Assembly: GCA_027065045.1 (NCBI GenBank)
Contig: JAMOOX010000152.1
Location: 1-64,000 of the forward strand
From: Campylobacteraceae bacterium
Lineage (GTDB): Bacteria; Campylobacterota; Campylobacteria; Campylobacterales; Sulfurovaceae
DNA length: 64,000 nucleotides
Direction of reading: 5' to 3'
In this document: in pieces, positions 1 through 64,000 of the stretch
Layout of the letters: each line of letters starts with the position of its first letter
How positions within the stretch are numbered: the stretch's first letter is position 1
The notes under the pieces: generated by a model
Seen by the model: only the letters and a program-made list of their open reading frames with translations
What the model was told of the DNA's origin: nothing
Database searches by the model: none
Position numbers and translations under genes: made by a program

Positions 1-35
1 ACCATTCGGGGGTTCGAATCCCTCTACCCCATCCA
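1..35 (+). tRNA. tRNA-Gln, 3' part only
   Basis: Only the 3' end lies in the window. A T-arm (stem 8-12 with 20-24 around the loop TTCGAAT) is followed by the 3' acceptor strand at 25-31, a T discriminator and an encoded CCA at 33-35. The acceptor strand TACCCCA implies a 5' strand TGGGGTA, and the whole piece resembles the 3' half of bacterial tRNA-Gln. The anticodon is outside the window, so the amino acid is inferred from this resemblance. Confidence 0.75.
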
Positions 36-48
36 CCTATTTAAATGT

Positions 49-125
<77 letters not shown>

Positions 126-163
126 ATTATAAACAATTAATCTTTTTTATTGTCCCTTTTAAT

Positions 164-595
164 TTAAACATTTTTATCCTTTAAATTTAATATCTTTTCA
201 TCAAACATATCATTATCAAAATCAGTCGTATAATCATCATAATCTAAGTACACATCATCAATCAAACCTCTTCTAATAAGTTCTTTATGTATAGTTACAT
301 ACAACTTAGGGTTATGTAAATCAAAATCAAAGTTATAGTATGTTTCAAGATAATAATACATAGGTTGTTGATTATTAATACTTGAATGAAATCTCTTAAA
401 ATTGTACTTATTTATATATTCTTTTACACCCTCTTTTAACTCCTTAATTGATTGATAATCACTAATATAAATATCACTATATTTCAATGTTCTAAAGAAT
501 CTCTCTATAAAAATATTAATATGCTCTTTACTTGTATATTGGCTACCTTGGTCACTATTAAATATTTTTGGTTTTGGATATTTCTCTAAAATCCA
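164..595 (-). pseudogene. IS3-family transposase relic (C-terminal rve domain, internally deleted)
   Basis: The minus strand reads open from 595 to the stop at 164 and gives the C-terminal half of an IS3-family OrfB integrase: a block with FNSDQGSQYTSKEH, then FIERFFRTLKYSD, then the terminal INKYNFKRFHSSINN motif (the YxxxRxHSSL region). In intact family members about 35 residues separate the second catalytic Asp (SDQG) from the catalytic Glu (IERFF); here only 15 do. About 20 residues have been removed in frame, and the N-terminal half including the first catalytic Asp is missing. No terminal inverted repeats were seen. It cannot be a working transposase. Confidence 0.85.
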
Positions 596-602
596 TTATA
601 CT

Positions 603-767
603 ATTAGAAATGTAAAAGTGAAACTTAAAGTATCAGGACAGTTCAAATCATTTCAAGGTGCTAAGGATTATGCTAACTTGCGTTCTATTGTGGATACTTT
701 TAGAAAGAGAGGATTCAATGAATTTGAGTCGTTGGTTGGGGTTATTTCTGGGAAAAGTATTTTTTAG
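603..767 (+). pseudogene. IS66-like transposase C-terminal fragment
   Basis: A plus-strand frame ending at TAG 765-767 encodes about 54 residues beginning IRNVKVKLKVSGQF and continuing with a GAKDYANLRS segment. This resembles the C-terminal tail of IS66-family TnpC transposases (typically R-x-VKVKxKVSGxFR, then GA-x-FAxIRS). There is no start codon and nothing upstream belongs to it. The fragment abuts the oppositely oriented IS3 relic within about 8 bases, so one element probably inserted into or recombined with the other before both decayed. The family call rests on remembered motif similarity. Confidence 0.6.
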
Positions 768-833
768 TATTTAGGGGTGATTAGTTACAAATAGATAATA
801 TAATTCCTTTATCAAAACAAAAAGGATTTATTT

Positions 834-1115
834 ATGAAAAAAAATATATTTATAATACTTCTACTCACTCTATCGCTAGAAGCAAAAAAGAAAAATATTG
901 ATGTGAGCCAAATATATGGTAGGATTGAGTATGTAACTCATTTTGCTGATTATAAGATAGAGGTTGTAGAGCATTTTGAAGATTTGAAAGTGAAAGAGGT
1001 GAAACACTTTGCTAATAAAAAAGGTAGATGGAAGATTGTAACTTCATTCCCTGATTTTAAAATTCAAAAGGTTAAACATTTTGGAGACTTTAAAGTAAAA
1101 TATGTGGATAGATAG
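834..1115 (+). CDS. Small secreted protein, septoil-knot (DUF6150-like) repeat protein
   Basis: A 93-residue protein with a short hydrophobic signal peptide (residues 1 to about 17, ending LEA) preceded by a good ribosome binding site (AAAGGA). The mature part is a run of short imperfect repeats of 11 to 13 residues, each of the form hydrophobic-x-HFxDxKVxxV, for example VEHFEDLKVKEVKHF and VKHFGDFKVKYVD. This pattern is like the Bacterial 7(1) septoil knot family (formerly DUF6150), small beta-rich proteins of unknown role. The family call is from memory. The gene stands alone between transposase relics and another small secreted protein. Confidence 0.6.
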   Translation: MKKNIFIILLLTLSLEAKKKNIDVSQIYGRIEYVTHFADYKIEVVEHFEDLKVKEVKHFANKKGRWKIVTSFPDFKIQKVKHFGDFKVKYVDR

Positions 1116-1180
1116 CTAATATAATATAGACTTAATTTATTTTATATTATAATTAAATAATACAAAATAAAGGAGCTAGT

Positions 1181-1597
1181 ATGTTGAAGAAATTTTTATT
1201 TTTATTTCTGTTTCAAGCTGTTTTTTTAGTGAGTGCTAATGCTAAAAGTTTATATATTTCGGGTTATACATCTTATGATATTAGTCGTGGTAATATTAAT
1301 ATCTCTGTTGATAGAATTCATAATAAGCGAAGGAGTGGTCGTAGTGGTACTTTGAAATTGGCTATTTGGGTTACAAAGTATCGTTATAGAGGAGGGACTA
1401 TTAGTGGTTATGTAATTGGTGAGACTACTCTAGGGCAACTCTATGCTAATAAGTATTATGCTGATGTTTCAAGGACTGTAAATTATTATAGACCTCCAAG
1501 AGGTAGATATTATACCACATTTGTATTATCTGAATATAGAAATGGAAGGTATTTAACGGTAGATTATATTACTTATGATACTCGTAAACCATTTTAA
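1181..1597 (+). CDS. Secreted hypothetical protein
   Basis: A 138-residue protein preceded by AAAGGAG. Residues 1-22 form a typical signal peptide (LFLFLFQAVFLVSANA with an AxA-type cleavage site). The mature part is rich in Tyr, Arg, Gly and Ser and alternates hydrophobic and polar residues, suggesting a small beta-sandwich exported to the periplasm or surface. I do not recognise a family. It lies 65 bases after the septoil-knot-like gene in the same orientation and could be co-expressed with it. Its codon use is like that of its surroundings. Confidence 0.6.
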   Translation: MLKKFLFLFLFQAVFLVSANAKSLYISGYTSYDISRGNINISVDRIHNKRRSGRSGTLKLAIWVTKYRYRGGTISGYVIGETTLGQLYANKYYADVSRTVNYYRPPRGRYYTTFVLSEYRNGRYLTVDYITYDTRKPF

Positions 1598-1610
1598 TAG
1601 TTAATTATTT

Positions 1611-2714
1611 CTATATCTCATCAAATTTAGTTTGAGATACAGGGATAATAATCATCTCCCCCTCTTCTAAAAACTCTTTTGAAAAATTATTTGTTAGAAA
1701 TATCTCTTGCATTGTTGAGTTATTATCTATTGCAATTTGTTCTATGGATATTTTTTGGGTTGCGATATATGATATTAGATGAGTTTTTTTAGGTTTTATA
1801 ATTTTTATATCTTTGGATATAAGAGTATCATATAGTATATAATATTGAGGTAGTTTATCTTTGGGGATTATAATTGAACAATCTTGATTGAGTATTTTTG
1901 ACTTTTTGATATGGGCATTGAGAGTAAAAAATTTATCTATACCAATATCTATTTTTTGGGCTAATAGATATAGATTAGCTCCCTTTTTTAGAGATATTTC
2001 TGCAATTTTATTTTGATATAGATTATCTACTCCTAGAGATATATTCTCTCCTATCATAGCCAAAAGAATTATTTTTCTAATATAATCTCTACTCTCTTTT
2101 GGAAGATATTTTTTATTATCATCGGTTAATATAGATATATCATCACTACCTGCTATTTTGATAGCCTTAGAGACTCTACCCTCTCCACAATTATATGCCA
2201 AAATTGCCAAATACCATTTACCAAATTTTTTATGAAGATATTTAAAGTATTTAATAGCTGAATTTGTAGATAATATAGGGTCATATCGTTGGTCTATATA
2301 TCCATTTAGAGTAAGATTATACATCCGTGCAGTTGAGGGCATAAACTGCCATAATCCACCTGCTTTTTTGGGTGAGATAGCATTTGAGTTTAGTCCTGAT
2401 TCTATCATTGATATATATATAAACAAATCACTCATCTCATTATCTATTAATAAATATCTAAAAGTTGGAATATAGTGTCCTCCTCGTTTAAGAGAGTTTT
2501 TATAAAACTTTTTTAATCCTCTCTCTTTTTGACGAATAAAATTTTGAAACTCATCATCTACGATATAGCTTATGTCAATATCAAATTCGTTTAGTACATA
2601 GCTATAGCTTGGGTATTTATCTATAATATCAAAGCTATAAATATTGCTAATTAATAATATTAAAAAGAGTATTAATTTAATTTCTAATTTTGGTCTTTTA
2701 TATCTTTTAGGCAA
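1611..2714 (-). CDS. mltD: Membrane-bound lytic murein transglycosylase, MltD-like
   Basis: This 367-residue protein cleaves the glycan strands of peptidoglycan with formation of 1,6-anhydromuramic ends. Residues 11-27 form a signal or anchor segment. The SLT (lysozyme-like) domain spans about residues 85-195, with catalytic Glu105 in MIESGLNSNA followed by GGLWQFMPSTAR and the AYNCGEGRV motif. Two LysM-like segments follow (about 235-285 and 305-360). The reading frame begins at a TTG that overlaps the stop of the small upstream gene by 8 bases, which suggests translational coupling; an AGAGAGG stretch lies 13 bases upstream. The start is the least certain point. Confidence 0.85.
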   Translation of the reverse strand: MPKRYKRPKLEIKLILFLILLISNIYSFDIIDKYPSYSYVLNEFDIDISYIVDDEFQNFIRQKERGLKKFYKNSLKRGGHYIPTFRYLLIDNEMSDLFIYISMIESGLNSNAISPKKAGGLWQFMPSTARMYNLTLNGYIDQRYDPILSTNSAIKYFKYLHKKFGKWYLAILAYNCGEGRVSKAIKIAGSDDISILTDDNKKYLPKESRDYIRKIILLAMIGENISLGVDNLYQNKIAEISLKKGANLYLLAQKIDIGIDKFFTLNAHIKKSKILNQDCSIIIPKDKLPQYYILYDTLISKDIKIIKPKKTHLISYIATQKISIEQIAIDNNSTMQEIFLTNNFSKEFLEEGEMIIIPVSQTKFDEI

Positions 2715-2871
2715 GTGCTTTTAAAACCTCTCTTATTCTATCTTTTGATGATAAGTATAAAATTTGGCTATATTGTTGTTCTATTTTAATAGGTTTTTTA
2801 ATAACCTTTTTATAATCATTAATAGATATATTATTATTTAAAATTAATAAACTTAATGCCTCAATTAACAT
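2707..2871 (-). CDS. 54-aa hypothetical protein between the MoCF gene and mltD
   Basis: A short reading frame from ATG (2871-2869) to TAA (2709-2707) encoding 54 residues: a hydrophobic start (MLIEALSLLILNNN), then a basic helical part ending REVLKALA. It is preceded by AAAAGGA at a normal distance, begins 2 bases after the stop of the MoCF-domain gene, and its own stop overlaps the start of mltD. This tight packing argues that it is a real operon member. No family was recognised; a small membrane-associated or helical protein is possible. Confidence 0.6.
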   Translation of the reverse strand: MLIEALSLLILNNNISINDYKKVIKKPIKIEQQYSQILYLSSKDRIREVLKALA

Positions 2872-2873
2872 TT

Positions 2874-3626
2874 TTAATCCTTTTGAATATTATACTCTAT
2901 ACTGTTATTTTCTAAAAGCTCCACATATCTATCAAAACTACTTTTTGCCAACTCTTGATTTGCTGATACCACAGATATTGTCGTACTCCAATTATTTTTA
3001 TTTTTTTTAGGCAAAGATGATACATCTACACCTTGTGGCATACTTCTCATTAATGGTATAAAAATAGACTCTTTACATTTAGCTATTAGAGTATATCTAT
3101 AACTCTGTTTATAGGTAGGAAAAAAAGTTTTGAGGATACTTTCTATAATTGGGTGAGACATGTGTGGAAACCCTGGCATAAAGAAAAATCTTTTTTGTAG
3201 ATGAAAAGCAGGTATTCCATTGGTATAATTTTTGACTAATAATTCACTTTTTGGTGGTAGTTGAGCCATCTCTAGGGCATATTTAGATGTATTATTATCT
3301 TTTAATATTCTATTTTTTATTAATACTTCACACTCTTGATGTGTTTGTAGCTTTGTTTCAAAAGCCTTTGCTACACAATCTCTTGTATAGTCATCAGGTG
3401 TAGAACCAATCCCTCCAAAGCTAAATATTACACTATTTTCTATTGAAGCTATATATTTTATAGTAGATATTATAAGCTTAGGGTCATCTTCTATCACAAA
3501 AGAACCTGTTAAAATATTGCCATATTTGGCCAACTCTTGTGATACAAAATCAAAATGAGTATCTACTCTTCTTCTATTTAATATCTCACTTCCAATAATA
3601 AGTGCAAAAAACTTTGGATTTGTCAT
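2874..3626 (-). CDS. CinA-like molybdopterin-binding (MoCF) domain protein
   Basis: A 250-residue protein of the competence/damage-inducible CinA N-terminal family, carrying only the MoaB/MogA-like fold. Signature parts are GSEILNRRRVDTH near the N-terminus and FSFGGIGSTPDDYTRD at about residues 65-85. The C-terminal nicotinamide-nucleotide amidase domain of full CinA is absent. Relatives of the single-domain form are annotated as molybdopterin-binding or putative nucleotide pyrophosphatase; its substrate here is not evident. It lies 3 bases downstream of rpoD and 2 bases upstream of the 54-aa gene, probably one operon. Confidence 0.8.
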   Translation of the reverse strand: MTNPKFFALIIGSEILNRRRVDTHFDFVSQELAKYGNILTGSFVIEDDPKLIISTIKYIASIENSVIFSFGGIGSTPDDYTRDCVAKAFETKLQTHQECEVLIKNRILKDNNTSKYALEMAQLPPKSELLVKNYTNGIPAFHLQKRFFFMPGFPHMSHPIIESILKTFFPTYKQSYRYTLIAKCKESIFIPLMRSMPQGVDVSSLPKKNKNNWSTTISVVSANQELAKSSFDRYVELLENNSIEYNIQKD

Positions 3627-3629
3627 ATT

Positions 3630-5477
3630 TTACTCTTCTATATAATTTTTAAGCTTTCTACCTACTTTTGGGTGTTTGAGCTTTTTAATAGCACTACTTT
3701 CTATTTGACGGACTCTCTCTCTTGTTACATTTAGAGCCTTTCCTATCTCTTCAAGAGTTCTATCACTAGAATCAGGTAATAATCCAAATCTCATTCTAAT
3801 AACCTCTTTTTCTCTATCATTGAGTTGTCCTAAAACATCATCAATTTGATTATTAAGGTCATCTCTAAGTACTACATCTGTTGGACTAACTGTACTTGTA
3901 TCTTCTATAAAATCTCCAAATCTTCCATCATCTTCATCTCCTACTGGAGTCTCTAGGCTTACTGGTTCTTTTGTGATTTTAATAACATTTTTTACTTTAT
4001 CAACACTAAGTCCTACCTCTTTTGCGATTGTATCTAGGTCTGGGTCTCGTCCATTTTCTTGTAGGTGTTTTCGTATGATTTTATTAATTCTATTGATTGT
4101 TTCAATCATGTGGATTGGTATTCTAATAGTTCTTGCTTGGTCAGCTATGGCTCTACTTATAGCTTGTCTAATCCACCATGTAGCATAGGTTGAGAATTTA
4201 TAACCTTTTTCATACTCAAACTTATCAACTGCTTTCATAAGTCCAATATTTCCCTCTTGAATTAAATCAAGGAATGGTAATCCTCTATTTGTATATCTTT
4301 TTGCGATTGATACTACAAGTCTTAGGTTTGATTTTGCCATTCTTGTTTTGGCTTTTTCACTTTTGAGCTTACCTTGACGGATTTGATTTAGTATCTCTTC
4401 TAGTTTATCAGGGTCAAGATTGAAGCTATCTTTAGATGCCTCTCTTGTCTCAAATAGTTTTTTAATCTCTACATAAGTACTTACCATTGTAGTCTCTGGT
4501 ACAGCATCAATAATATCATCTTTACTCATATTTATAATATTATCTAAAATATCATTATGATTTTTTCTCAAAATATCGTTAAATAGAGGTAGTTTATACT
4601 CTAATCTTTTGAGTTCTTTATCAAATCCATCATCACTTCTAAGAGCAGTTTCCATCGCTTTTACAAGTTCATTAATTAGCTTACTTGTTGGTCCTAAGTT
4701 TAGTAGAGATTGTTTAAGTAGCTCTTTTTTAAATGCTACTTTTAATCTCTCATGAACTATTTTACTATGTTCTATAGTTTCATCCTCTAATACTTTTTCT
4801 AACTCACCAACTGCTTTTAGCCAATCTTTTTTGCTTTTTTCAAGTCTTTTAAAGCTCTCAATTACTTGTTTTGCTCTATCTTTTGTAGAACTTGTAGATG
4901 AAGTCTCTTCTTCGCTATCTTCATCATCTTTGGTATCACTACTATCTTCAAAGCTTTTAAATAGCTCTTTTACTCGTCTTTCACGGTTTAATAGTGGTTC
5001 TTTGTAGTTTATAATATATCGTACTAAATATGGAACAGAACATATAGCATCAATAATAATATCTTCACCCTCTTCAATTTGGATACTAAGTTCTATCTCC
5101 TCTTCTTTGGTAAGAAGTAGAATTTTACCCATCTCTCGTAAGTACATTCTTACAGGGGAATCACTTCTACTCCACTCTAAGAGTTCTTTCTCTTTTGTGA
5201 AATCAAAGAAATCTATCTCTTCTTTACTATTTTTTTTTCTATTACTTGCTTCTCTTTTTTTGAGCTTTGCACTTAACTCTTTTGCATATTGAGAGGCACT
5301 AATAATCTTAATGCCCCTATCTTTTGCAAATTTTTCTATTTTTTTTGTATGTGCAAGAGTAGGTTGTTTATCAAATTCTTTGACAATATTTTCATAAGTT
5401 ATATTATCATTTTTTTTCTTTTTAGAAAAAAGTTCTTCTACTTTACTAATACTATCAATTTTTTTTGCCGTTGCCAT
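3630..5477 (-). CDS. rpoD: RNA polymerase primary sigma factor (sigma-70)
   Basis: A 615-residue housekeeping sigma factor. An N-terminal region 1.1-like part is followed by region 1.2 ([12 protein letters not shown], about residue 106) and an acidic non-conserved insert (about 175-200). Region 2 includes [15 protein letters not shown] and [17 protein letters not shown] for core binding, promoter melting and -10 recognition. Regions 3 and 4 follow, ending in the helix-turn-helix [20 protein letters not shown] that reads the -35 element. The ATG at 5477 follows a GGAGCTC ribosome site. It leads the operon that continues with the MoCF gene, the 54-aa gene and mltD. Length is normal for Campylobacterota. 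Confidence 0.97.
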
Positions 5478-5548
5478 GGATATGAGCTCCTGTATATAGA
5501 GGTAGTTTTGAGATATTATATCTAAAAATCTTTAAACCTCTTGACCAC

Positions 5549-6715
5549 CTAATAATCTGTGATATTATCTACAATATCCAAAGCTCTATTTTTAGCACTC
5601 TCTACATCATTATCTAATACCAATGATACTGCCATTCTTCTACCTTTGTGAGACTCTGGTTTGCTAAATACTCTTACAAAACTATTCTCACTAAAAGCAC
5701 TATTTGGCACTTCAAGAGATGGATTAGAGTTGTCATTTTTGGCTTTATATGCTCCACTTGCACCTGCACCCAAAAACTTAAACTCTAAAGGTAAGCCTAA
5801 GACAGCTCTAATATGTAATGCAAATTCACTTTGAGATTGAGTAATAAGTGTTACCATTCCTGTATCATGTGGGCGAGGGCTAAGTTCTGAAAAATATACC
5901 TCATCATCTTTGATAAAAAACTCTACTCCAAATATTCCTCTTCCTCCAAGTCCATCTGTTACAGCTTTGGCTATATCTTTGGCTTTATTAAGTGCTATAT
6001 CACTCATTGGCATTGGTTGCCATGATAATATATAATCTCCATCTTGTTGAATATGTCCTATTGGTTCACAAAATATTGTATTATTAGCACCTTTTACAGT
6101 AAGAAGTGTAATCTCATAATCAAACTTTATAAACTCTTCTACTATTAATTCACTAGCATCACCTCTTGCCTCTTTGGCTATCTCCCATGAGTTGCTTATA
6201 TCATCAAAACTTTTAGCAATACTTTGTCCATGTCCTGAACTACTCATAACTGGTTTAATTACACAAGGAAATCCAATCTCTTTTGATGCCTCTTCTAACT
6301 CATCTATTGTTTTTACAAATTTATATTTACTTGTGGTTAATCCAAGCTCTTCAGAGGCAAAGACTCTAATATTTTTTCTATTCATAGTTTTACTAACTGC
6401 TTCAGCATTTGGAATTACATTAAATCCTCTGCTCTCTGCTTCAAAAAGTGCATCTATACTAAGTGCCTCAACTTCAGGTAATATAAAAGATGGTTGATAC
6501 TTCTCAATCACCTCTAGTAGTGCATTTTTATCTTGCATATCTACTACTACTTTATGATTTGCTACCAAGTGAGCAGGAGCATTATCATACTTATCTACTG
6601 CAACTACTTCCACTCCTAATCTTTGAGCCTCAATAGCCACCTCTTTGCCAAGTTCTCCTGAACCTAATAACATTATTTTAATAGCATCTTTTTTAAGTGG
6701 GGTTGTAAATTTCAT
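5549..6715 (-). CDS. purT: Formate-dependent phosphoribosylglycinamide formyltransferase
   Basis: A 388-residue ATP-grasp enzyme that makes formyl-glycinamide ribonucleotide from GAR, formate and ATP, the third step of purine synthesis. The N-terminal Rossmann part begins with [20 protein letters not shown]. The ATP-grasp core contains [17 protein letters not shown] and the metal-binding [20 protein letters not shown]. Length matches E. coli PurT. Use of free formate rather than formyl-tetrahydrofolate fits a cell that also encodes formate dehydrogenase (34131-36200). It is separated from rpoD by 71 bases and transcribed in the same direction. Confidence 0.96.
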
Positions 6716-6817
6716 CTTTAGTTTCCTATAATCTATTTTTATCTGATTATACTATCTTAAGACTTAAATGAAATTTTGATATAATGTTGAATTAACTAAT
6801 TTTGGAAAGCTTTATGT

Positions 6818-8026
6818 ATGATTGACCGTTATCTTCTATACTCTGTAATGTTCTTATTGGGTATATCACTTGTTATGAGTTATTCCCTATCTACTTATAT
6901 TGTAGTACACTTAGAGTATGATATTAATCATTTTTTTATTAGACAACTTTTTGCTGTAAGTATAGGGTTTCTTACTATAATTATTTTGAGTTGGTTAGAC
7001 CCTGATAAGTGGTTTAATTTTATTGGGTTATCTCTTTTTATACTATTTTTACTACTTCTTATTGTAATGCAATTTTTACCATCTACTTATGTAAATGCTG
7101 TAAGTGGGGCAAAGAGGTGGATTAGATTAGGGGCTGTATCTATTGCACCAGTAGAGTTTTTCAAAATTGGATTTGTCTTTTTTTTGGCTTGGAGCTTTTC
7201 TCGTAAGCTTTTAGATAGGACTAATATGAGCTTCAAAGAAGAAGTTAGGGTATTTTTACCATATATATTTGTATTTTTTGTAGCCGTTATACTTATAGCA
7301 GTTCTTCAAAAAGATTTAGGGCAAGTTGTGGTCCTTGGGGCTACTTTGGCAATTTTATTTCTATTTGCTGGTAGTAGTTTTAAATTTTTCTTCTCTCTTC
7401 TTGGTAGTGCTTTGGTGGCTATGATAATCTTGATTTTATCAGCACCACATAGGATAGCTAGAGTTGCTAGTTGGTGGTCAGTAGTCCAAGATAAGATATT
7501 ATCAATATTTCCATTTGAAGTAGTAAAAGAGCTTAAAATAGAGACTACACAAGTACCATATCAAATCTCAAACTCTCTTAATGCTATACATAATGGGGGT
7601 ATTTGGGGTAAAGGGCTTAGTAGTGGGCAGTTTGAATTGGGATATTTAAGTGAAGTCCATACAGATTTTGTATTAGTTGGGATTACAGAAGAGTTTGGTT
7701 TGGTTGGTATATTTGTAGTATCATTTGTAATGCTTTTTACAATATATAGAATATTCAAAATATCAGCACAGGTCAAAAATCCAACATATTATCTATTTTC
7801 AGTAGGGGTTGGACTGCTTATATCATTATCATTTATTATCAATAGTTTTGGAGTATCAGGGATATTTCCTATCAAGGGTATAGCTGTGCCATTTTTAAGT
7901 TATGGTGGTTCGCATATTATGGCATCATCATTAGCTATTGGATTAATTATAATGATTTCTAAAAAACGGGTTAGTAAAGATGAGGTAGATTTAAATTTAA
8001 TAAAGGAGAAAAAAGATGATAAATAA
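6818..8026 (+). CDS. ftsW: SEDS-family peptidoglycan polymerase FtsW
   Basis: A 402-residue integral membrane protein with about ten transmembrane segments. Family motifs are visible: GAKRWIRLG (about residue 91), the conserved HTDFVLVGITEEFG loop (about 285) and the C-terminal AVPFLSYGGSHIMASS. SEDS proteins polymerise lipid II; FtsW does so at the division septum with its partner PBP. The overlap of 11 bases with murG, the gene that makes lipid II, favours FtsW over RodA. The ATG at 6818 is preceded by GGAAAG; the ATG 4 bases earlier runs into a stop after three codons. Confidence 0.9.
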   Translation: MIDRYLLYSVMFLLGISLVMSYSLSTYIVVHLEYDINHFFIRQLFAVSIGFLTIIILSWLDPDKWFNFIGLSLFILFLLLLIVMQFLPSTYVNAVSGAKRWIRLGAVSIAPVEFFKIGFVFFLAWSFSRKLLDRTNMSFKEEVRVFLPYIFVFFVAVILIAVLQKDLGQVVVLGATLAILFLFAGSSFKFFFSLLGSALVAMIILILSAPHRIARVASWWSVVQDKILSIFPFEVVKELKIETTQVPYQISNSLNAIHNGGIWGKGLSSGQFELGYLSEVHTDFVLVGITEEFGLVGIFVVSFVMLFTIYRIFKISAQVKNPTYYLFSVGVGLLISLSFIINSFGVSGIFPIKGIAVPFLSYGGSHIMASSLAIGLIIMISKKRVSKDEVDLNLIKEKKDDK

Positions 8027-9047
8027 TAAACGAGTAATAGTCTTGACAGGTGGTGGGACTGGAGGACATTTATCAATAGTTAAAGCTATAAAAACAAAAC
8101 TTTCATATTATAAAATGGTATATATAGGTTCTACAAAAGGACAAGATAAAGAGTGGTTTGAAAATGACCCTGATTTTTTTAGAAAATATTTTTTGGATAC
8201 TAGGGGAGTATTTAATCAAGGTTTTTTTGGTAAAATTCGCTCAATTGCAATGTTTTTAAATGCAACAAGAGAGGCTATAGAGATATTAAAAGAACTCAAC
8301 CCAAAAGTAGTATTTTCAGTTGGTGGATACTCATCAGCACCTGTAGCCTATGGTGCAAAATTTCTTAAAATCCCTCTTGTAATACATGAACAAAATGCAG
8401 TAACAGGAAGATTAAACCAAAAACTAGAGAGTTATGCAACTCACTTTATATCTTCATATAGAGATGATTCTCCTATCAAAGAGTATCCTATCAAAGAAGA
8501 ATTTTTTATTAAAAGAAGAGTACGAACAGAGATAAAATGTATATTCTTTGTAGGTGGTTCACAAGGTGCAGTAGCTATTAATAAACTAGCACTATCATTA
8601 GCCAAAGATTTAGATAAGAGAGGGATTAAAATTATCCATCAAGCAGGGAATAATAATATAGAAGATGTCAAAAAAGAGTATGAAGAGTTGGGTATCCATG
8701 CTAAAGTATTTGGATATAGTACAAATATATCATCATATATGAATGAAGCAGATATTGCAATATCAAGGTCAGGTGCTTCAACTCTATGGGAGCTTAGTGC
8801 TAATGGATTACCTGCTATATTTATCCCATATCCTTATGCCGTAGGAGACCACCAATATCATAATGCACAATTTCTAAGAGATAAAGATTTAGCTTGGATT
8901 ATGAGAGAAGATGAGATAGATAATGATAAAATATTAGATATTTTAGATAATGAAGATATATCTTCTAAAAGTAAATCTCTTGGACATATTATAGATTCAA
9001 CAGGTGATATTAAAATTGCTCGACTATTAAAAGAGTTTTTAAATTAA
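8016..9047 (+). CDS. murG: UDP-GlcNAc:lipid I N-acetylglucosaminyltransferase
   Basis: A 343-residue GT28 glycosyltransferase that converts lipid I to lipid II on the cytoplasmic membrane face. The glycine-rich GGTGGHLS motif lies at residues 12-19, VIHEQNAVTGRLN at about 125, FVGGSQGAVAIN begins the C-terminal domain, and the donor site motif reads ISRSGASTLWELSANGLPA. Its start lies inside the end of ftsW with AAAGGAG as ribosome site, so the two are translationally coupled. Length is typical. Confidence 0.96.
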   Translation: MINNKRVIVLTGGGTGGHLSIVKAIKTKLSYYKMVYIGSTKGQDKEWFENDPDFFRKYFLDTRGVFNQGFFGKIRSIAMFLNATREAIEILKELNPKVVFSVGGYSSAPVAYGAKFLKIPLVIHEQNAVTGRLNQKLESYATHFISSYRDDSPIKEYPIKEEFFIKRRVRTEIKCIFFVGGSQGAVAINKLALSLAKDLDKRGIKIIHQAGNNNIEDVKKEYEELGIHAKVFGYSTNISSYMNEADIAISRSGASTLWELSANGLPAIFIPYPYAVGDHQYHNAQFLRDKDLAWIMREDEIDNDKILDILDNEDISSKSKSLGHIIDSTGDIKIARLLKEFLN

Positions 9048-9126
9048 AAAATATTTTAGCTAATTGGATATTAATATTTAATATGATATGATTTCAAAAA
9101 TTTAATGATATTAGGGTAGAATAAGT

Positions 9127-9540
9127 ATGGAACAAACATTATCAATTATAAAGCCAGATGCAGTAGCTAAAGGTGTAATAGGAAAAATCTTAGATAGATT
9201 TGAGAGTAACGGATTAATAGTAAGAGCTACTAAGAAAATTCAATTAACTAAAGCTGATGCAGAAGCATTTTATGCAGTTCATGCTGAGAGACCATTTTTT
9301 GGTGAATTAGTAGAGTTTATGATTTCTGGTCCTGTTGTAGTAACAGTATTAGAGGGTGAAAATGCAATGGCTAAAAATAGAGACTTAATGGGTGCAACTA
9401 ATCCAAAAGAGGCAGAAGCTGGTACAATTAGAGCTGATTTTGCTGATTCTATTGATGCTAATGCAGTTCATGGTAGTGATAGCGTAGAGAATGCTACTAA
9501 TGAGATTAATTTCTTCTTTGCTCAAAGAGAATTAGTTTAA
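9127..9540 (+). CDS. ndk: Nucleoside diphosphate kinase
   Basis: A 137-residue enzyme that equilibrates nucleoside di- and triphosphates by ping-pong transfer through a phosphohistidine. The N-terminus ([10 protein letters not shown]), the [10 protein letters not shown] segment and the active-site NAVHGSDS with His115 are intact. Length is normal. It opens a probable operon with yceD, rpmF and plsX, which follow at spacings of 6, 15 and 9 bases. Confidence 0.97.
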
Positions 9541-9546
9541 TCTATT

Positions 9547-9927
9547 ATGAAAATACCTTTTGATAAAATCAATAGTTTTGGCAAAGAGTTTGAGTATAAA
9601 TCAAACTTAGAACCTATTTTATTGAATGGAAAACTCAAAAAGAGTGGATACCATAGAGTATCAATTGGGGGCAATTTAAAAGGTAGTATAGTAGTAAATT
9701 GTGCAAGATGTGGTGTAGAAATCAATTGTAATGTAGATGAAGATTTAAAATTTACAATTAGTGACCAATTTATAGAGACAACTGATAATTTAGATATTAT
9801 TGAGTTTATAGATGGTATGATAGATATTGATTATATACTAAATAGTGAGATCAACTCACTTAAATCCTCATATAATTATTGTCCAAAGTGTGAAAACTTA
9901 GATGATGATTTTGAGATGGAATTTTAA
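9547..9927 (+). CDS. YceD-like DUF177 protein
   Basis: A 126-residue member of the DUF177/YceD family, recognised by its place directly before rpmF and by its two zinc-ribbon-like cysteine pairs: CARCG in the middle (about residue 58) and CPKCE near the C-terminus. In other bacteria and chloroplasts relatives are linked to 23S rRNA accumulation. The order yceD-rpmF-plsX is very widely conserved, which supports the call more than the sequence alone does. Confidence 0.8.
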   Translation: MKIPFDKINSFGKEFEYKSNLEPILLNGKLKKSGYHRVSIGGNLKGSIVVNCARCGVEINCNVDEDLKFTISDQFIETTDNLDIIEFIDGMIDIDYILNSEINSLKSSYNYCPKCENLDDDFEMEF

Positions 9928-9942
9928 AATAAAGGATATAAA

Positions 9943-10116
9943 ATGGCAGTACCAAAGAGAAGACATAGTAAAACAAGAGCAGCAAAAAGAAGAACACATT
10001 ATAAATTGACTCTTCCAAGACCAGTTAAAGATGAAGATGGAACATGGAGAATGCCTCACCACATGAATATGACAACAGGTGAGTATGTTAATCATAACCA
10101 TGATAAAAAAGATTAA
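9943..10116 (+). CDS. rpmF: 50S ribosomal protein L32
   Basis: A 57-residue basic protein from ATG 9943 to TAA 10114-10116, preceded by AAAGGA. The start [17 protein letters not shown] is diagnostic of bacterial L32, a large-subunit protein near the peptidyl transferase region. The family zinc-binding cysteines are absent; the C-terminal half ([17 protein letters not shown]) carries several histidines instead. It sits between yceD and plsX as in most bacteria. Confidence 0.95.
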
Positions 10117-10125
10117 TTCGTAACT

Positions 10126-11115
10126 ATGATTAAAATAGCAATAGATGCTATGGGTGGGGACTTTGGTCCTGAACCTATCATAGAGGGTGTAATCCAAGCA
10201 CTAGATGAAAAAGGCGAACTTTTTAAACCTATACTTGTAGGTGATAAAGAAGAGCTACTCCTATATATCCCAGAATTTTATCTTAATAAAGTTGAATTTG
10301 TATCATCAAGTGATGTAATTTCTATGAGTGATAGTGCTACAAATGCACTTAAACGAAAAGAGTCATCTATATACAAAGCAGTTGAACTTGTACGAAATAA
10401 AGAGGCAGATACAGTTGTTTCAGCAGGACATAGTGGAGCTACAATGACCTTAGCAACTATTCGTATTGGACGACTTAAAAATGTATCTAAACCAGCACTT
10501 GCAACACTTATGCCAAGCATTAACGAGAGTAAAACTTTACTATTAGATGTTGGTGCAGTTGTTGAGTGTAAACCTCAAAATCTATATGAATTTGCTATAA
10601 TGGGTAGAACTTATGCACAACAACTTTTAAATATAGATTCACCAAAAGTTGGACTTTTAGCAAATGGTGAAGAGGAGAGTAAGGGTAATGAACTTACCAA
10701 AGCATCTTTTGCTCTTCTTAAAGGAACAGAAGGCTTTATAGGTAATATAGAGGGACGAGATATTTTCAATGGTAATGTAGATGTTGTTGTTTGTGATGGA
10801 TTTACAGGTAATATAGTCTTAAAAGCTAGTGAGGGTGTAGTATCTACAATATTTGATATGATGAAAACAAATATCAAAAAATCAATACCAGCAAAATTTG
10901 GTGCATTATTGATGAAAAAAAGAGTATTTGCAAACCTTAAAAAGCAGGTTGATTATGCAGAATATGGTGGAGCACCACTACTTGGAGTAAATGGTTGTGT
11001 GATTGTGAGCCATGGTAGTTCTAATGCTAAGGCTATCAAAAATGCGATATTTCAAGCAATTAGTTTTTCTAAATCTAATGTAAATGAGACTATTGAGAGT
11101 GGTTTAGTCGTATAA
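10126..11115 (+). CDS. plsX: Phosphate acyltransferase PlsX
   Basis: A 329-residue enzyme that converts acyl-ACP and phosphate to acyl-phosphate, the donor for PlsY in phospholipid synthesis. The N-terminal [14 protein letters not shown] is diagnostic; [10 protein letters not shown] and [17 protein letters not shown] are further family blocks. It follows rpmF by 9 bases without a strong ribosome site of its own, which suggests coupling. In many bacteria fabH follows plsX; here the next gene is sucC after a 143-base gap. Confidence 0.96.
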
Positions 11116-11258
11116 GACTACCATCTCTATTTAATTATCTTCAAAATATGTGTAAAAAAATTACATATCTTCAATTAAACTTTTAATTACCAAATATTAA
11201 TTATACTTTTTAACATTATTAGATTATAATAGTATTAAATTGAAATAAGGAATGCATA

Positions 11259-12431
11259 GTGAATATTCATGAATATCAAGCAAAACAGATTTTTGCAAAA
11301 TATGGTGTACCAACTCCAAAAGGAATTATGGTAGAGAGCGTTAAAGATGCAGTTGTTGCAGCTCAAACTTTAGGTGGCCCAATTTGGGTTGTAAAAGCTC
11401 AAATTCACGCAGGTGGTAGAGGGCTTGGTGGTGGTGTTAAACTTGCTAAATCTTTGGAAGAGGTTGGAACTTTAGCTAATGAGATTTTAGGTATGACATT
11501 AGTTACTCATCAGACAACTGCTGAGGGTAAATTAGTTCAAAAGCTTTATATTGAAGATGGTGCTGATATTCAATCTGAACTATATTTATCTGTAGTTCTT
11601 GATAGAAAATTAGAGATGCCTTTAATTATGGCTTCTACCGAGGGTGGTATGAATATTGAAGATGTAGCTGAAAATACACCTGAAAAAATTGTTACAATTC
11701 CAGTTGACCCTACAATTGGTTTTCAAGGTTTCCATGGTAGAGAGTTAGCTTTTGGTCTTGGAATTACAGATAAAGTTGAACAGAGAAATATTATATCATT
11801 TGCTCAAAAACTATTTAAACTCTATATGGAAAATGATGCAGAGATGATTGAGATTAATCCTCTTGTCAAAACTGGTACAGGTGAGTTCTTGGCACTTGAT
11901 GGTAAAATGGGCTTTGATAACTCTGCTCTTGGAAGACAACCAGAAATTGCAGCTATGAGAGATTTAAGTGAAGAGGATGCTGATGAGATTGAAGCTTCTC
12001 ATTATGGATTATCTTATGTAGCATTAGATGGTGAGATTGGTTGTATGGTAAATGGTGCAGGTCTTGCTATGGGTACTATGGATACTATTAATCACATGGG
12101 TGGAACACCTGCTAACTTCCTTGATGTTGGTGGTAGTGCTAATGCCCAAACTGTTGCAAAAGGTTTTGAAATAATTTTGAAAAATCCAAATGTTAAAGCA
12201 ATTTTTGTAAATATCTTTGGTGGAATTGTAAGATGTGATAGAATTGCAAATGGTATTATTGAAGCTACAAAAATTACAGATGTAAATGTACCTGTAATTG
12301 TAAGACTTGATGGGACTAACGCACCAGAAGCTGCAGAGATTTTGAAAAATGCTAATATTTCTAATTTAATAGTTGGTGATGATTTAGGTGATGGTGCAGC
12401 AAAAGCTGTAGAGGCAGCGAAAGGTAACTAA
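11259..12431 (+). CDS. sucC: Succinate--CoA ligase (ADP-forming) subunit beta
   Basis: A 390-residue ATP-grasp subunit of succinyl-CoA synthetase, which interconverts succinyl-CoA and succinate in the oxidative or reductive TCA cycle. MNIHEYQAKQIFAKYGVPTP, VKAQIHAGGRG and MIEINPLV are typical. It starts with GTG at 11259 after TAAGGA. The partner sucD lies downstream but is separated by a 208-codon gene whose ATG overlaps the sucC stop by one base. In autotrophic Campylobacterota the enzyme runs in the reductive TCA cycle; that use here is inferred. Confidence 0.96.
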   Translation: MNIHEYQAKQIFAKYGVPTPKGIMVESVKDAVVAAQTLGGPIWVVKAQIHAGGRGLGGGVKLAKSLEEVGTLANEILGMTLVTHQTTAEGKLVQKLYIEDGADIQSELYLSVVLDRKLEMPLIMASTEGGMNIEDVAENTPEKIVTIPVDPTIGFQGFHGRELAFGLGITDKVEQRNIISFAQKLFKLYMENDAEMIEINPLVKTGTGEFLALDGKMGFDNSALGRQPEIAAMRDLSEEDADEIEASHYGLSYVALDGEIGCMVNGAGLAMGTMDTINHMGGTPANFLDVGGSANAQTVAKGFEIILKNPNVKAIFVNIFGGIVRCDRIANGIIEATKITDVNVPVIVRLDGTNAPEAAEILKNANISNLIVGDDLGDGAAKAVEAAKGN

Positions 12432-13057
12432 TGAAGCCTAAATTGACATTTGGAAATATTACTTTTGATGATATTATAGAGTATTTTGATGTATCTCAAA
12501 AATATGAAGATAATATTATAAATATATCTAATATTGAAATATCTAAAGAAGATAGAGATATGTTAGAGATATTAATTCATAAGCACAAAGTCTATTTTAT
12601 GGATTATTCAGAAGAGGAGATTAAAATGATGTTTATCTCCCCTATCTTAAATAATATATCTCTAAATGGAATTAATGCAAGAGAATGGTTTGAACGAGAA
12701 TTAAGCTTTGAATTTGAAAATGTTATCATTAGTGGTAAGACAGATTTTATGTTAGCTTCGGGGACGATAAATCCCAAAGAACCTTATTTTTTTATTCAAG
12801 AGTATAAGAAAGCTATTCCAAGTAATAATCCAAAATGGCAATTATTAGCTGAATTATTGGTAGCTATCAATAAAAATAGAGATAGTTTAATTTTAGGAAC
12901 TTATATTATTGGACAATATTGGTATTTTGTAAAACTTATCAAAAAAGATAATAGTTATATCTTATATAATATTGATAGTTATGATAGCCTAAAGATTGAT
13001 GACTTAGTTATAATATATAAAAATTTACAAGCTGTAAAGAGTTTGTATTGTAAATAG
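12431..13057 (+). CDS. PD-(D/E)XK nuclease-like protein inserted between sucC and sucD
   Basis: A 208-residue protein of no recognised named family. Its middle part fits a PD-(D/E)XK nuclease core: Asp105 in SGKTDFML, then a strand with Glu124 and Lys126 in FIQEYKKA, then an amphipathic helix starting PKWQLLAELLVA, as in the HsdR_N/DUF4365-like type. The Q in this helix and the spacing D-x18-E-x-K are typical. It overlaps the stop of sucC by one base and ends 11 bases before sucD, so it is forced into the sucCD transcript. It reads as small accessory cargo; nuclease activity is an inference. Confidence 0.65.
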   Translation: MKPKLTFGNITFDDIIEYFDVSQKYEDNIINISNIEISKEDRDMLEILIHKHKVYFMDYSEEEIKMMFISPILNNISLNGINAREWFERELSFEFENVIISGKTDFMLASGTINPKEPYFFIQEYKKAIPSNNPKWQLLAELLVAINKNRDSLILGTYIIGQYWYFVKLIKKDNSYILYNIDSYDSLKIDDLVIIYKNLQAVKSLYCK

Positions 13058-13068
13058 AAGGAGAATAA

Positions 13069-13941
13069 ATGAGTATTTTAGTAAATAAAGATAGTAAAGT
13101 AATAGTACAAGGTTTCACAGGTAAAGAGGGAACTTTTCACGCTGAACAATGTATCGCTTATGGAACTAATATTGTAGGTGGTGTTACACCAAATAAAGGT
13201 GGTCAAACACATTTAGAAAAGCCTGTATTTAATACAGTAAGTCAAGCAGTAGCTTCAACTGGTGCTACTGTAAGTATGATTTTTGTTCCACCTGCGTTTG
13301 TTGGTGATGCTGTAATGGAAGCTGCTGAAGCTGGGATTGAATTAGCTGTTATTATTACAGAGGGTGCACCAGTTAAAGATATGCAAATGGCAAAAGCTTA
13401 TGCTACAAAGCATGGTATGATGACAATTGGGCCAAACTGTCCAGGGATTATCACTGCTGAAGAGTGTAAAATAGGTATTATGCCAGGTATGATATTTAAA
13501 AAAGGTAATGTAGGACTTATCTCAAAATCAGGTACTCTTACTTATGAGGGTGCTAATCAAGTATGTAATGAAGGATTTGGAATTACTACTGCTGTTGGTA
13601 TTGGAGGAGACCCAATTATTGGTCTTAGCTATAAACAAATTTTACCAATGTTTGAAGCAGACCCTGATACAGAGTGTATTGTAATGATTGGTGAGATTGG
13701 TGGAGACCTTGAAATTCAAGCAGCAAAATTAATCAAAGAACAAATCACCAAGCCAGTTGTAGCATTTATCGCAGGTCAAACTGCTCCAAAAGGTAAAACT
13801 ATGGGTCATGCTGGTGCGATTGTAAGTGGTAGTGCTGGTACTGCAAAAGAGAAAATGGAAGCATTAGAGGCTGCTGGTGTGAAAGTAGTTGTATCTCCTG
13901 CTGAGATTGGTAAAGCTGTTAAAGAGATTTTATCAAAATAG
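13069..13941 (+). CDS. sucD: Succinate--CoA ligase subunit alpha
   Basis: A 290-residue CoA-binding subunit of succinyl-CoA synthetase. [14 protein letters not shown] binds CoA, GPNCPGII is a family block, and His247 in [12 protein letters not shown] is the residue phosphorylated during catalysis. It has its own strong ribosome site (AGAAGGAG), so it can be translated despite the extra gene that separates it from sucC. A hairpin directly after its stop probably ends the transcript. Confidence 0.96.
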
Positions 13942-13946
13942 GGTGA

Positions 13947-13971
13947 ATAAGTTCGGTTTTACCGAACTTAT
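13947..13971 (+). terminator. Hairpin after sucD
   Basis: A perfect 11-bp stem (ATAAGTTCGGT paired with ACCGAACTTAT) with a TTT loop begins 6 bases after the sucD stop. No clear T-run follows on the plus strand, so termination may be inefficient or the hairpin may stabilise the mRNA 3' end. Confidence 0.6.
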
Positions 13972-13992
13972 CCTCTAATTGACTTATCAATA

Positions 13993-14032
13993 CTCTTTTT
14001 TTTAGGTTTTGTAGTTCTTATAATCTTACACT
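13993..14032 (-). pseudogene. Duplicated 3' end of the neighbouring DUF1566 gene
   Basis: The run TTTAGGTTTTGTAGTTCTTA followed by ATCTTACAC occurs here and again at the 3' end of the DUF1566 gene (about 14067-14104), about 74 bases away. Read on the minus strand both copies encode the C-terminal RTTKPKKK. The outer copy then continues for a few more codons. It looks like the remaining tail of a tandem gene copy. Confidence 0.55.
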
Positions 14033-14062
14033 ATGTTTGATACTCCATAATAAATTTGAGTT

Positions 14063-14479
14063 TTACTTTTTTTTAGGTTTTGTAGTTCTTACACATCTTA
14101 CACGACGGTCATAGTCAATTCCATTTGCTTCAGAAGCACCATCTCTAAAATCAACACCCCAATTTTTACCATTGTGATTTTTATATCTAGTAGATGACCA
14201 ATAAAATCTATCTTCAATAAAATTAAATCCACCAATAATTGCTGGTTTATAACTGTTGTAGCTAACTAATGATAAAAGTTCTGTAATGTTTGGAACTCTC
14301 CAGTCATCAAATCCACCCAATTTTAAATCTTTACAATAATTGTAAGCTTTTTTATAAGTAACCATATTATCAATTATAGCTCTATTATCTTGCCATGTTA
14401 AACCTGTAAATCCATCTTGTGCCATATCACCTGCATTTAAACCAACTGCTACTATTAGTATAGATAGTGCTTTTTTCAT
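14063..14479 (-). CDS. Secreted DUF1566 (Lcl C-terminal-like) domain protein
   Basis: A 138-residue exported protein. Residues 1-17 form a signal peptide (KKALSILIVAVGLNAG). The rest is one DUF1566 domain: GLTWQDN near the start, the core GFDDWRVPNITELLSL, FYWSSTRY and the terminal RRVRCVR. This domain is common in surface and periplasmic proteins of proteobacteria; the function is mostly unknown. I place the start at 14479 rather than at the ATG 12 bases upstream, because that upstream ATG contains the GGAG ribosome site. A partial copy of its 3' end lies just downstream. Confidence 0.75.
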   Translation of the reverse strand: MKKALSILIVAVGLNAGDMAQDGFTGLTWQDNRAIIDNMVTYKKAYNYCKDLKLGGFDDWRVPNITELLSLVSYNSYKPAIIGGFNFIEDRFYWSSTRYKNHNGKNWGVDFRDGASEANGIDYDRRVRCVRTTKPKKK

Positions 14480-14567
14480 ATAGAACTCCATTATTTATTT
14501 TATATTTTAATATATTATATCAAAATAAAGTAAAATTGTATATAATAAGATTAAAAAAGGAAATAAA

Positions 14568-15827
14568 ATGAAACAACAAACATTAGCACTCCATTATGGA
14601 TATGATAAAGATGTACAAGGGACAATGTCTGTACCAATATATCAAACAACAGCTTATGAATTTAGAGATACTACTCACGCATCAAATCTATTTGAACTTA
14701 AAGAACTTGGAAATATATACACAAGATTAATGAACCCAACAACTGATGTCTTTGAAAAAAGATTTGCATCACTTGAGGGAGGAGTGGCAAGTATTGGGAC
14801 TGCTTCTGGAATGAGTGCTATATTTTATGCTATTGCCAATGTTGCAGAAGCAGGTGATAATATAATTGTAGCAAAACAAGTTTATGGTGGGACTACTACT
14901 CTTACAGGTCATACAATCAAAAGATTTGGAATTGAGAGCCGATATTTTGATATAGAAAATCCCAAAGAGTTAGAGGCATTAATTGATGATAAAACTAAAA
15001 TTATTATATTTGAAAGTATCACAAATCCAAATGTAACAGTAGCTGATTTTGATGTAATTACAGAGATTGCTAATAGATATAATATCTTAACTTGTGTAGA
15101 TAATACAGTAGCTACTCCAATTCACTGTAAGCCTTTGGAGCTAGGTTGTGATATTGTAGTACATAGCACAAGTAAATATACAATAGGGCAGGGTAGTGCA
15201 TTAGGAGGAGTTATAGTAGAACGAGAAAATTTGAGCGATAAGCTAAAAAATAATCATAGATATTACCATTTTAATGAACCAGATGAGAGTTATCACGGAC
15301 TTATCTACACAGATTTACCTCTACCTCCATTTGTATTAAGAGTAAGATTATCACTACTTAGAGATTTAGGTTCTGCACCATCTCCATTTAATTCTTGGCT
15401 TCATATTCAAGGATTAGAGACATTAGCTATTAGAATGAGAGAACACTCATCAAATGCTCTTAAAGTAGCCCAGTTCTTGGAAGCTCATCCAAAAGTAAAA
15501 AAGGTAAATTATCCTGCTTTAAAGAGTGATAGATTTTATAATTTAGCTCAAAAATATTTCAAAGGTGGTTGTAGTGGGTTATTATCATTTGAACTTGAAA
15601 ACAAAGAGGTAGCTAATATGGTAGCAAATAAAACAGAACTATTCTCACTTGTAGTTAATATTGGAGATAGTAAATCGATTATCACTCACCCAGCATCTAC
15701 AACACATCAACAACTATCTTCTAAAGAGTTGATAGAATCAGGAATTAGTGGAGGATTGATTAGACTTAGTATTGGACTTGAAGATGCTAATGATTTGATT
15801 GATGATTTGATTCAAGCATTGGCTTAG
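14568..15827 (+). CDS. metY: O-acetylhomoserine sulfhydrylase
   Basis: A 419-residue PLP enzyme of the Cys/Met metabolism family. PLP-binding Lys203 lies in VVHSTSKYTIGQG, with IYTRLMNPT and GTASGMSAIFYAI as further family blocks. The length and the insertion near PPFVLRVRL match O-acetylhomoserine aminocarboxypropyltransferases, which make homocysteine from O-acetylhomoserine and sulfide. Direct sulfide assimilation would suit a sulfur-cycling bacterium. It stands alone with a good ribosome site (AAAGGA). A related gamma-lyase role is the main alternative. Confidence 0.9.
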   Translation: MKQQTLALHYGYDKDVQGTMSVPIYQTTAYEFRDTTHASNLFELKELGNIYTRLMNPTTDVFEKRFASLEGGVASIGTASGMSAIFYAIANVAEAGDNIIVAKQVYGGTTTLTGHTIKRFGIESRYFDIENPKELEALIDDKTKIIIFESITNPNVTVADFDVITEIANRYNILTCVDNTVATPIHCKPLELGCDIVVHSTSKYTIGQGSALGGVIVERENLSDKLKNNHRYYHFNEPDESYHGLIYTDLPLPPFVLRVRLSLLRDLGSAPSPFNSWLHIQGLETLAIRMREHSSNALKVAQFLEAHPKVKKVNYPALKSDRFYNLAQKYFKGGCSGLLSFELENKEVANMVANKTELFSLVVNIGDSKSIITHPASTTHQQLSSKELIESGISGGLIRLSIGLEDANDLIDDLIQALA

Positions 15828-15947
15828 TATAAAATTATAGAAAACCTATGGATTTAGCTATTAATAATCAACATTATGATGATTTGAGTAAAAAAGTAGG
15901 GTAAGGTAGAAAATTTGAGGTAGAATTAGATTATTTTTTTTATTGTC

Positions 15948-15966
15948 TTGACTTTTGGGGTAGAAT
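15948..15966 (+). promoter_or_regulatory. Promoter-like motif shared with 57610-57628
   Basis: The 19-base string TTGACTTTTGGGGTAGAAT occurs here and, with one change (TATAAT for TAGAAT), at 57610-57628 upstream of a secreted glycosidase. A T-rich stretch plus G before a -10 box fits Campylobacterota sigma-70 promoters, which lack a strict -35. No gene follows on the plus strand, only a terminator-like hairpin. Confidence 0.45.
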
Positions 15967-15982
15967 ATTAGTAATTATTATA

Positions 15983-16018
15983 AATATCATTAGAGTTGAA
16001 ATTTCTAATGATATTTTT
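15983..16018 (+). terminator. Rho-independent terminator-like hairpin in the metY-comEC gap
   Basis: A perfect 12-bp stem (AATATCATTAGA with TCTAATGATATT) encloses a 9-base loop and is followed by a T-run at 16014-16018. It could end metY transcription or a very short RNA started from the promoter-like motif at 15948-15966. The rest of the 233-base gap (15828-16060) holds only an 18-codon frame from ATG 15850 that I regard as noise. Confidence 0.6.
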
Positions 16019-16060
16019 AAATTTTATATTTCTATAATTTTAACCTTCATTGAATTAGAA

Positions 16061-17335
16061 TTAATATACTAAATCCCAATTATAGAGTAAAAATATATTT
16101 AATATAGCCAATAAAACAAGCAGATAAAAACTTAACCTACTCCATATAGAAGCGATAGATACTACTAAATATATAACAAACAAATCCAATGGAATAACCA
16201 TATCAAATGAAATAGCACTAGATGGTAGATTAAAAAGTAATATTAAAACCTCATCAAATAATCCTCCATAACCTATAATATGTAAAAAAATTGAAATTGG
16301 ATAAAATAGAACAAAGGAAATAGATAATATTGGAGAAGTAAGCTGATATATATTAGTAATATAAAATATACTATGAGTAATAGGCAACATAAATAGATAA
16401 ATCCCAATAGGGAATATAGTATATTTCAATATTTTATTTTGAATATTATTACTATATCTCTCTATTAAAAATATATAAAATACCCCTGCAATAGAGAACC
16501 ATAATGCAATTGATGTAATAAGTGTTGGAAATAGAGATAATATTATCAATACTACAAGAGATAGAGATTGAAAACTAAATATTTTTATACCCATTATCAA
16601 AAATATCCAACTAAATAACATCATTATAAAGGAGCGAATTAGAGATGGTGGAGAACCCACAAATATAGTATAAACTCCTAATAATACTATAGATATAACT
16701 CCTATATCAAAAAATGAGTTTCTATATGAAAAAAATCTTTTTTGAAAATATTTATATGGTAATAGTAGTATAAAATATATAACACTCCATAGTATAGTCA
16801 AATGTAATCCACTCAATGCAATCAAATGGCTAATACCCAAACTTGCTACTTTTTCTCTAAGAGATTTAGATATTTTAGATGCCAAAAATATAGCTTTATA
16901 AAATTCTATAATCTCACTATCTTTGTGTTGGGTTTCAATTAGATTATTTATATAATCTTTGAGCCTATTATCTCCATTTTTTATCACTTTTTTAATCTTG
17001 ATTTGAGTATAAAATCCATTTATATACTCTACAAAAGATAGATTATTATTAGGAGATATTTTAATCCTTATAGTGGTATTGAGATAATTCACTCTATTTG
17101 TTACACCAGTAAAGATAATTAAACCCTCTGTGGTTTCTACTTTTATAATATTGTAGTTTGCTTTGGGATATATATGTTTTACCTTAGCATAAGTATAATA
17201 AAAAGGCTTAGTGATAAACTCTTTATAATCACTATAATAATCTCCTACTCTTATAAAAACCAAAATCAAAAGAGATATAGAGAGCATTAAAAACTCTCTA
17301 TAATTACTAAATAAATTTGGCTTTTCAATAGACAT
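16061..17335 (-). CDS. comEC: ComEC/Rec2-family competence membrane protein
   Basis: A 424-residue integral membrane protein. The Competence domain is recognised by the HLIALSGLHLTILW motif (about residues 169-182, the canonical HLxAISGLHxG region) followed by about eight membrane segments. In competent bacteria ComEC forms the inner-membrane channel for incoming single-stranded DNA. The C-terminal metallo-beta-lactamase nuclease domain found in longer homologues is absent, as is usual in Campylobacterota. Its start lies one base after the dnaB stop, so the two are co-transcribed. Confidence 0.85.
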   Translation of the reverse strand: MSIEKPNLFSNYREFLMLSISLLILVFIRVGDYYSDYKEFITKPFYYTYAKVKHIYPKANYNIIKVETTEGLIIFTGVTNRVNYLNTTIRIKISPNNNLSFVEYINGFYTQIKIKKVIKNGDNRLKDYINNLIETQHKDSEIIEFYKAIFLASKISKSLREKVASLGISHLIALSGLHLTILWSVIYFILLLPYKYFQKRFFSYRNSFFDIGVISIVLLGVYTIFVGSPPSLIRSFIMMLFSWIFLIMGIKIFSFQSLSLVVLIILSLFPTLITSIALWFSIAGVFYIFLIERYSNNIQNKILKYTIFPIGIYLFMLPITHSIFYITNIYQLTSPILSISFVLFYPISIFLHIIGYGGLFDEVLILLFNLPSSAISFDMVIPLDLFVIYLVVSIASIWSRLSFYLLVLLAILNIFLLYNWDLVY

Positions 17336-17336
17336 T

Positions 17337-20300
17337 TTAGATAGTAGGCATACTAATATTAGCCTCTCGCATATCTACGCTATCCTCATCATATATAATC
17401 TCATAAGGGGCTGAATTATGATTATGTGCATCAATAAAGCGTGTAAATCCTTTTTGAAATATCAAATCTACCGTCCCTGTTGGTCCATTTCTCTGCTTTC
17501 CAATGATAAGTTCTGCATTCTCTTCTGGTTTAATTCTAAAATCACTCTTATACTCTTTGCCATCCTCTTTAGCTTTTATCTCCTTGGCTTTCTCTTTGGC
17601 TTCTTGATATACATCATCACGATATACAAACATTACAATATCTGCATCTTGTTCAATAGAGTTATGGACTATAATATCATTTGCTACAAAGTTATGAACC
17701 TTATCTATCGTTAAATCATAAGTTTTCTCTTTTTGATACTCTTCAATAGATACTATATCATCCCAATATATATCACTATTAGCAAGATTATCTATTACAC
17801 CATTATTAGGATTAGTTTGAATATCAGATATATACTCTAAATACTCCCTTACTCTCTCTCCTCTTTTACCAAAGCTACCAACATCTCTCAAAAATTTCTC
17901 TAAGTTATTTTTGCCTTGAATATCTATATGATAATTTGGACGATACTCTTTGTTAGATTTTATCTGCTTAACTTTTCTAATTGTTGAAATAATTCCAATT
18001 CTCAAAAGTAGAGAGTGTACTTGATTTGCTAAATCTATATTTGTAGTAGAGTAATATATTTTAATACTATCTCTTCTATTTTTAGATGTTTGTCTTGTGA
18101 TAGAACCATCTGTTGCCCATAAGTGAGTCAAAAATAGTTTAATTGCTCTATTATCAGACTCAAATACGACCTCTGGTATTTTTTTATCATAAGAACGGAC
18201 TCTATCTATATTTAACTTTTCATACCATAGTGTAATAGGATGTTTTTTATTATGTGTTAATCTATATGGAGAAGTTAAATATAGATGCCACCAACTATTT
18301 TGTGTTACTAATCTAGCATCTATATCAAATAATCTTTTAGCTACATCTCTTACAACTTCTATATTTTGCATATCTTCATTTGTATAATGATATGCTTGTC
18401 CCTCTAAAATAGAACCATCTCCAAGAAGATGGGCTATCAAAATCAACTCATCATCAGATATAGTATTTGTACCTACATTTATATCCATAAATTGTGGTGT
18501 AGCAATTTTATCACCAACTACTAATTTATCAAGTCTAATCCAGCCATCTAATCTATAAAATTTATGATTAGCAGTTGCTTTTATACTCCTACCTGATTTA
18601 GTTGTAATTCTATATGTCATTTTTTCACCCGTATAAAAAGCATTTGTAATATTAAAATTATCAATCTTTAAATTATTATCCATAGATTTCACTTTTAAAG
18701 GAAGGATATGGGCTTTATTATTTACTATTTCATCTATTCTATATCTTTTACCACTATTAGCATCTATAATAACCGTATTACCTACAAGACAACCACTCTC
18801 TCTTAAATCACTAAGCATCGGTCGTTTATTATCTCTAGCCTCTAATCCACGATTAAGTTGAGATAGTGCCAAAATAGGAACTTCAAGCTCTCTTGCAAGT
18901 TGCTTTAATCCTCTTGAAATTTCAGATATTACCATCTGTCGTCCCTCTTTGCTATCTCCACTCATAAGTTGTAGATAATCAATTATAGCCATAGAAATAT
19001 CAGGATGTTGGGCTTTGAGCTTTCTTAATTTACTTCGTATATGATGAATTGTAGCATATCCACCATCATCTACAAAAAGTTTTCTATTAGCCATTTTATC
19101 TGTAGCTTTGGATAAATGACTCCACTGGTCATCTGTAAGGTCTCCTATTCTAAGCTTTTGAAGAGGTATTGATGTCTCGGTTGATAAAAGCCTTAGCATT
19201 AACTGCTCTGCTGGCATCTCTAGTGAGAATATCGCTACACCCTCTCCTCTCTCAATAGCTTTTTGTGCCATATTTAAAACAAGTGATGTATTATGAGTTA
19301 CTGTCATATCTTCAAGTAAAAAAAGCTTATTACCATCAATCTCAAATCCATAATAATTATCTATTTTATCAAATTCTACTTTAATACCAGTATGAAGATG
19401 TTCTCTTTTAGAAATTAACTCTCTTGCTTGTTTTCTTTTTATTTTTGTAGGAATGATATTAAGATGTCCAACGATACGAACACGATAAACTTCACACTCA
19501 TAACCAATACTTTTTATTTTTGCTATCTTTGATTTAAACGAACATCTAAAACCTAAACTATCGGCTAAAAATTTAATCTGTTTAGCTAAATCTTTTGATT
19601 TTTGTGTAATCTCTATTACATGATATTTATCATCATAGTATCCATCACTATCTATCAATCCTGCTAAAAGTTCTAAACGATTTTTTTTACTATTAGCTAT
19701 ATATATTTGTGGGATATGTTTATTATTTAAAAGATTTAAATCTCTTAACTTTTTTTGTAAGGATATATCTTTTTTAATATTTCCACCTGTATATCCCTTA
19801 CCTATCCTATATGTAGGACATCTATCATCTGAAATATAATTACTTAGATTTAATTCCAAAGTACTAGCATACTCTTTTAAATAATTAATAATTTCAATAT
19901 CTTGTGTTGTTATCTCAACACTTGAACTTGTCCCATCACCCAACCATAATCCTAAAAAATATGGTTCAATATCTAACTTATTTTCAGAAAATTCAACAGC
20001 TACTTTATAACCTTTATAGTTACTTTTAAATCTATTAGATTTTTTTATATACTCATCAATAGATATATTTAAAATATCTCCATGTCTATATTTTCCCTCA
20101 TTTCTTGAACGCTTTAGAGATAAAATATGAGATTTATTTACACGATAATCTACCCCTTTATTTTGTTTAACCCAATACATCTCTTCTCTTCCACGAGCTA
20201 AAGAGAGGACTCTTCTAGGTGTAGAATTATCACCCATTAATAACTCTCCAACTTTAATATCTTCTACATTTTTAAGCTCTCCTGAATACATCAAAACTTT

Positions 20301-20936
20301 TGTACCTGCTCCAAGGCATTTTCCCATAGCTGGCCTAGCAGCGATTATTACCAAATCCCCCTTACCAAATCCACTTGTTTTTTTATTTAAGTCTTTAAAT
20401 CCTGTATCTATACCAACAAGTTCTGAATTACCAAGGGCTTTCATTCGCTCTATCTCACCAAGCATTGATAGAGATATACTTTTAGAGTCTTTAAAATCCT
20501 CATTTGTACTATTTTGAGTAATCTCATAGAGCTTTTTCTCTACTAAATTCATCACCTCATCAGCAGGTAAATCATCTTCAAGTGTTACCTTTTTTATCTC
20601 TGTTGCCAAAGATGCTAAAAGTCTTTTAGTTGATTTTGCTTTTATCTCATTAATATATGATTTTGTATTAACAATTGGATTGGTAGATAAAATATCTAAC
20701 ATTCCTTGTTCATCAAATTGCTTATTTTTTAATAGTTTTACTCTTAAAAACTCATCATCAAGAGGTTTATCTTCTAAAAATAGCTCTTCCATAGCACTAA
20801 ATATATGACTATGTAGTGGTAGATAGAAGTCTTGTGAGCTTAAAACAGTAGCTATCTCTTCGTAAATTTCTGGATCAAATAGTATTGAAGAGAGTACGGC
20901 TCTTTCAATATTGAGGTTATATAAGTTTTCTTGCAT
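17337..20936 (-). CDS. dnaB: Replicative DNA helicase DnaB precursor with two inteins
   Basis: A continuous 1199-codon frame. The exteins are residues 1-206, 550-715 and 1093-1199 and join to a 479-residue helicase of normal length. Extein 1 holds the N-terminal domain and the first part of Walker A (IAARPAMGK). Extein 2 begins TSLVLN and contains the Walker B strand AIIDYLQLM and DLRESG. Extein 3 begins SIEQDADIVMF. Intein 1 (207-549) therefore sits between the Walker Lys and Thr, and intein 2 (716-1092) between Gly and Ser of RESG/SIEQ. Both are in frame with complete splicing motifs. DnaB unwinds DNA at the fork, so growth should depend on splicing. The gene overlaps the ispG stop by one base. 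Confidence 0.97.
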   Translation of the reverse strand: MQENLYNLNIERAVLSSILFDPEIYEEIATVLSSQDFYLPLHSHIFSAMEELFLEDKPLDDEFLRVKLLKNKQFDEQGMLDILSTNPIVNTKSYINEIKAKSTKRLLASLATEIKKVTLEDDLPADEVMNLVEKKLYEITQNSTNEDFKDSKSISLSMLGEIERMKALGNSELVGIDTGFKDLNKKTSGFGKGDLVIIAARPAMGKCLGAGTKVLMYSGELKNVEDIKVGELLMGDNSTPRRVLSLARGREEMYWVKQNKGVDYRVNKSHILSLKRSRNEGKYRHGDILNISIDEYIKKSNRFKSNYKGYKVAVEFSENKLDIEPYFLGLWLGDGTSSSVEITTQDIEIINYLKEYASTLELNLSNYISDDRCPTYRIGKGYTGGNIKKDISLQKKLRDLNLLNNKHIPQIYIANSKKNRLELLAGLIDSDGYYDDKYHVIEITQKSKDLAKQIKFLADSLGFRCSFKSKIAKIKSIGYECEVYRVRIVGHLNIIPTKIKRKQARELISKREHLHTGIKVEFDKIDNYYGFEIDGNKLFLLEDMTVTHNTSLVLNMAQKAIERGEGVAIFSLEMPAEQLMLRLLSTETSIPLQKLRIGDLTDDQWSHLSKATDKMANRKLFVDDGGYATIHHIRSKLRKLKAQHPDISMAIIDYLQLMSGDSKEGRQMVISEISRGLKQLARELEVPILALSQLNRGLEARDNKRPMLSDLRESGCLVGNTVIIDANSGKRYRIDEIVNNKAHILPLKVKSMDNNLKIDNFNITNAFYTGEKMTYRITTKSGRSIKATANHKFYRLDGWIRLDKLVVGDKIATPQFMDINVGTNTISDDELILIAHLLGDGSILEGQAYHYTNEDMQNIEVVRDVAKRLFDIDARLVTQNSWWHLYLTSPYRLTHNKKHPITLWYEKLNIDRVRSYDKKIPEVVFESDNRAIKLFLTHLWATDGSITRQTSKNRRDSIKIYYSTTNIDLANQVHSLLLRIGIISTIRKVKQIKSNKEYRPNYHIDIQGKNNLEKFLRDVGSFGKRGERVREYLEYISDIQTNPNNGVIDNLANSDIYWDDIVSIEEYQKEKTYDLTIDKVHNFVANDIIVHNSIEQDADIVMFVYRDDVYQEAKEKAKEIKAKEDGKEYKSDFRIKPEENAELIIGKQRNGPTGTVDLIFQKGFTRFIDAHNHNSAPYEIIYDEDSVDMREANISMPTI
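17661..18791 (-). mobile_element. DnaB intein 2 (RESG/SIEQ site) with LAGLIDADG endonuclease
   Basis: This 377-residue intein starts with Cys (CLVGNTVII) and ends DIIVHN, followed by extein Ser. Block B is seen in SIKATANHKFYR (T-x-x-H), the two dodecapeptides in LILIAHLLGDGSI and LFLTHLWATDGSI, and block F in TYDLTIDKVHNFVAND. The second dodecapeptide departs from the consensus but keeps an acidic Asp. The insertion point DLRESG/SIEQDAD is one I recall from cyanobacterial and Rhodothermus DnaB inteins. Splicing looks possible from the residues present; endonuclease activity is inferred. Confidence 0.93.
19290..20318 (-). mobile_element. DnaB intein 1 (Walker A site) with LAGLIDADG endonuclease
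   Basis: This 343-residue intein begins CLGAGTKVLM and ends with the canonical FLLEDMTVTHN, followed by extein Thr. Block B is VNKSHILSL, with Asn at the usual Thr position. The endonuclease dodecapeptides are PYFLGLWLGDG (about residues 119-129) and LLAGLIDSDGYY (about 217-228), each with its acidic residue. Block F reads YYGFEIDGNKLFLLED. It interrupts the ATP-binding P-loop between Lys206 and Thr550 of the precursor, so the unspliced protein cannot hydrolyse ATP. Confidence 0.94.
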
Positions 20937-22006
20937 TAAATACTCTTATCCATAGACCCTGCAAATTTCTCCACTTCTTGAACAAATCTATCTACTAATT
21001 TATCTTCTGGTAATTTAGCTACAACTTCACCACTTACCATAATCAATCCTGCCCCTTTACCATAAGCAATAGCCACATCAGAGTGTTTTGCTTCACCAAT
21101 AGCATTAACAGCACACCCCATAACTGATACATCAAGAGGTGCTTTAATATGAGCTGTTCGTCTCTCTACTTCTGCTACTGCACTAACTAAATCAGCCTCT
21201 ATTCTACCACAAGTAGGACATGAGATAATATTTAACCCCTCTTTACTTCTACCACTATCTTTGATAATAGCCTTACCTACTTTTATCTCATCTTCAAGTT
21301 CGCCTGTGATAGATACTCTCATAGTATCACCAATCCCATCAAGCAGTAAAGCACCCAATCCAATTGATGATTTAATAGTAGCATGGAAAATTGTTCCTGC
21401 TTCTGTAACTCCTATATGAAATGGATAGTTATTCTTTGGACGAAGCATTCTATATGCCTCTACAGTTCGTTCTACATCACTTGCTTTTAGAGATATTTTA
21501 ATATCTTCAAACCCCAAATCCTCTAAAAACTTAATATTATACTCTGCACTAGCCACCATTCCTTTGGCAGTTGCCCCATACTTATTATCAAACTCTTTTT
21601 CTAAGCTTCCTGCATTTACCCCTATTCTAATAGGTAAACTCCTCTCACTACAAGCCTTTACAATATCTTTTATTCGTGATTTATCACCAATATTACCTGG
21701 ATTAAATCTAATACAATCTACCCATTTAGATGCCTCTAATGCCAATTTATAATTAAAATGAATATCTGCTATTAATGGAATAGAAATTTGCTTTTTAATC
21801 TCTTCTAATGCTCTAGCAGATTCCATATCAGGCACTGCCACTCGCACTATATCACAACTTGCAAAATGCAATCTCTTAATCTGTGCTACTGTAGCCTCTA
21901 CATCTCTTGTATCTGAAAATGTCATTGATTGAACAGATATTGGGGCATCTCCACCCACTGCTACATCTCCAACAAATATTTTCTTAGTAGGGTATCTCTC
22001 TATCAT
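20936..22006 (-). CDS. ispG: 4-hydroxy-3-methylbut-2-enyl diphosphate synthase
   Basis: A 356-residue iron-sulfur enzyme (also called GcpE) that makes HMBPP from methylerythritol cyclodiphosphate in the MEP isoprenoid pathway. The N-terminal TIM barrel carries [11 protein letters not shown] and RFNPGNIGD. The C-terminal cluster domain has ISCPTCGR and [12 protein letters not shown], which supply the three Cys ligands. It is the first gene of a run with dnaB and comEC, overlapping dnaB by one base. Confidence 0.97.
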
Positions 22007-22078
22007 TTATATCCTTTTTCTTAATAATTTTATTTTAAATATCTTTTTAACCCAAAAATTTATCTACAAAATCAACAC

Positions 22079-22210
22079 TATTAAATCTAATAATATATTT
22101 GTATCTAAAAATATTTTTATTTTATAATATCGTTATATTTTTCATCATTTGATTGAAACTCATTAGATAAAAGCCCACAAAAGTTAGAAAAAGATTTTTT
22201 TTATAATCTT
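22079..22210 (-). pseudogene. Probable vapBC toxin-antitoxin relic
   Basis: On the minus strand, codons from 22120 read IKIFLDTNILLDLI, the typical N-terminal strand of a PIN-domain VapC toxin including its first catalytic Asp, and then hit a stop. Just upstream, at about 22210-22122, a frame ending DEKYNDIIK stops immediately before it, as an antitoxin gene would. Neither part is complete, and a run of eight A suggests a frameshift in the antitoxin part. The rest of the 270-base gap between the flanking genes is AT-rich without other signal. Confidence 0.45.
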
Positions 22211-22276
22211 CTTTTATATATCTATGTAGATACTATAACACAAAAATATTAATATAATAAAATATCATTTATTTTT

Positions 22277-23938
22277 TTAAATCTCCTCACAACAAACCAT
22301 CTCCCAACCCATAAAAACAATTACTATTTTAATATATCTATCTCCTAAATCATATCTAATTAACTGCTCTTTTGCCTCTTTGATTTTTTGAGTTTTAAGC
22401 TTCTCACTATACTCACTCTTTTTAATATATTTAAGTTCTATCATAGCACCATAAGGGACTTCATCTTTTGATGGATTTAGAAGTATATCAATATATCCTT
22501 TATTACTCTCTTTTTCACTTACTACTTCATAGATATTATTAAGATTTAGATATGCCAATAGATATGCTTTGATAAAGTTCTCTCCATCTATATAATCTCT
22601 TAGAGATGAGTTTGATTTGATTACCTCTGCTATATAATTAAATACATCTAACTTTTTATTAAGTGCTAACTCTACTAAATGTTGGTTTAGCTCTTCTACT
22701 CTCATTGAGTAATTTTCAAAATCTCTATAAGCATAATCTATAAATTCAGCAAGTAGTTTTTGGATTGTTTGGTTGGGAATAGAGAGTTCTATTTGAAATA
22801 GATTTTTGCTCATAGTCATAAATCCTAAACTAAACATAAATGATTTAAAATTATCAATATTACTTAGTTCAAAGGCACTAAAATTATCTTTGATAGCCAA
22901 AGTTGTTACTTTTTTGCCCTCTATTAAATCATTTAAAAACCTAAAATTACCATTTAATCTATTATTGCTATATACTAAATATTTTAATTTACTATAATCG
23001 GTGCGAACATTTGTATCTATTAGGTTTCTGGGTTCTTTATTGGTCATTATAAGAGTATCTATATAATAGAGTACCATATCACTATTATATATGGTATGAG
23101 TTATATCTTCACTGAATCTATAACTGTTATACCAATTATTACATCTCTCTATAATAGCTTTAGAGTTATCTAAATTGTAATACTCTATTAGCTCTTTTAA
23201 CTCATCTTTTGTAACCCCTACCATATCATTAAACTTATAGTTTAGAGATATGTTTCTGCCAATATTACTACCACTTGTTACATCATATAGGGCTAATGGA
23301 CTAACTCCTGTGATAAATATCTCTTTAATAGCACTATCATTTCCACTTGTCCCTACCTTTAACATTGTAAAAAATTCTTTGTAGATAGCACTACTATCTG
23401 TTACCATATTTTTATAGCTATTTATATCTGATATTAATAGTTTAGTTATAAAGTTATCATACTCATCTATAAATATATATAGTGGTAAATTATTTCTTGA
23501 AGAGTAGGATAATAACTCATTCATATTATCTATTGGATTTTGATTATAATTTAGTTTTAAATCAATCTTATATTTTTCAATAAAACTTTTTACCCTGAGA
23601 TTAATATGTGTCCTAAAACTACTCTCATAATCTGTAATATCTACCCCACTAAAATCAAATTTCATTACAAAATAACTACTTTTTTTAGGAGTGGGATTAT
23701 CTAATATATAGGTATCTTGAAATATCTTATCAAATTCATCTTTGTAATATATATCATAATATGCTTCAAGCATAGCAAGAGTTAGAGATTTACCAAATCT
23801 TCTAGGGCGAAGAAAAAATAAAAAACTTGCCTCATCTTCTATAAGTGGTATAAACTTTGTTTTATCTATATAATAGTAATTTTCTGTTTTTACTCTTTTG
23901 AAGTCGCTTAATCCATAAGGTATTTTTTTAAGTTTCAT
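22277..23938 (-). CDS. AAA-ATPase-like / PD-(D/E)XK (DUF1703) fusion protein
   Basis: A 553-residue protein of a family that is often multicopy in anaerobes and Bacteroidetes. The N-terminal AAA-ATPase_like domain begins KKIPYGLSDF and has the P-loop RPRRFGKS (Lys50, Ser51), with the Walker B-like LYIFIDEYDNF (about residue 155). The C-terminal domain keeps a PD-(D/E)XK nuclease core: Asp484 in GYIDILLN and Glu501-x-Lys503 in MIELKYIKK. The cellular role is not established; links to mobile elements or defence have been suggested. It stands alone between priA and ispG with AAAGGAG before its start. Confidence 0.85.
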   Translation of the reverse strand: MKLKKIPYGLSDFKRVKTENYYYIDKTKFIPLIEDEASFLFFLRPRRFGKSLTLAMLEAYYDIYYKDEFDKIFQDTYILDNPTPKKSSYFVMKFDFSGVDITDYESSFRTHINLRVKSFIEKYKIDLKLNYNQNPIDNMNELLSYSSRNNLPLYIFIDEYDNFITKLLISDINSYKNMVTDSSAIYKEFFTMLKVGTSGNDSAIKEIFITGVSPLALYDVTSGSNIGRNISLNYKFNDMVGVTKDELKELIEYYNLDNSKAIIERCNNWYNSYRFSEDITHTIYNSDMVLYYIDTLIMTNKEPRNLIDTNVRTDYSKLKYLVYSNNRLNGNFRFLNDLIEGKKVTTLAIKDNFSAFELSNIDNFKSFMFSLGFMTMSKNLFQIELSIPNQTIQKLLAEFIDYAYRDFENYSMRVEELNQHLVELALNKKLDVFNYIAEVIKSNSSLRDYIDGENFIKAYLLAYLNLNNIYEVVSEKESNKGYIDILLNPSKDEVPYGAMIELKYIKKSEYSEKLKTQKIKEAKEQLIRYDLGDRYIKIVIVFMGWEMVCCEEI

Positions 23939-23972
23939 ATTTTACTCCTTTAGATTTATTATATCCAAAAAT

Positions 23973-25814
23973 TTATGAAAACTCTACGGGGTCTATATCA
24001 ATTTCAATATCGTTTGAGTTTATATAGTTTAAGGCTTTTAGTAGTGTTGTTTTTTTCTTGCTTCGTAATAGTATATTATATCTATATCTGTTGGCTACTT
24101 TGTTAATGGGGGCTTCTCCATATCCTACAATCTCTATATCTATTTTTTCTAATTTTTGTACGGTTTTATCCATAATATCTCTAGCTTTTTGTTGATATTT
24201 ATGGATAATTAGTACTCTAGCTAATGAGGTAAATGGGGGATATAAATCTCTTACAAACTCCAATTCATCTTTTAAAAATGCTTCATAATTTCCCAAATAT
24301 TTACTAAAAAAACCTTTTTGATTTGTCTCAATAATCACCACTCCATCTAATGCTCTTCCACATCTTCCTGCTACTTGAAATAGCATACTCATAGCTTTTT
24401 GAGATGCTCTATAATCTGGGATAGAGAGCATATAGTCAAGTCCTGTTATAACTCCTAAAGTTACATTTGGATAATCATGACCTTTACTAATCATTTGAGT
24501 ACCTACTAATATATTACTTTTGTTTTTATCAAATCTATTTAGTGCTTTTTCTAGTTTATTGGCTGTTGTAATAGTATCTCTATCAAATTGTTCTACTACT
24601 AATCCATATATATTAGCCTCTATTATATTAATAGCTTCGGCTGTACCAATTCGTTGAGTCTCTAATGGAGAGTGCCCACAACTGCTACAACTCTCTTGAA
24701 TTTTTTGGGTAAAATTACAATAATGACACTGTAGAAGCCGTCGTTTGATATGAATACTCATTCCAACTGAACAGTATGGACATTTATGAGTCTCTCCACA
24801 ACTGCTACAATATAGATATTTAAAATTTCCTCTTGTAGGAATAAATAGAATTGATTGGTTTTTATTAATAAAATTATTATCAATCTCTTTGAGAATAGTT
24901 TTATCAATACTATTTGATGATGATTTGAAAATATATCTTTTGTAAGTCTTGATAAATGGTTTATCTAGCTTTACAACCGGTAGTTTATAATAAGAAGATA
25001 GAGATGGAGTAGCAGATACCATTAATGCCTTTGCCCCACATCTATCTGCAATTAATAATGCCATATCTCTAGCATTATATCTAGGGTTTGAATTTGCTTT
25101 ATAGCTATCATCATGTTCTTCATCTACTACGATTAAACCTATATTATCAATTGGCAAAAATAGAGATGACCTAGCCCCTGCTATAATTTTAATCTCTCCA
25201 ACTCTTAATCTCTCTAATATCTCTTCTTTTTTTTTCTTTGATAGTTTAGAGTGCCAAATAGCTACCATATCTCCAAAATATTTTTTTAATCTTTTTCCCA
25301 TTTGTGGAGTTAGACTAATTTCAGGCATTAATAAAATTGAATTTTTACCAATTTCAAGAGTATCTGCAATAAGAGATATAAATATTTCAGTTTTTCCAGA
25401 ACCAGTTACGCCAAATAGAAGTGATTTTTGATGTGTATTAATTTGATTATATGCTTTTTGCTGATTTGAGGTTAATTTAGGTTTTTTAATTATTATTTGG
25501 TGGGTTTTCCCCTCCCTACAAAGTAAAAATGGAGTGAATATAGCAAGAGAAAGTGAAAGGTTAGAAAAATAGTAAGATGATATAAACTTAGCAATAGATA
25601 TTTGAAAAGGAGAATATATCTTGGGAGAAATATTTTGAATATCTAATATTTTATAATTAACTTTAGGTTTTGAAATAATTTCTATAATAGTAGCTTTTTT
25701 TATAGTAGAGTTAAGTGGAACTTCCACAACCCTACCAATTTCTATACTTTCGCTATACTTATAAGTAAGAACTGGAGCAGATGAACGAAATAATATAACA
25801 TTATAATAGTTCAA
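23973..25814 (-). CDS. priA: Primosomal replication restart helicase PriA
   Basis: A 613-residue superfamily 2 helicase that recognises stalled forks and reloads DnaB. Walker A is [12 protein letters not shown], the DExH box is VVDEEHDDSYK, and eight zinc-ligand cysteines appear in CSSCGETHKCPYC and CHYCNFTQK/CSSCGH. The helicase C-terminal motif GRCGRALDG follows. It is shorter than E. coli PriA (about 730) mainly in the N-terminal DNA-binding part, as is common in Campylobacterota. Confidence 0.96.
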   Translation of the reverse strand: MNYYNVILFRSSAPVLTYKYSESIEIGRVVEVPLNSTIKKATIIEIISKPKVNYKILDIQNISPKIYSPFQISIAKFISSYYFSNLSLSLAIFTPFLLCREGKTHQIIIKKPKLTSNQQKAYNQINTHQKSLLFGVTGSGKTEIFISLIADTLEIGKNSILLMPEISLTPQMGKRLKKYFGDMVAIWHSKLSKKKKEEILERLRVGEIKIIAGARSSLFLPIDNIGLIVVDEEHDDSYKANSNPRYNARDMALLIADRCGAKALMVSATPSLSSYYKLPVVKLDKPFIKTYKRYIFKSSSNSIDKTILKEIDNNFINKNQSILFIPTRGNFKYLYCSSCGETHKCPYCSVGMSIHIKRRLLQCHYCNFTQKIQESCSSCGHSPLETQRIGTAEAINIIEANIYGLVVEQFDRDTITTANKLEKALNRFDKNKSNILVGTQMISKGHDYPNVTLGVITGLDYMLSIPDYRASQKAMSMLFQVAGRCGRALDGVVIIETNQKGFFSKYLGNYEAFLKDELEFVRDLYPPFTSLARVLIIHKYQQKARDIMDKTVQKLEKIDIEIVGYGEAPINKVANRYRYNILLRSKKKTTLLKALNYINSNDIEIDIDPVEFS

Positions 25815-25822
25815 TTATATCC

Positions 25823-26293
25823 CTACTCCAATTTTTTACAGTAATCAGCTCCACTTTGACACTCAAAACGATTATTATCAACTTTAAAATCAACCACACC
25901 ACCTGCAGGTAATCTATAACGATATTTTTCACCATTCATTACCCAACAACCTTTTTTATCACCATCACACACAGGCATAGAGTAATTTAATACCCTATCA
26001 TCAGTGGGACAACCAGCAGAAGCATCAGCATTATATTTAAATGTATCAAATATATTAGCAGAATTATTACTAAGTTTTGGATTATTACAAGCAAATTTAC
26101 CCGATAAAATCAATTTTTGTCTTTGCATACCAAGTGAATTTCGTATAGCAGATACTGTTGTCTTTGCTTTTACTAGTTTCGCATCATCTCTTGTTACTGC
26201 TAATTTTGGAATGGCAACACCAGCTAAAATACCAATAACAACAATCACAAATATCAACTCTATCATTGTAAATGCTTTTTTAAATCTTTGCAT
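25823..26293 (-). CDS. Type II secretion / type IV pilus pseudopilin
   Basis: A 156-residue prepilin-like protein. The leader MQRFKKA precedes the processing site (A/FTMIELIFVIVVIGIL) with Glu at position 5 of the mature part, then the hydrophobic assembly helix and AIPKLAVTRDDAK. The C-terminal domain carries several cysteines (CNN, CPTD, CDGDKKGC, CQSGADYC) that could form disulfides. I choose ATG 26293 over an upstream in-frame GTG because GGAG lies 8 bases before it. It is one of four pseudopilin genes between here and 31481. Confidence 0.85.
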   Translation of the reverse strand: MQRFKKAFTMIELIFVIVVIGILAGVAIPKLAVTRDDAKLVKAKTTVSAIRNSLGMQRQKLILSGKFACNNPKLSNNSANIFDTFKYNADASAGCPTDDRVLNYSMPVCDGDKKGCWVMNGEKYRYRLPAGGVVDFKVDNNRFECQSGADYCKKLE

Positions 26294-26316
26294 TAAACAC
26301 ACTCCAAATATATATT

Positions 26317-26712
26317 TTATTCATATTGCATCACATCATTATTGACTCTTAAAATATGCTCACCTATTAGGTGATTTTGATTAGCTCTTTTACTCGTCTC
26401 CATGCAAACCTCATCATCACTATCATTTCTAATTACATTAACAAAAATAGCACCATCATCCTCATAAGAGGCAGTAAAATCATAACAAATATTAGTAATA
26501 TAATCAGTATCAGATAACCTAAAAGTAGAAGTTGCAGTATATTTCATAAGTATTGTTTGAAGTCTAACTGCTATAGATTCAAGTTCTGTTGCAACTCTAG
26601 CATCATTTCTAGTAGCTCTAAGTTTTGGAAGAGCGACAGAAGCTAATATACCAACTATAACAATTACAAAAGTCAATTCAAGTAGAGTAAAAGCTTTTCT
26701 ACTATTGTTCAT
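26317..26712 (-). CDS. Type II secretion / type IV pilus pseudopilin
   Basis: A 131-residue prepilin-like protein: leader MNNSRKA, then FTLLELTFVIVIVGIL with the conserved Glu5, then ALPKLRATRNDARVATEL, the same arrangement as the neighbouring pseudopilins. The C-terminal part is divergent, with two cysteines (NICYDF and EVCMET). ATG 26712 is preferred to an in-frame TTG two codons upstream because AAGG lies 7 bases before it. It is followed by another pseudopilin after a 23-base gap. Confidence 0.85.
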   Translation of the reverse strand: MNNSRKAFTLLELTFVIVIVGILASVALPKLRATRNDARVATELESIAVRLQTILMKYTATSTFRLSDTDYITNICYDFTASYEDDGAIFVNVIRNDSDDEVCMETSKRANQNHLIGEHILRVNNDVMQYE

Positions 26713-26781
26713 AAACAAGCCTTTAAAACTATATATACTCTATAATAAATTTTATAGAGTATATTAAAAGTGTTTAAACTC

Positions 26782-27177
26782 TTATTCTGTTACACCAGAA
26801 GCACCAAATGAGTGAGTTCCAAGCATTCCCTTAGTCTCTGATTTAGCAATCGCCTTTTTACAAGCAGCTGTACCAGCATTATCACCATCATTGGTTACAG
26901 TTAAGTTACCATCTGATGTACCTGCAAGTTTCCAACACTTACCATCTTGCACAGACTTACAAGATGCAAGTTTAGTAATTGAATCAGCAGTAATTGCTGC
27001 ACCAGATGCTGTATATGTAGCACCTACATCACCAATACATGTACTTAAGTTTGTAAGCTCTTTAGCTACTTTTGCATCATCTCTAGTTGCTGCAAGTTTT
27101 GGAATAGCAACTGCTGCCAAAATACCAATAATAACGATTACGAAAATTAATTCGATCATTGTAAAACCTTTTTTCAT
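26782..27177 (-). CDS. Type II secretion / type IV pilus pseudopilin, copy 1
   Basis: A 131-residue prepilin with leader MKKG/FTMIELIFVIVIIGIL and AAVAIPKLAATRDDAKVAKEL. Four cysteines are visible (STCIGD, ASCKSV, GKCWKL, AACKKA). The first 59 residues are identical to the gene at 31086-31481 and the remainder is clearly homologous (shared GNLTV and HSFGASGV). The upstream region, including the ribosome site TTAGGAG, is also shared. It may be the major subunit of a pilus-like fibre. The 3.9 kb between the two copies holds four surface-protein genes on the other strand. Confidence 0.88.
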   Translation of the reverse strand: MKKGFTMIELIFVIVIIGILAAVAIPKLAATRDDAKVAKELTNLSTCIGDVGATYTASGAAITADSITKLASCKSVQDGKCWKLAGTSDGNLTVTNDGDNAGTAACKKAIAKSETKGMLGTHSFGASGVTE

Positions 27178-27388
27178 AATAAACTCCTAATAAAATAATT
27201 TTTGTTAGTTCAATAACTAACTGTTAAAATGATAACATCAATAAACTTAAAATCTTATTAATTTTGAGAATATATCAGATAATTTAAATAAAACTATTTA
27301 ATTTTTTTTTAATCTTTAGAATGATATAATTCTTTAAGTTAGTAAATCTCTTCTATAAAAAATTAAATTTTTAAAGGTATTTAGATAT

Positions 27389-28036
27389 ATGAAAAAATTA
27401 TTACTTATGTTTATTCTTTTTCTTACTCTTAATTATTCTAAAAGTAATAGAAGCCATTCTCCAATTATAGAATCTATCTATCTTACTATATATAGCGATG
27501 AATTAACCTATGTAGCAGATAAACCTTTTGAGAAAATTGATGATATTTGGACAATATCTTTGCCATCTCTTATTATAGATGAAAATCTTACATTTTTAGC
27601 TAATGCATTTAATAGTAATGGTGATTTAATATATCAATCTAATCAAACTATAAAATTAAAATTAGAAGATAATAATATATCTATTACTTTTAAATCTATA
27701 ACAGAATATGAAAATTTATTAATTACAACTGATATAATTGATATTATTAGTGAAGATGATGATACTCAAATTAGATTTAAAATAACAAATCCAAATGAAG
27801 ATAATATAACATATAATATATATAGTGATGATGATTATGAATTTACTCCAAGCAGTGGCACAATAGATAATTATGATGAGAATAGTTCATATCTTTTAGA
27901 TATAAATTATAGCAAAGCTGATTCAGAGGGAAGTTATGGAAATTTAATCACTCTTGTTAATAGTATAGAAGATCAAAATATATCATATAGGTTTACTTTG
28001 AATATAGATGAAAATGGTACTGTATCATTAAAATAA
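27389..28036 (+). CDS. Secreted protein, member 1 of a tandem paralogous family
   Basis: A 215-residue protein with a signal peptide (residues 1-18) but no lipobox Cys. Two domains can be traced. The first runs from IESIYLTIYSDELTY through PFEKIDDIWTISLPSL and IDENLTFLANAFNSNG. The second contains RFKITNPNEDNITYNIYSD and YLLDINYSKADSEGSY. Both recur in the same order in the next two genes. It lacks the C-terminal PKD-like domain of those genes. The function is unknown; extracellular beta-sandwich proteins are likely. Confidence 0.7.
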   Translation: MKKLLLMFILFLTLNYSKSNRSHSPIIESIYLTIYSDELTYVADKPFEKIDDIWTISLPSLIIDENLTFLANAFNSNGDLIYQSNQTIKLKLEDNNISITFKSITEYENLLITTDIIDIISEDDDTQIRFKITNPNEDNITYNIYSDDDYEFTPSSGTIDNYDENSSYLLDINYSKADSEGSYGNLITLVNSIEDQNISYRFTLNIDENGTVSLK

Positions 28037-28062
28037 TATAAAATTTAAAAAGGTTATAGTTT

Positions 28063-29010
28063 ATGAAAAAATACTCTTTAATAATATTACTTATACTTTT
28101 ATTATTAAATAATTGTGGCGATAATAATTATAAAATGTCAAATATAAAAATTAGAGCTAGAATCCCCCAAGAAAATCCGATTAAAATTCAAAATATACTT
28201 TTAAATATATATAGCAAAAATTTAACTTATTTATATAATAAACCTATGATAAAAATTGATAATATATGGAGTATAGTTTTACCTCTACTACCATTAAATG
28301 AAGAGTTGATATTTAAAGCATCTGCTTTTAATAAAGATGGTGAGTTTATATATCAAGCAAATAGAATAACTAGCTTAACAACTAATTCTAAAAATATTAA
28401 TCTTAAATTAGAATATGTAGATGAGTGTAATTGTAGTTTTTTTGGTGCTAATGTAGTAGATATCAATAATTATAAAGAGTATGCAACTATAAAGTTTAAT
28501 ATATATAATTATCTAAAAAGTGAATTAGAGTATCAAATAGATAGTGAAGATAATTATATATTTACACCTGAACGCTCAATAATCAACTCTTATGATAATA
28601 ATTACTCATATCAACTAGATATAAATTATACTAAACCACAAAATAGTGGAAGATTTGTAAATTTTTTATATCTAAGTAGTTCTAGTAAAAAATCTAAATT
28701 AGAGTTTGATTTTATAATTGATAAAAATAATTCTATAAGATTAATAGAAAATCAACCTCCTCAAATATTAAATTTAGATATTAATAAGAGTTATGATAGT
28801 GTAGAAATATATGCTAATGTTATAGATGATGAGAATGCTACAATAGATTATTTATGGGAAGTCATTAGTGGAGATTTAGAGATAATAGGTAGTAATATAG
28901 AGAGTCAAGTTTTCTTTAAAAATTATCAAATGGGTATAGAATCACAAATATCTATTCAAGTTACAGACAAGAGAGGTTTTATAACAAAAGAGATATATTC
29001 CATAGATTAA
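28063..29010 (+). CDS. Predicted lipoprotein, member 2 of the family, with PKD-like domain
   Basis: A 315-residue paralogue of the preceding gene. The signal LIILLILLLLNNC suggests a lipoprotein with Cys18, although the -1 and -2 positions (Asn) are unusual for a lipobox. The first domain shows NLTYLYNKPMIKIDNIWSIV and the second KFNIYNYLKSELEYQIDS and YQLDINYTKPQNSGRF. An extra C-terminal Ig/PKD-like domain follows (about 228-315, starting QPPQILNLDINKS, with YLWEV and the terminal QVTDKRGF). Spaced 26 bases after gene 1. Confidence 0.7.
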   Translation: MKKYSLIILLILLLLNNCGDNNYKMSNIKIRARIPQENPIKIQNILLNIYSKNLTYLYNKPMIKIDNIWSIVLPLLPLNEELIFKASAFNKDGEFIYQANRITSLTTNSKNINLKLEYVDECNCSFFGANVVDINNYKEYATIKFNIYNYLKSELEYQIDSEDNYIFTPERSIINSYDNNYSYQLDINYTKPQNSGRFVNFLYLSSSSKKSKLEFDFIIDKNNSIRLIENQPPQILNLDINKSYDSVEIYANVIDDENATIDYLWEVISGDLEIIGSNIESQVFFKNYQMGIESQISIQVTDKRGFITKEIYSID

Positions 29011-29078
29011 GAGTCTTATTTAATAATAAGTTAAATATTATAATGTTATAATTAATGTAAAATTAAAAAGGAGTTATT

Positions 29079-30131
29079 ATGAAGAAATTTATAATATTGA
29101 TAGCTATATTGATAGCTATGATTGGATGTGGTAGTAGTGAAATATCTACATCTGTTACAAATAGTAATGGTGCAAAATCAAATTTACAGATTAAGCTTAA
29201 GAATTTAAGAGGAACTCCTCACATTAATAGAGTTTCAGAAATTGATTCTATTGTGCTTACTATTATAAGTGATAAACTTACTTATGTAACGGATAAGCCT
29301 TTTACTGAGGATGGTGATAATAATTGGACTATAGAGATTCCATCTCTTCCAATGGATGAGGATTTAGAGTTTACAACTATTGCTAAAAATGCTAGTGATG
29401 ACACAATATATACAAGTGATAATAACTATACATTAGATTCATCAGAAAATAGAGATGCTAATAATCCTTATATAGTTTATCTTGTTCTTCAAGAAGAAAC
29501 AATATCAGAAATGTATATACAAAGTATTCATGCAATTGATATGACTAATGATGTAAATATTACAAAATTAAAATTTGATATACACAATAGAGGTCTTGAT
29601 GATGTAAACTACTCTATATATAGTGCAGATAAATACTCATTTGATCCTAATGCTAGTACCATATCTGGTGGAGATTTTGATGCTAATGCTCCATATAATT
29701 ATATTTTAGATGTAAATTATACTAAACCAATAGATGCTGGAACTTTTGCAAATACATTTACAATGATAAATACAAATGGAGATAAAGTTGTAACCGCATT
29801 TAATATATATATTAATGATACTAGTCATGTAGATGTTAAAGTAAATATGCCCCCTGTTATTGAGAGAATTGATATGAATGCATCAAATGATGATAGTAAC
29901 TTAACCCTTTTTGCACATATAAATGATTATGAAAATGAAGCGATTACATATATATGGGAAATTAATACAAATGATAGTAATTACCCTATGAGTTTTATTA
30001 ATGATGAAAATACTACAAATCCTGTATATTTTGAAGATTTCAATATGACTGGGACATATAAAGTATCTCTTGAAGCACAAGATGGTAATGGCTCTATAAG
30101 TAAGATAATTTATACTATTAACCTTCAATAA
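29079..30131 (+). CDS. Predicted lipoprotein, member 3 of the family, with PKD-like domain
   Basis: A 350-residue paralogue with a convincing lipobox (AMIGC, Cys17). The shared first domain reads VLTIISDKLTYVTDKPF with WTIEIPSLPMDEDLEF; the second has KFDIHNRGLDDVNYSIYS and YILDVNYTKPIDAGTF. The C-terminal PKD-like domain starts PPVIERIDMN and contains ITYIWEINT and the final SLEAQDGNGS. It has its own ribosome site AAAGGAG and a 68-base leader. Likely an outer-membrane or surface protein. Confidence 0.72.
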   Translation: MKKFIILIAILIAMIGCGSSEISTSVTNSNGAKSNLQIKLKNLRGTPHINRVSEIDSIVLTIISDKLTYVTDKPFTEDGDNNWTIEIPSLPMDEDLEFTTIAKNASDDTIYTSDNNYTLDSSENRDANNPYIVYLVLQEETISEMYIQSIHAIDMTNDVNITKLKFDIHNRGLDDVNYSIYSADKYSFDPNASTISGGDFDANAPYNYILDVNYTKPIDAGTFANTFTMINTNGDKVVTAFNIYINDTSHVDVKVNMPPVIERIDMNASNDDSNLTLFAHINDYENEAITYIWEINTNDSNYPMSFINDENTTNPVYFEDFNMTGTYKVSLEAQDGNGSISKIIYTINLQ

Positions 30132-30133
30132 TT

Positions 30134-31060
30134 ATGAGAAATAGCATTTTAAGTATAGCTATACTACTAAATAGTAGTATAGCATTTACAAGTTGTGGTG
30201 GAGGTGGTGGTAGTTCTAGCAATACTTCCTCCCAAGTAGTATCTAATCAGGTAGAATCATATCAATATCGTTTTGATAAAGAGATTGAGTTATATGGATT
30301 TAATTTAGGTTTTAGAGATTATAGTCTATTATTTGAGATGGATAAGGTCACAACAACATCTCTAAAACATTACTATTATGATGATAATAGTAATAACTAT
30401 ATTTTAGATGATAGAGATTATAAAATAATTATTGAAGACGGTAATTATAGTGATGTAGATAGTTTTTCTAATATTCAATATAAAGTAAATCAACAGGGTG
30501 GATTAATAGCCTATGTAGGTTCTAAAGATATTTTTGAATTAAAAATAGAAAAAAAAGAGAATTTCAATTCAAATAGATTTGAAACTTATGATAAAAATAT
30601 AGATTTAAATGGAAGTAAATACAATATAACAAAAGAGTATTTAAGCAATCTATATATAGAAGAGAAAACTATGGTTGATAATGATGGTAAAGGTTATGAT
30701 AGCCTTAAACAATTTGTAGATACACATAGAGACCAACCTTTTCTCGGTAGTAGCTATATTGGGTTAATTTTTTATGAAGATAATAAACTTCTTGAAAAAA
30801 GAGGAAATCAATCATATACGGAGGCGGGTAGTTTTGAATATAAAACAGTAGATAATAAAAGTGTCTTATTTATTTATCCAACAAATATAAACTATCAACA
30901 AGATATATGTTATCGTTTTGATTTTGGAGAGATTAAAAAATCTAAATGTTATCTAAAAAGTAATGAGTACAATATAACAATGTATGATAAATCTATATAT
31001 AACAGTATTTTAAATTATTTACAAAACAATTTAGTAGATATTGACATAGATATTAAATAG
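30134..31060 (+). CDS. Predicted lipoprotein, unrelated to the preceding family
   Basis: A 308-residue protein that begins 3 bases after the previous stop, so it is probably coupled. The N-terminal signal ends AFTSC followed by a glycine and serine tether (GGGGGSSS), typical of lipoproteins. The rest is rich in Asn, Asp, Tyr and Lys with no family I recognise; two cysteines occur near the C-terminus. It faces the second pseudopilin copy convergently, with a 24-base palindrome between them. Confidence 0.65.
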   Translation: MRNSILSIAILLNSSIAFTSCGGGGGSSSNTSSQVVSNQVESYQYRFDKEIELYGFNLGFRDYSLLFEMDKVTTTSLKHYYYDDNSNNYILDDRDYKIIIEDGNYSDVDSFSNIQYKVNQQGGLIAYVGSKDIFELKIEKKENFNSNRFETYDKNIDLNGSKYNITKEYLSNLYIEEKTMVDNDGKGYDSLKQFVDTHRDQPFLGSSYIGLIFYEDNKLLEKRGNQSYTEAGSFEYKTVDNKSVLFIYPTNINYQQDICYRFDFGEIKKSKCYLKSNEYNITMYDKSIYNSILNYLQNNLVDIDIDIK

Positions 31061-31080
31061 ATAGCTTTAAAGCTATCTAT
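31057..31080. terminator. Bidirectional terminator-like palindrome
   Basis: A perfect 24-base palindrome (ATAGATAGCTTT paired with AAAGCTATCTAT) lies between the convergent lipoprotein gene, whose stop it includes, and the pseudopilin at 31086-31481. It can fold as a hairpin in either transcript. No long T-run follows on the plus strand. Confidence 0.55.
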
Positions 31081-31085
31081 TATAT

Positions 31086-31481
31086 TTATTCTACTACACC
31101 TGAAGCACCAAATGAGTGAACGCCCATCATACCTTTATCTGTTGATTTTGCAACTGCTTTAGCACAAGAAGCACTACCCTCATTATTATCTCCAACTGTT
31201 AAGTTTCCATCATTAGAACCAGCCAAAGTCCAACAACCATTACCATTATTTTTAACTGATTTACAAGAAGCTAAACCATTAATTACATCATTAGTAATAG
31301 CTCCACCTGATGCTGTATATGTAGCACCGACATCACCAATACATGTAGATAAATTTGTAAGTTCTTTAGCTACCTTTGCATCATCTCTAGTTGCAGCAAG
31401 TTTTGGAATAGCAACAGCGGCTAAAATACCAATAATAACAATCACGAAAATTAATTCGATCATTGTAAAACCTTTTTTCAT
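31086..31481 (-). CDS. Type II secretion / type IV pilus pseudopilin, copy 2
   Basis: A 131-residue prepilin identical over residues 1-59 to the gene at 26782-27177 and homologous beyond, with changes concentrated in the exposed middle (AITNDVINGL, NNGNGCWTL). All four cysteines are kept. About 60 bases upstream, including the ribosome site, are also largely conserved with copy 1. This points to a recent duplication or to gene conversion of the N-terminal half. It is transcribed in the same direction as copy 1, 3.9 kb apart. Confidence 0.88.
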   Translation of the reverse strand: MKKGFTMIELIFVIVIIGILAAVAIPKLAATRDDAKVAKELTNLSTCIGDVGATYTASGGAITNDVINGLASCKSVKNNGNGCWTLAGSNDGNLTVGDNNEGSASCAKAVAKSTDKGMMGVHSFGASGVVE

Positions 31482-31563
31482 AATAAACTCCTAATAAAAT
31501 AATTTTTTAGTCAATTCAATAATTAACTGTTATAATAATACCCTATATAACTTAAAAATTACT

Positions 31564-31785
31564 TTAAATAGCATCTAAAGTCTCTATCAAAAGCTCCAAC
31601 TCATCTTCATAACTATTTGACTTTTTGGCAATCTTAAGATATGCTTTTAATAAATTTGATGGATTATTATCTCTTCCAAATATAATGCCTGACTCTTCTA
31701 AATCTTGTACTACAAAATCAGCAAAATCCTCTTCTAGTGTTACTTCGTATCTATTTCCTGATACAGATAAATTTAATTTTTTCAA
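31564..31785 (-). CDS. Small hypothetical protein
   Basis: A 73-residue acidic protein starting MKKLNLSVSGNRYEV, with a short beta-strand start and a helical second half (NLLKAYLKIAKKS, ELELLIETLDAI). It follows the 73-aa coiled-coil gene by 12 bases with AAGGAG as its ribosome site, so the two form an operon divergent from uvrB. I do not recognise a family. The coiled-coil partner suggests, weakly, a cell-division or cytoskeletal context. Confidence 0.65.
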   Translation of the reverse strand: MKKLNLSVSGNRYEVTLEEDFADFVVQDLEESGIIFGRDNNPSNLLKAYLKIAKKSNSYEDELELLIETLDAI

Positions 31786-31797
31786 TCTTATCTCCTT

Positions 31798-32019
31798 TTA
31801 TGATTCTAAAAATTCTTCTACTTTCTGTATTAATTGGTCTATCTCTCTATCTTTTATATCTAAATCATACTTTAATCTATCAATTATATCTTGTTGCTCT
31901 TTGGCATCAAATGATGGATTTTCCAATCGTTTTTTTAATTTAGAATTTTCAAGTTTTAGTAGTTCATAATTTCTAATTAAATTATCAATTTTTGTGCGTA
32001 ATCTCTCTAATGCAGACAT
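31798..32019 (-). CDS. Small coiled-coil protein, ZapB-like
   Basis: A 73-residue protein predicted to be almost entirely helical. Heptad-like hydrophobic spacing is visible in LERLRTKIDNLIRNYELLKLE (abbreviated in meaning to its Leu, Ile and Leu positions at 4, 7, 11, 14 and 18) and again in the second half (IIDRLKYDLDIKDREIDQL). Size and character resemble the cell-division factor ZapB, but such short coiled coils are easily confused. It is divergent from uvrB with an 85-base gap. Confidence 0.6.
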   Translation of the reverse strand: MSALERLRTKIDNLIRNYELLKLENSKLKKRLENPSFDAKEQQDIIDRLKYDLDIKDREIDQLIQKVEEFLES

Positions 32020-32104
32020 TGGAACTACCTCTCGTTGTTGAAGATATTATTTTGTTATAATAATATCCAAAGATAGATTAAAAATTATCATTAAAGGCTA
32101 AATC

Positions 32105-34069
32105 GTGTCTAAATTTATACTTAATAGCAAATATTCTCCCTCAGGAGACCAACCCACAGCAATAGAAGAGCTTAGTAGCTCTATTTTAAGTGGGAATAAG
32201 TTTCAAACTCTTTTAGGTGTTACAGGGAGTGGTAAGACATATACTATGGCAAATATTATCTCAAAAGTAAATAAACCAACTCTAATAATGACCCATAATA
32301 AAACTCTTGCCTCTCAATTATATAGTGAATTTAAAAGCTTTTTTCCTAATAATAGAGTAGAGTATTTTATAAGTTATTATGACTATTATCAACCAGAAGC
32401 ATATATCCCACGACAAGACCTCTTTATTGATAAGGATAGTTCTATTAATGATGAGTTAGAGAGATTGAGATTAAGTGCCACTGCTTCGCTACTTAGTTAT
32501 GATGATGTGATAATCATAGCATCTGTATCTGCTAATTATGGATTGGGTTCTCCTGATGAGTATAAAGAGATGATACAGATACTTAGAGTTAGGGAGGAGT
32601 ATAATCAAAAAGAGCTACTTCTACGACTTGTAGATATGGGTTATTCTCGTGAAGATGATTATTTTGATATAGGCAATTTTCGTGTAAATGGAGAGGTAAT
32701 TGATATATATTTAGCATACCGTTATCAAGAGGCTATTAGAGTAGAGTTTTTTGGAGATGAGATAGAGTCTATCTATACATTTGATACTCTTACAAATAAA
32801 AAGATTGAAAATCTTAATGAAGTTACAATATTTGCCACAAGCCAATTTGTAGTTTCACAAGAGAGATTAAAAGTAGCTATCAAAAGTATAGAAGAGGAAC
32901 TTGATAAACGATTAGCCTATTTTAAATCAAATGATAAACTACTAGAGTATAATAGATTAAAGCAAAGATGTGAGTTTGATTTAGAGATGATGGAGACCAC
33001 TGGTATATGTAAGGGAATAGAGAACTATTCAAGACATCTAAGTGATAAGAAAGAGGGAGAGTCTCCATATACAATGTTAGATTATTTTGAAAAGATGTGT
33101 GATGATTATCTTGTAATTGTAGATGAGTCTCATGTATCACTGCCCCAATTTAGAGGAATGTACGCAGGAGATAGAAGCCGTAAAGAGGTATTAGTAGAGT
33201 ATGGGTTTAGATTACCATCAGCCCTTGATAATCGCCCTCTTAAAATCAATGAATATATTGATAAAATCCCACATTTTCTCTTTGTCTCTGCTACTCCATC
33301 AGAGTTTGAACTAGAAAACTCTTCTATAATAGCCCAACAAATAGTTCGCCCCACAGGACTACTAGACCCTACAATTGAAGTAGTAGATAGCAGATATCAA
33401 GTAGAACATCTATTTGATGAGATAAAAGAGGTTATATCCAAAAATCAAAGAGTATTAGTAACAGTATTAACCAAAAAAATGGCAGAAGAGCTAAGTAAAT
33501 ATTATAATGAGTTGGGATTAAAAGTTAAATATATGCACTCTGACCTTGATACAGTAGAGAGAAATCAGATAATTAGAGGTTTAAGATTGGGTGATTTTGA
33601 TGTATTAATAGGTATTAATCTACTTCGTGAGGGTTTAGATATTCCAGAAGTTAGCCTTGTAGCTATAATGGACGCCGATAAAGAGGGATTTTTGCGTTCT
33701 CTTACATCTCTTATCCAAACTTCAGGAAGATGTGCTAGAAATATAGATGGTAGAGTAATAATGTATGCAAAAAAAACAACTAAATCAATGAGTGAAACAA
33801 TCAAAATAACACAAAAGAGAAGAGCTAAACAACAAGAGTATAATGTAAAACATAATATAACTCCCACTACAACAACAAGAACTCTTGATAGAAATCTCAA
33901 AACTCAAGAAGAGGATTATATTAAAACTAAAATAGAGAAAATGCCCAAATCACAGAAACAAGAACTTATAAAATCACTTAAAATCAAAATGATAGAAGCA
34001 TCTAAAAGCCTAGAATTTGAAGAAGCAATACGGCTACGAGATGAGATAAATAAAATTAAGAAGTTATGA
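32105..34069 (+). CDS. uvrB: Excinuclease ABC subunit B
   Basis: A 654-residue nucleotide-excision-repair helicase that loads onto damaged DNA delivered by UvrA and recruits UvrC. Walker A is [14 protein letters not shown], the beta-hairpin region reads [12 protein letters not shown], the DExD-like box is [12 protein letters not shown], and the C-terminal UVR motif is present ([18 protein letters not shown]). It starts with GTG at 32105. Length is normal. Confidence 0.97.
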
Positions 34070-34130
34070 TATAATAAAAAGATAATATAGTTAAATAATA
34101 AAATATTAAAAAAATAATGTTAGGAAAAAA

Positions 34131-36200
34131 ATGAAAAAAGAGATAGAGAGTGTATGTACATATTGTGGTGTAGGTTGTGATATAACAGCAGTTGTAGAAG
34201 ATAATAAAATCCAAAAAATTTATGCTCAAAAAGATGGAGTAGTAAGCCAAGGAAAACTATGTATCAAGGGTAAATATGGATATGATTTTGTAGATGCCCC
34301 TGATAGAATCAAAGAACCACAAATTAAAAAGAGTTTTTTGGATAGAAATCCCAAATTATATGAAGTAGCCAAAGATGAGTTGATAGAGTTTAATAGCGAT
34401 TATTATACCTGTTCGCTTGATATGGCTACAACAATTGCTTCAATGAAACTCAAAGAGATAAAAGATAAATTTGGTGGCAAAAGTTTTTGTGCTATTGGAG
34501 GGGCTAGGACTAATTGTGAAAGCTCATATCTATTTCAAAAGTTTTGTAGAGAGACTATGGAGTCAGGTAATGTTGATAATTGTGCTAGAGTTTGCCACTC
34601 TCCATCACTCAAAGGAATGAAAACAACTATTGGAGAGGGAGCGGCCACTAATCCATATAATGATATTTATGAAGCTGAATTTATGGTAGTAATTGGAGCT
34701 AATGTTATGGAGGCTCACCCAATTATTGCTAATCGTATGGTAGATATGGCAAGGAATCATAATAATTTAGCTGTAATTGATGTACGAGAAACCAAACTAT
34801 CTAAATTGGCTAAATATAATACTATTATACCATTTGAATCAAATCTACTTATTTTAAATATGATGGCTTATGTTATTATTACCGAAGAGCTTTATGATAA
34901 GAGTTTTATAGAGAAAAGGAGCAAAGGATTTAAGGAGTTTAAGAGTTTAATATTAAATGATAAATATGCTAATCCTAAGTTTTTTGAAGATATTGAGGGG
35001 TATGAGTATCTATCTAAAATGATACCAAATATAGCAAGAGAGTATGCTCTTAAAAAATCTATGATATTTTGGGGGCTTGGAATTACTGAACATCTTGATG
35101 GTAGTTATGCTGTAATGGCAATTACACACCTTGCGATAATGACAGGAAATATCGGTAAAAGTGGAGCAGGACTTATGCCATTAAGAGGACAAAATAATGT
35201 TCAAGGTGCTTGTGATATGGGTTGTCTGCCATATTATGAACCTGATTATCAAGATGCCAAAATCGCAGGATTAATGACACCTCAACTTATTGATGAGATG
35301 ATAAAAGGAGATGTAAAAGCACTACTTAATATGGGTGAAGATATTACACATATCCACACCAATATAAACAAAGTAAAAAAGGGGATTAAAAATCTTGAAT
35401 TTATAATGACTCAAGAGCTGTTTATGACTGATGTTGCTCATTATGCTGATATTGTAATTGGTGTAAAGAGTGCTTATGAAAAAACAGGTGTATATGTAAA
35501 TGCTATGAGAAGATTACATCTATCTCAACCTCTTGTAAGTTCAAATCTACCTGATGATTGGGAAGTTTTACAGATGTTAGATAATAAACTTGGTGGAGAT
35601 TTTAACTATTCTACAAGTGAAGATGTTTGGGAAGAGGTTACAAAAGTAGCCCATAGAAGATTTAGTGGAGCAAAATATTATAGACTAAAAAGACATAGAA
35701 AAAGAGGAATGCAGTGGCCAATATACCATGAAGATACACCAGTATTACACCTATTAGACTTTAGGACAGATGATGGATTAGCCAATTTTGTATATCATCA
35801 ATATAGCCTTAGAGGAATGGTTCAAGAGATTTTAGAGAATAGATTTTATCAAGATAATAATAGATTTTATCTAACCACGGGTAGAATTTTGGCTCACTAT
35901 AATAACTCTGCTCAAACTTCAAGAAGCAAAAAATTATATACAAAACATGATGAAGATCTGCTTTTTGTATCCATAGAAGATAGAGATAAAATTACATCTA
36001 AAAGAGTAATATTAAAAACTCAATATGGAGAGACTACCCCACTAAGAGTAGAGTATTCAAATAAAATCAAACCACAAACACTATATACGACATTCCATCA
36101 TGCCAAAAGTGAAATAAATGCGATATTTGGAGATGAGTGTGATGAGTTGATATTAACAGCAAGGTTTAAATCTGTTAAGGTTGAAGTGGTAGAGGTGTAA
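34131..36200 (+). CDS. Formate dehydrogenase-like molybdopterin oxidoreductase (Cys type)
   Basis: A 689-residue member of the molybdopterin oxidoreductase family, closest in layout to FdhF. The N-terminal [4Fe-4S] motif CTYCGVGC is followed by GKLCIKG. The active-site segment is DNCARVCHSPS: the second Cys stands where E. coli FdhF has selenocysteine, so this is a non-seleno form. RGQNNVQGACDMG and the C-terminal cofactor-binding TGRILAHYNN are family blocks. There is no Tat signal, so it is cytoplasmic. No electron-transfer partner gene adjoins it, so the acceptor cannot be inferred; the nap genes lie about 9 kb away. Confidence 0.85.
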   Translation: MKKEIESVCTYCGVGCDITAVVEDNKIQKIYAQKDGVVSQGKLCIKGKYGYDFVDAPDRIKEPQIKKSFLDRNPKLYEVAKDELIEFNSDYYTCSLDMATTIASMKLKEIKDKFGGKSFCAIGGARTNCESSYLFQKFCRETMESGNVDNCARVCHSPSLKGMKTTIGEGAATNPYNDIYEAEFMVVIGANVMEAHPIIANRMVDMARNHNNLAVIDVRETKLSKLAKYNTIIPFESNLLILNMMAYVIITEELYDKSFIEKRSKGFKEFKSLILNDKYANPKFFEDIEGYEYLSKMIPNIAREYALKKSMIFWGLGITEHLDGSYAVMAITHLAIMTGNIGKSGAGLMPLRGQNNVQGACDMGCLPYYEPDYQDAKIAGLMTPQLIDEMIKGDVKALLNMGEDITHIHTNINKVKKGIKNLEFIMTQELFMTDVAHYADIVIGVKSAYEKTGVYVNAMRRLHLSQPLVSSNLPDDWEVLQMLDNKLGGDFNYSTSEDVWEEVTKVAHRRFSGAKYYRLKRHRKRGMQWPIYHEDTPVLHLLDFRTDDGLANFVYHQYSLRGMVQEILENRFYQDNNRFYLTTGRILAHYNNSAQTSRSKKLYTKHDEDLLFVSIEDRDKITSKRVILKTQYGETTPLRVEYSNKIKPQTLYTTFHHAKSEINAIFGDECDELILTARFKSVKVEVVEV

Positions 36201-36276
36201 TTTAAATTTATAAAGTACCTAAAGATATTTAAAATTTAATATTTCTTCTGTATAATAATCAAAAAGTAGGTAGATT

Positions 36277-37041
36277 ATGAAAAAATTAATTACAATTATA
36301 GGTAATGGGAATATGGCACTCTCTATTGCTAAGGGGTTGGAAAATAGTTATGATTTAGAGATTGTTGGTAGAAGTATGGATAATCTTAATCTTTTTGAGT
36401 CTAAACTTGATATTAAAATCTCTAAGAGTTTAATAAAAGATTTTAATATAGATAAGAAAAATATAATTTTAGCTGTTAAACCATATAATGTAGTAGAGGT
36501 TGGAGAGATACTTAATGGAGAGGCTGATATTATTTACTCTGTATTAGCAGGGACTACTATTGAGACTCTCTCTCTAAATATAAAATCAAAAAATTATATT
36601 CGTGTAATGCCAAATCTTGGGGCTAGTGTGGGACAGTCTATGACTACTCTTACTGGGGATATTGATTATCAAGATGAGGCAGTAGAGCTATTTAATGCTA
36701 TTGGTAGCACAAGATGGCTTGATAGTCAAAAAGAGATTGATATAGCCACAGCATTGGCAGGGAGTGGTCCAGCTTATTTGGCATTAATAGCAGAGGCATT
36801 AGCTGATGGGGCTGTAAAAGAGGGGCTTAAAAGAGATGATGCTATGGCTATAATGAGAGGGCTTTTCAAAGGATTTGGGGATTTAATCCAAATAGAGCAT
36901 CCAGCACTTATAAAAGATGGTGTAATGAGTCCTGCAGGTACTACAGCTTATGGATATGGAGCATTAGAAGATGGTGGAGTAAGAGGTGCTTGTATGAGTG
37001 CAATATCAAAGGCTTATAATAGAGCAAAAGAGCTTTCATAA
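36277..37041 (+). CDS. proC: Pyrroline-5-carboxylate reductase
   Basis: A 254-residue NAD(P)H enzyme for the last step of proline synthesis. The Rossmann start ITIIGNGNMALSIAKGL, the VRVMPNLGASVGQSMT block and the C-terminal signature ALAGSGPAYLALIAEALADGAVKEGL are present. Length is slightly short but usual for the phylum. It is monocistronic by appearance, followed by a relic-bearing gap and then tsaD. Confidence 0.95.
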   Translation: MKKLITIIGNGNMALSIAKGLENSYDLEIVGRSMDNLNLFESKLDIKISKSLIKDFNIDKKNIILAVKPYNVVEVGEILNGEADIIYSVLAGTTIETLSLNIKSKNYIRVMPNLGASVGQSMTTLTGDIDYQDEAVELFNAIGSTRWLDSQKEIDIATALAGSGPAYLALIAEALADGAVKEGLKRDDAMAIMRGLFKGFGDLIQIEHPALIKDGVMSPAGTTAYGYGALEDGGVRGACMSAISKAYNRAKELS

Positions 37042-37048
37042 TGGATTT

Positions 37049-37168
37049 TTGCCAGAATTGAGATGTAGAGGTTGTTCACAGATATTTAATGTAGGATATA
37101 AAGATAATCTATTTGATAAAGTGCTTTATGGTAAAGCTTCAAATGCTATTGAGAGATTTTTGAGTTAA
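37049..37168 (+). pseudogene. Short Com-like zinc-ribbon relic
   Basis: The gap between proC and tsaD contains a 39-codon frame without start reading LPELRCRGCSQIFNVG and ending NAIERFLS. A Cys-x2-Cys pair after LPE resembles the start of Com-type translational regulators of Mu-like phages (which begin with RCxxC). The second Cys pair is missing. An ATG at 37041 is in another frame, so a frameshift may have occurred. Weak evidence. Confidence 0.35.
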
Positions 37169-37218
37169 TTTTATTGTTTTATGATAAAATTCTATCAATA
37201 TATATTAAAGGCTAAATA

Positions 37219-38229
37219 ATGATATTGAGTATTGAGAGTTCTTGTGATGATAGTTCTATTGCTATTACAGAGATAGATAGTAAAAAAGTAGTATTTCATA
37301 AAAAAATATCACAAGAGGCTAAACACTCTATTTATGGTGGAGTAGTCCCTGAATTAGCATCACGGCTTCATGCTATTGATTTACCTATAATTTTAGAAGA
37401 GGTTAAACCATATTTCAAGCATCTCAAAGCAGTATCAGTTACAAATCAACCAGGTCTTGGAGTAACTCTATTAGAGGGTATCTCTATGGCAAAAGCATTG
37501 GCAATGTTACTTAATATTCCTCTAATTGGAGTACATCATCTTAAAGGGCATATATATTCACTATTTATAGAAAAAGAGATAATAGAACCTATTCTTGTGC
37601 TTTTAATATCAGGAGGACATACTCAAATTATTGAAGTAAGAGGTAGAGATAAGATGAAGATTTTGGCTACTAGCATTGATGATAGTGTGGGAGAGAGTTT
37701 TGATAAATGTGCTAAGATGATGGGATTAGGTTACCCAGGTGGGCCTATTATTGAGAAATTAGCAAGAGAGGGGAATGAGGATAGATTTGATTTACCCGTG
37801 CCACTAAAACACTCTCCTCTTATTGCATTTTCATTATCAGGACTCAAAAATGCTGTAAGACTCAAAATAGAGGGTTTAGGTGAGGCTATAACTTATCAAG
37901 ATAGATGTGATATTTCAGCATCATTTCAAAAAGCTATTAAACTCCATCTATTACAAAAGAGCAAAAAGGTATTTGCCTCTTGTGATATAGAAGATTTTGC
38001 AATTGTTGGTGGTGCTTCTGCAAATCTATATATTAGAGATGCCTATAAAGGGATATGTAAAGAGTTTAATAAAAATATCCATTTTGCACCATTAGAGTAC
38101 TGTTCTGATAATGCTGTAATGATTGGCAGATACGCTATTGAAGCATATTATAATAAGGATTTTATAGAACCAAATAGATTAGATATTAATCCAACTAAGA
38201 GAGTATCTAATGGGGATTATCTACTTTAG
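37219..38229 (+). CDS. tsaD: tRNA N6-threonylcarbamoyladenosine transferase subunit TsaD
   Basis: A 336-residue protein (older names Gcp, YgjD) that transfers the threonylcarbamoyl group to A37 of ANN-decoding tRNAs. The N-terminal [14 protein letters not shown], the metal-binding [11 protein letters not shown] and [11 protein letters not shown] are diagnostic, with [12 protein letters not shown] near the C-terminus. Ribosome site AAAGG precedes ATG 37219. Confidence 0.97.
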
Positions 38230-38302
38230 TTACCATCCTTTTGGTTAATTTATTGTATAATAGTTATACTATTTTTAAACAAGTAAGTTTTGTATCTAGC
38301 TT

Positions 38303-38446
38303 AATTTTACTACCAAAGAACAAGGCAAAGGTATAGGAATAGGGCTTTATATGTCTAAGATGATAATAGAATAGAATATGAGTGGTAGTCTAAGTGTAAA
38401 AAATAGTGATAATGGTGCTATATTTAAAATAAGGTTAGGTATATGA
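38303..38446 (+). pseudogene. C-terminal relic of a second histidine kinase
   Basis: This frame reads NFTTKEQGKGIGIGLYMSKM, a TAG stop, NMSGSLSVKNSDNGA and a final stop. It is a degraded duplicate of the C-terminal end (G2 box onward) of the intact kinase directly downstream, which has FTTKEQGKGTGMGLYMSKM. The relic stop TGA overlaps the ATG of the intact kinase by the bases ATGA. Two tandem coupled kinase genes therefore once stood here and the first has been lost except for its tail. Confidence 0.8.
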
Positions 38447-40071
38447 GAAATATTTTATTAATATTTATTTTATCTTTTGTTTATTTAGAGGCTTCTATAA
38501 ATCTCACTAAAGATGAACTAAGATATTTGGAGAATAAAAAAGAGATAAAGATGTGTATAGACCCTGATTGGATGCCTTTTGAGAAGATAGAAAATGGCAA
38601 ACATATAGGACTTGCCTCTGAATATATGAAAATAATAGAAGATAATATAGGAATAGCTATTAAATTAGTGATAACAAAAGATTGGAATGAATCAGTAAAA
38701 AAAGCCAAAAATAGAGAGTGTGATATATTTTCAATGGTTCCTATTATAGAGAAGAGAAAAAAATATATGGATTTTACATCACCATATCTAAAGATACCTA
38801 TGGTTATAGCTACACAAAATCGTACTCCATATATAGAGAGTATTACTGCTATTGTAAATGTAAAGATAGGTATAGTAAATGGTTATTCTATATCTACTAT
38901 ATTAAAAAATAAATATCCTGATATAAATATAATTCCAGTTGAGTCTATTGATGATGGTCTTAGAAAGGTAGAGAGTGGAGAGATATTTGCATTTATTGAT
39001 AATCTTGCAACTATAGATTATAAAATCCAAAAAGAGTTTATAAGTACACTCAAAGTATCAGGAAGAGTTGATATAAACTTAGAGTATAGAGTAGCTACTA
39101 GAAATGATGAACCTATATTAAATACTATTTTTGAAAAGATTATTGTAGGTATAGATAGACATACAAAAGAGGAGATATTTGCTAAATGGATACAACATCA
39201 TGAAAAAGAGACTATAGTTGATTATGCAATACTTTTATATGTTAGTTTGATATTTTTTATAATTATATCTATAATTAGTTATTTTTATATCAAGCAGGGA
39301 AAATTAAAAAGAGAGATAGAGAAACTAAATTATATACTAGAAGATAGAATACATCAAGAGGTACTAAAGAGTCTAAAACAGAAACAACTTTTAGAACAAC
39401 AGACAAAAATGGCACAAATGGGAGAGATGATAGGTGCAATAGCCCACCAGTGGAGACAACCATTAAATACTGTTTTTTTAGGTATCCAAAATTTAAAATA
39501 TGATTATAAAGATGGTAAATTAAATAATGAAAAGTATATAGAAGAGTTTATATCTGAAAATAAAGAGGTTATTGATTTTATGAGTAAAACAATAGATGAT
39601 TTTAGAAACTTTTTTAGAGTAGATAAAGAAAAAATCAATTTTAATATCAAAGAGACAATTCAATCAGTAATTACTATGTTATCAGCACAAATTACTCAAA
39701 ATAGTATAAAAATAACAATTATTGGTGATGAGTTTGAATATTATGGATTACAAAGTGAGTATCAACAAGTTATACTAAATATTATAAATAATGCCAAAGA
39801 TATATTAGTAGAAGAGAGTATAGCAAATCCAAAAATAGATATAGTAATAGAGAAAAATAAGATTACAATAGAAGATAACGCAGGAGGAATACCACAAGAT
39901 ATATTAATGAGAGTCTTTGAACCATATTTTACTACCAAAGAACAAGGTAAGGGGACAGGAATGGGACTATATATGTCAAAAATGATTATAGAAGATAATA
40001 TGGGTGGTAAATTGAGTGTAGAAAATGGTATAAATGGTGCAAAATTTATAATAGATTTAGAGATGGACTAA
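38443..40071 (+). CDS. Sensor histidine kinase with periplasmic SBP_bac_3 domain
   Basis: A 542-residue membrane sensor. Residues 1-17 form a signal segment. A solute-binding type 3 domain (about 30-250: KMCIDPDWMPFEKIENG, CDIFSMVP, AFIDNLATIDY) faces the periplasm and probably binds a small ligand such as an amino acid. One membrane helix (about 259-283) leads via a coiled coil to the kinase: H box with phospho-accepting His335 in IGAIAHQWRQPLN, N box IINNAKD, G1 EDNAGGIP and G2 GKGTGMGLYM. No response regulator adjoins it, so the output is unknown. It starts inside the relic of a sister kinase and ends overlapping the convergent addA stop. Confidence 0.88.
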   Translation: MRNILLIFILSFVYLEASINLTKDELRYLENKKEIKMCIDPDWMPFEKIENGKHIGLASEYMKIIEDNIGIAIKLVITKDWNESVKKAKNRECDIFSMVPIIEKRKKYMDFTSPYLKIPMVIATQNRTPYIESITAIVNVKIGIVNGYSISTILKNKYPDINIIPVESIDDGLRKVESGEIFAFIDNLATIDYKIQKEFISTLKVSGRVDINLEYRVATRNDEPILNTIFEKIIVGIDRHTKEEIFAKWIQHHEKETIVDYAILLYVSLIFFIIISIISYFYIKQGKLKREIEKLNYILEDRIHQEVLKSLKQKQLLEQQTKMAQMGEMIGAIAHQWRQPLNTVFLGIQNLKYDYKDGKLNNEKYIEEFISENKEVIDFMSKTIDDFRNFFRVDKEKINFNIKETIQSVITMLSAQITQNSIKITIIGDEFEYYGLQSEYQQVILNIINNAKDILVEESIANPKIDIVIEKNKITIEDNAGGIPQDILMRVFEPYFTTKEQGKGTGMGLYMSKMIIEDNMGGKLSVENGINGAKFIIDLEMD

Positions 40072-42779
40072 TCTATCTCTATAATCTCTATACCACTATC
40101 TAATATATAAATAAGTATAGCTTTTGTATCTTTTTGAGTAATACTCTTAATTGCTTTTTGATACTCTTTGATTTGTGATATATATTTAATATGAAACTTT
40201 TTAGAGCTTTTATAATCAGCTACTATATAACTATTCTCATACTCTATTAATAAATCTATCTGTTTTATATTACCCTCAAAACTAATAGAAATCTCTTTAT
40301 AAAATTTGGCATCTTTTAATAGATTTTGAAACTCTATATTATTAGTTAGGTTTAATACTCTTAGTTTTATATCATCTAAAATATCTTTTTTGAGTATATT
40401 TCCATATCTATTAATAGTAGAGTCCATCGCACTATCTATAAATTTACTATCTAAATTATTTAGCATCTCCAATGAGTAGTGTAGGGCTAATCCATAATTT
40501 ATAGCTTCACTATTTTCAACTATATCATCTTCACTGTTTCTTTTATTTTGTTTGCCATAATATGATAGTTTTATATCTTTGCTTGTTGGACTCTTTTTTC
40601 TCTCTTTGGGTGCTTCTATCTCTAATTTACCTATAGGTACAATCTCTACCATATCAAATATAGAATCTTTGGGTTTTTTGATAATTATCATAGATGATAC
40701 AGCCCTTGTAAGGGCAACATATAGCACATTTAGAGCATCTTTTTGGTTTAACTTTTTACGATTGGCTATAATCTCTTGATAATCCTCATCAAAATTATCT
40801 CTATTTGCATATCTTAATGCTACTTTATCTATCTCTAATTCATCATTATAATTATATATCATAGCACTATGGTCAGGCGATTTTCTACCACTTCTATCTA
40901 CTACTATTACATGAGCGAACTCCAACCCCTTTGAACCATGGATTGTCATAATCCTAGCACCATGAATTGTATTACTTGAAATCTCTAATGATGAGTTCCT
41001 AAACTCCTCTATAAATGTAGGAATATCACGAAACTTTGAAGCAAACTCAAGAAGTTTAAGGATATTAACATCACCATGAAAAAGCTCAAATATATTAATA
41101 AGCTTATCACAAGCATCATAAGGCTCTATTAAATGACTATACCAACTTTTATCAAAATCTTCTATATTATATTTTAGTAGTATAGCCTTAGCATCTATCA
41201 TATTACCATCATATAGATACTCTATCATAGATACAATAGCACTAATATTTGCTAATAACTCCAGAGATGATGAGGTCTGTAAAATATTATCAATCCCATT
41301 TTTAAAACATCTATTTTGCAAAGCTACACCATCTTTATTAGTAGATACCAAAAATGCTATATCATCTACATTAGCCCCACTATCTATCAATCTCTTAGCC
41401 TCTATAATAGCATCTTCAATAGGTTCAACTGACTCTACTACATTCACAAATCCATCTTTTATACCATCTCTACTATGTTGGATTTGATAACCATCAATTA
41501 CCCCATTAAATGCTCTATTTACACACTTTACAATATTTGAAGCACTTCTATAATTGATATTCATATTTTTAATTGGAATATTATATATATTAGCTACTCT
41601 ATTAAATAGCTCCTCTACACCACCTCTAAACCTATATAGAGATTGCTTTGTATCCCCTACAAAAAAGAAACTTCTAAACTTATCATCATCTTTGGAAAAT
41701 AGCTCATCTATTAGAGGTTTAAATAGCAAAAATTGTAAAATTGATGTATCTTGAAACTCATCTAAAAGTATATGCTCAAACTTACTATCCATCTTGAAAT
41801 ATATAAACTCACGACTAACACTACCATATAAAAGTAGATATACAAACATACCCAAATCATCAAATGATAGAGAGTTAGATGAGATTGCCATATCAAGCTT
41901 TGAGCTTCTAAAATTAGAGTAAATATCCATAAGATGTCTAAGTATTATAGCCTCTTTTAAATTTATCCATTTTTTTAGCTCTATTTTTAACTCTTCATAT
42001 ATATTTTCTATCTTTGTATTAGAGTATTTTTTAAACCAACTATGTTCTATCAACTCATTTTTCTCAAAAAGCCCCTTATTAAAAAGCTCTTTTATATTAG
42101 ATGTCTCAAACTGTTTAATAGCTCTATTTGATGCTCCAACCTCTTCTAATGCTAAGATTAATTCTACCCTTAATCTCTCTATATTAGCCTCAATCTCTTT
42201 TATATTATTAGTTGTATAGATTATATCTTTTGGTAAAATCGCATCTAATTTATAAAACTCACCCATAATATTAAAAATTTTATCAAACCTCTTATCCTCT
42301 AAATGCTCTTTGAGTTGTAGAAATGACTCTACTTGATTATCATCTAAAATCCGTTTAAGAAACCTCTCTTGAAACTCATCAATATCAATATCTTTTGTCT
42401 CAAAATCAGGCTCTAATCCAATCTCAAAAGAGGCACTCCGTAAAATAGAGGCAAAAAAACTATCAATAGTTACAATATGATTACTACTTGATAAAAATCT
42501 CTCTAATACTTCATCTTTGGCATTTAATATATCAACAGTAGATATTCTAGACTCCTTGGATACCTCTTCTAAAAATGCTAAATTATCACTCTTATTAATA
42601 TCTCTCAAAGAATCTATAACTCTACTCCTCATCTCCGAAGCAGCCTTTTTGGTAAATGTAGCTGCCAATATTGAAGATGGATTAACCCCCATAAATAGAA
42701 GCGATATATACCTCACACTAAGCCTAAAAGTCTTACCACTACCAGCACTAGCACTATATGCTAAATATTTTTCAAACAT
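40068..42779 (-). CDS. addA: RecB-like helicase-nuclease AddA
   Basis: A 903-residue superfamily 1 helicase of the AddA/RecB type used in double-strand-break repair in Campylobacterota. Walker A is YSASAGSGKTFRL at residues 8-20, motif II lies in LLDEFQDTS, motif III-like VGDTKQSLYRFRGG, motif V TIHGSKGLEF and motif VI VLYVALTRA. The C-terminal nuclease core keeps IKQIDLLIEY and VADYKSSKK (D...DYK). The expected partner AddB is not in this window. It converges on the kinase gene and their stop regions overlap by 4 bases. Confidence 0.9.
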   Translation of the reverse strand: MFEKYLAYSASAGSGKTFRLSVRYISLLFMGVNPSSILAATFTKKAASEMRSRVIDSLRDINKSDNLAFLEEVSKESRISTVDILNAKDEVLERFLSSSNHIVTIDSFFASILRSASFEIGLEPDFETKDIDIDEFQERFLKRILDDNQVESFLQLKEHLEDKRFDKIFNIMGEFYKLDAILPKDIIYTTNNIKEIEANIERLRVELILALEEVGASNRAIKQFETSNIKELFNKGLFEKNELIEHSWFKKYSNTKIENIYEELKIELKKWINLKEAIILRHLMDIYSNFRSSKLDMAISSNSLSFDDLGMFVYLLLYGSVSREFIYFKMDSKFEHILLDEFQDTSILQFLLFKPLIDELFSKDDDKFRSFFFVGDTKQSLYRFRGGVEELFNRVANIYNIPIKNMNINYRSASNIVKCVNRAFNGVIDGYQIQHSRDGIKDGFVNVVESVEPIEDAIIEAKRLIDSGANVDDIAFLVSTNKDGVALQNRCFKNGIDNILQTSSSLELLANISAIVSMIEYLYDGNMIDAKAILLKYNIEDFDKSWYSHLIEPYDACDKLINIFELFHGDVNILKLLEFASKFRDIPTFIEEFRNSSLEISSNTIHGARIMTIHGSKGLEFAHVIVVDRSGRKSPDHSAMIYNYNDELEIDKVALRYANRDNFDEDYQEIIANRKKLNQKDALNVLYVALTRAVSSMIIIKKPKDSIFDMVEIVPIGKLEIEAPKERKKSPTSKDIKLSYYGKQNKRNSEDDIVENSEAINYGLALHYSLEMLNNLDSKFIDSAMDSTINRYGNILKKDILDDIKLRVLNLTNNIEFQNLLKDAKFYKEISISFEGNIKQIDLLIEYENSYIVADYKSSKKFHIKYISQIKEYQKAIKSITQKDTKAILIYILDSGIEIIEID

Positions 42780-42897
42780 TTTATCTCTCTTCTATTAATA
42801 ATAGAGATTATTATATCATAAATATCAATATTAGATATGAAATCTTTTATAATACTTATGGTAATATTAAGCAAATAATATCCCAAAGGAAATATAT

Positions 42898-44352
42898 TTG
42901 CTATTTAATAGTTATGAGTTTATATTCGCATTTTTACCAATTACATTTTTTATATATTTTTATCTAAATTATAAGAAATTTACTATTATTAGCAAAGGTT
43001 TTTTAGTCTTTAGTAGTCTATTTTTTTATAGTTGGTGGAATATAATATATCTCCCTTTAATTCTATTTTCAATGATATTTAACTATATTATTGGAAATAG
43101 TTTTCATAAGCATACTCTAAATATATCTAATAAATTTATACTTATATTTGGAATTATATCAAATATAGCACTTCTTGGATATTTTAAATATAGTGATTTT
43201 TTTATTGAGAATTTAAATTTAGCTTTGAATACTAATATTGGACTTTTACATTTAGCCCTACCTTTAGCTATCTCATTTTTTACATTTCAACAAATATCAT
43301 ATTTAGTTGATAGCTACAAAGGAGAAACCAAAGAGTATGATTTTTTAAATTATGCTCTATTTGTTACATTCTTCCCTCAACTTATAGCAGGACCTATCGT
43401 CCATCACAAAGAGATGATGCCTCAATTTGAAGATAGCAAAAATAGAGTAATCAATTATAGAAATATATCTATTGGGCTTTTTATCTTCTCTATTGGACTC
43501 TTCAAAAAGGTTGTAATAGCTGATACTTTTGCTCTTTGGGCTACTTCAGGATTTGATAATGCTACAACTCTAAATCTATTTGAAGCATGGGCTACAAGTC
43601 TATCATATACATTTCAACTATATTTTGATTTTAGTGGATATACAGATATGGCAATAGCAGTGGCACTTCTATTTAATATTAAACTACCAATTAACTTTAA
43701 TAGCCCATATAAAGCAACAAATATTCAAGATTTTTGGAGAAGATGGCATATTACTCTAAGTAGGTTTTTAAGAGATTATATATATATCCCTCTTGGTGGC
43801 AATAGAAAAGGGGAGTTTAGGACATATAATAATCTTTTGGCTACTTTTGTGCTTGGTGGAATTTGGCATGGTGCTGGTTGGACTTTTCTATTTTGGGGGT
43901 TTTTACATGGAGTAGCGATTGTTATTTATAGGGCTTGGAGTAGTTTAGGGGTTAAATTATGGAGTTGGGTAGGGTGGATTATTACCTTTAACTTTGTAAA
44001 TATAGCTTGGATATTTTTTAGAGCCAAAAATTGGGAAGATGCTATTAAAGTCTTTGGTGGTATGTTTAGCTTGGATAATGTTGTACTGCCACCATTTCTA
44101 AAATCTAAATTGATTATATTAGAACAATATAATATTGAATTTGGTGCATTTATCACAAATATAGATGCCAATAAAGATATAGTTTTATGGCTTATAGCAG
44201 GATTTATAATAATATTACTCTTTAAAAATTCTATGGAACAACTTAAATCATTTAAACCAACCCTACTTAATAGCCTGATTTTTATAGTAGCATTTGTTAT
44301 ATCATTTTATAAACTTAGTGGCTATTCTGAGTTTTTATACTTTAGGTTTTGA
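42898..44352 (+). CDS. MBOAT-family O-acyltransferase (AlgI-like)
   Basis: A 484-residue polytopic membrane protein with about eleven membrane segments. The AlgI-type motif block NIQDFWRRWHITLSRFLRDY (about residues 275-294) is followed by YIPLGGNRKG and the catalytic-His motif GGIWHGAGWTFLFWGFLHG (about 318-336). Such proteins pass acetyl groups across the membrane for O-acetylation of exopolysaccharide, teichoic acid or peptidoglycan. It begins with TTG at 42898 after AAAGGA. The SGNH-type partner follows directly. The acceptor polymer cannot be inferred. Confidence 0.88.
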   Translation: MLFNSYEFIFAFLPITFFIYFYLNYKKFTIISKGFLVFSSLFFYSWWNIIYLPLILFSMIFNYIIGNSFHKHTLNISNKFILIFGIISNIALLGYFKYSDFFIENLNLALNTNIGLLHLALPLAISFFTFQQISYLVDSYKGETKEYDFLNYALFVTFFPQLIAGPIVHHKEMMPQFEDSKNRVINYRNISIGLFIFSIGLFKKVVIADTFALWATSGFDNATTLNLFEAWATSLSYTFQLYFDFSGYTDMAIAVALLFNIKLPINFNSPYKATNIQDFWRRWHITLSRFLRDYIYIPLGGNRKGEFRTYNNLLATFVLGGIWHGAGWTFLFWGFLHGVAIVIYRAWSSLGVKLWSWVGWIITFNFVNIAWIFFRAKNWEDAIKVFGGMFSLDNVVLPPFLKSKLIILEQYNIEFGAFITNIDANKDIVLWLIAGFIIILLFKNSMEQLKSFKPTLLNSLIFIVAFVISFYKLSGYSEFLYFRF

Positions 44353-44354
44353 TT

Positions 44355-45431
44355 ATGAAAAAAGATATTATTTGGATAAAACAGACCACAATTACAACAG
44401 CTTTAATTATTTTAATTATCACTATATTTAATTATAGAGTGGATAGCTTAGGAATATTTGGCAACTCTAATTATCTATTAGATGGAGCAAAAGCTATTAC
44501 AGATGGCAAAATTATAGCAGGATTAAAAAACTATGATGAGAGAGCTTTTCAAAAACTAATAATCCAAAATTTAAACAACAAAAATGATATTATAGCCATT
44601 GGTTCATCAAGAAGCCTACAAATTAGAAAAAAATTTATCACATCTAATAAAAACTTCTTTAATCACTCTGTAACAGGAGCGATATTAGATGATTATATAG
44701 CAATTATTGGTGCTTATGAGAAAATAGCTAAATACTTACCCAAAACTATTATTTTAGGAATAGACCCATGGATATTTAATAAAAATAGTGAGCATAATAA
44801 GTGGAAAAGTATAGAGGATTATTATAATTTTGAATTTGCTCAAATCTATCATAAAAAGCAACAAAACAGTATCAAAATAAATACAGCAAAATGGAAACAG
44901 CTAATAAATTATGATTACACTATCACTAATATCAAATTCTTTAAAACCCTTTTAGCAAACGATGGCAAAGCCTTTTATATAGCTAATAGCATAGATATAG
45001 ATGATACAATCAAAGATATAGATGGTTCAAGATATTATGAGTATAAACGAAGATATATCAAACCAAATCTTGTCCTAAAAAAAGCCAAAAAATATACTCA
45101 AGGCAAAGTATATCTATTAAATAATTATAATAAATTAAGCAATATCAAACTCTTTGAAGATTTTATCAAATATCTTAAATCCAAAGATATAAATATAATA
45201 TTCTACCTTCCACCATACCACCCTCTAACCTATGATATACTATCTAAAAATCCAAAATATAAATATATTAATATAGTAGAGAGATATTTAAAAGATTTTG
45301 CTAAAGAGATGGATATTGATGTAAAAGGTTCATACAACCCACATATATATAATTTTAAAAATAGTAATTTTTCAGATGGAATGCACTCTCATGATGAGGT
45401 GGCTAAGAGGATTTTAAGTAGTTTAAATTGA
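44355..45431 (+). CDS. SGNH/AlgJ- or DltD-like O-acetylation partner protein
   Basis: A 358-residue protein with one N-terminal membrane anchor (about residues 10-26) and a periplasmic domain. IIAIGSSRSLQIRKK carries the nucleophile-Ser block, ILGIDPWIF resembles block III, and FSDGMHSHDEVAKRI near the C-terminus supplies the Asp-x2-His pair. In alginate and D-alanyl systems such proteins complete acyl transfer from an MBOAT. ATG 44355, 2 bases after the MBOAT stop and with AGG 8 bases upstream, is preferred to an in-frame TTG at 44349. Confidence 0.75.
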   Translation: MKKDIIWIKQTTITTALIILIITIFNYRVDSLGIFGNSNYLLDGAKAITDGKIIAGLKNYDERAFQKLIIQNLNNKNDIIAIGSSRSLQIRKKFITSNKNFFNHSVTGAILDDYIAIIGAYEKIAKYLPKTIILGIDPWIFNKNSEHNKWKSIEDYYNFEFAQIYHKKQQNSIKINTAKWKQLINYDYTITNIKFFKTLLANDGKAFYIANSIDIDDTIKDIDGSRYYEYKRRYIKPNLVLKKAKKYTQGKVYLLNNYNKLSNIKLFEDFIKYLKSKDINIIFYLPPYHPLTYDILSKNPKYKYINIVERYLKDFAKEMDIDVKGSYNPHIYNFKNSNFSDGMHSHDEVAKRILSSLN

Positions 45432-45477
45432 CTTATTTAATAAAATAGGATAAAACAATACTAAAGTATTATATTTT

Positions 45478-45494
45478 GGTGGGATTCTCCCACC
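45478..45494. terminator. Hairpin between the convergent O-acetylation and nap transcripts
   Basis: GGTGGGA and TCCCACC form a 7-bp stem with a TTC loop between the convergent ends of the SGNH gene and napD. It is preceded by TATTTT on the plus strand, which would be an A/T tract after the stem for the minus-strand nap transcript. It therefore best fits termination of the nap operon. Confidence 0.55.
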
Positions 45495-45524
45495 CTACAC
45501 CAAAGAATAATATAGAATCTACTT

Positions 45525-45908
45525 TTACTCTATTCTATCAAAATCTTTAGCAAATCCCTCTAAATCTTTTTTCTTTAAATCGCCTCTATATATGATATTT
45601 TCTACTGATACATTATCATCATTTAGCATTTTTGGGACTAAATCGGCATTTTCTAATTTTTCCATGTGTTCATCTAGTTCATCTTCACTATATGCCATTT
45701 GCATTTCAGCAGACATAATATTTGGAATTGCTTCTACTACTCTAAGTTTGGCAAGTTCTTCTTGTACTCCCTCGCCCTCTATTGTGATAATTACTCTTCC
45801 TTTTGCATCGTGTAGGTGGTAATCACATGCTTCACACTCTTTTAATGCCTCAACTACTCCATCTAAATATTTTGGTAGTGTTTGTACTACTATACTTGAT
45901 ATATTCAT
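45525..45908 (-). CDS. napD: Nitrate reductase maturation chaperone NapD
   Basis: A 127-residue cytoplasmic protein. The N-terminal MNISSIVVQTLPKYLDGVVEAL and GRVIITIEGE match the small ferredoxin-fold NapD family that binds the Tat signal of NapA and holds it back until cofactor loading is done. The C-terminal 35 residues go beyond E. coli NapD, as in other Campylobacterota. It is the last gene of the nap cluster, 12 bases after napL. Confidence 0.88.
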   Translation of the reverse strand: MNISSIVVQTLPKYLDGVVEALKECEACDYHLHDAKGRVIITIEGEGVQEELAKLRVVEAIPNIMSAEMQMAYSEDELDEHMEKLENADLVPKMLNDDNVSVENIIYRGDLKKKDLEGFAKDFDRIE

Positions 45909-45920
45909 ATCTTTTTCCTT

Positions 45921-46880
45921 CTATTTTAATTTCCAATAATTTATCTCATTGCTATCATTTGCACTAAAAAGTTCATTTTCATTTATAAATAAGATTTTAC
46001 TAATAGTTGCCTTATGGTGTCCTAATTTATATAGATTACTTTTGGTATTGGTATCAAAAATAGTAATATTATTATTCTCATCACTTGCATAAGCACCTCT
46101 ATTTCCACTTGGACTTAGTCCTGCACTATATATCAAAAATGTGCCATCTTTATAGTAGCTCACTTTTTTGTCATCAGAGTATATTGCACATCTTCTATCT
46201 TGTCCTGCTGTGATAACTATACTATTTTTGTAATCAACTTGAAATATATTATCTACATTTTGACCTTTTAATTCTTTGATGATTTTACCACTGTTTATAT
46301 CCACAACTTTAAGCTCACCACTCTCATCTGCTATCACTACTTTCTCTTTTTTTTCATTTATTGCAAAACTAGAAAACTTAGAAGCAGATATTTGATTTCT
46401 ATAAATCGTTTTTGAGTTGCTAATATCATATAAGATTAATTCATTACTTAATAGTGCGATAAGTAGCTTATCTTTGTTTATAAATTTAGCTTGGCTAATT
46501 GTATATGATTGATTTGTTGATATTATCTCTTTTAATTCATTATCTTGAAATATATGGACTCTTCTATATCCCATTTTACCTTGTGAGACTATCATAATCT
46601 TATTATCAATTATATCTACTGAATATATCTTAGATGTTACTTTATCGCCAATAAAATCTTTTATTTTGGGTACTTCTATTGTTTGGATTAGTTTTTGAGA
46701 AGTTGTATCATAAATATCTACTTTACCCTCGGCCGTAGCAGAGTATAGTTTGCTATCTTGATATACCAAATCTGTTACTCCTCCACTACCTTTGTATATA
46801 AAACTAGGCTCAATAGCACTCACTCCTGTAACAAAAATTAGGAGTAATAGTATCTTATTAATTGTTGGGGTTAAACTCAT
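45921..46880 (-). CDS. napL: Periplasmic WD40-like protein NapL
   Basis: A 319-residue exported protein: signal peptide at residues 1-23 (KILLLLIFVTGVSA) and then repeats of about 40 residues with a beta-propeller pattern (LYSATAEGKVDIYD, VVIADESGELKVVD, AYASDENNNITIFD, LFSANDSNEINYW). NapL is found mainly in campylobacterial nap clusters and its exact role in nitrate reduction is unsettled. I choose ATG 46880 (AGAGG 6 bases upstream) over an ATG six codons earlier. It overlaps the preceding 102-aa gene by 23 bases. Confidence 0.82.
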   Translation of the reverse strand: MSLTPTINKILLLLIFVTGVSAIEPSFIYKGSGGVTDLVYQDSKLYSATAEGKVDIYDTTSQKLIQTIEVPKIKDFIGDKVTSKIYSVDIIDNKIMIVSQGKMGYRRVHIFQDNELKEIISTNQSYTISQAKFINKDKLLIALLSNELILYDISNSKTIYRNQISASKFSSFAINEKKEKVVIADESGELKVVDINSGKIIKELKGQNVDNIFQVDYKNSIVITAGQDRRCAIYSDDKKVSYYKDGTFLIYSAGLSPSGNRGAYASDENNNITIFDTNTKSNLYKLGHHKATISKILFINENELFSANDSNEINYWKLK

Positions 46881-47166
46881 AACTATCCTCTTTACCATTG
46901 ATTTTATCTATCTCTTCTTGGTATTTCTCTTGCATTATTGCCATCTGTTCTTGAAGTTCTTGGATACTTGCAGGGCTTAGTGCTTTATCTCTTATCCACT
47001 CTACCTCAATCTCTCCTCCATATTCAGCACCTAACTCTTCTATATTTGTAGCATATTCATCTAAATCTTTACATACTACTTCACTCTCTTCTAGTGTATC
47101 AATTAGACGAATAAACCAACCACCTAATCCATTTGGTTCTACTTGTGATATAAATTTTACTGCCAT
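46858..47166 (-). CDS. Small hypothetical protein in the nap cluster
   Basis: A 102-residue acidic protein with a compact N-terminal part (MAVKFISQVEPNGLGGWFIR) and a helical, charged C-terminal part (IQELQEQMAIMQEKYQEEI) that may form a coiled coil. It has no signal peptide or cysteines. It lies 12 bases after napF with a good ribosome site (GGAG) and overlaps napL, so it is translated as part of the nap operon. No named family is recognised; a cytoplasmic assembly role is a guess from position only. Confidence 0.7.
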   Translation of the reverse strand: MAVKFISQVEPNGLGGWFIRLIDTLEESEVVCKDLDEYATNIEELGAEYGGEIEVEWIRDKALSPASIQELQEQMAIMQEKYQEEIDKINGKEDSYEFNPNN

Positions 47167-47178
47167 ACTCTCTTCTCC

Positions 47179-47670
47179 TTATCTACTTATTGTAATTGCC
47201 TCTACTGGGCATTTTGATATACAAAAACCACAACTTGTACATTTATCAGCGATAATTTCTGCTCTAAACATTCCTATAAAGCTAATTGCATTATCAAGAC
47301 ATGGCTCTTTGCAACTAAAACACATAGTTTGATGCCAACTAAGACATTTTAGTATATCTATCTCTATTTTTGCATTAATATTAGCAAGATTTTCTATTTT
47401 TAATACATCTGCTTCACAAACATCAGCACAATCATCACAATATGTACATCCACTTTTGCTTAAATCAAGTTCAACTGTCTCATCATTTGAGAGTTTAATT
47501 ATCTGCTCTTCACAAATATTGATACAAGGTTTATCAATACAATCAATACAATATTTATGAAAATCAGCTTCATCATTATAATATGGTGGTCTTATAATTA
47601 TCTTCTCTTGTTCTTTAAAAGAAGAGGTAAGAGAGCTAAAAAGCTCTCTTCTATTTATATCTTCTGCCAT
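47179..47670 (-). CDS. napF: Iron-sulfur protein NapF
   Basis: A 163-residue cytoplasmic ferredoxin-type protein with four cysteine clusters: CIDCIDKPCINIC, CTYCDDCADVC, CLSWHQTMCFSCKEPC and CTSCGFCISKCP. The last is the best canonical [4Fe-4S] motif. NapF acts in maturation of NapA before export. Its start directly follows the napB stop and the next gene begins 12 bases downstream. Confidence 0.9.
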   Translation of the reverse strand: MAEDINRRELFSSLTSSFKEQEKIIIRPPYYNDEADFHKYCIDCIDKPCINICEEQIIKLSNDETVELDLSKSGCTYCDDCADVCEADVLKIENLANINAKIEIDILKCLSWHQTMCFSCKEPCLDNAISFIGMFRAEIIADKCTSCGFCISKCPVEAITISR

Positions 47671-48405
47671 TTAATGCCATACACTCTTACCAGCACCAGA
47701 ATTTTTATTTTCTAAATCTTTTTTAGTTACTATTGAGTTACCCTCTCCAACAGTTGCTAAATCATCAGCCATTCTATCATACCAATTTGAAGCACTTTTT
47801 CCATCTTTATCAGAAAAACCACCCTCAAATGTATTTGATACTGCTAAAGCACCTCTTGATTGAGGAGCATGACATTGAGAACAGTTAAATCTAGCCATCG
47901 ATAAATCTTTACTAGGTTTAGAGATAGTAATCTCATTTTTATAGTTATCAATTGCTTTTTTAAACATTTTACCATCAAATTTATGATTTGGTCTAAAGTT
48001 TACAAAGTGAGATTTTGGAATTGGAGTTGCTTTCATTGCTGGTGCAACTTCTGGCATATGACAACCTGTACAAGTATTATTTTTTGCTGTAATTGGAAGC
48101 AGACCCTCTACAGAGTGTGGAATCATTGGTGGTGCATCTTGAAATGCTCTCTCAATTCTTTTAGATGTACCAGGTGCATCTGTTCCATAGTTTGTTTTCA
48201 TACCTGTTGTTTCAGCCTCTTCACTATAAAGGTCTGTTTTTCTAAGTCCTAAAACTGCTTCTGTAACCTCTTTTTTGTTACCTAAGTCATCTTTTTCAAG
48301 ATTAGTTTTAGAGTTAGCCTCTTTGTTAATATCTATAACATCCCCACTATATAGTGAAGGAGCAAGAAGTGCAACTAATGCAATTGTTTTTATAACTTTT
48401 ACCAT
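47671..48405 (-). CDS. napB: Periplasmic nitrate reductase diheme cytochrome c subunit NapB
   Basis: A 244-residue exported cytochrome. Residues 1-21 form a signal peptide. The two heme-c motifs are CTGCH (about residue 112) and CSQCH (about 176), each within the conserved NapB contexts APPMIPHS and MARFNCSQCHAPQ. It feeds electrons to NapA in the periplasm. The protein is longer than E. coli NapB at both ends. It sits between napH (12 bases upstream) and napF (directly downstream). Confidence 0.93.
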   Translation of the reverse strand: MVKVIKTIALVALLAPSLYSGDVIDINKEANSKTNLEKDDLGNKKEVTEAVLGLRKTDLYSEEAETTGMKTNYGTDAPGTSKRIERAFQDAPPMIPHSVEGLLPITAKNNTCTGCHMPEVAPAMKATPIPKSHFVNFRPNHKFDGKMFKKAIDNYKNEITISKPSKDLSMARFNCSQCHAPQSRGALAVSNTFEGGFSDKDGKSASNWYDRMADDLATVGEGNSIVTKKDLENKNSGAGKSVWH

Positions 48406-48417
48406 TTTTGTTTCCCC

Positions 48418-49230
48418 CTATTTTTTACTATTTTTTATATAACTTCTAATACCAAATTCAAGTGCATCATCATCACAAACATCAATACAACGCCCACAAT
48501 TACTACACTCTCCATTAAGTACCATAATACTCTCTTTGTTTATCATATATAGTACATGATTTTCAGGGCATACCACCTTACACTTCATACAATTTGTACA
48601 AGCTTCGTGATCATGACTTACCCTAATCAGACTACTTTTTCCAATTAGTGAATAGGTAGCACCTAAAGGACATAGATGCCCACACCAACCATTTTTGACA
48701 CCAAATACATCAAATAGAAATATTGCTATAATTAAAGAAATCCCAGCACCAAAACCAAAAATAATACCTCTTTGCATAATTGTAATAGGACTAAGTACCT
48801 CAAATGCAGAAATTCCAACTATAGCCGATACAATAATACCCAATACCATTATCCAGTATCGTGTATTTCGTTTCAAAAATCTATAATTGACCTCTTCTTT
48901 ATCAAGCTTTAGTTTGCGTCTAAGCCAATTTGCAAGGTCTGTTACCATATTAATAGGACATACCCAACTACAAAAAGCTCTTCCACCAACTACCATATAA
49001 AAAAGAATTATAATCCCTGCACCCAAAAGTACATCAGCACCCAAAATAAACCCAGTTGCCAACACTTGAAGTGTAGTATATGGGTCTGCTAAAGGAACTG
49101 TACCAAAAAGTAAAGATGAGCCAAAAGTCCCAGCTAAGATATTCCAACCATAAGCATTTGCACCAAAATATAGAAACAAAATTCCAACTTGTGTTATCCG
49201 TCTTAGGAGTAGATATTTAATATTTTTCAT
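48418..49230 (-). CDS. napH: Membrane quinol dehydrogenase component NapH
   Basis: A 270-residue membrane protein with about four to five membrane helices and C-terminal ferredoxin motifs (CTNCMKCKVVCPENH and CSNCGRCIDVC). The conserved inner-face motifs AFCSWVCPINMVTD and CGHLCPLGATYSL are intact. With NapG it oxidises menaquinol and passes electrons to NapB, replacing NapC, which is absent here. It overlaps the napG stop by one base. Confidence 0.93.
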   Translation of the reverse strand: MKNIKYLLLRRITQVGILFLYFGANAYGWNILAGTFGSSLLFGTVPLADPYTTLQVLATGFILGADVLLGAGIIILFYMVVGGRAFCSWVCPINMVTDLANWLRRKLKLDKEEVNYRFLKRNTRYWIMVLGIIVSAIVGISAFEVLSPITIMQRGIIFGFGAGISLIIAIFLFDVFGVKNGWCGHLCPLGATYSLIGKSSLIRVSHDHEACTNCMKCKVVCPENHVLYMINKESIMVLNGECSNCGRCIDVCDDDALEFGIRSYIKNSKK

Positions 49231-50060
49231 TAATATAACTCCCCTGAATTAAGATAATCACCAGCATTTCCTTTTTTGGAGAGTTCTGTTGTTGTCTCCT
49301 CTGCCTCTGCATTTTCTATACGCTTTTCGTCTTTTTTATCCCAACCTTTGACATAATGGTCTCCTGCGATACCTTTTGATACATCATTTGGTAATACAAA
49401 TATAGCAGGTTTTTCAGTTACACATGCTTTTTCGCATAATCCACAACCAGTACATACACTATCATGAACAATAGGCAACATAAATGAGTGTTTTCCTGTC
49501 CGTTCATTTCTTTGCATTTCAATAGTTATAGCATCTCCTAATAAAGGACAAGCACGATAACAAGCATCACACTGTATCCCCCAATAGGCTATACATGACT
49601 CTTTATGAACTACTGCTAATCCCATTCTTGATTTATTAATATCAAGTTCACCCTTATCATTAGATACGGACTCTTGATTTAATGCACCAGATGGACATAC
49701 AGGTACACAAGGAATATCTTCACACATATAACAAGGAACTTCTGTTGGGATAAAAAATGGAGTACCAATTAATTTATGGTCTCCACCTTTTGCCATTTTT
49801 AGAGTCCCTTCTTTTGCCAATCCTGTTGTCATATCTATATTTGTATCTCTATTTTTACAAGCCTCTGCACATAGACCACACTTAATACAAGCAGTTAAAA
49901 AATCATCTTCTTTAATCGCCCCAGGTGGTCTTAGTACCAATGGTGATGCTTTTACCTCATCACTATAGCCGCTCCACAACAAACCACCAAGAGCTGTTAA
50001 ACCTACGCTTTGAAGGGTCGTCGTCATAAACTTTCGTCTGTTGTTGTTGGAGTTAGCCAT
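49230..50060 (-). CDS. napG: Periplasmic ferredoxin-type protein NapG
   Basis: A 276-residue protein with a twin-arginine signal (NNNRRKFMTTTLQ, then a hydrophobic stretch to about residue 31). Four [4Fe-4S] motifs follow: CIKCGLCAEAC, CYMCEDIPCVPVCP, CIAYWGIQCDACYRACP and CTGCGLCEKAC. It pairs with NapH to form the quinol-oxidising branch that feeds nitrate reductase. It starts 3 bases after napA. Confidence 0.93.
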   Translation of the reverse strand: MANSNNNRRKFMTTTLQSVGLTALGGLLWSGYSDEVKASPLVLRPPGAIKEDDFLTACIKCGLCAEACKNRDTNIDMTTGLAKEGTLKMAKGGDHKLIGTPFFIPTEVPCYMCEDIPCVPVCPSGALNQESVSNDKGELDINKSRMGLAVVHKESCIAYWGIQCDACYRACPLLGDAITIEMQRNERTGKHSFMLPIVHDSVCTGCGLCEKACVTEKPAIFVLPNDVSKGIAGDHYVKGWDKKDEKRIENAEAEETTTELSKKGNAGDYLNSGELY

Positions 50061-50063
50061 TAA

Positions 50064-52886
50064 TTATACTTTATAAATTTTAACAGCACATTTCTTGTAA
50101 TCTGTCTGCTTTGACATAGGACAAGTAGCATCAAGACATACTTTATTAATAAATACTTTCTCATCAAACCAAGGTACAAATACAAGTCCTCTAGCAGGTC
50201 TATTTCTACCTCTAGTTTCAACTCTTGCTTTAACTTTACCTCTTCTTGATTCAACCCAACATAAAGCACCTCTTTTAAGACCTTTTTTCTTAGCATCTTC
50301 TGGGTGCATATAACATAGTGCTTCTGGAACAGCTCTATATAATTCAGGAACTCTCATAGTCATTGTACCTGAATGCCAATGTTCAAGAACTCTACCTGTA
50401 CATAACCAAGTATCATAATTTTCATCTGGCATTTCTGGTGGATCCATATATGGTCTTGCAAATATCTTAGCTTTATTTGGAAGAGCTTTTTTACCTAGTT
50501 TTTTATCTGGTGCAGTTAAGCTACCTTGTAAAAGTTTCTTAGCAAGTTTTCCATAGAATGCGTGTGAGTTACCACTCTCTTTTGTAGCTTTTGCCGCATA
50601 AGGGTCATACTTAGCATTAAATCTCCATTGTGTCTCTTTACCATCAACAACTGGCCATTTAAGTCCTCTAACCTTATGATACATATCAAATGGAGCAAGG
50701 TCATGACCATGTCCTCTAGTAAATGCCGCATACTCTTCAAATAAGTATTTTTGGATAAAGTGTCCATAACCTTTAAATACTTTACCATCAGAACCAACAA
50801 CATTTCTACTATCACCATAAGCTTCAGAGTTATCATAACCTTTTTGAATAGGATCTTTTTGGTCAAGTTTATAGCTTTTAGCTACTTTGTTATTGAAAAG
50901 AATATCAAACATAGTTGTATCATCACTATAACCCATTTTCTTAGCTTCTGCTATTACAGATGGAAGTGCTTTTTTTCTAGGTCCACTTGGTTTCCACTCA
51001 CCCCAAAGGTCTTTAACTGTAAATCTTTTTGAGAACTCAACCCACTGCCATGTATCTGACATTGCGTCACCAACTGGTAGAACTTGTTGTCTCCAGTGTT
51101 GTGTTCTTCTCTCTGCGTTTCCGTACGCTCCCCATTTTTCATATATCATTGCTGATGGAAGAACAAGGTCAGATACTTTTGCTGAAATACCAGGATAACC
51201 ATCAGAACATACGATAAAGTTATCCATCTCTCTTGCTGCTTTAATCCAGTGAGTAGCTGACGCACTATCTTGGTATGGGTTACAAACATTTACCCATGCA
51301 AACTTAACAAGTCCATCTTCAATATCTCTATGAATTTTCATAATATGTTGTTTACCAACACCATTAAGAGTACCAGCTGGAATCATCCATTTATTCTCTG
51401 CAATTGCTCTATGTTTAGGGTTTTTAACCATCATATCAGCAGGAAGTCTATGTGTAAATGTACCAACTTCTCTAGCAGTACCACACGCTGATGGTTGTCC
51501 TGTAAGTGAGAATGCTCCACTACCTGGTCTAGCTTGTTTATTTAACATAAAGTGAACATTGTACGAAAGTGTATTTACCCAAGTACCTCTTGTATGTTGA
51601 TTCATACCCATTGTCCAGAAAGATACTACTTTTCTATTTTTTTCAATGTAAAGATTAGCTAATTCTTGAAGTTTTTTCTTGAATACTTCAATATCTTCAT
51701 CAGGGTCACCTTTTACAATTTTAGCAGTATAATCAAGAGTATATGGTTCTAAAGATTTTTTGTAATCTTCAAAAGAGATATGCCAGTGTTTAAGAGTACC
51801 ACCATTATGTGTCATCTTATCACCCTCTTTATATCCATAAGGTGCTAATGCAGGTGCTTCTTTTGCTGAAACTGTTGTCTCCATCTCTTTAGAAATTGTT
51901 TCCATTTCAAGAGCTGTATATTTACCATCTTTGATTGATTTATCAGTAGATCTTCTCATCCCATAACCAATATTTACAGGTCCAGCTGTAAATACAATAT
52001 GTTTTTTGATGAAATCCCAATCAATAATTTTCTCTTTCTCATCTCTCATAACAATTTCACGAGCGATATAATTCCAAATAGCCAAATCAGTATTTGGAGA
52101 GAAAAGAATTTCAGTATCAGCAATATCAGATGTTCTATGAGTATATGTCTGAATAGATATTACTTTTACTCTATCTGGGTCTGATAATTTTCTATCAGTT
52201 ACACGAGACCAAAGAATTGGATGCATTTCTGCCATATTTGAACCCCATGAAACAACTGTATCAGTAAGTTCTATATCATCATAACAACCACTTGGTTCAT
52301 CAACACCAAATGTTTGATAGAAACCAACAACAGCAGAAGCCATACAGTGTCTAGCATTTGGATCAATTGCATTTGAACGGAAACCAGCTTTCATCATTTT
52401 TTGAGCAGCATAACCTTCCATAACTGTATATTGACCAGATGCAAATACAGCAACAGACTCAGGTCCAGCATGTTTAAGTGCTTTTTTAGCATGAAATTCC
52501 ATTTCATCAAAAGCTCTTTCCCAAGATACTGGTTTGAAGTTACCTTTCTTATCAAACTCACCTTTATCATTCATTCTTAAAAGTGGTTGTTTAAGTCTAT
52601 CTGAACCATACATAATCTTAGCATTAAAGTAACCTTTAATACAGTTAAGACCTCTATTTACTGGAGCTGCTGGGTCTCCCTTAACTGCTACGATTTTACC
52701 ACCCTTTGTAGCCATCATAATACCACAACCAGTACCACAGAATCTACATGCTGCCTTATCCCATCTCCAATCTTTTTGAGCCTCATTTGCTGAAGCTTCT
52801 AGACTTGATGGAACACTCATACCAACAGCTGCTGCTGCTGAAGCTGCTGCTGAACTTTTTAAGAAATCTCTTCTTGAAAGTGCCAT
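50064..52886 (-). CDS. napA: Periplasmic nitrate reductase catalytic subunit NapA
   Basis: A 940-residue molybdenum enzyme that reduces nitrate to nitrite. The Tat signal is [19 protein letters not shown] at the N-terminus. The [4Fe-4S] cluster is bound by Cys47, Cys50, Cys54 and Cys82 (CRFCGTGC...NCIKG). The Mo-ligating Cys181 lies in NARHCMASA. The two bis-MGD-binding halves end with the [17 protein letters not shown] block. Length is typical for Campylobacterota. It heads the operon napAGHBF-x-LD, with a perfect FNR-type box about 60 bases upstream. Nitrate respiration is therefore expected. Confidence 0.97.
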
Positions 52887-52945
52887 ATTTCTCTCCTTTT
52901 GAATATAGTAACATCATTAGTTTATCACTTTAAAACTGAAGTTGT

Positions 52946-52961
52946 CTTGATAAGTATCAAG
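52946..52961 (-). promoter_or_regulatory. FNR/CRP-family operator upstream of napA
   Basis: CTTGATAAGTATCAAG is a perfect 16-base palindrome that contains TTGATAAGTATCAA (52947-52960), an exact fit to the TTGAT-N4-ATCAA site of FNR-type activators. Its centre is about 67 bases upstream of the napA ATG. A centre at -41.5 would place the -10 at about 52919-52924, where the minus strand reads TAAACT, a modest -10. Control of nap by an oxygen- or nitrogen-oxide-sensing Crp/Fnr protein is thus likely; which one is unknown. It could also act on gyrA 110 bases away, but that is less likely. Confidence 0.75.
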
Positions 52962-53070
52962 ATTTAATAATAAATATAACCTATACTTTTAAAAGAGAAT
53001 TTTTGAAACATATTTAAAGATAATTTTAGATATAATAACTACTAATTTTTAAATTTCTAAAGGGAGTTTT

Positions 53071-56000
53071 ATGGACATTTTATCTAATGATGAAGATAAT
53101 ATAAACGATATATTGATAGAAGATAGTATCAAGGGTAGTTATCTTGATTACTCAATGAGTGTGATTATAGGTAGAGCATTACCTGATGCTAGAGATGGAT
53201 TAAAACCAGTTCATAGAAGGATACTTTATGCTATGAGCGACCTTAATCTATCGTTTAGAAGTCCTTATAAAAAGTCTGCTAGGATTGTGGGAGATTGTTT
53301 GGTTGCTGGTTCTTTAGTATCTACAACAAGAGGACTTATTGCCATAGAAGATGTAGAGGTAGGGGATAAAGTATATACTCAAAAAGGTATAAAGCCTGTA
53401 ACAGAACTATTCTATCAACCAGAACAACCTCTTCTCAAAGTAACTCCAGAAATTAATATTTTTGAAAATAGAGTAACTTTGGGTCATAAGTTTAAGACTT
53501 TTAATAATGATTTAAAATATGAATTTAAAGAGTCAAGAAATTTGACTAAAGATGATTATCTTATAATGCAACCATCTTTAATAGATATAAAAGATAACTA
53601 CTCAAAAGATGAAACTTATGCTTTGGGTATGTTTTTATCAGATGGGAATATTGATAGATATAGAGATATGAATTATCTTAATTTTGCCAATTCTCAAATA
53701 GAAGTTTTAGAATATATTAGAGATATATTTGCCGTTAATGTAAAATTACATAAAAGTAAAACTACAAATACTCTAAAAATATCAAGTAAAAAGAGTTCAA
53801 AAGCATTTTTAGAAAAATTTGATATAACTAAATATAGCCATAACATAGATATAAACTCTACTATTATGAGTTTTTCAAATAAATCTCTTTTATCATTTGT
53901 GAGTGGATTTATAGATGGAGATGGTTTTATTAGAGATAATGGTAAAAATGAGATAGTAATCACTTCTGTATCTTATCAATTTCTAAGAAAATTAGGAATT
54001 TTACTATTTGATAGATTTGGAGTAGTTTCAAATATTATAAAATCATCTAATAAAGGTGATATTTATATAATTGATAATAAAGAGATAACTTCTAACTATA
54101 ACTGTTATAATCTAACTTTTACAGGTAGTAATGCCTATTTCTTCAAGGGTAAATTAAAACTAATTAATCAAAAGAAAAGAGATAGATTAGAGGCTTTAAA
54201 AGAGTCTAACTCACCAACTCTTACAAGTTATTTGCCATATTTCGCCAAAAAAGTTTTTGATATTTTCTCTCAAAGACATCTTGGTGCTGGTTGGTACAAA
54301 GATGAAAATGGCAAAAAGTTTAGATTGGGTATTAAATATAAAAATGGTAATAAAATAAGATATGCCAAAGAGTTATCAGATAATATTAGATTATATTCTG
54401 ATAGTATAGAAGAGTTAAATATTCTTGAAAAACTAAAAAGATTAGATATAAAACTATATGAACATCTTAAATATATAGTAGATAATAAGATAAGATTTAT
54501 TAAAGTTAAAAAAGTTAAAAAAATCAAAGATGAGATAACTTATGATTTTACTGTTGAAGATGAGCATGAGTTTTTTGTAAATGGTGTGATTAGTTCAAAT
54601 TGTATCGGTAAATACCATCCACACGGTGATAATTCAGTATATGATGCACTTGTAAGAATGGCACAAGATTTTTCTATGAGAATACCTCTTGTTGATGGTC
54701 AAGGAAACTTTGGTAGTATTGATGGTGATAATGCGGCAGCTATGAGATATACCGAAGCACGAATGAGTAGAGTCGCAGAAGATATATTAGCTGATATTGA
54801 TAAAGATACAGTTGATTTTGTAGCTAACTATGATGATAGTTTAAGTGAACCTGATGTATTGCCATCAAGAGTGCCAAATCTACTTGTAAATGGTAGTAGT
54901 GGTATAGCCGTAGGTATGGCTACTAATATTCCTCCTCATAGACTTGATGAGATAGTAGATGCACATCTATTTAGATTGGATAATCCAAATTGTGAGATAG
55001 AAGATATTTTGGAGATTATTAAAGGTCCTGATTTCCCAACGGCAGGTATTATATTTGGTAAAAAAGGGATTAATGATGCCTATACTACAGGGCGAGGTAG
55101 AATTAAAGTAAGAGCGAAGACTCATATTGAACAAAAGGGCAGTAGAGAGGTTATTGTAATTGATGAACTACCTTATCAAGTAAATAAATCAAGACTTATA
55201 GAGAATATCGCTTCACTTGTAAGAGATAAGCATATAGAGGGATTATCTGAAATTAGAGATGAGTCTGATAGAGATGGTATTAGAGTAGTAATAGAACTTA
55301 AAAGAGATGCTATGAGTGATATAGTGCTTAATCATCTATTTAAATCTACTCAAATGCAAGTTACATTTGGTATTATAATGTTAGCAATTGTAAATAAAGA
55401 GCCAAAAGTATTTAATATTTTAGAACTACTTGACCTATTTTTAAGACATCGTAAGACTATTATAATTAGAAGAACTATTTTTGACCTTGAAAAAGCCAAA
55501 GCCAAAGCACATATCTTAGAGGGGCTTTTAAAAGCTGTTGATAATATTGATAAAGTAATCAAAATCATTAGACAATCTAAAGATAGCGAGAGTGCAAGAG
55601 AGGCATTAGAGGTTAATTTTGACCTATTAACTATCCAAGCAAAATCAATCCTTGAAATGAAGCTTAGAAAACTTACAGGATTAGAGATTGATAATATCAA
55701 AGATGAGTTAGAAGTACTTAAAGAGGATATTGAATATCTAAATAGTATTCTAAAGAGTGAAGAGATATTAAATGGTATTATTAAAGATGAGCTTATAGCA
55801 GTAAGAGATAAGTATTCAACTCCTAGACTTACAGAGATAGTAGATGATTATGATGATATTGATATAGAGGATTTAATTCCAAATGAGCCAATGGTAGTAA
55901 CAATTACTCATAATGGATATGTCAAACGAATATCAACCAAAGCCTATGAGAAACAAAAAAGAGGTGGTAAGGGTAAAACTGCTGTTACTACTCATGATGA

Positions 56001-56865
56001 TGATTTTATAGAGAAATTCTTTATCTCAAATACTCATGATACACTTCTATTTATTACAAACTTAGGGCAATTATATTGGCTAAAAGTTTATCGTATTCCA
56101 GAGGGAAGTAGAGTTGCTAAAGGTAAAGCTGTTGTAAATCTAATTCAACTCCAAGAGAATGAGAAAATTATGGCAATTATTCCAACAAATGATTTTGCTG
56201 ATGATAAATCATTAGTATTCTTTACTAAAAATGGTACAGTTAAAAGAACAGCTTTAAGTGAATTTGGAAATGTAAGAATAAAAGGTGTAAGAGCTATTGT
56301 ATTAGAAGATGGAGATGAGATTGTAAAAGCAGATATTGCTCTACCTACATCAAAATATCTAATGATATTTACATCAGCAGGGCAAGTTATTAGATTTGAT
56401 ATTGAAAAAACAAGAAACCAAGGACGAAGTACCAAAGGTGTAAGAGGTATTAAGTTTAAAAAAGATGATGATTTTGTAGTTGATGCTGATGTAATAGAGA
56501 GCGAAGAACAAGAGATATTAACTGTAAGTGAAAAAGGAATTGGAAAACGAACAGAGGTAGAGGCTTATAGACTTACAAATAGAGCAGGAAGTGGAGTAAT
56601 ATCTATGAAATTATCTAATAGAACTGGTCAAAAGGTAATTGGTAATGTAATAGTAGATGAAAACCAAGATTTAATGGCTTTAACAAGTGCTGGTAAGATG
56701 ATAAGAGTAGATATGCAAACTATTAGAAAAGCAGGTAGAAATACAAGTGGAGTAACGATTGTAAATGTAGATAAGAGTGAAACAGTTGTAAATATAGCCC
56801 AATGTCCTAAAAAAGAAGAACCAAAAGAGGAGATTGTAGAAGAGAGTAGTCTTTTTGATGAGTAG
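53071..56865 (+). CDS. gyrA: DNA gyrase subunit A precursor with intein
   Basis: A continuous 1264-codon frame. Exteins 1-75 and 511-1264 join to an 829-residue GyrA of normal length. Extein 1 ends with KKSARIVGD; extein 2 begins [20 protein letters not shown], with Cys where most GyrAs have Val. The catalytic Tyr is Tyr560 of the precursor ([11 protein letters not shown], about residue 125 after splicing). The C-terminal DNA-wrapping beta-pinwheel contains the GyrA-box region QKRGGKGK. Gyrase introduces negative supercoils and is essential, so the intein must splice. The ribosome site is AAAGGGAG. It is divergent from napA. Confidence 0.97.
53296..54600 (+). mobile_element. GyrA intein ([12 protein letters not shown] site) with LAGLIDADG endonuclease
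   Basis: This 435-residue intein begins [10 protein letters not shown] and ends [11 protein letters not shown], followed by extein Cys. Block B is [11 protein letters not shown] (T-x-x-H), the dodecapeptides are [13 protein letters not shown] (about residues 108-120) and [14 protein letters not shown] (199-212), and block F is [16 protein letters not shown]. The residue before the terminal Asn is Ser instead of the usual His. A stretch rich in Lys (about 400-412) precedes block F. The insertion point differs from the active-site Tyr position I recall for mycobacterial GyrA inteins. Confidence 0.95.
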
Positions 56866-56871
56866 TTATTA

Positions 56872-56886
56872 GGGGCTTAATGCCCT
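56872..56886 (+). terminator. Weak hairpin after gyrA
   Basis: GGGC and GCCC (56873-56876 with 56882-56885) plus a flanking G-T pair form a small stem around TTAAT, 7 bases after the gyrA stop. No T-run follows. It may be the end of the gyrA transcript, but the stem is short. Confidence 0.35.
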
Positions 56887-57021
56887 GATAGTTTAAAGGA
56901 GTTAAATGATTTTATGGAATTTTTAATATTTAAAAACTCTTTGAGATATAAAGATAAATCAAGAAAAGAGATGAAATTAGTCTTAGAGGGTAAATTAGAG
57001 GCAAGACCTATAAAAGAATAA

Positions 57022-57156
57022 AAATAGATTTAACTACTTTATTAAATGACCTTATTGTTAATCCAAAAATTGGTATTTTTCTAGGAGATAATATATATAA
57101 GATTAGAATGGCTAACTCCTCTATACCAACTGGTAAAAGTGGAGGTTTTAGCAATC
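57022..57156 (+). pseudogene. RelE/ParE-superfamily toxin relic
   Basis: A frame without start reads LTTLLNDLIVNPKIGIF, then GDNIYKIRMANSSIPTGKSG, closely resembling the core of RelE-type toxins (ENPxxGxxLGxxxYKIRxA...GKSGG). The conserved C-terminal ARVI part is missing; after GGF the frame runs into the neighbouring relic. A 36-codon frame upstream (56915-57022, starting MEFLIFKNSLRYKD) may be what is left of the toxin N-terminus in another frame. It is not functional. Confidence 0.6.
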
Positions 57157-57159
57157 AAT

Positions 57160-57394
57160 GGCAGAAGAGCCATCTTGGGCAGTATCAAAGAATAGTAGAG
57201 AGGCACTATCTTCTTTCCCATTTATTGGTATTGGTTGTTTTTCAATAATATTAGATGGTTTTTATCTTATTTATATCCAACTCAATACCAGAATTTGGAG
57301 CAAATCCAGATGGTACTCCAATAACCAAGGCATAATTTTGAGCAAATAGTATATTATTTAGTAGTAAAATAGTGGTGATAATTGATTTTTTCAT
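57160..57394 (-). pseudogene. Caspase-like (peptidase C14) secreted protein relic
   Basis: From ATG 57394, with GGAG before it, the minus strand encodes a signal peptide (KKSIITTILLLNNILFA) and then QNYALVIGV and GIELDINKIKTI before a stop at 57251. NYALVIGV is the typical first strand of caspase-fold peptidases. Beyond the stop, another open stretch (QPIPINGKEDSASLLFFD) continues to about 57160. The gene is broken and lacks the catalytic His and Cys. Confidence 0.5.
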
Positions 57395-57430
57395 ATCTCT
57401 ACTCCTTGTATGTAAAAAGTTTAAGCGATG

Positions 57431-57590
57431 CTATTTGAAAACTAGATTAAAAATATCTTCTCCTTTTAACTCAAATATATTATATCTGCCTAAATTAGTA
57501 TCTGTTTGTAGAGTCTTATTAGACTCTTTGATACTTTTATATCTCTATTATAATCATCTTCTCCACTAAGACACCTCTCTATCTATTGGG
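57431..57590 (-). pseudogene. Frameshifted gene fragment
   Basis: On the minus strand two overlapping frames look coding. CLSGEDDYNRDIKVSKSLI is open in one, and TLQTDTNLGRYNIFELKG with the end DIFNLVFK* is open in the next. They are what one frameshift in a single gene would give. No family is recognised. It lies upstream of and in the same direction as the caspase-like relic, so the two may have formed one operon. Confidence 0.4.
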
Positions 57591-57609
57591 TTAAATATTC
57601 ACGATTTGT

Positions 57610-57628
57610 TTGACTTTTGGGGTATAAT
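57610..57628 (+). promoter_or_regulatory. Probable promoter of the GH5-like gene
   Basis: TTGACTTTTGGGGTATAAT ends in a perfect TATAAT -10 box preceded by the T-rich plus G stretch seen in Campylobacterota promoters. Transcription would begin near 57635, giving a leader of about 80 bases to the ATG at 57715. The same 19-base string with one substitution occurs at 15948-15966. Confidence 0.6.
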
Positions 57629-57714
57629 AATAATTTTTTAAATATTATATTCATTATAAGTAAAATTATAGTATTATTTAAAAATCATCAATAATACTGT
57701 GGGAGGTAATTAAA

Positions 57715-58785
57715 ATGATAAATTTAAATTTAAAGGGAGCGATTAAGAGTATAGTAGCTGTTATGTTACTATCTACTCTTATTCAAGCAGAAGAGATGCC
57801 AAAAGGTTGGCCATGGAAAGCGATAGATACGGGTTCTACAACGATATATAAAGACCCTAAAGTACTAGATTTTATTGTACAGCAGGGTATAAAATATGTA
57901 AGAGTTCATATCTTTATCAAAAATACTATGAGACAAAAAAAAGTTTCAGCACAAGAGGCATTGGAGTTAAATCTCAAATGGACAAAAGATATATATGATA
58001 GATTAGCAAAAGATGGTGTCCAAACATTTTTGACAATTTCTGATTATCCAGTAGATTTGGTAACTTGTACTAGAAAAGGACGAGCAGACTATTGGGAAGA
58101 TAGTAGATGTACAAATCAAATTAAATCTTTTTCAAAGCAGACAATAGATTATTTTAAAAATACAGATTTATTAGGTTATCAATTTTTTGGTGAACCAGTT
58201 GTAAGAAGAGGTAATAAATGGACAACTCCTGTTGAGTGGACAGAAATATTTAAAGAGTTAATATCATATAGAGATAGTGTAGATGCTTCTAAGTACCTTA
58301 TATATTCTCATGGACCTTGGAATTTTCCAGTTAAATATAATGATATGAAACCATTTGATGCTAATAATATTATATATAGTGCTCATATGTATTTACCACA
58401 CTCATATACACACCAAAGAATAAGTAGAAGTAATAGAACTACTTATAATTATCCAGGTAAAGTTAATGGTAGAGTATGGGATAAAACAGATTTAGTTCAA
58501 ACGCTTCAACCATTTAAAAACTTTGAAAATAAATATGGTAAACCTATGATGATAGCAGAGTTTGGAAATGCAATTTGGTCATTAGATAGTGAGGTTTATA
58601 TCAAAGATTTATTAGATATATTTACATCTAATAAATGGGCTTGGTCTTATTATAATATAAGTGGAGAGTATTATAAAGGCTGGGATGCTAGATTTAGTGC
58701 TACAATTAATCCTAATGGTTCAAAAAAATATACATATATAGGAGAGACATCAGAACGATTTAAACTTCTAAAAAAATACTATTAA
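57715..58785 (+). CDS. Secreted glycoside hydrolase family 5-like (cellulase-type) protein
   Basis: A 356-residue protein with a signal peptide (residues 1-25, ending IQA) and a single TIM-barrel domain. GH5-type residues can be placed: Arg63 (YVRVHIF), proton donor Glu160 (GYQFFGEP), His224 and Tyr226 (SAHMYLP) and nucleophile Glu282 (MIAEFGN). The Asn that normally precedes the proton donor (NEP) is Gly159 here. The substrate is probably a beta-glucan, but this cannot be told from sequence. The gene is monocistronic with its own promoter and a hairpin behind it, beside a decayed accessory region, which suggests acquisition. Confidence 0.78.
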   Translation: MINLNLKGAIKSIVAVMLLSTLIQAEEMPKGWPWKAIDTGSTTIYKDPKVLDFIVQQGIKYVRVHIFIKNTMRQKKVSAQEALELNLKWTKDIYDRLAKDGVQTFLTISDYPVDLVTCTRKGRADYWEDSRCTNQIKSFSKQTIDYFKNTDLLGYQFFGEPVVRRGNKWTTPVEWTEIFKELISYRDSVDASKYLIYSHGPWNFPVKYNDMKPFDANNIIYSAHMYLPHSYTHQRISRSNRTTYNYPGKVNGRVWDKTDLVQTLQPFKNFENKYGKPMMIAEFGNAIWSLDSEVYIKDLLDIFTSNKWAWSYYNISGEYYKGWDARFSATINPNGSKKYTYIGETSERFKLLKKYY

Positions 58786-58789
58786 GATA

Positions 58790-58813
58790 TTCCCACGATT
58801 ATTTTCGTGGGAA
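58790..58813 (+). terminator. Terminator after the GH5-like gene
   Basis: TTCCCACGA and TCGTGGGAA form a perfect 9-bp stem around a 6-base loop, 4 bases after the stop codon. An AT-rich tract with a short T-run follows at 58821-58826. Confidence 0.7.
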
Positions 58814-58906
58814 ACTTCTAATTTTTCTATACCACTTCAAATAAAAACTTTACAATATATAATTTTTGTTATAATGCCATAATTGATTAGTAAGATAGGA
58901 TAAATA

Positions 58907-60781
58907 ATGGATATAGATGTATTGGTAATTGGTGGTGGACATGCAGGAATAGAGGCATCTCTTTCATCAGCTAGAATGGGTGCTAAGACACTTTTGGTTA
59001 CAATATTAGCAGAACAGATAGGGGCTTCAAGTTGTAACCCCGCTATTGGAGGACTTGCTAAAGGACATTTAGTAAAAGAGCTTGATGCTATTGGTGGAGA
59101 GATGGGGCTTTGTACAGATACTACAGGGCTTCAATATCGTATTCTCAATAGTTCCAAAGGTCCAGCCGTTCGTGGTAGTAGAGCTCAAATTGATATGGAT
59201 AGATATAGAATTTATATGAGGGATACTATTTTAAATACTCCTAATCTTGATGTCAAACAAGAGATGGTAACAAGTCTTATTATAGAAGATAATATTGTAA
59301 AAGGTGTAGTTACTCAACTTGGAAATGAGTATAGAGCTAAAAAAGTGATTATAACAGCAGGTACATTTTTAAATGGTGTTATGCATATTGGTAAAAAACA
59401 ACTTAGTGGAGGAAGAGCAGGAGAGTTTGCCTCTATTGAACTTTCAAAATATCTTAGAGATTTAGGGCTAGAAATTGGACGGCTTAAAACTGGTACTTGT
59501 GCTAGAATAGATACTAAGAGCATTGATTTTGATGTAATGGAGGTTCAAGGAGGAGATGAAAACCCAATCCCTTTTAGCTTTAGAACCAATAGAAGTGAAT
59601 TTAATCCAACTCAACTACCTTGTTATATCACATATACAAATGAGACAACACATACTATTATAGAAGATAACTTTGCTAATGCCCCTCTATTTAGTGGTCA
59701 AATTGATGGAGTAGGACCTAGATATTGTCCATCTATTGAAGATAAAATATATAGATTTAGAGAACGACCACGACATCAAATTTTTGTAGAACCACAGACT
59801 ATTGGAAATGTGGAGTGTTATATCAATGGTATGAGTACATCTCTACCAACTAATGTACAAAGAGATATGATACACTCCGTCAAAGGAATGGAAAATGCCA
59901 AAATTGTAAGATATGGATATGCTATTGAGTATGATTATATTCAACCAACAGAACTTTATCATACACTAGAGTGTAAAAAAATCAAAAATCTATATTTTGC
60001 AGGACAAATTAATGGAACAACAGGATATGAAGAGGCAGGAGTCCAAGGACTTATGGCAGGAATAAATGCCACTCTTAGTATTAGAGGTGAAGAGCCATTT
60101 ATATTAGGTAGAGAAGAGGCATATATTGGAGTACTGATTGATGACCTTGTAACCAAAGGTACAAAAGAGCCATATCGTATGTTTACAAGTAGAGCAGAGT
60201 ATAGACTACTTTTAAGAGAAGATAATGCAGATATAAGATTATCAAAATATGGAGAGAAATTTGGACTTTTAGATAGCAGTTATTTAGAAAAGTTTAAAAT
60301 TAAAAGAGATAATATTAATGAAGCAATAGAGTACCTAAAATCAAATTATGCCACCCCTACAAAAGAGTTTATAGCAAAACTCAAATCTATTGATGAGGTA
60401 AAAATCAATGATAAAACAGCTCTTATTGATGTAATAGGAAGAGGTGAGTATGATAGAGAAAAACTTATAAAAATAGTCCCAGAGTTTGATAAGTATAATA
60501 ATGATGTAATAGAACAGATTTTAATAGATGCCAAATATAGCAGATATATAGAAAAACAGTTGGTTCAAGTAGATAAAATGAAAGATATGCTTAAAATTAA
60601 AATCCCACAAGATTTTGACTTTAAAAAAGTATCAGGGCTTAGCAATGAAATAGTAGAGAAGCTTGAAACTTCTACACCTCCAACACTATTTGGAGCATCA
60701 CAAATTTCAGGTGTTACTCCTGCTTCATTGGAGATATTACATGTCTATATTAAGATGGCTCAAAAAGAGCAAAATAGTTAA
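58907..60781 (+). CDS. mnmG: tRNA uridine 5-carboxymethylaminomethyl modification enzyme MnmG
   Basis: A 624-residue FAD protein (GidA) that, with MnmE, modifies the wobble uridine of several tRNAs. The FAD-binding [21 protein letters not shown] starts at residue 5 (shown motif core GGGHAGIEA), followed by [15 protein letters not shown], the family signature [10 protein letters not shown] and [14 protein letters not shown]. Length is normal. It is followed after 11 bases by the DUF262 gene, so the latter may be read through from it. Confidence 0.97.
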
Positions 60782-60792
60782 AAGGGAAAAAG

Positions 60793-62418
60793 ATGGGATT
60801 ATCATTATCAGCAGAAAATAAAACATTAATTAAAATATTTAAAATAGAAGAGCAATATATTATCCCACCATATCAAAGGGCATACTCTTGGGAGTATGAT
60901 GAGTGTTTTACTCTTTATAGTGATATTATGGAGGCTTTTCAAAATAAAGATAATCAAGAAGATTATTTTATAGGTAATATTGTAATTGCCAAAAGTTCAT
61001 CTGATAAAGATAAGTTAGAAGTAATAGATGGACAACAAAGACTTACAACCTTGTTACTTTTTATTAAAGTATTATCAATATATAATCCTGAACATAAAGC
61101 CCTTAAAGATTGTTTAGAGATAGAAGATTGGGAGAGTGATGAAACTTTTCCACGAATAGAGTCTGAAATTTTTGAATCAGAGGATAAAAAAAATTTAAAA
61201 GAGGTTTTATCTTTTGATAAAGAAAAATTTGAAAAACTTTTATTAAAGTATGTAAATAAAAAGGGATTAATCAACGAAAAAAAATGTGCCAATAGATTTG
61301 AAGCTAATATTATGTTTTTTTATAATTGGATTAAATTTTATACTCAAAGAAATGAGCTTAGAGATTTTATTAAATATCTTTTGACACAAGTTTATCTACT
61401 TCCAATAGAGTTAGAAGGGCGAACACCACAAGAAGCGAGAGAAAAGGCTTTGAAAATATTTGAAACTATTAATAATAGAGGAAGAGATTTATCCGATTCT
61501 GATATTTTCAAGGCAAGACTCTATGAAAAAGCAGGTAAATTAAAAGAGGAAAAAAAGTTTATCTCTATTTGGAGAGAGTTTAAAAATCGTTGCGAGTTAC
61601 AAAATATTAAAATAGATGAGGTTTTTAGATTCTATTCTCATATTATTAGAGGTAAAAATAATATAACAGGAACAGAGATAAATCTAAGACATTTTTTTAT
61701 AAGATATGAAAAATCTCCATTTAATGAAAAAAATTATAAAGAGATTTTAGAAGATTTATTTAGAATTATTGAAGTAGTTGAATTTATCAATCAAAATAGT
61801 AATCAAAATACAGTTTTGGCAAAATGGTTACAATTAATTAATAGATATACTAATAAATATCCTATGTTTCTGTTGGTTGTTTATATATTTAAAAATGGAT
61901 TTGAAGATAAAAATATTATAGAGTTTAGCAAAAAATTAGTAAGATATATATACTATAAAGGTGCTACTACTACTATTAAATTTGAAATTTATACAATGAT
62001 TAATGATATTATAAGAGATAAAGAGTTAGATAAATATATTCAAAAAGATATTAAAATAGATGATATTAATACGACAGGAGGACTTAAAAATGGTTATGCT
62101 CTTTTAAGTTTCTATGTTACACAAGATAAGTCAATAGCTAAATATGATATTGATAAATTAATAACACATAAAGATAGTCTAAATTGGAGAGAAGATGAGA
62201 TAAAAGAGAGTAAAAATAGTTTAGCCAATTTTGTAATTTTAGATATTCCAAAAAGAAGTATTACTATTAATAAAAAAGCTATTTATTATCAAGAGTCAAA
62301 TATTGAAAATATATATGAAGTTATAGAACTATTAGAATCATTCTCATATCAGAATTTTTTAGAGAGAGATAAAAAACTTAAAGATAACCTAGTAAAGTTT
62401 TTTATGGGTGAGTTATGA
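60793..62418 (+). CDS. DUF262 (GmrS/ParB-like) protein of a two-gene putative defence operon
   Basis: A 541-residue protein. The N-terminal DUF262 fold of the ParB/Srx superfamily is clear: IPPYQRAYSWE (Pro25 to Glu34), YFIGNIVIAK, and the nucleotide-binding VIDGQQRLTTLL (Asp79 to Arg83). FETINNRGRDLSDSDIFKAR (residues 223-242) is another diagnostic block. DUF262 proteins related to GmrSD and BrxU use NTP to cut modified DNA, usually with a C-terminal HNH (DUF1524) domain. I see no HNH His-Asn pattern in the C-terminal half. Its stop overlaps the start of an ABC-type ATPase gene by 4 bases, so the pair is coupled. A defence role is inference. Confidence 0.82.
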   Translation: MGLSLSAENKTLIKIFKIEEQYIIPPYQRAYSWEYDECFTLYSDIMEAFQNKDNQEDYFIGNIVIAKSSSDKDKLEVIDGQQRLTTLLLFIKVLSIYNPEHKALKDCLEIEDWESDETFPRIESEIFESEDKKNLKEVLSFDKEKFEKLLLKYVNKKGLINEKKCANRFEANIMFFYNWIKFYTQRNELRDFIKYLLTQVYLLPIELEGRTPQEAREKALKIFETINNRGRDLSDSDIFKARLYEKAGKLKEEKKFISIWREFKNRCELQNIKIDEVFRFYSHIIRGKNNITGTEINLRHFFIRYEKSPFNEKNYKEILEDLFRIIEVVEFINQNSNQNTVLAKWLQLINRYTNKYPMFLLVVYIFKNGFEDKNIIEFSKKLVRYIYYKGATTTIKFEIYTMINDIIRDKELDKYIQKDIKIDDINTTGGLKNGYALLSFYVTQDKSIAKYDIDKLITHKDSLNWREDEIKESKNSLANFVILDIPKRSITINKKAIYYQESNIENIYEVIELLESFSYQNFLERDKKLKDNLVKFFMGEL

Positions 62419-63806
62419 TAAATAGACTCTCTCTTAGAAGTTTTAAAGCTCATAAAGAGTTAGAAATTCCTTTTAATAAAAGAAGTTTTTTACTGTATGG
62501 AGATAATGGAGTAGGTAAAAGTTCCATCTATGATGCTTTAAAATTAGAGTTTTTTAGAGATAAAATTGAAAATAGTATAGAAGCAAAAGATATTGCTACT
62601 GAAGTTTCTCAAGCAGATAAAGATGATTTTTTTAGAAACTATAATAATACTATTTTAAATAATGATTTTAGTATAAAATTAGAAAAAGATAGTAATAAAG
62701 AGTATCAAGTTTTTATGTTAAATTTAGAAGATACAGAATTTGATAGATATTTAAACTTTAATACTTTGATAGATAGTATTTATTTTAATTTACCTTCAAC
62801 TTTTAATTATAATGAAATTGAATATAATATAAATAAACTTTTAATAAAATTTAAAGAAGATATAAGGGCTACAATTGATAGAGAAGACTTTTCTATTAGA
62901 GTTACAGATAGTAATAGAAGTATATATGAAGAGAAAAATATTAAACAGTTTTTTAATGAAGCCAAATTAAATTTAGTAGTTTTTGCTATACTTTTTTCTA
63001 TGATTGAACTCTATCAAGATGAAAATAAAGATAGAATACTAATACTTGATGATTTTATTACAAGTCTTGATATGTCAAATAGAACTTTTTTAATGAAGTA
63101 TATTTTAGAGACTTTTGGTGATAAATTTCAAATTATTATTTTAACTCATAATGTATATTTTTATAATTTAATCATGTATCTGATAAATGATATTTATAAA
63201 ATAAAAGATAATTGGCAATATACTAATTTATATGAGATAGGTAATGAGCATAAATTATATATAAATGATGACTTAATTGAATTATCTAAACTTAGAAAAG
63301 AAATTTATGGACAAAATCCACAATATACAAGAATAGGAAATGATTTAAGAAAAAAATTTGAAAGATTACTTTATGAGTTTTCTAAGATTTTAATGATTGG
63401 TGGAGTTGAAGAGAGTAATAAAATTTTAGAGATTTTAGATAAAAAAGAAAATCTTTATTTATTGAGACATGAATATAAAGATGCTAAAAATAAGAAGCAA
63501 TTCATGTTTAAAAATAGTAATCATTTAGTTCTTGAAATTGAAGAACTTATAAATGAAAATAAAAGTATTGAAGATATAAGAAATTTAATATCCAAATATA
63601 GTGAAGTTGATAATTTACTTCCTGATATTATTAAGATAATTAGAGAGTTGAAATTATATCAAAAAGTTTCAATGCACTCTCTATCACATGGACAAATAGG
63701 ACAAAACCCTATTAGTCAAAAAGAGATTGAAAAATCTTTGGAATTATTAGAGTATTTTCAAGACAAGATTAAAGGTTTAGTTAATAAAAAAGTAGATGGA
63801 CTATAA
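62415..63806 (+). CDS. SMC/RecF-like AAA ATPase coupled to the DUF262 gene
   Basis: A 463-residue ATPase of the RecF/SMC type. Walker A is GDNGVGKSS (29-37). After only about 140 residues come a degenerate signature region (FFNEAKLNLVVFA, 179-191), Walker B LDDFITSLD (211-219, with Asp at the usual catalytic Glu position) and the His switch LTHN (243-246). There is no long coiled coil, so it is not a true SMC. The C-terminal 200 residues, helical with HEYKDAKNKK and MHSLSHGQIG, may hold an effector domain I cannot name. Such ATPases are the sensor or motor in many phage-defence pairs. The partner here is DUF262. Confidence 0.75.
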   Translation: MINRLSLRSFKAHKELEIPFNKRSFLLYGDNGVGKSSIYDALKLEFFRDKIENSIEAKDIATEVSQADKDDFFRNYNNTILNNDFSIKLEKDSNKEYQVFMLNLEDTEFDRYLNFNTLIDSIYFNLPSTFNYNEIEYNINKLLIKFKEDIRATIDREDFSIRVTDSNRSIYEEKNIKQFFNEAKLNLVVFAILFSMIELYQDENKDRILILDDFITSLDMSNRTFLMKYILETFGDKFQIIILTHNVYFYNLIMYLINDIYKIKDNWQYTNLYEIGNEHKLYINDDLIELSKLRKEIYGQNPQYTRIGNDLRKKFERLLYEFSKILMIGGVEESNKILEILDKKENLYLLRHEYKDAKNKKQFMFKNSNHLVLEIEELINENKSIEDIRNLISKYSEVDNLLPDIIKIIRELKLYQKVSMHSLSHGQIGQNPISQKEIEKSLELLEYFQDKIKGLVNKKVDGL

Positions 63807-63826
63807 AATCAAAACAAAGGAAAAAA

Positions 63827-64000
63827 ATGAGAAAATATAATATAGCCGTAGTAGGTGCGACAGGTGCTGTTGGAGAAGAGATTTTTGAGGTATTAAAAGA
63901 GCAAAAATTCCCAGTAGCTGATATTTTGCCATTAGCAAGTGCTAATAGTGCAGGTGATAGAATAGAGTATGAGGGTAGATATTTTGAGATAGAAGAGCTA
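63827..64000 (+). CDS. asd: Aspartate-semialdehyde dehydrogenase, N-terminal part
   Basis: The first 58 codons are in the window; the gene runs off the end. YNIAVVGATGAVGEEIFEVL is the NADP-binding start, followed by LPLASANSAGD. The enzyme makes aspartate semialdehyde for lysine, diaminopimelate, methionine and threonine synthesis. ATG 63827 follows AAAGGA. It begins 20 bases after the ATPase gene, so the DUF262-ATPase pair is wedged between two housekeeping genes. Confidence 0.93.
   Translation, partial: MRKYNIAVVGATGAVGEEIFEVLKEQKFPVADILPLASANSAGDRIEYEGRYFEIEEL

Follow-up and report, generated by a model that had tools for sequence, protein, structure and literature searches.

The gyrA gene in the window (the whole stretch of 64,000 nucleotides that was analyzed) carries an insert that ends in Ser-Ser-Asn and is followed by Cys, at a place where GyrA normally has Val. 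This raises the question of whether the insert is a working intein of a familiar kind, an intein whose last step is slow or controlled, or an inactive element, and of how the Cys came to follow it. The reading we favor, with a probability of roughly 85%, is that this Campylobacterota genome has in its single gyrA a complete and mobile class 1 intein, one that would splice, home together with its Cys +1 codon, and be precisely deletable, leaving the Cys in place.

The insert and its position in gyrA

The open reading frame at 53071-56865 (+) is gyrA and encodes 1264 aa. It divides into an N-extein (53071-53295 (+), residues 1-75, with KKSARIVGD at its C-terminus), the insert (53296-54600 (+), residues 76-510), and a C-extein (54601-56865 (+)) identified from the ORF and from Pfam and NCBIfam matches. 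The insert starts with CLVAGS and ends with VISSN. Its length of 435 aa, its site directly after KKSARIVGD, its SSN ending, and the Cys at +1 had all been read correctly in the original prediction, as re-reading of the ORF confirmed. A genome-wide search found a single gyrA, which is the interrupted copy.

The insert matches the Pfam intein splicing domain PF14890 (45 bits, cut-off 35.8) and LAGLIDADG_3 (48 bits, cut-off 22.5). Class 1 inteins have Cys or Ser at position 1, Thr-x-x-His in block B together with block F Asp/His, and a C-terminal Asn followed by Cys, Ser, or Thr, all of which are found here. Cys1 (53296-53298 (+)), the step 1 nucleophile, is invariant in our alignment of 52 relatives, as is Asn435 (54598-54600 (+)), the C-terminal cyclizing residue, after which comes Cys +1 (TGT, 54601-54603 (+)). 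Block B reads TLGH (Thr61 to His64, 53476-53487 (+)), and block F supplies Asp417 (position F:4, 54544-54546 (+)) and His424 (54565-54567 (+)), the latter again invariant. Across the 52 aligned inteins the class 1 splicing residues are invariant or nearly so, and the window's copy has every one except the penultimate His, a usual but non-defining feature of the class, which is replaced by Ser434 at position G:6 (54595-54597 (+)). Assignment to class 3, whose members lack a nucleophile at position 1 and have Cys at F:4, is ruled out by Cys1 and by the Asp at F:4.

The endonuclease region, whose limits are approximate (53593-54450 (+)), contains two LAGLIDADG motifs with their catalytic acids, LSDG (Asp116) and IDGDG (within SGFIDGDG, Asp209), recognized by Pfam, by alignment, and by matches to I-DmoI-type nuclease folds. 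An AlphaFold model of the intein based on the 52-sequence alignment has a mean pLDDT of 91, and a PDB fold search with this model returned whole inteins with endonucleases as top matches, namely TliVMA (7qss) and PI-PfuI (1dq3). Sequence searches of the PDB gave nothing significant with the whole intein as query and weak matches to a HINT-like chain with the C-terminal 27 residues. Between six of the seven Campylobacterota copies, for which dS is partly saturated, dN/dS is about 0.06-0.24 in the splicing part and 0.15-0.28 in the endonuclease part, which points to purifying selection in each and is consistent with splicing and nuclease activity. Judged from its sequence, 53296-54600 is an ordinary, complete class 1 intein with a LAGLIDADG endonuclease, and it belongs to an already known type.

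The site had been called unusual, which turned out to be wrong. We scanned a GTDB-based collection (one genome per species) with a degenerate DNA pattern for Asn-[Cys/Ser/Thr]-x-Gly-Lys-[Tyr/Phe]-His-Pro-His-Gly and obtained at least 117 stretches, translation of which gave at least 114 inteins at exactly the window's position, whether in GyrA or in a paralogous A subunit; the 114 listed do not include the copy in the window. The listed inteins come from Actinomycetota, Omnitrophota, Woesearchaeota, other archaea, Aquificota, Acidobacteriota, Bacteroidota, Pseudomonadota, candidate phyla, and Campylobacterota. Judging by its N-terminus, the Actinomycetota host appears to be not GyrA itself but the paralogous A subunit. 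Within the window's family, 5 of 175 genomes have an intein at this site. Among open-access papers we found none that names this insertion site, which is no proof that none exists.

That the allele is distinct from the one at the active-site Tyr held up, as the NCBIfam model of intein-containing GyrA (NF038098, the Tyr-site allele) resumes at the Thr following that Tyr. The window's GyrA scores 854 bits against this model, below its cut-off of 1850, and the match resumes at Thr561. Three other genomes of the window's family (G142, G144, and G166) carry the Tyr-site allele, and one Campylobacterales GyrA (L094) contains two inteins, one at the window's site and one at the active-site Tyr.

Inteins are also present elsewhere in the same genome, with at least five in four replication proteins. 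The window itself encodes a DnaB (17337-20936 (-)) with two of them, one in the P-loop (MGK/C...HN/T, with slashes marking the splice junctions) and one at SG/C...HN/S, and the GyrB and DnaE of the genome (L002 and L005) contain inteins too. In another genome (G066, locus L012), an intein-like frame interrupts the zinc-binding motif of an apparent DNA primase (CPFHGEKSPSF...HCFGC-LAPHEM), and ribonucleotide reductase inteins of related genomes (L011 and L013) end in Gln, not Asn (VITMQ/C and IMTLQ/C).

The +1 codon and probable movement of the intein

Comparison with intein-free relatives, a check that had been proposed along with the original prediction, gave a clear result for the residue after the site. 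Of the intein-free genomes matched in the window's family, 134 of 136 have Val at +1 (codons GAY-GTN across the site), one has Cys (G056), and one has Thr (G166). In contrast, Cys occupies +1 in 114 of 114 among the inteins listed from the scan. The Val-to-Cys change does accompany the intein, as had been claimed; its explanation as adaptation of the host fares less well, and the Cys is better read as DNA brought by the intein through co-conversion. Empty alleles have Val and occupied ones Cys, so that a Cys gene without an intein can be read as a scar and intein loss could be counted from genomes.

There are two candidate scars. The first is G056, a fragmented bin whose uninterrupted gyrA (L191) has Asp-Cys at the site. 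In the extein tree this genome is the sister of G055, which has Val, and adjoins the intein carrier G060. Near the site it shares the state of G060, and not that of G055, at 7 of 39 positions, compared with 36 of 1677 elsewhere (Fisher p 3e-5). Differences from G055 are likewise more frequent there, with 16 of 78 positions vs. 116 of 1638 elsewhere (p 2e-4). The tract had already been noticed when these two tests were made. The flank does not derive from G060 itself (76% identity downstream). By these comparisons, the short tract beside the site in G056 appears to be foreign, as homing would leave it. The second candidate comes from Micromonosporaceae, where 20 of 301 genomes have the intein and the sampled empty alleles are Val in 24 cases, Thr in one, and Cys in one. 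This last genome (G578, L250) has Asp-Cys and no intein, and it is a probable second scar of intein loss, read from its +1 Cys. Both scars were read from assemblies, and the merging of mixed strains during assembly could look the same as a precise deletion.

The simplest reading would be that homing brings the Cys along with the intein and that precise deletion later leaves it behind. In this mechanism the Val codon of an empty gyrA would be the target cut by the LAGLIDADG domain, and repair would copy in the intein along with the Cys +1 codon that belongs to it and some tens of flanking bases. A later precise deletion of the intein would leave the Cys. Precise loss of an intein may be a very rare event (PMC3229294). 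Alternatively, the Cys in G056 and G578 could predate any intein, i.e., these could be pre-adapted alleles and not scars. An intein-free clostridial A-subunit gene (L027) reads Gly-Asn-Cys here and so resembles an intein junction, which shows that Cys can arise even where no intein is present. We nevertheless regard a pre-adapted origin as unlikely, since Val to Cys takes two base changes, both families with a Cys allele also contain intein carriers, and the foreign tract in G056 is the residue expected from homing. The allele is also scarce: Asp-Cys or Glu-Cys was found at the site in none of 397 genomes sampled from the phylum (a sample without G056), once in the window's family, and once among 301 Micromonosporaceae. 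Intein-free Asp-Thr alleles occur in two unrelated groups (L192 of G166, and G584:C1:7481979); they may possibly resist homing, or their occurrence may be chance.

The intein and host trees conflict. In the extein tree the window's gyrA falls within its own genus (98/100), the four other members of which carry no intein and have Val; in the intein tree its intein joins those of G060, from another genus, and L094 (99). Accounting for intein presence on the extein tree takes five or more changes. From these trees we infer that the intein moved by homing between genera of the window's family. Vertical inheritance within the family, with many losses and little or no homing, would agree with the placement of all family copies in a single clade (100); it appears improbable given that the window's intein clusters with another genus and L094 while its extein stays with an intein-free genus.

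A phage vector was sought without success, and no close viral or phage copy appeared in our searches. None of the viral contigs has Asn-Cys at this site, viral relatives of the intein reach at most 37% identity over a short piece (mostly 21-29%), and the matches listed from phage records are below 30% identity.

Proposed splicing without the penultimate histidine

The penultimate His aids Asn cyclization in most inteins, and this third step is the slowest in most of those studied (PMC4031507). About 5% of functional inteins lack the residue, and putting it back benefits some inteins and harms others (PMC4031507). Among the 114 matches listed from the scan, the terminal pair is His-Asn in 107, Ser-Asn in five, Gln-Asn in one, and Leu-Asn in one, and the seven exceptions are five Campylobacterota and two Acidobacteriota inteins. 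Six of the seven Campylobacterota copies lack the His and have Ser, Gln, or Leu; the seventh, from Candidatus Thiovulum imperiosus, ends in Ser-His-Asn. The original prediction had named many same-site inteins ending in SSN as a finding that would count against it, and what we found comes close, with five relatives that have a residue other than His at this place, three of them ending in SSN.

In the intein tree (69 copies, each of at least 300 residues) all Campylobacterota copies fall into a single clade (100), with Thiovulum as sister to the six His-less copies (95). As this sister keeps the His, one loss suffices for the Campylobacterota clade, with a second in Acidobacteriota. Once the His was lost, the residue appears from the aligned sequences to have drifted among Ser, Gln, and Leu. 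No convincing compensating residue confined to the six His-less inteins emerged from a search of the motif blocks: Lys or Arg right after the block B position is found in all six, and also in most inteins with the penultimate His. In a phage intein, restoring the penultimate His slowed splicing, and the block F His can assume the role (PMC5050341). By analogy with such systems (PMC4031507; PMC5050341), the retained His424 most likely carries Asn cyclization here.

Splicing would then follow the class 1 course. Cys1 would attack the Asp-Cys bond, the N-extein would be transferred to Cys +1, and Asn435 would cyclize without the penultimate His, most likely aided by His424. The product would be a gyrase with Asp-Cys-Ile replacing Asp-Val-Ile.

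The ending had been taken to imply a slower or conditionally controlled final step, so that splicing would control the supply of gyrase. The usual contribution of the penultimate His to a usually slow step gives this proposal its appeal, and we nonetheless consider it quite improbable. Six inteins share the loss as a fixed trait and vary freely in the residue that takes the place of the His, the phage intein became slower once its His was restored, and the sequence indicates no regulatory input. Fast inteins with the same ending are also known: Npu DnaE, which splices in about a minute (PMC4031507), has Ser-Asn followed by Cys when its sequence is read, and it keeps the block F His. Because a fast intein with this Ser-Asn-Cys junction exists, a slow or conditional last step does not follow from the sequence. 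At the other extreme, an inactive intein and a broken gyrA, to which the missing penultimate His might point, can be dismissed as very improbable in view of the single gyrA, the intact reading frame, the purifying selection on the splicing part, and the retention of every other catalytic residue. With a single gyrA in the genome, the intein would have to splice if, as is well established, the cell cannot do without gyrase.

A second active-site position also varies at this site. The block B His is replaced by Gln in 65 of 72 aligned inteins, i.e., in all 65 of the non-Campylobacterota copies (e.g., L042, L103, and L061), and is kept in all seven Campylobacterota copies. It is also present in the other inteins of the window's genome for which the motif was read (the second DnaB intein, GyrB, and DnaE). 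This His has been described as the single most highly conserved intein residue, with only a small natural group lacking it (PMC6333167). Both histidines are present in the Thiovulum copy, and both are missing from the two Acidobacteriota copies. It looks as if the two residues had been exchanged, a pattern based on very few events and put forward with no claim of co-evolution. Rooting with DnaB, GyrB, DnaE, and Tyr-site inteins places the root near the Campylobacterota stem, but on very long branches.

We tentatively propose a broader view with two parts, which we hold to be possible and rather less than even odds. Most inteins of this site combine Gln in block B with a penultimate His and the Campylobacterota clade does the reverse, and the family may thus be a natural experiment on active-site rebuilding in which two catalytic histidines were exchanged; and the Val-to-Cys change may leave in gyrA a natural record of former intein occupancy, from which loss can be counted.

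Comparison with known systems

The mycobacterial Tyr-site GyrA inteins (Mxe GyrA; NF038098) share class 1 and the host protein with the window's intein. They differ in lying about 50 residues further on (RY/T), in being followed by Thr, and in ending with His-Asn in the copies seen, and they are not close in sequence. TliVMA (7qss) and PI-PfuI (1dq3) have the same combination of a splicing domain and a LAGLIDADG endonuclease fold (TM-scores 0.66 and 0.63), in other host proteins and at 14-17% identity.

Npu DnaE has the same penultimate Ser, C-terminal Asn, Cys +1, and block F Asp and His, and its block B His is likewise followed by Lys (ATKDHKF vs. TLGHKF in the window). Unlike the window's intein it is split, lacks an endonuclease, and resides in DNA polymerase III, and the similarity is limited to the splicing motifs. 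The mycobacteriophage RDF intein (PMC5050341) is also class 1 and splices without a penultimate His (it has Gly, and His slows splicing), although its host, a phage recombination factor, is unrelated.

A further comparison is with the same-site inteins of other phyla, which share Cys1 and Cys +1 and have 27-39% full-length identity to the window's intein. They differ in the two histidine positions, as 107 of the 114 listed end in His-Asn and the 65 aligned from outside Campylobacterota have the block B Gln. This Gln-for-His family of at least 65 members from many phyla, together with a clade that keeps the block B His and lacks the penultimate one, allows direct tests of compensation.
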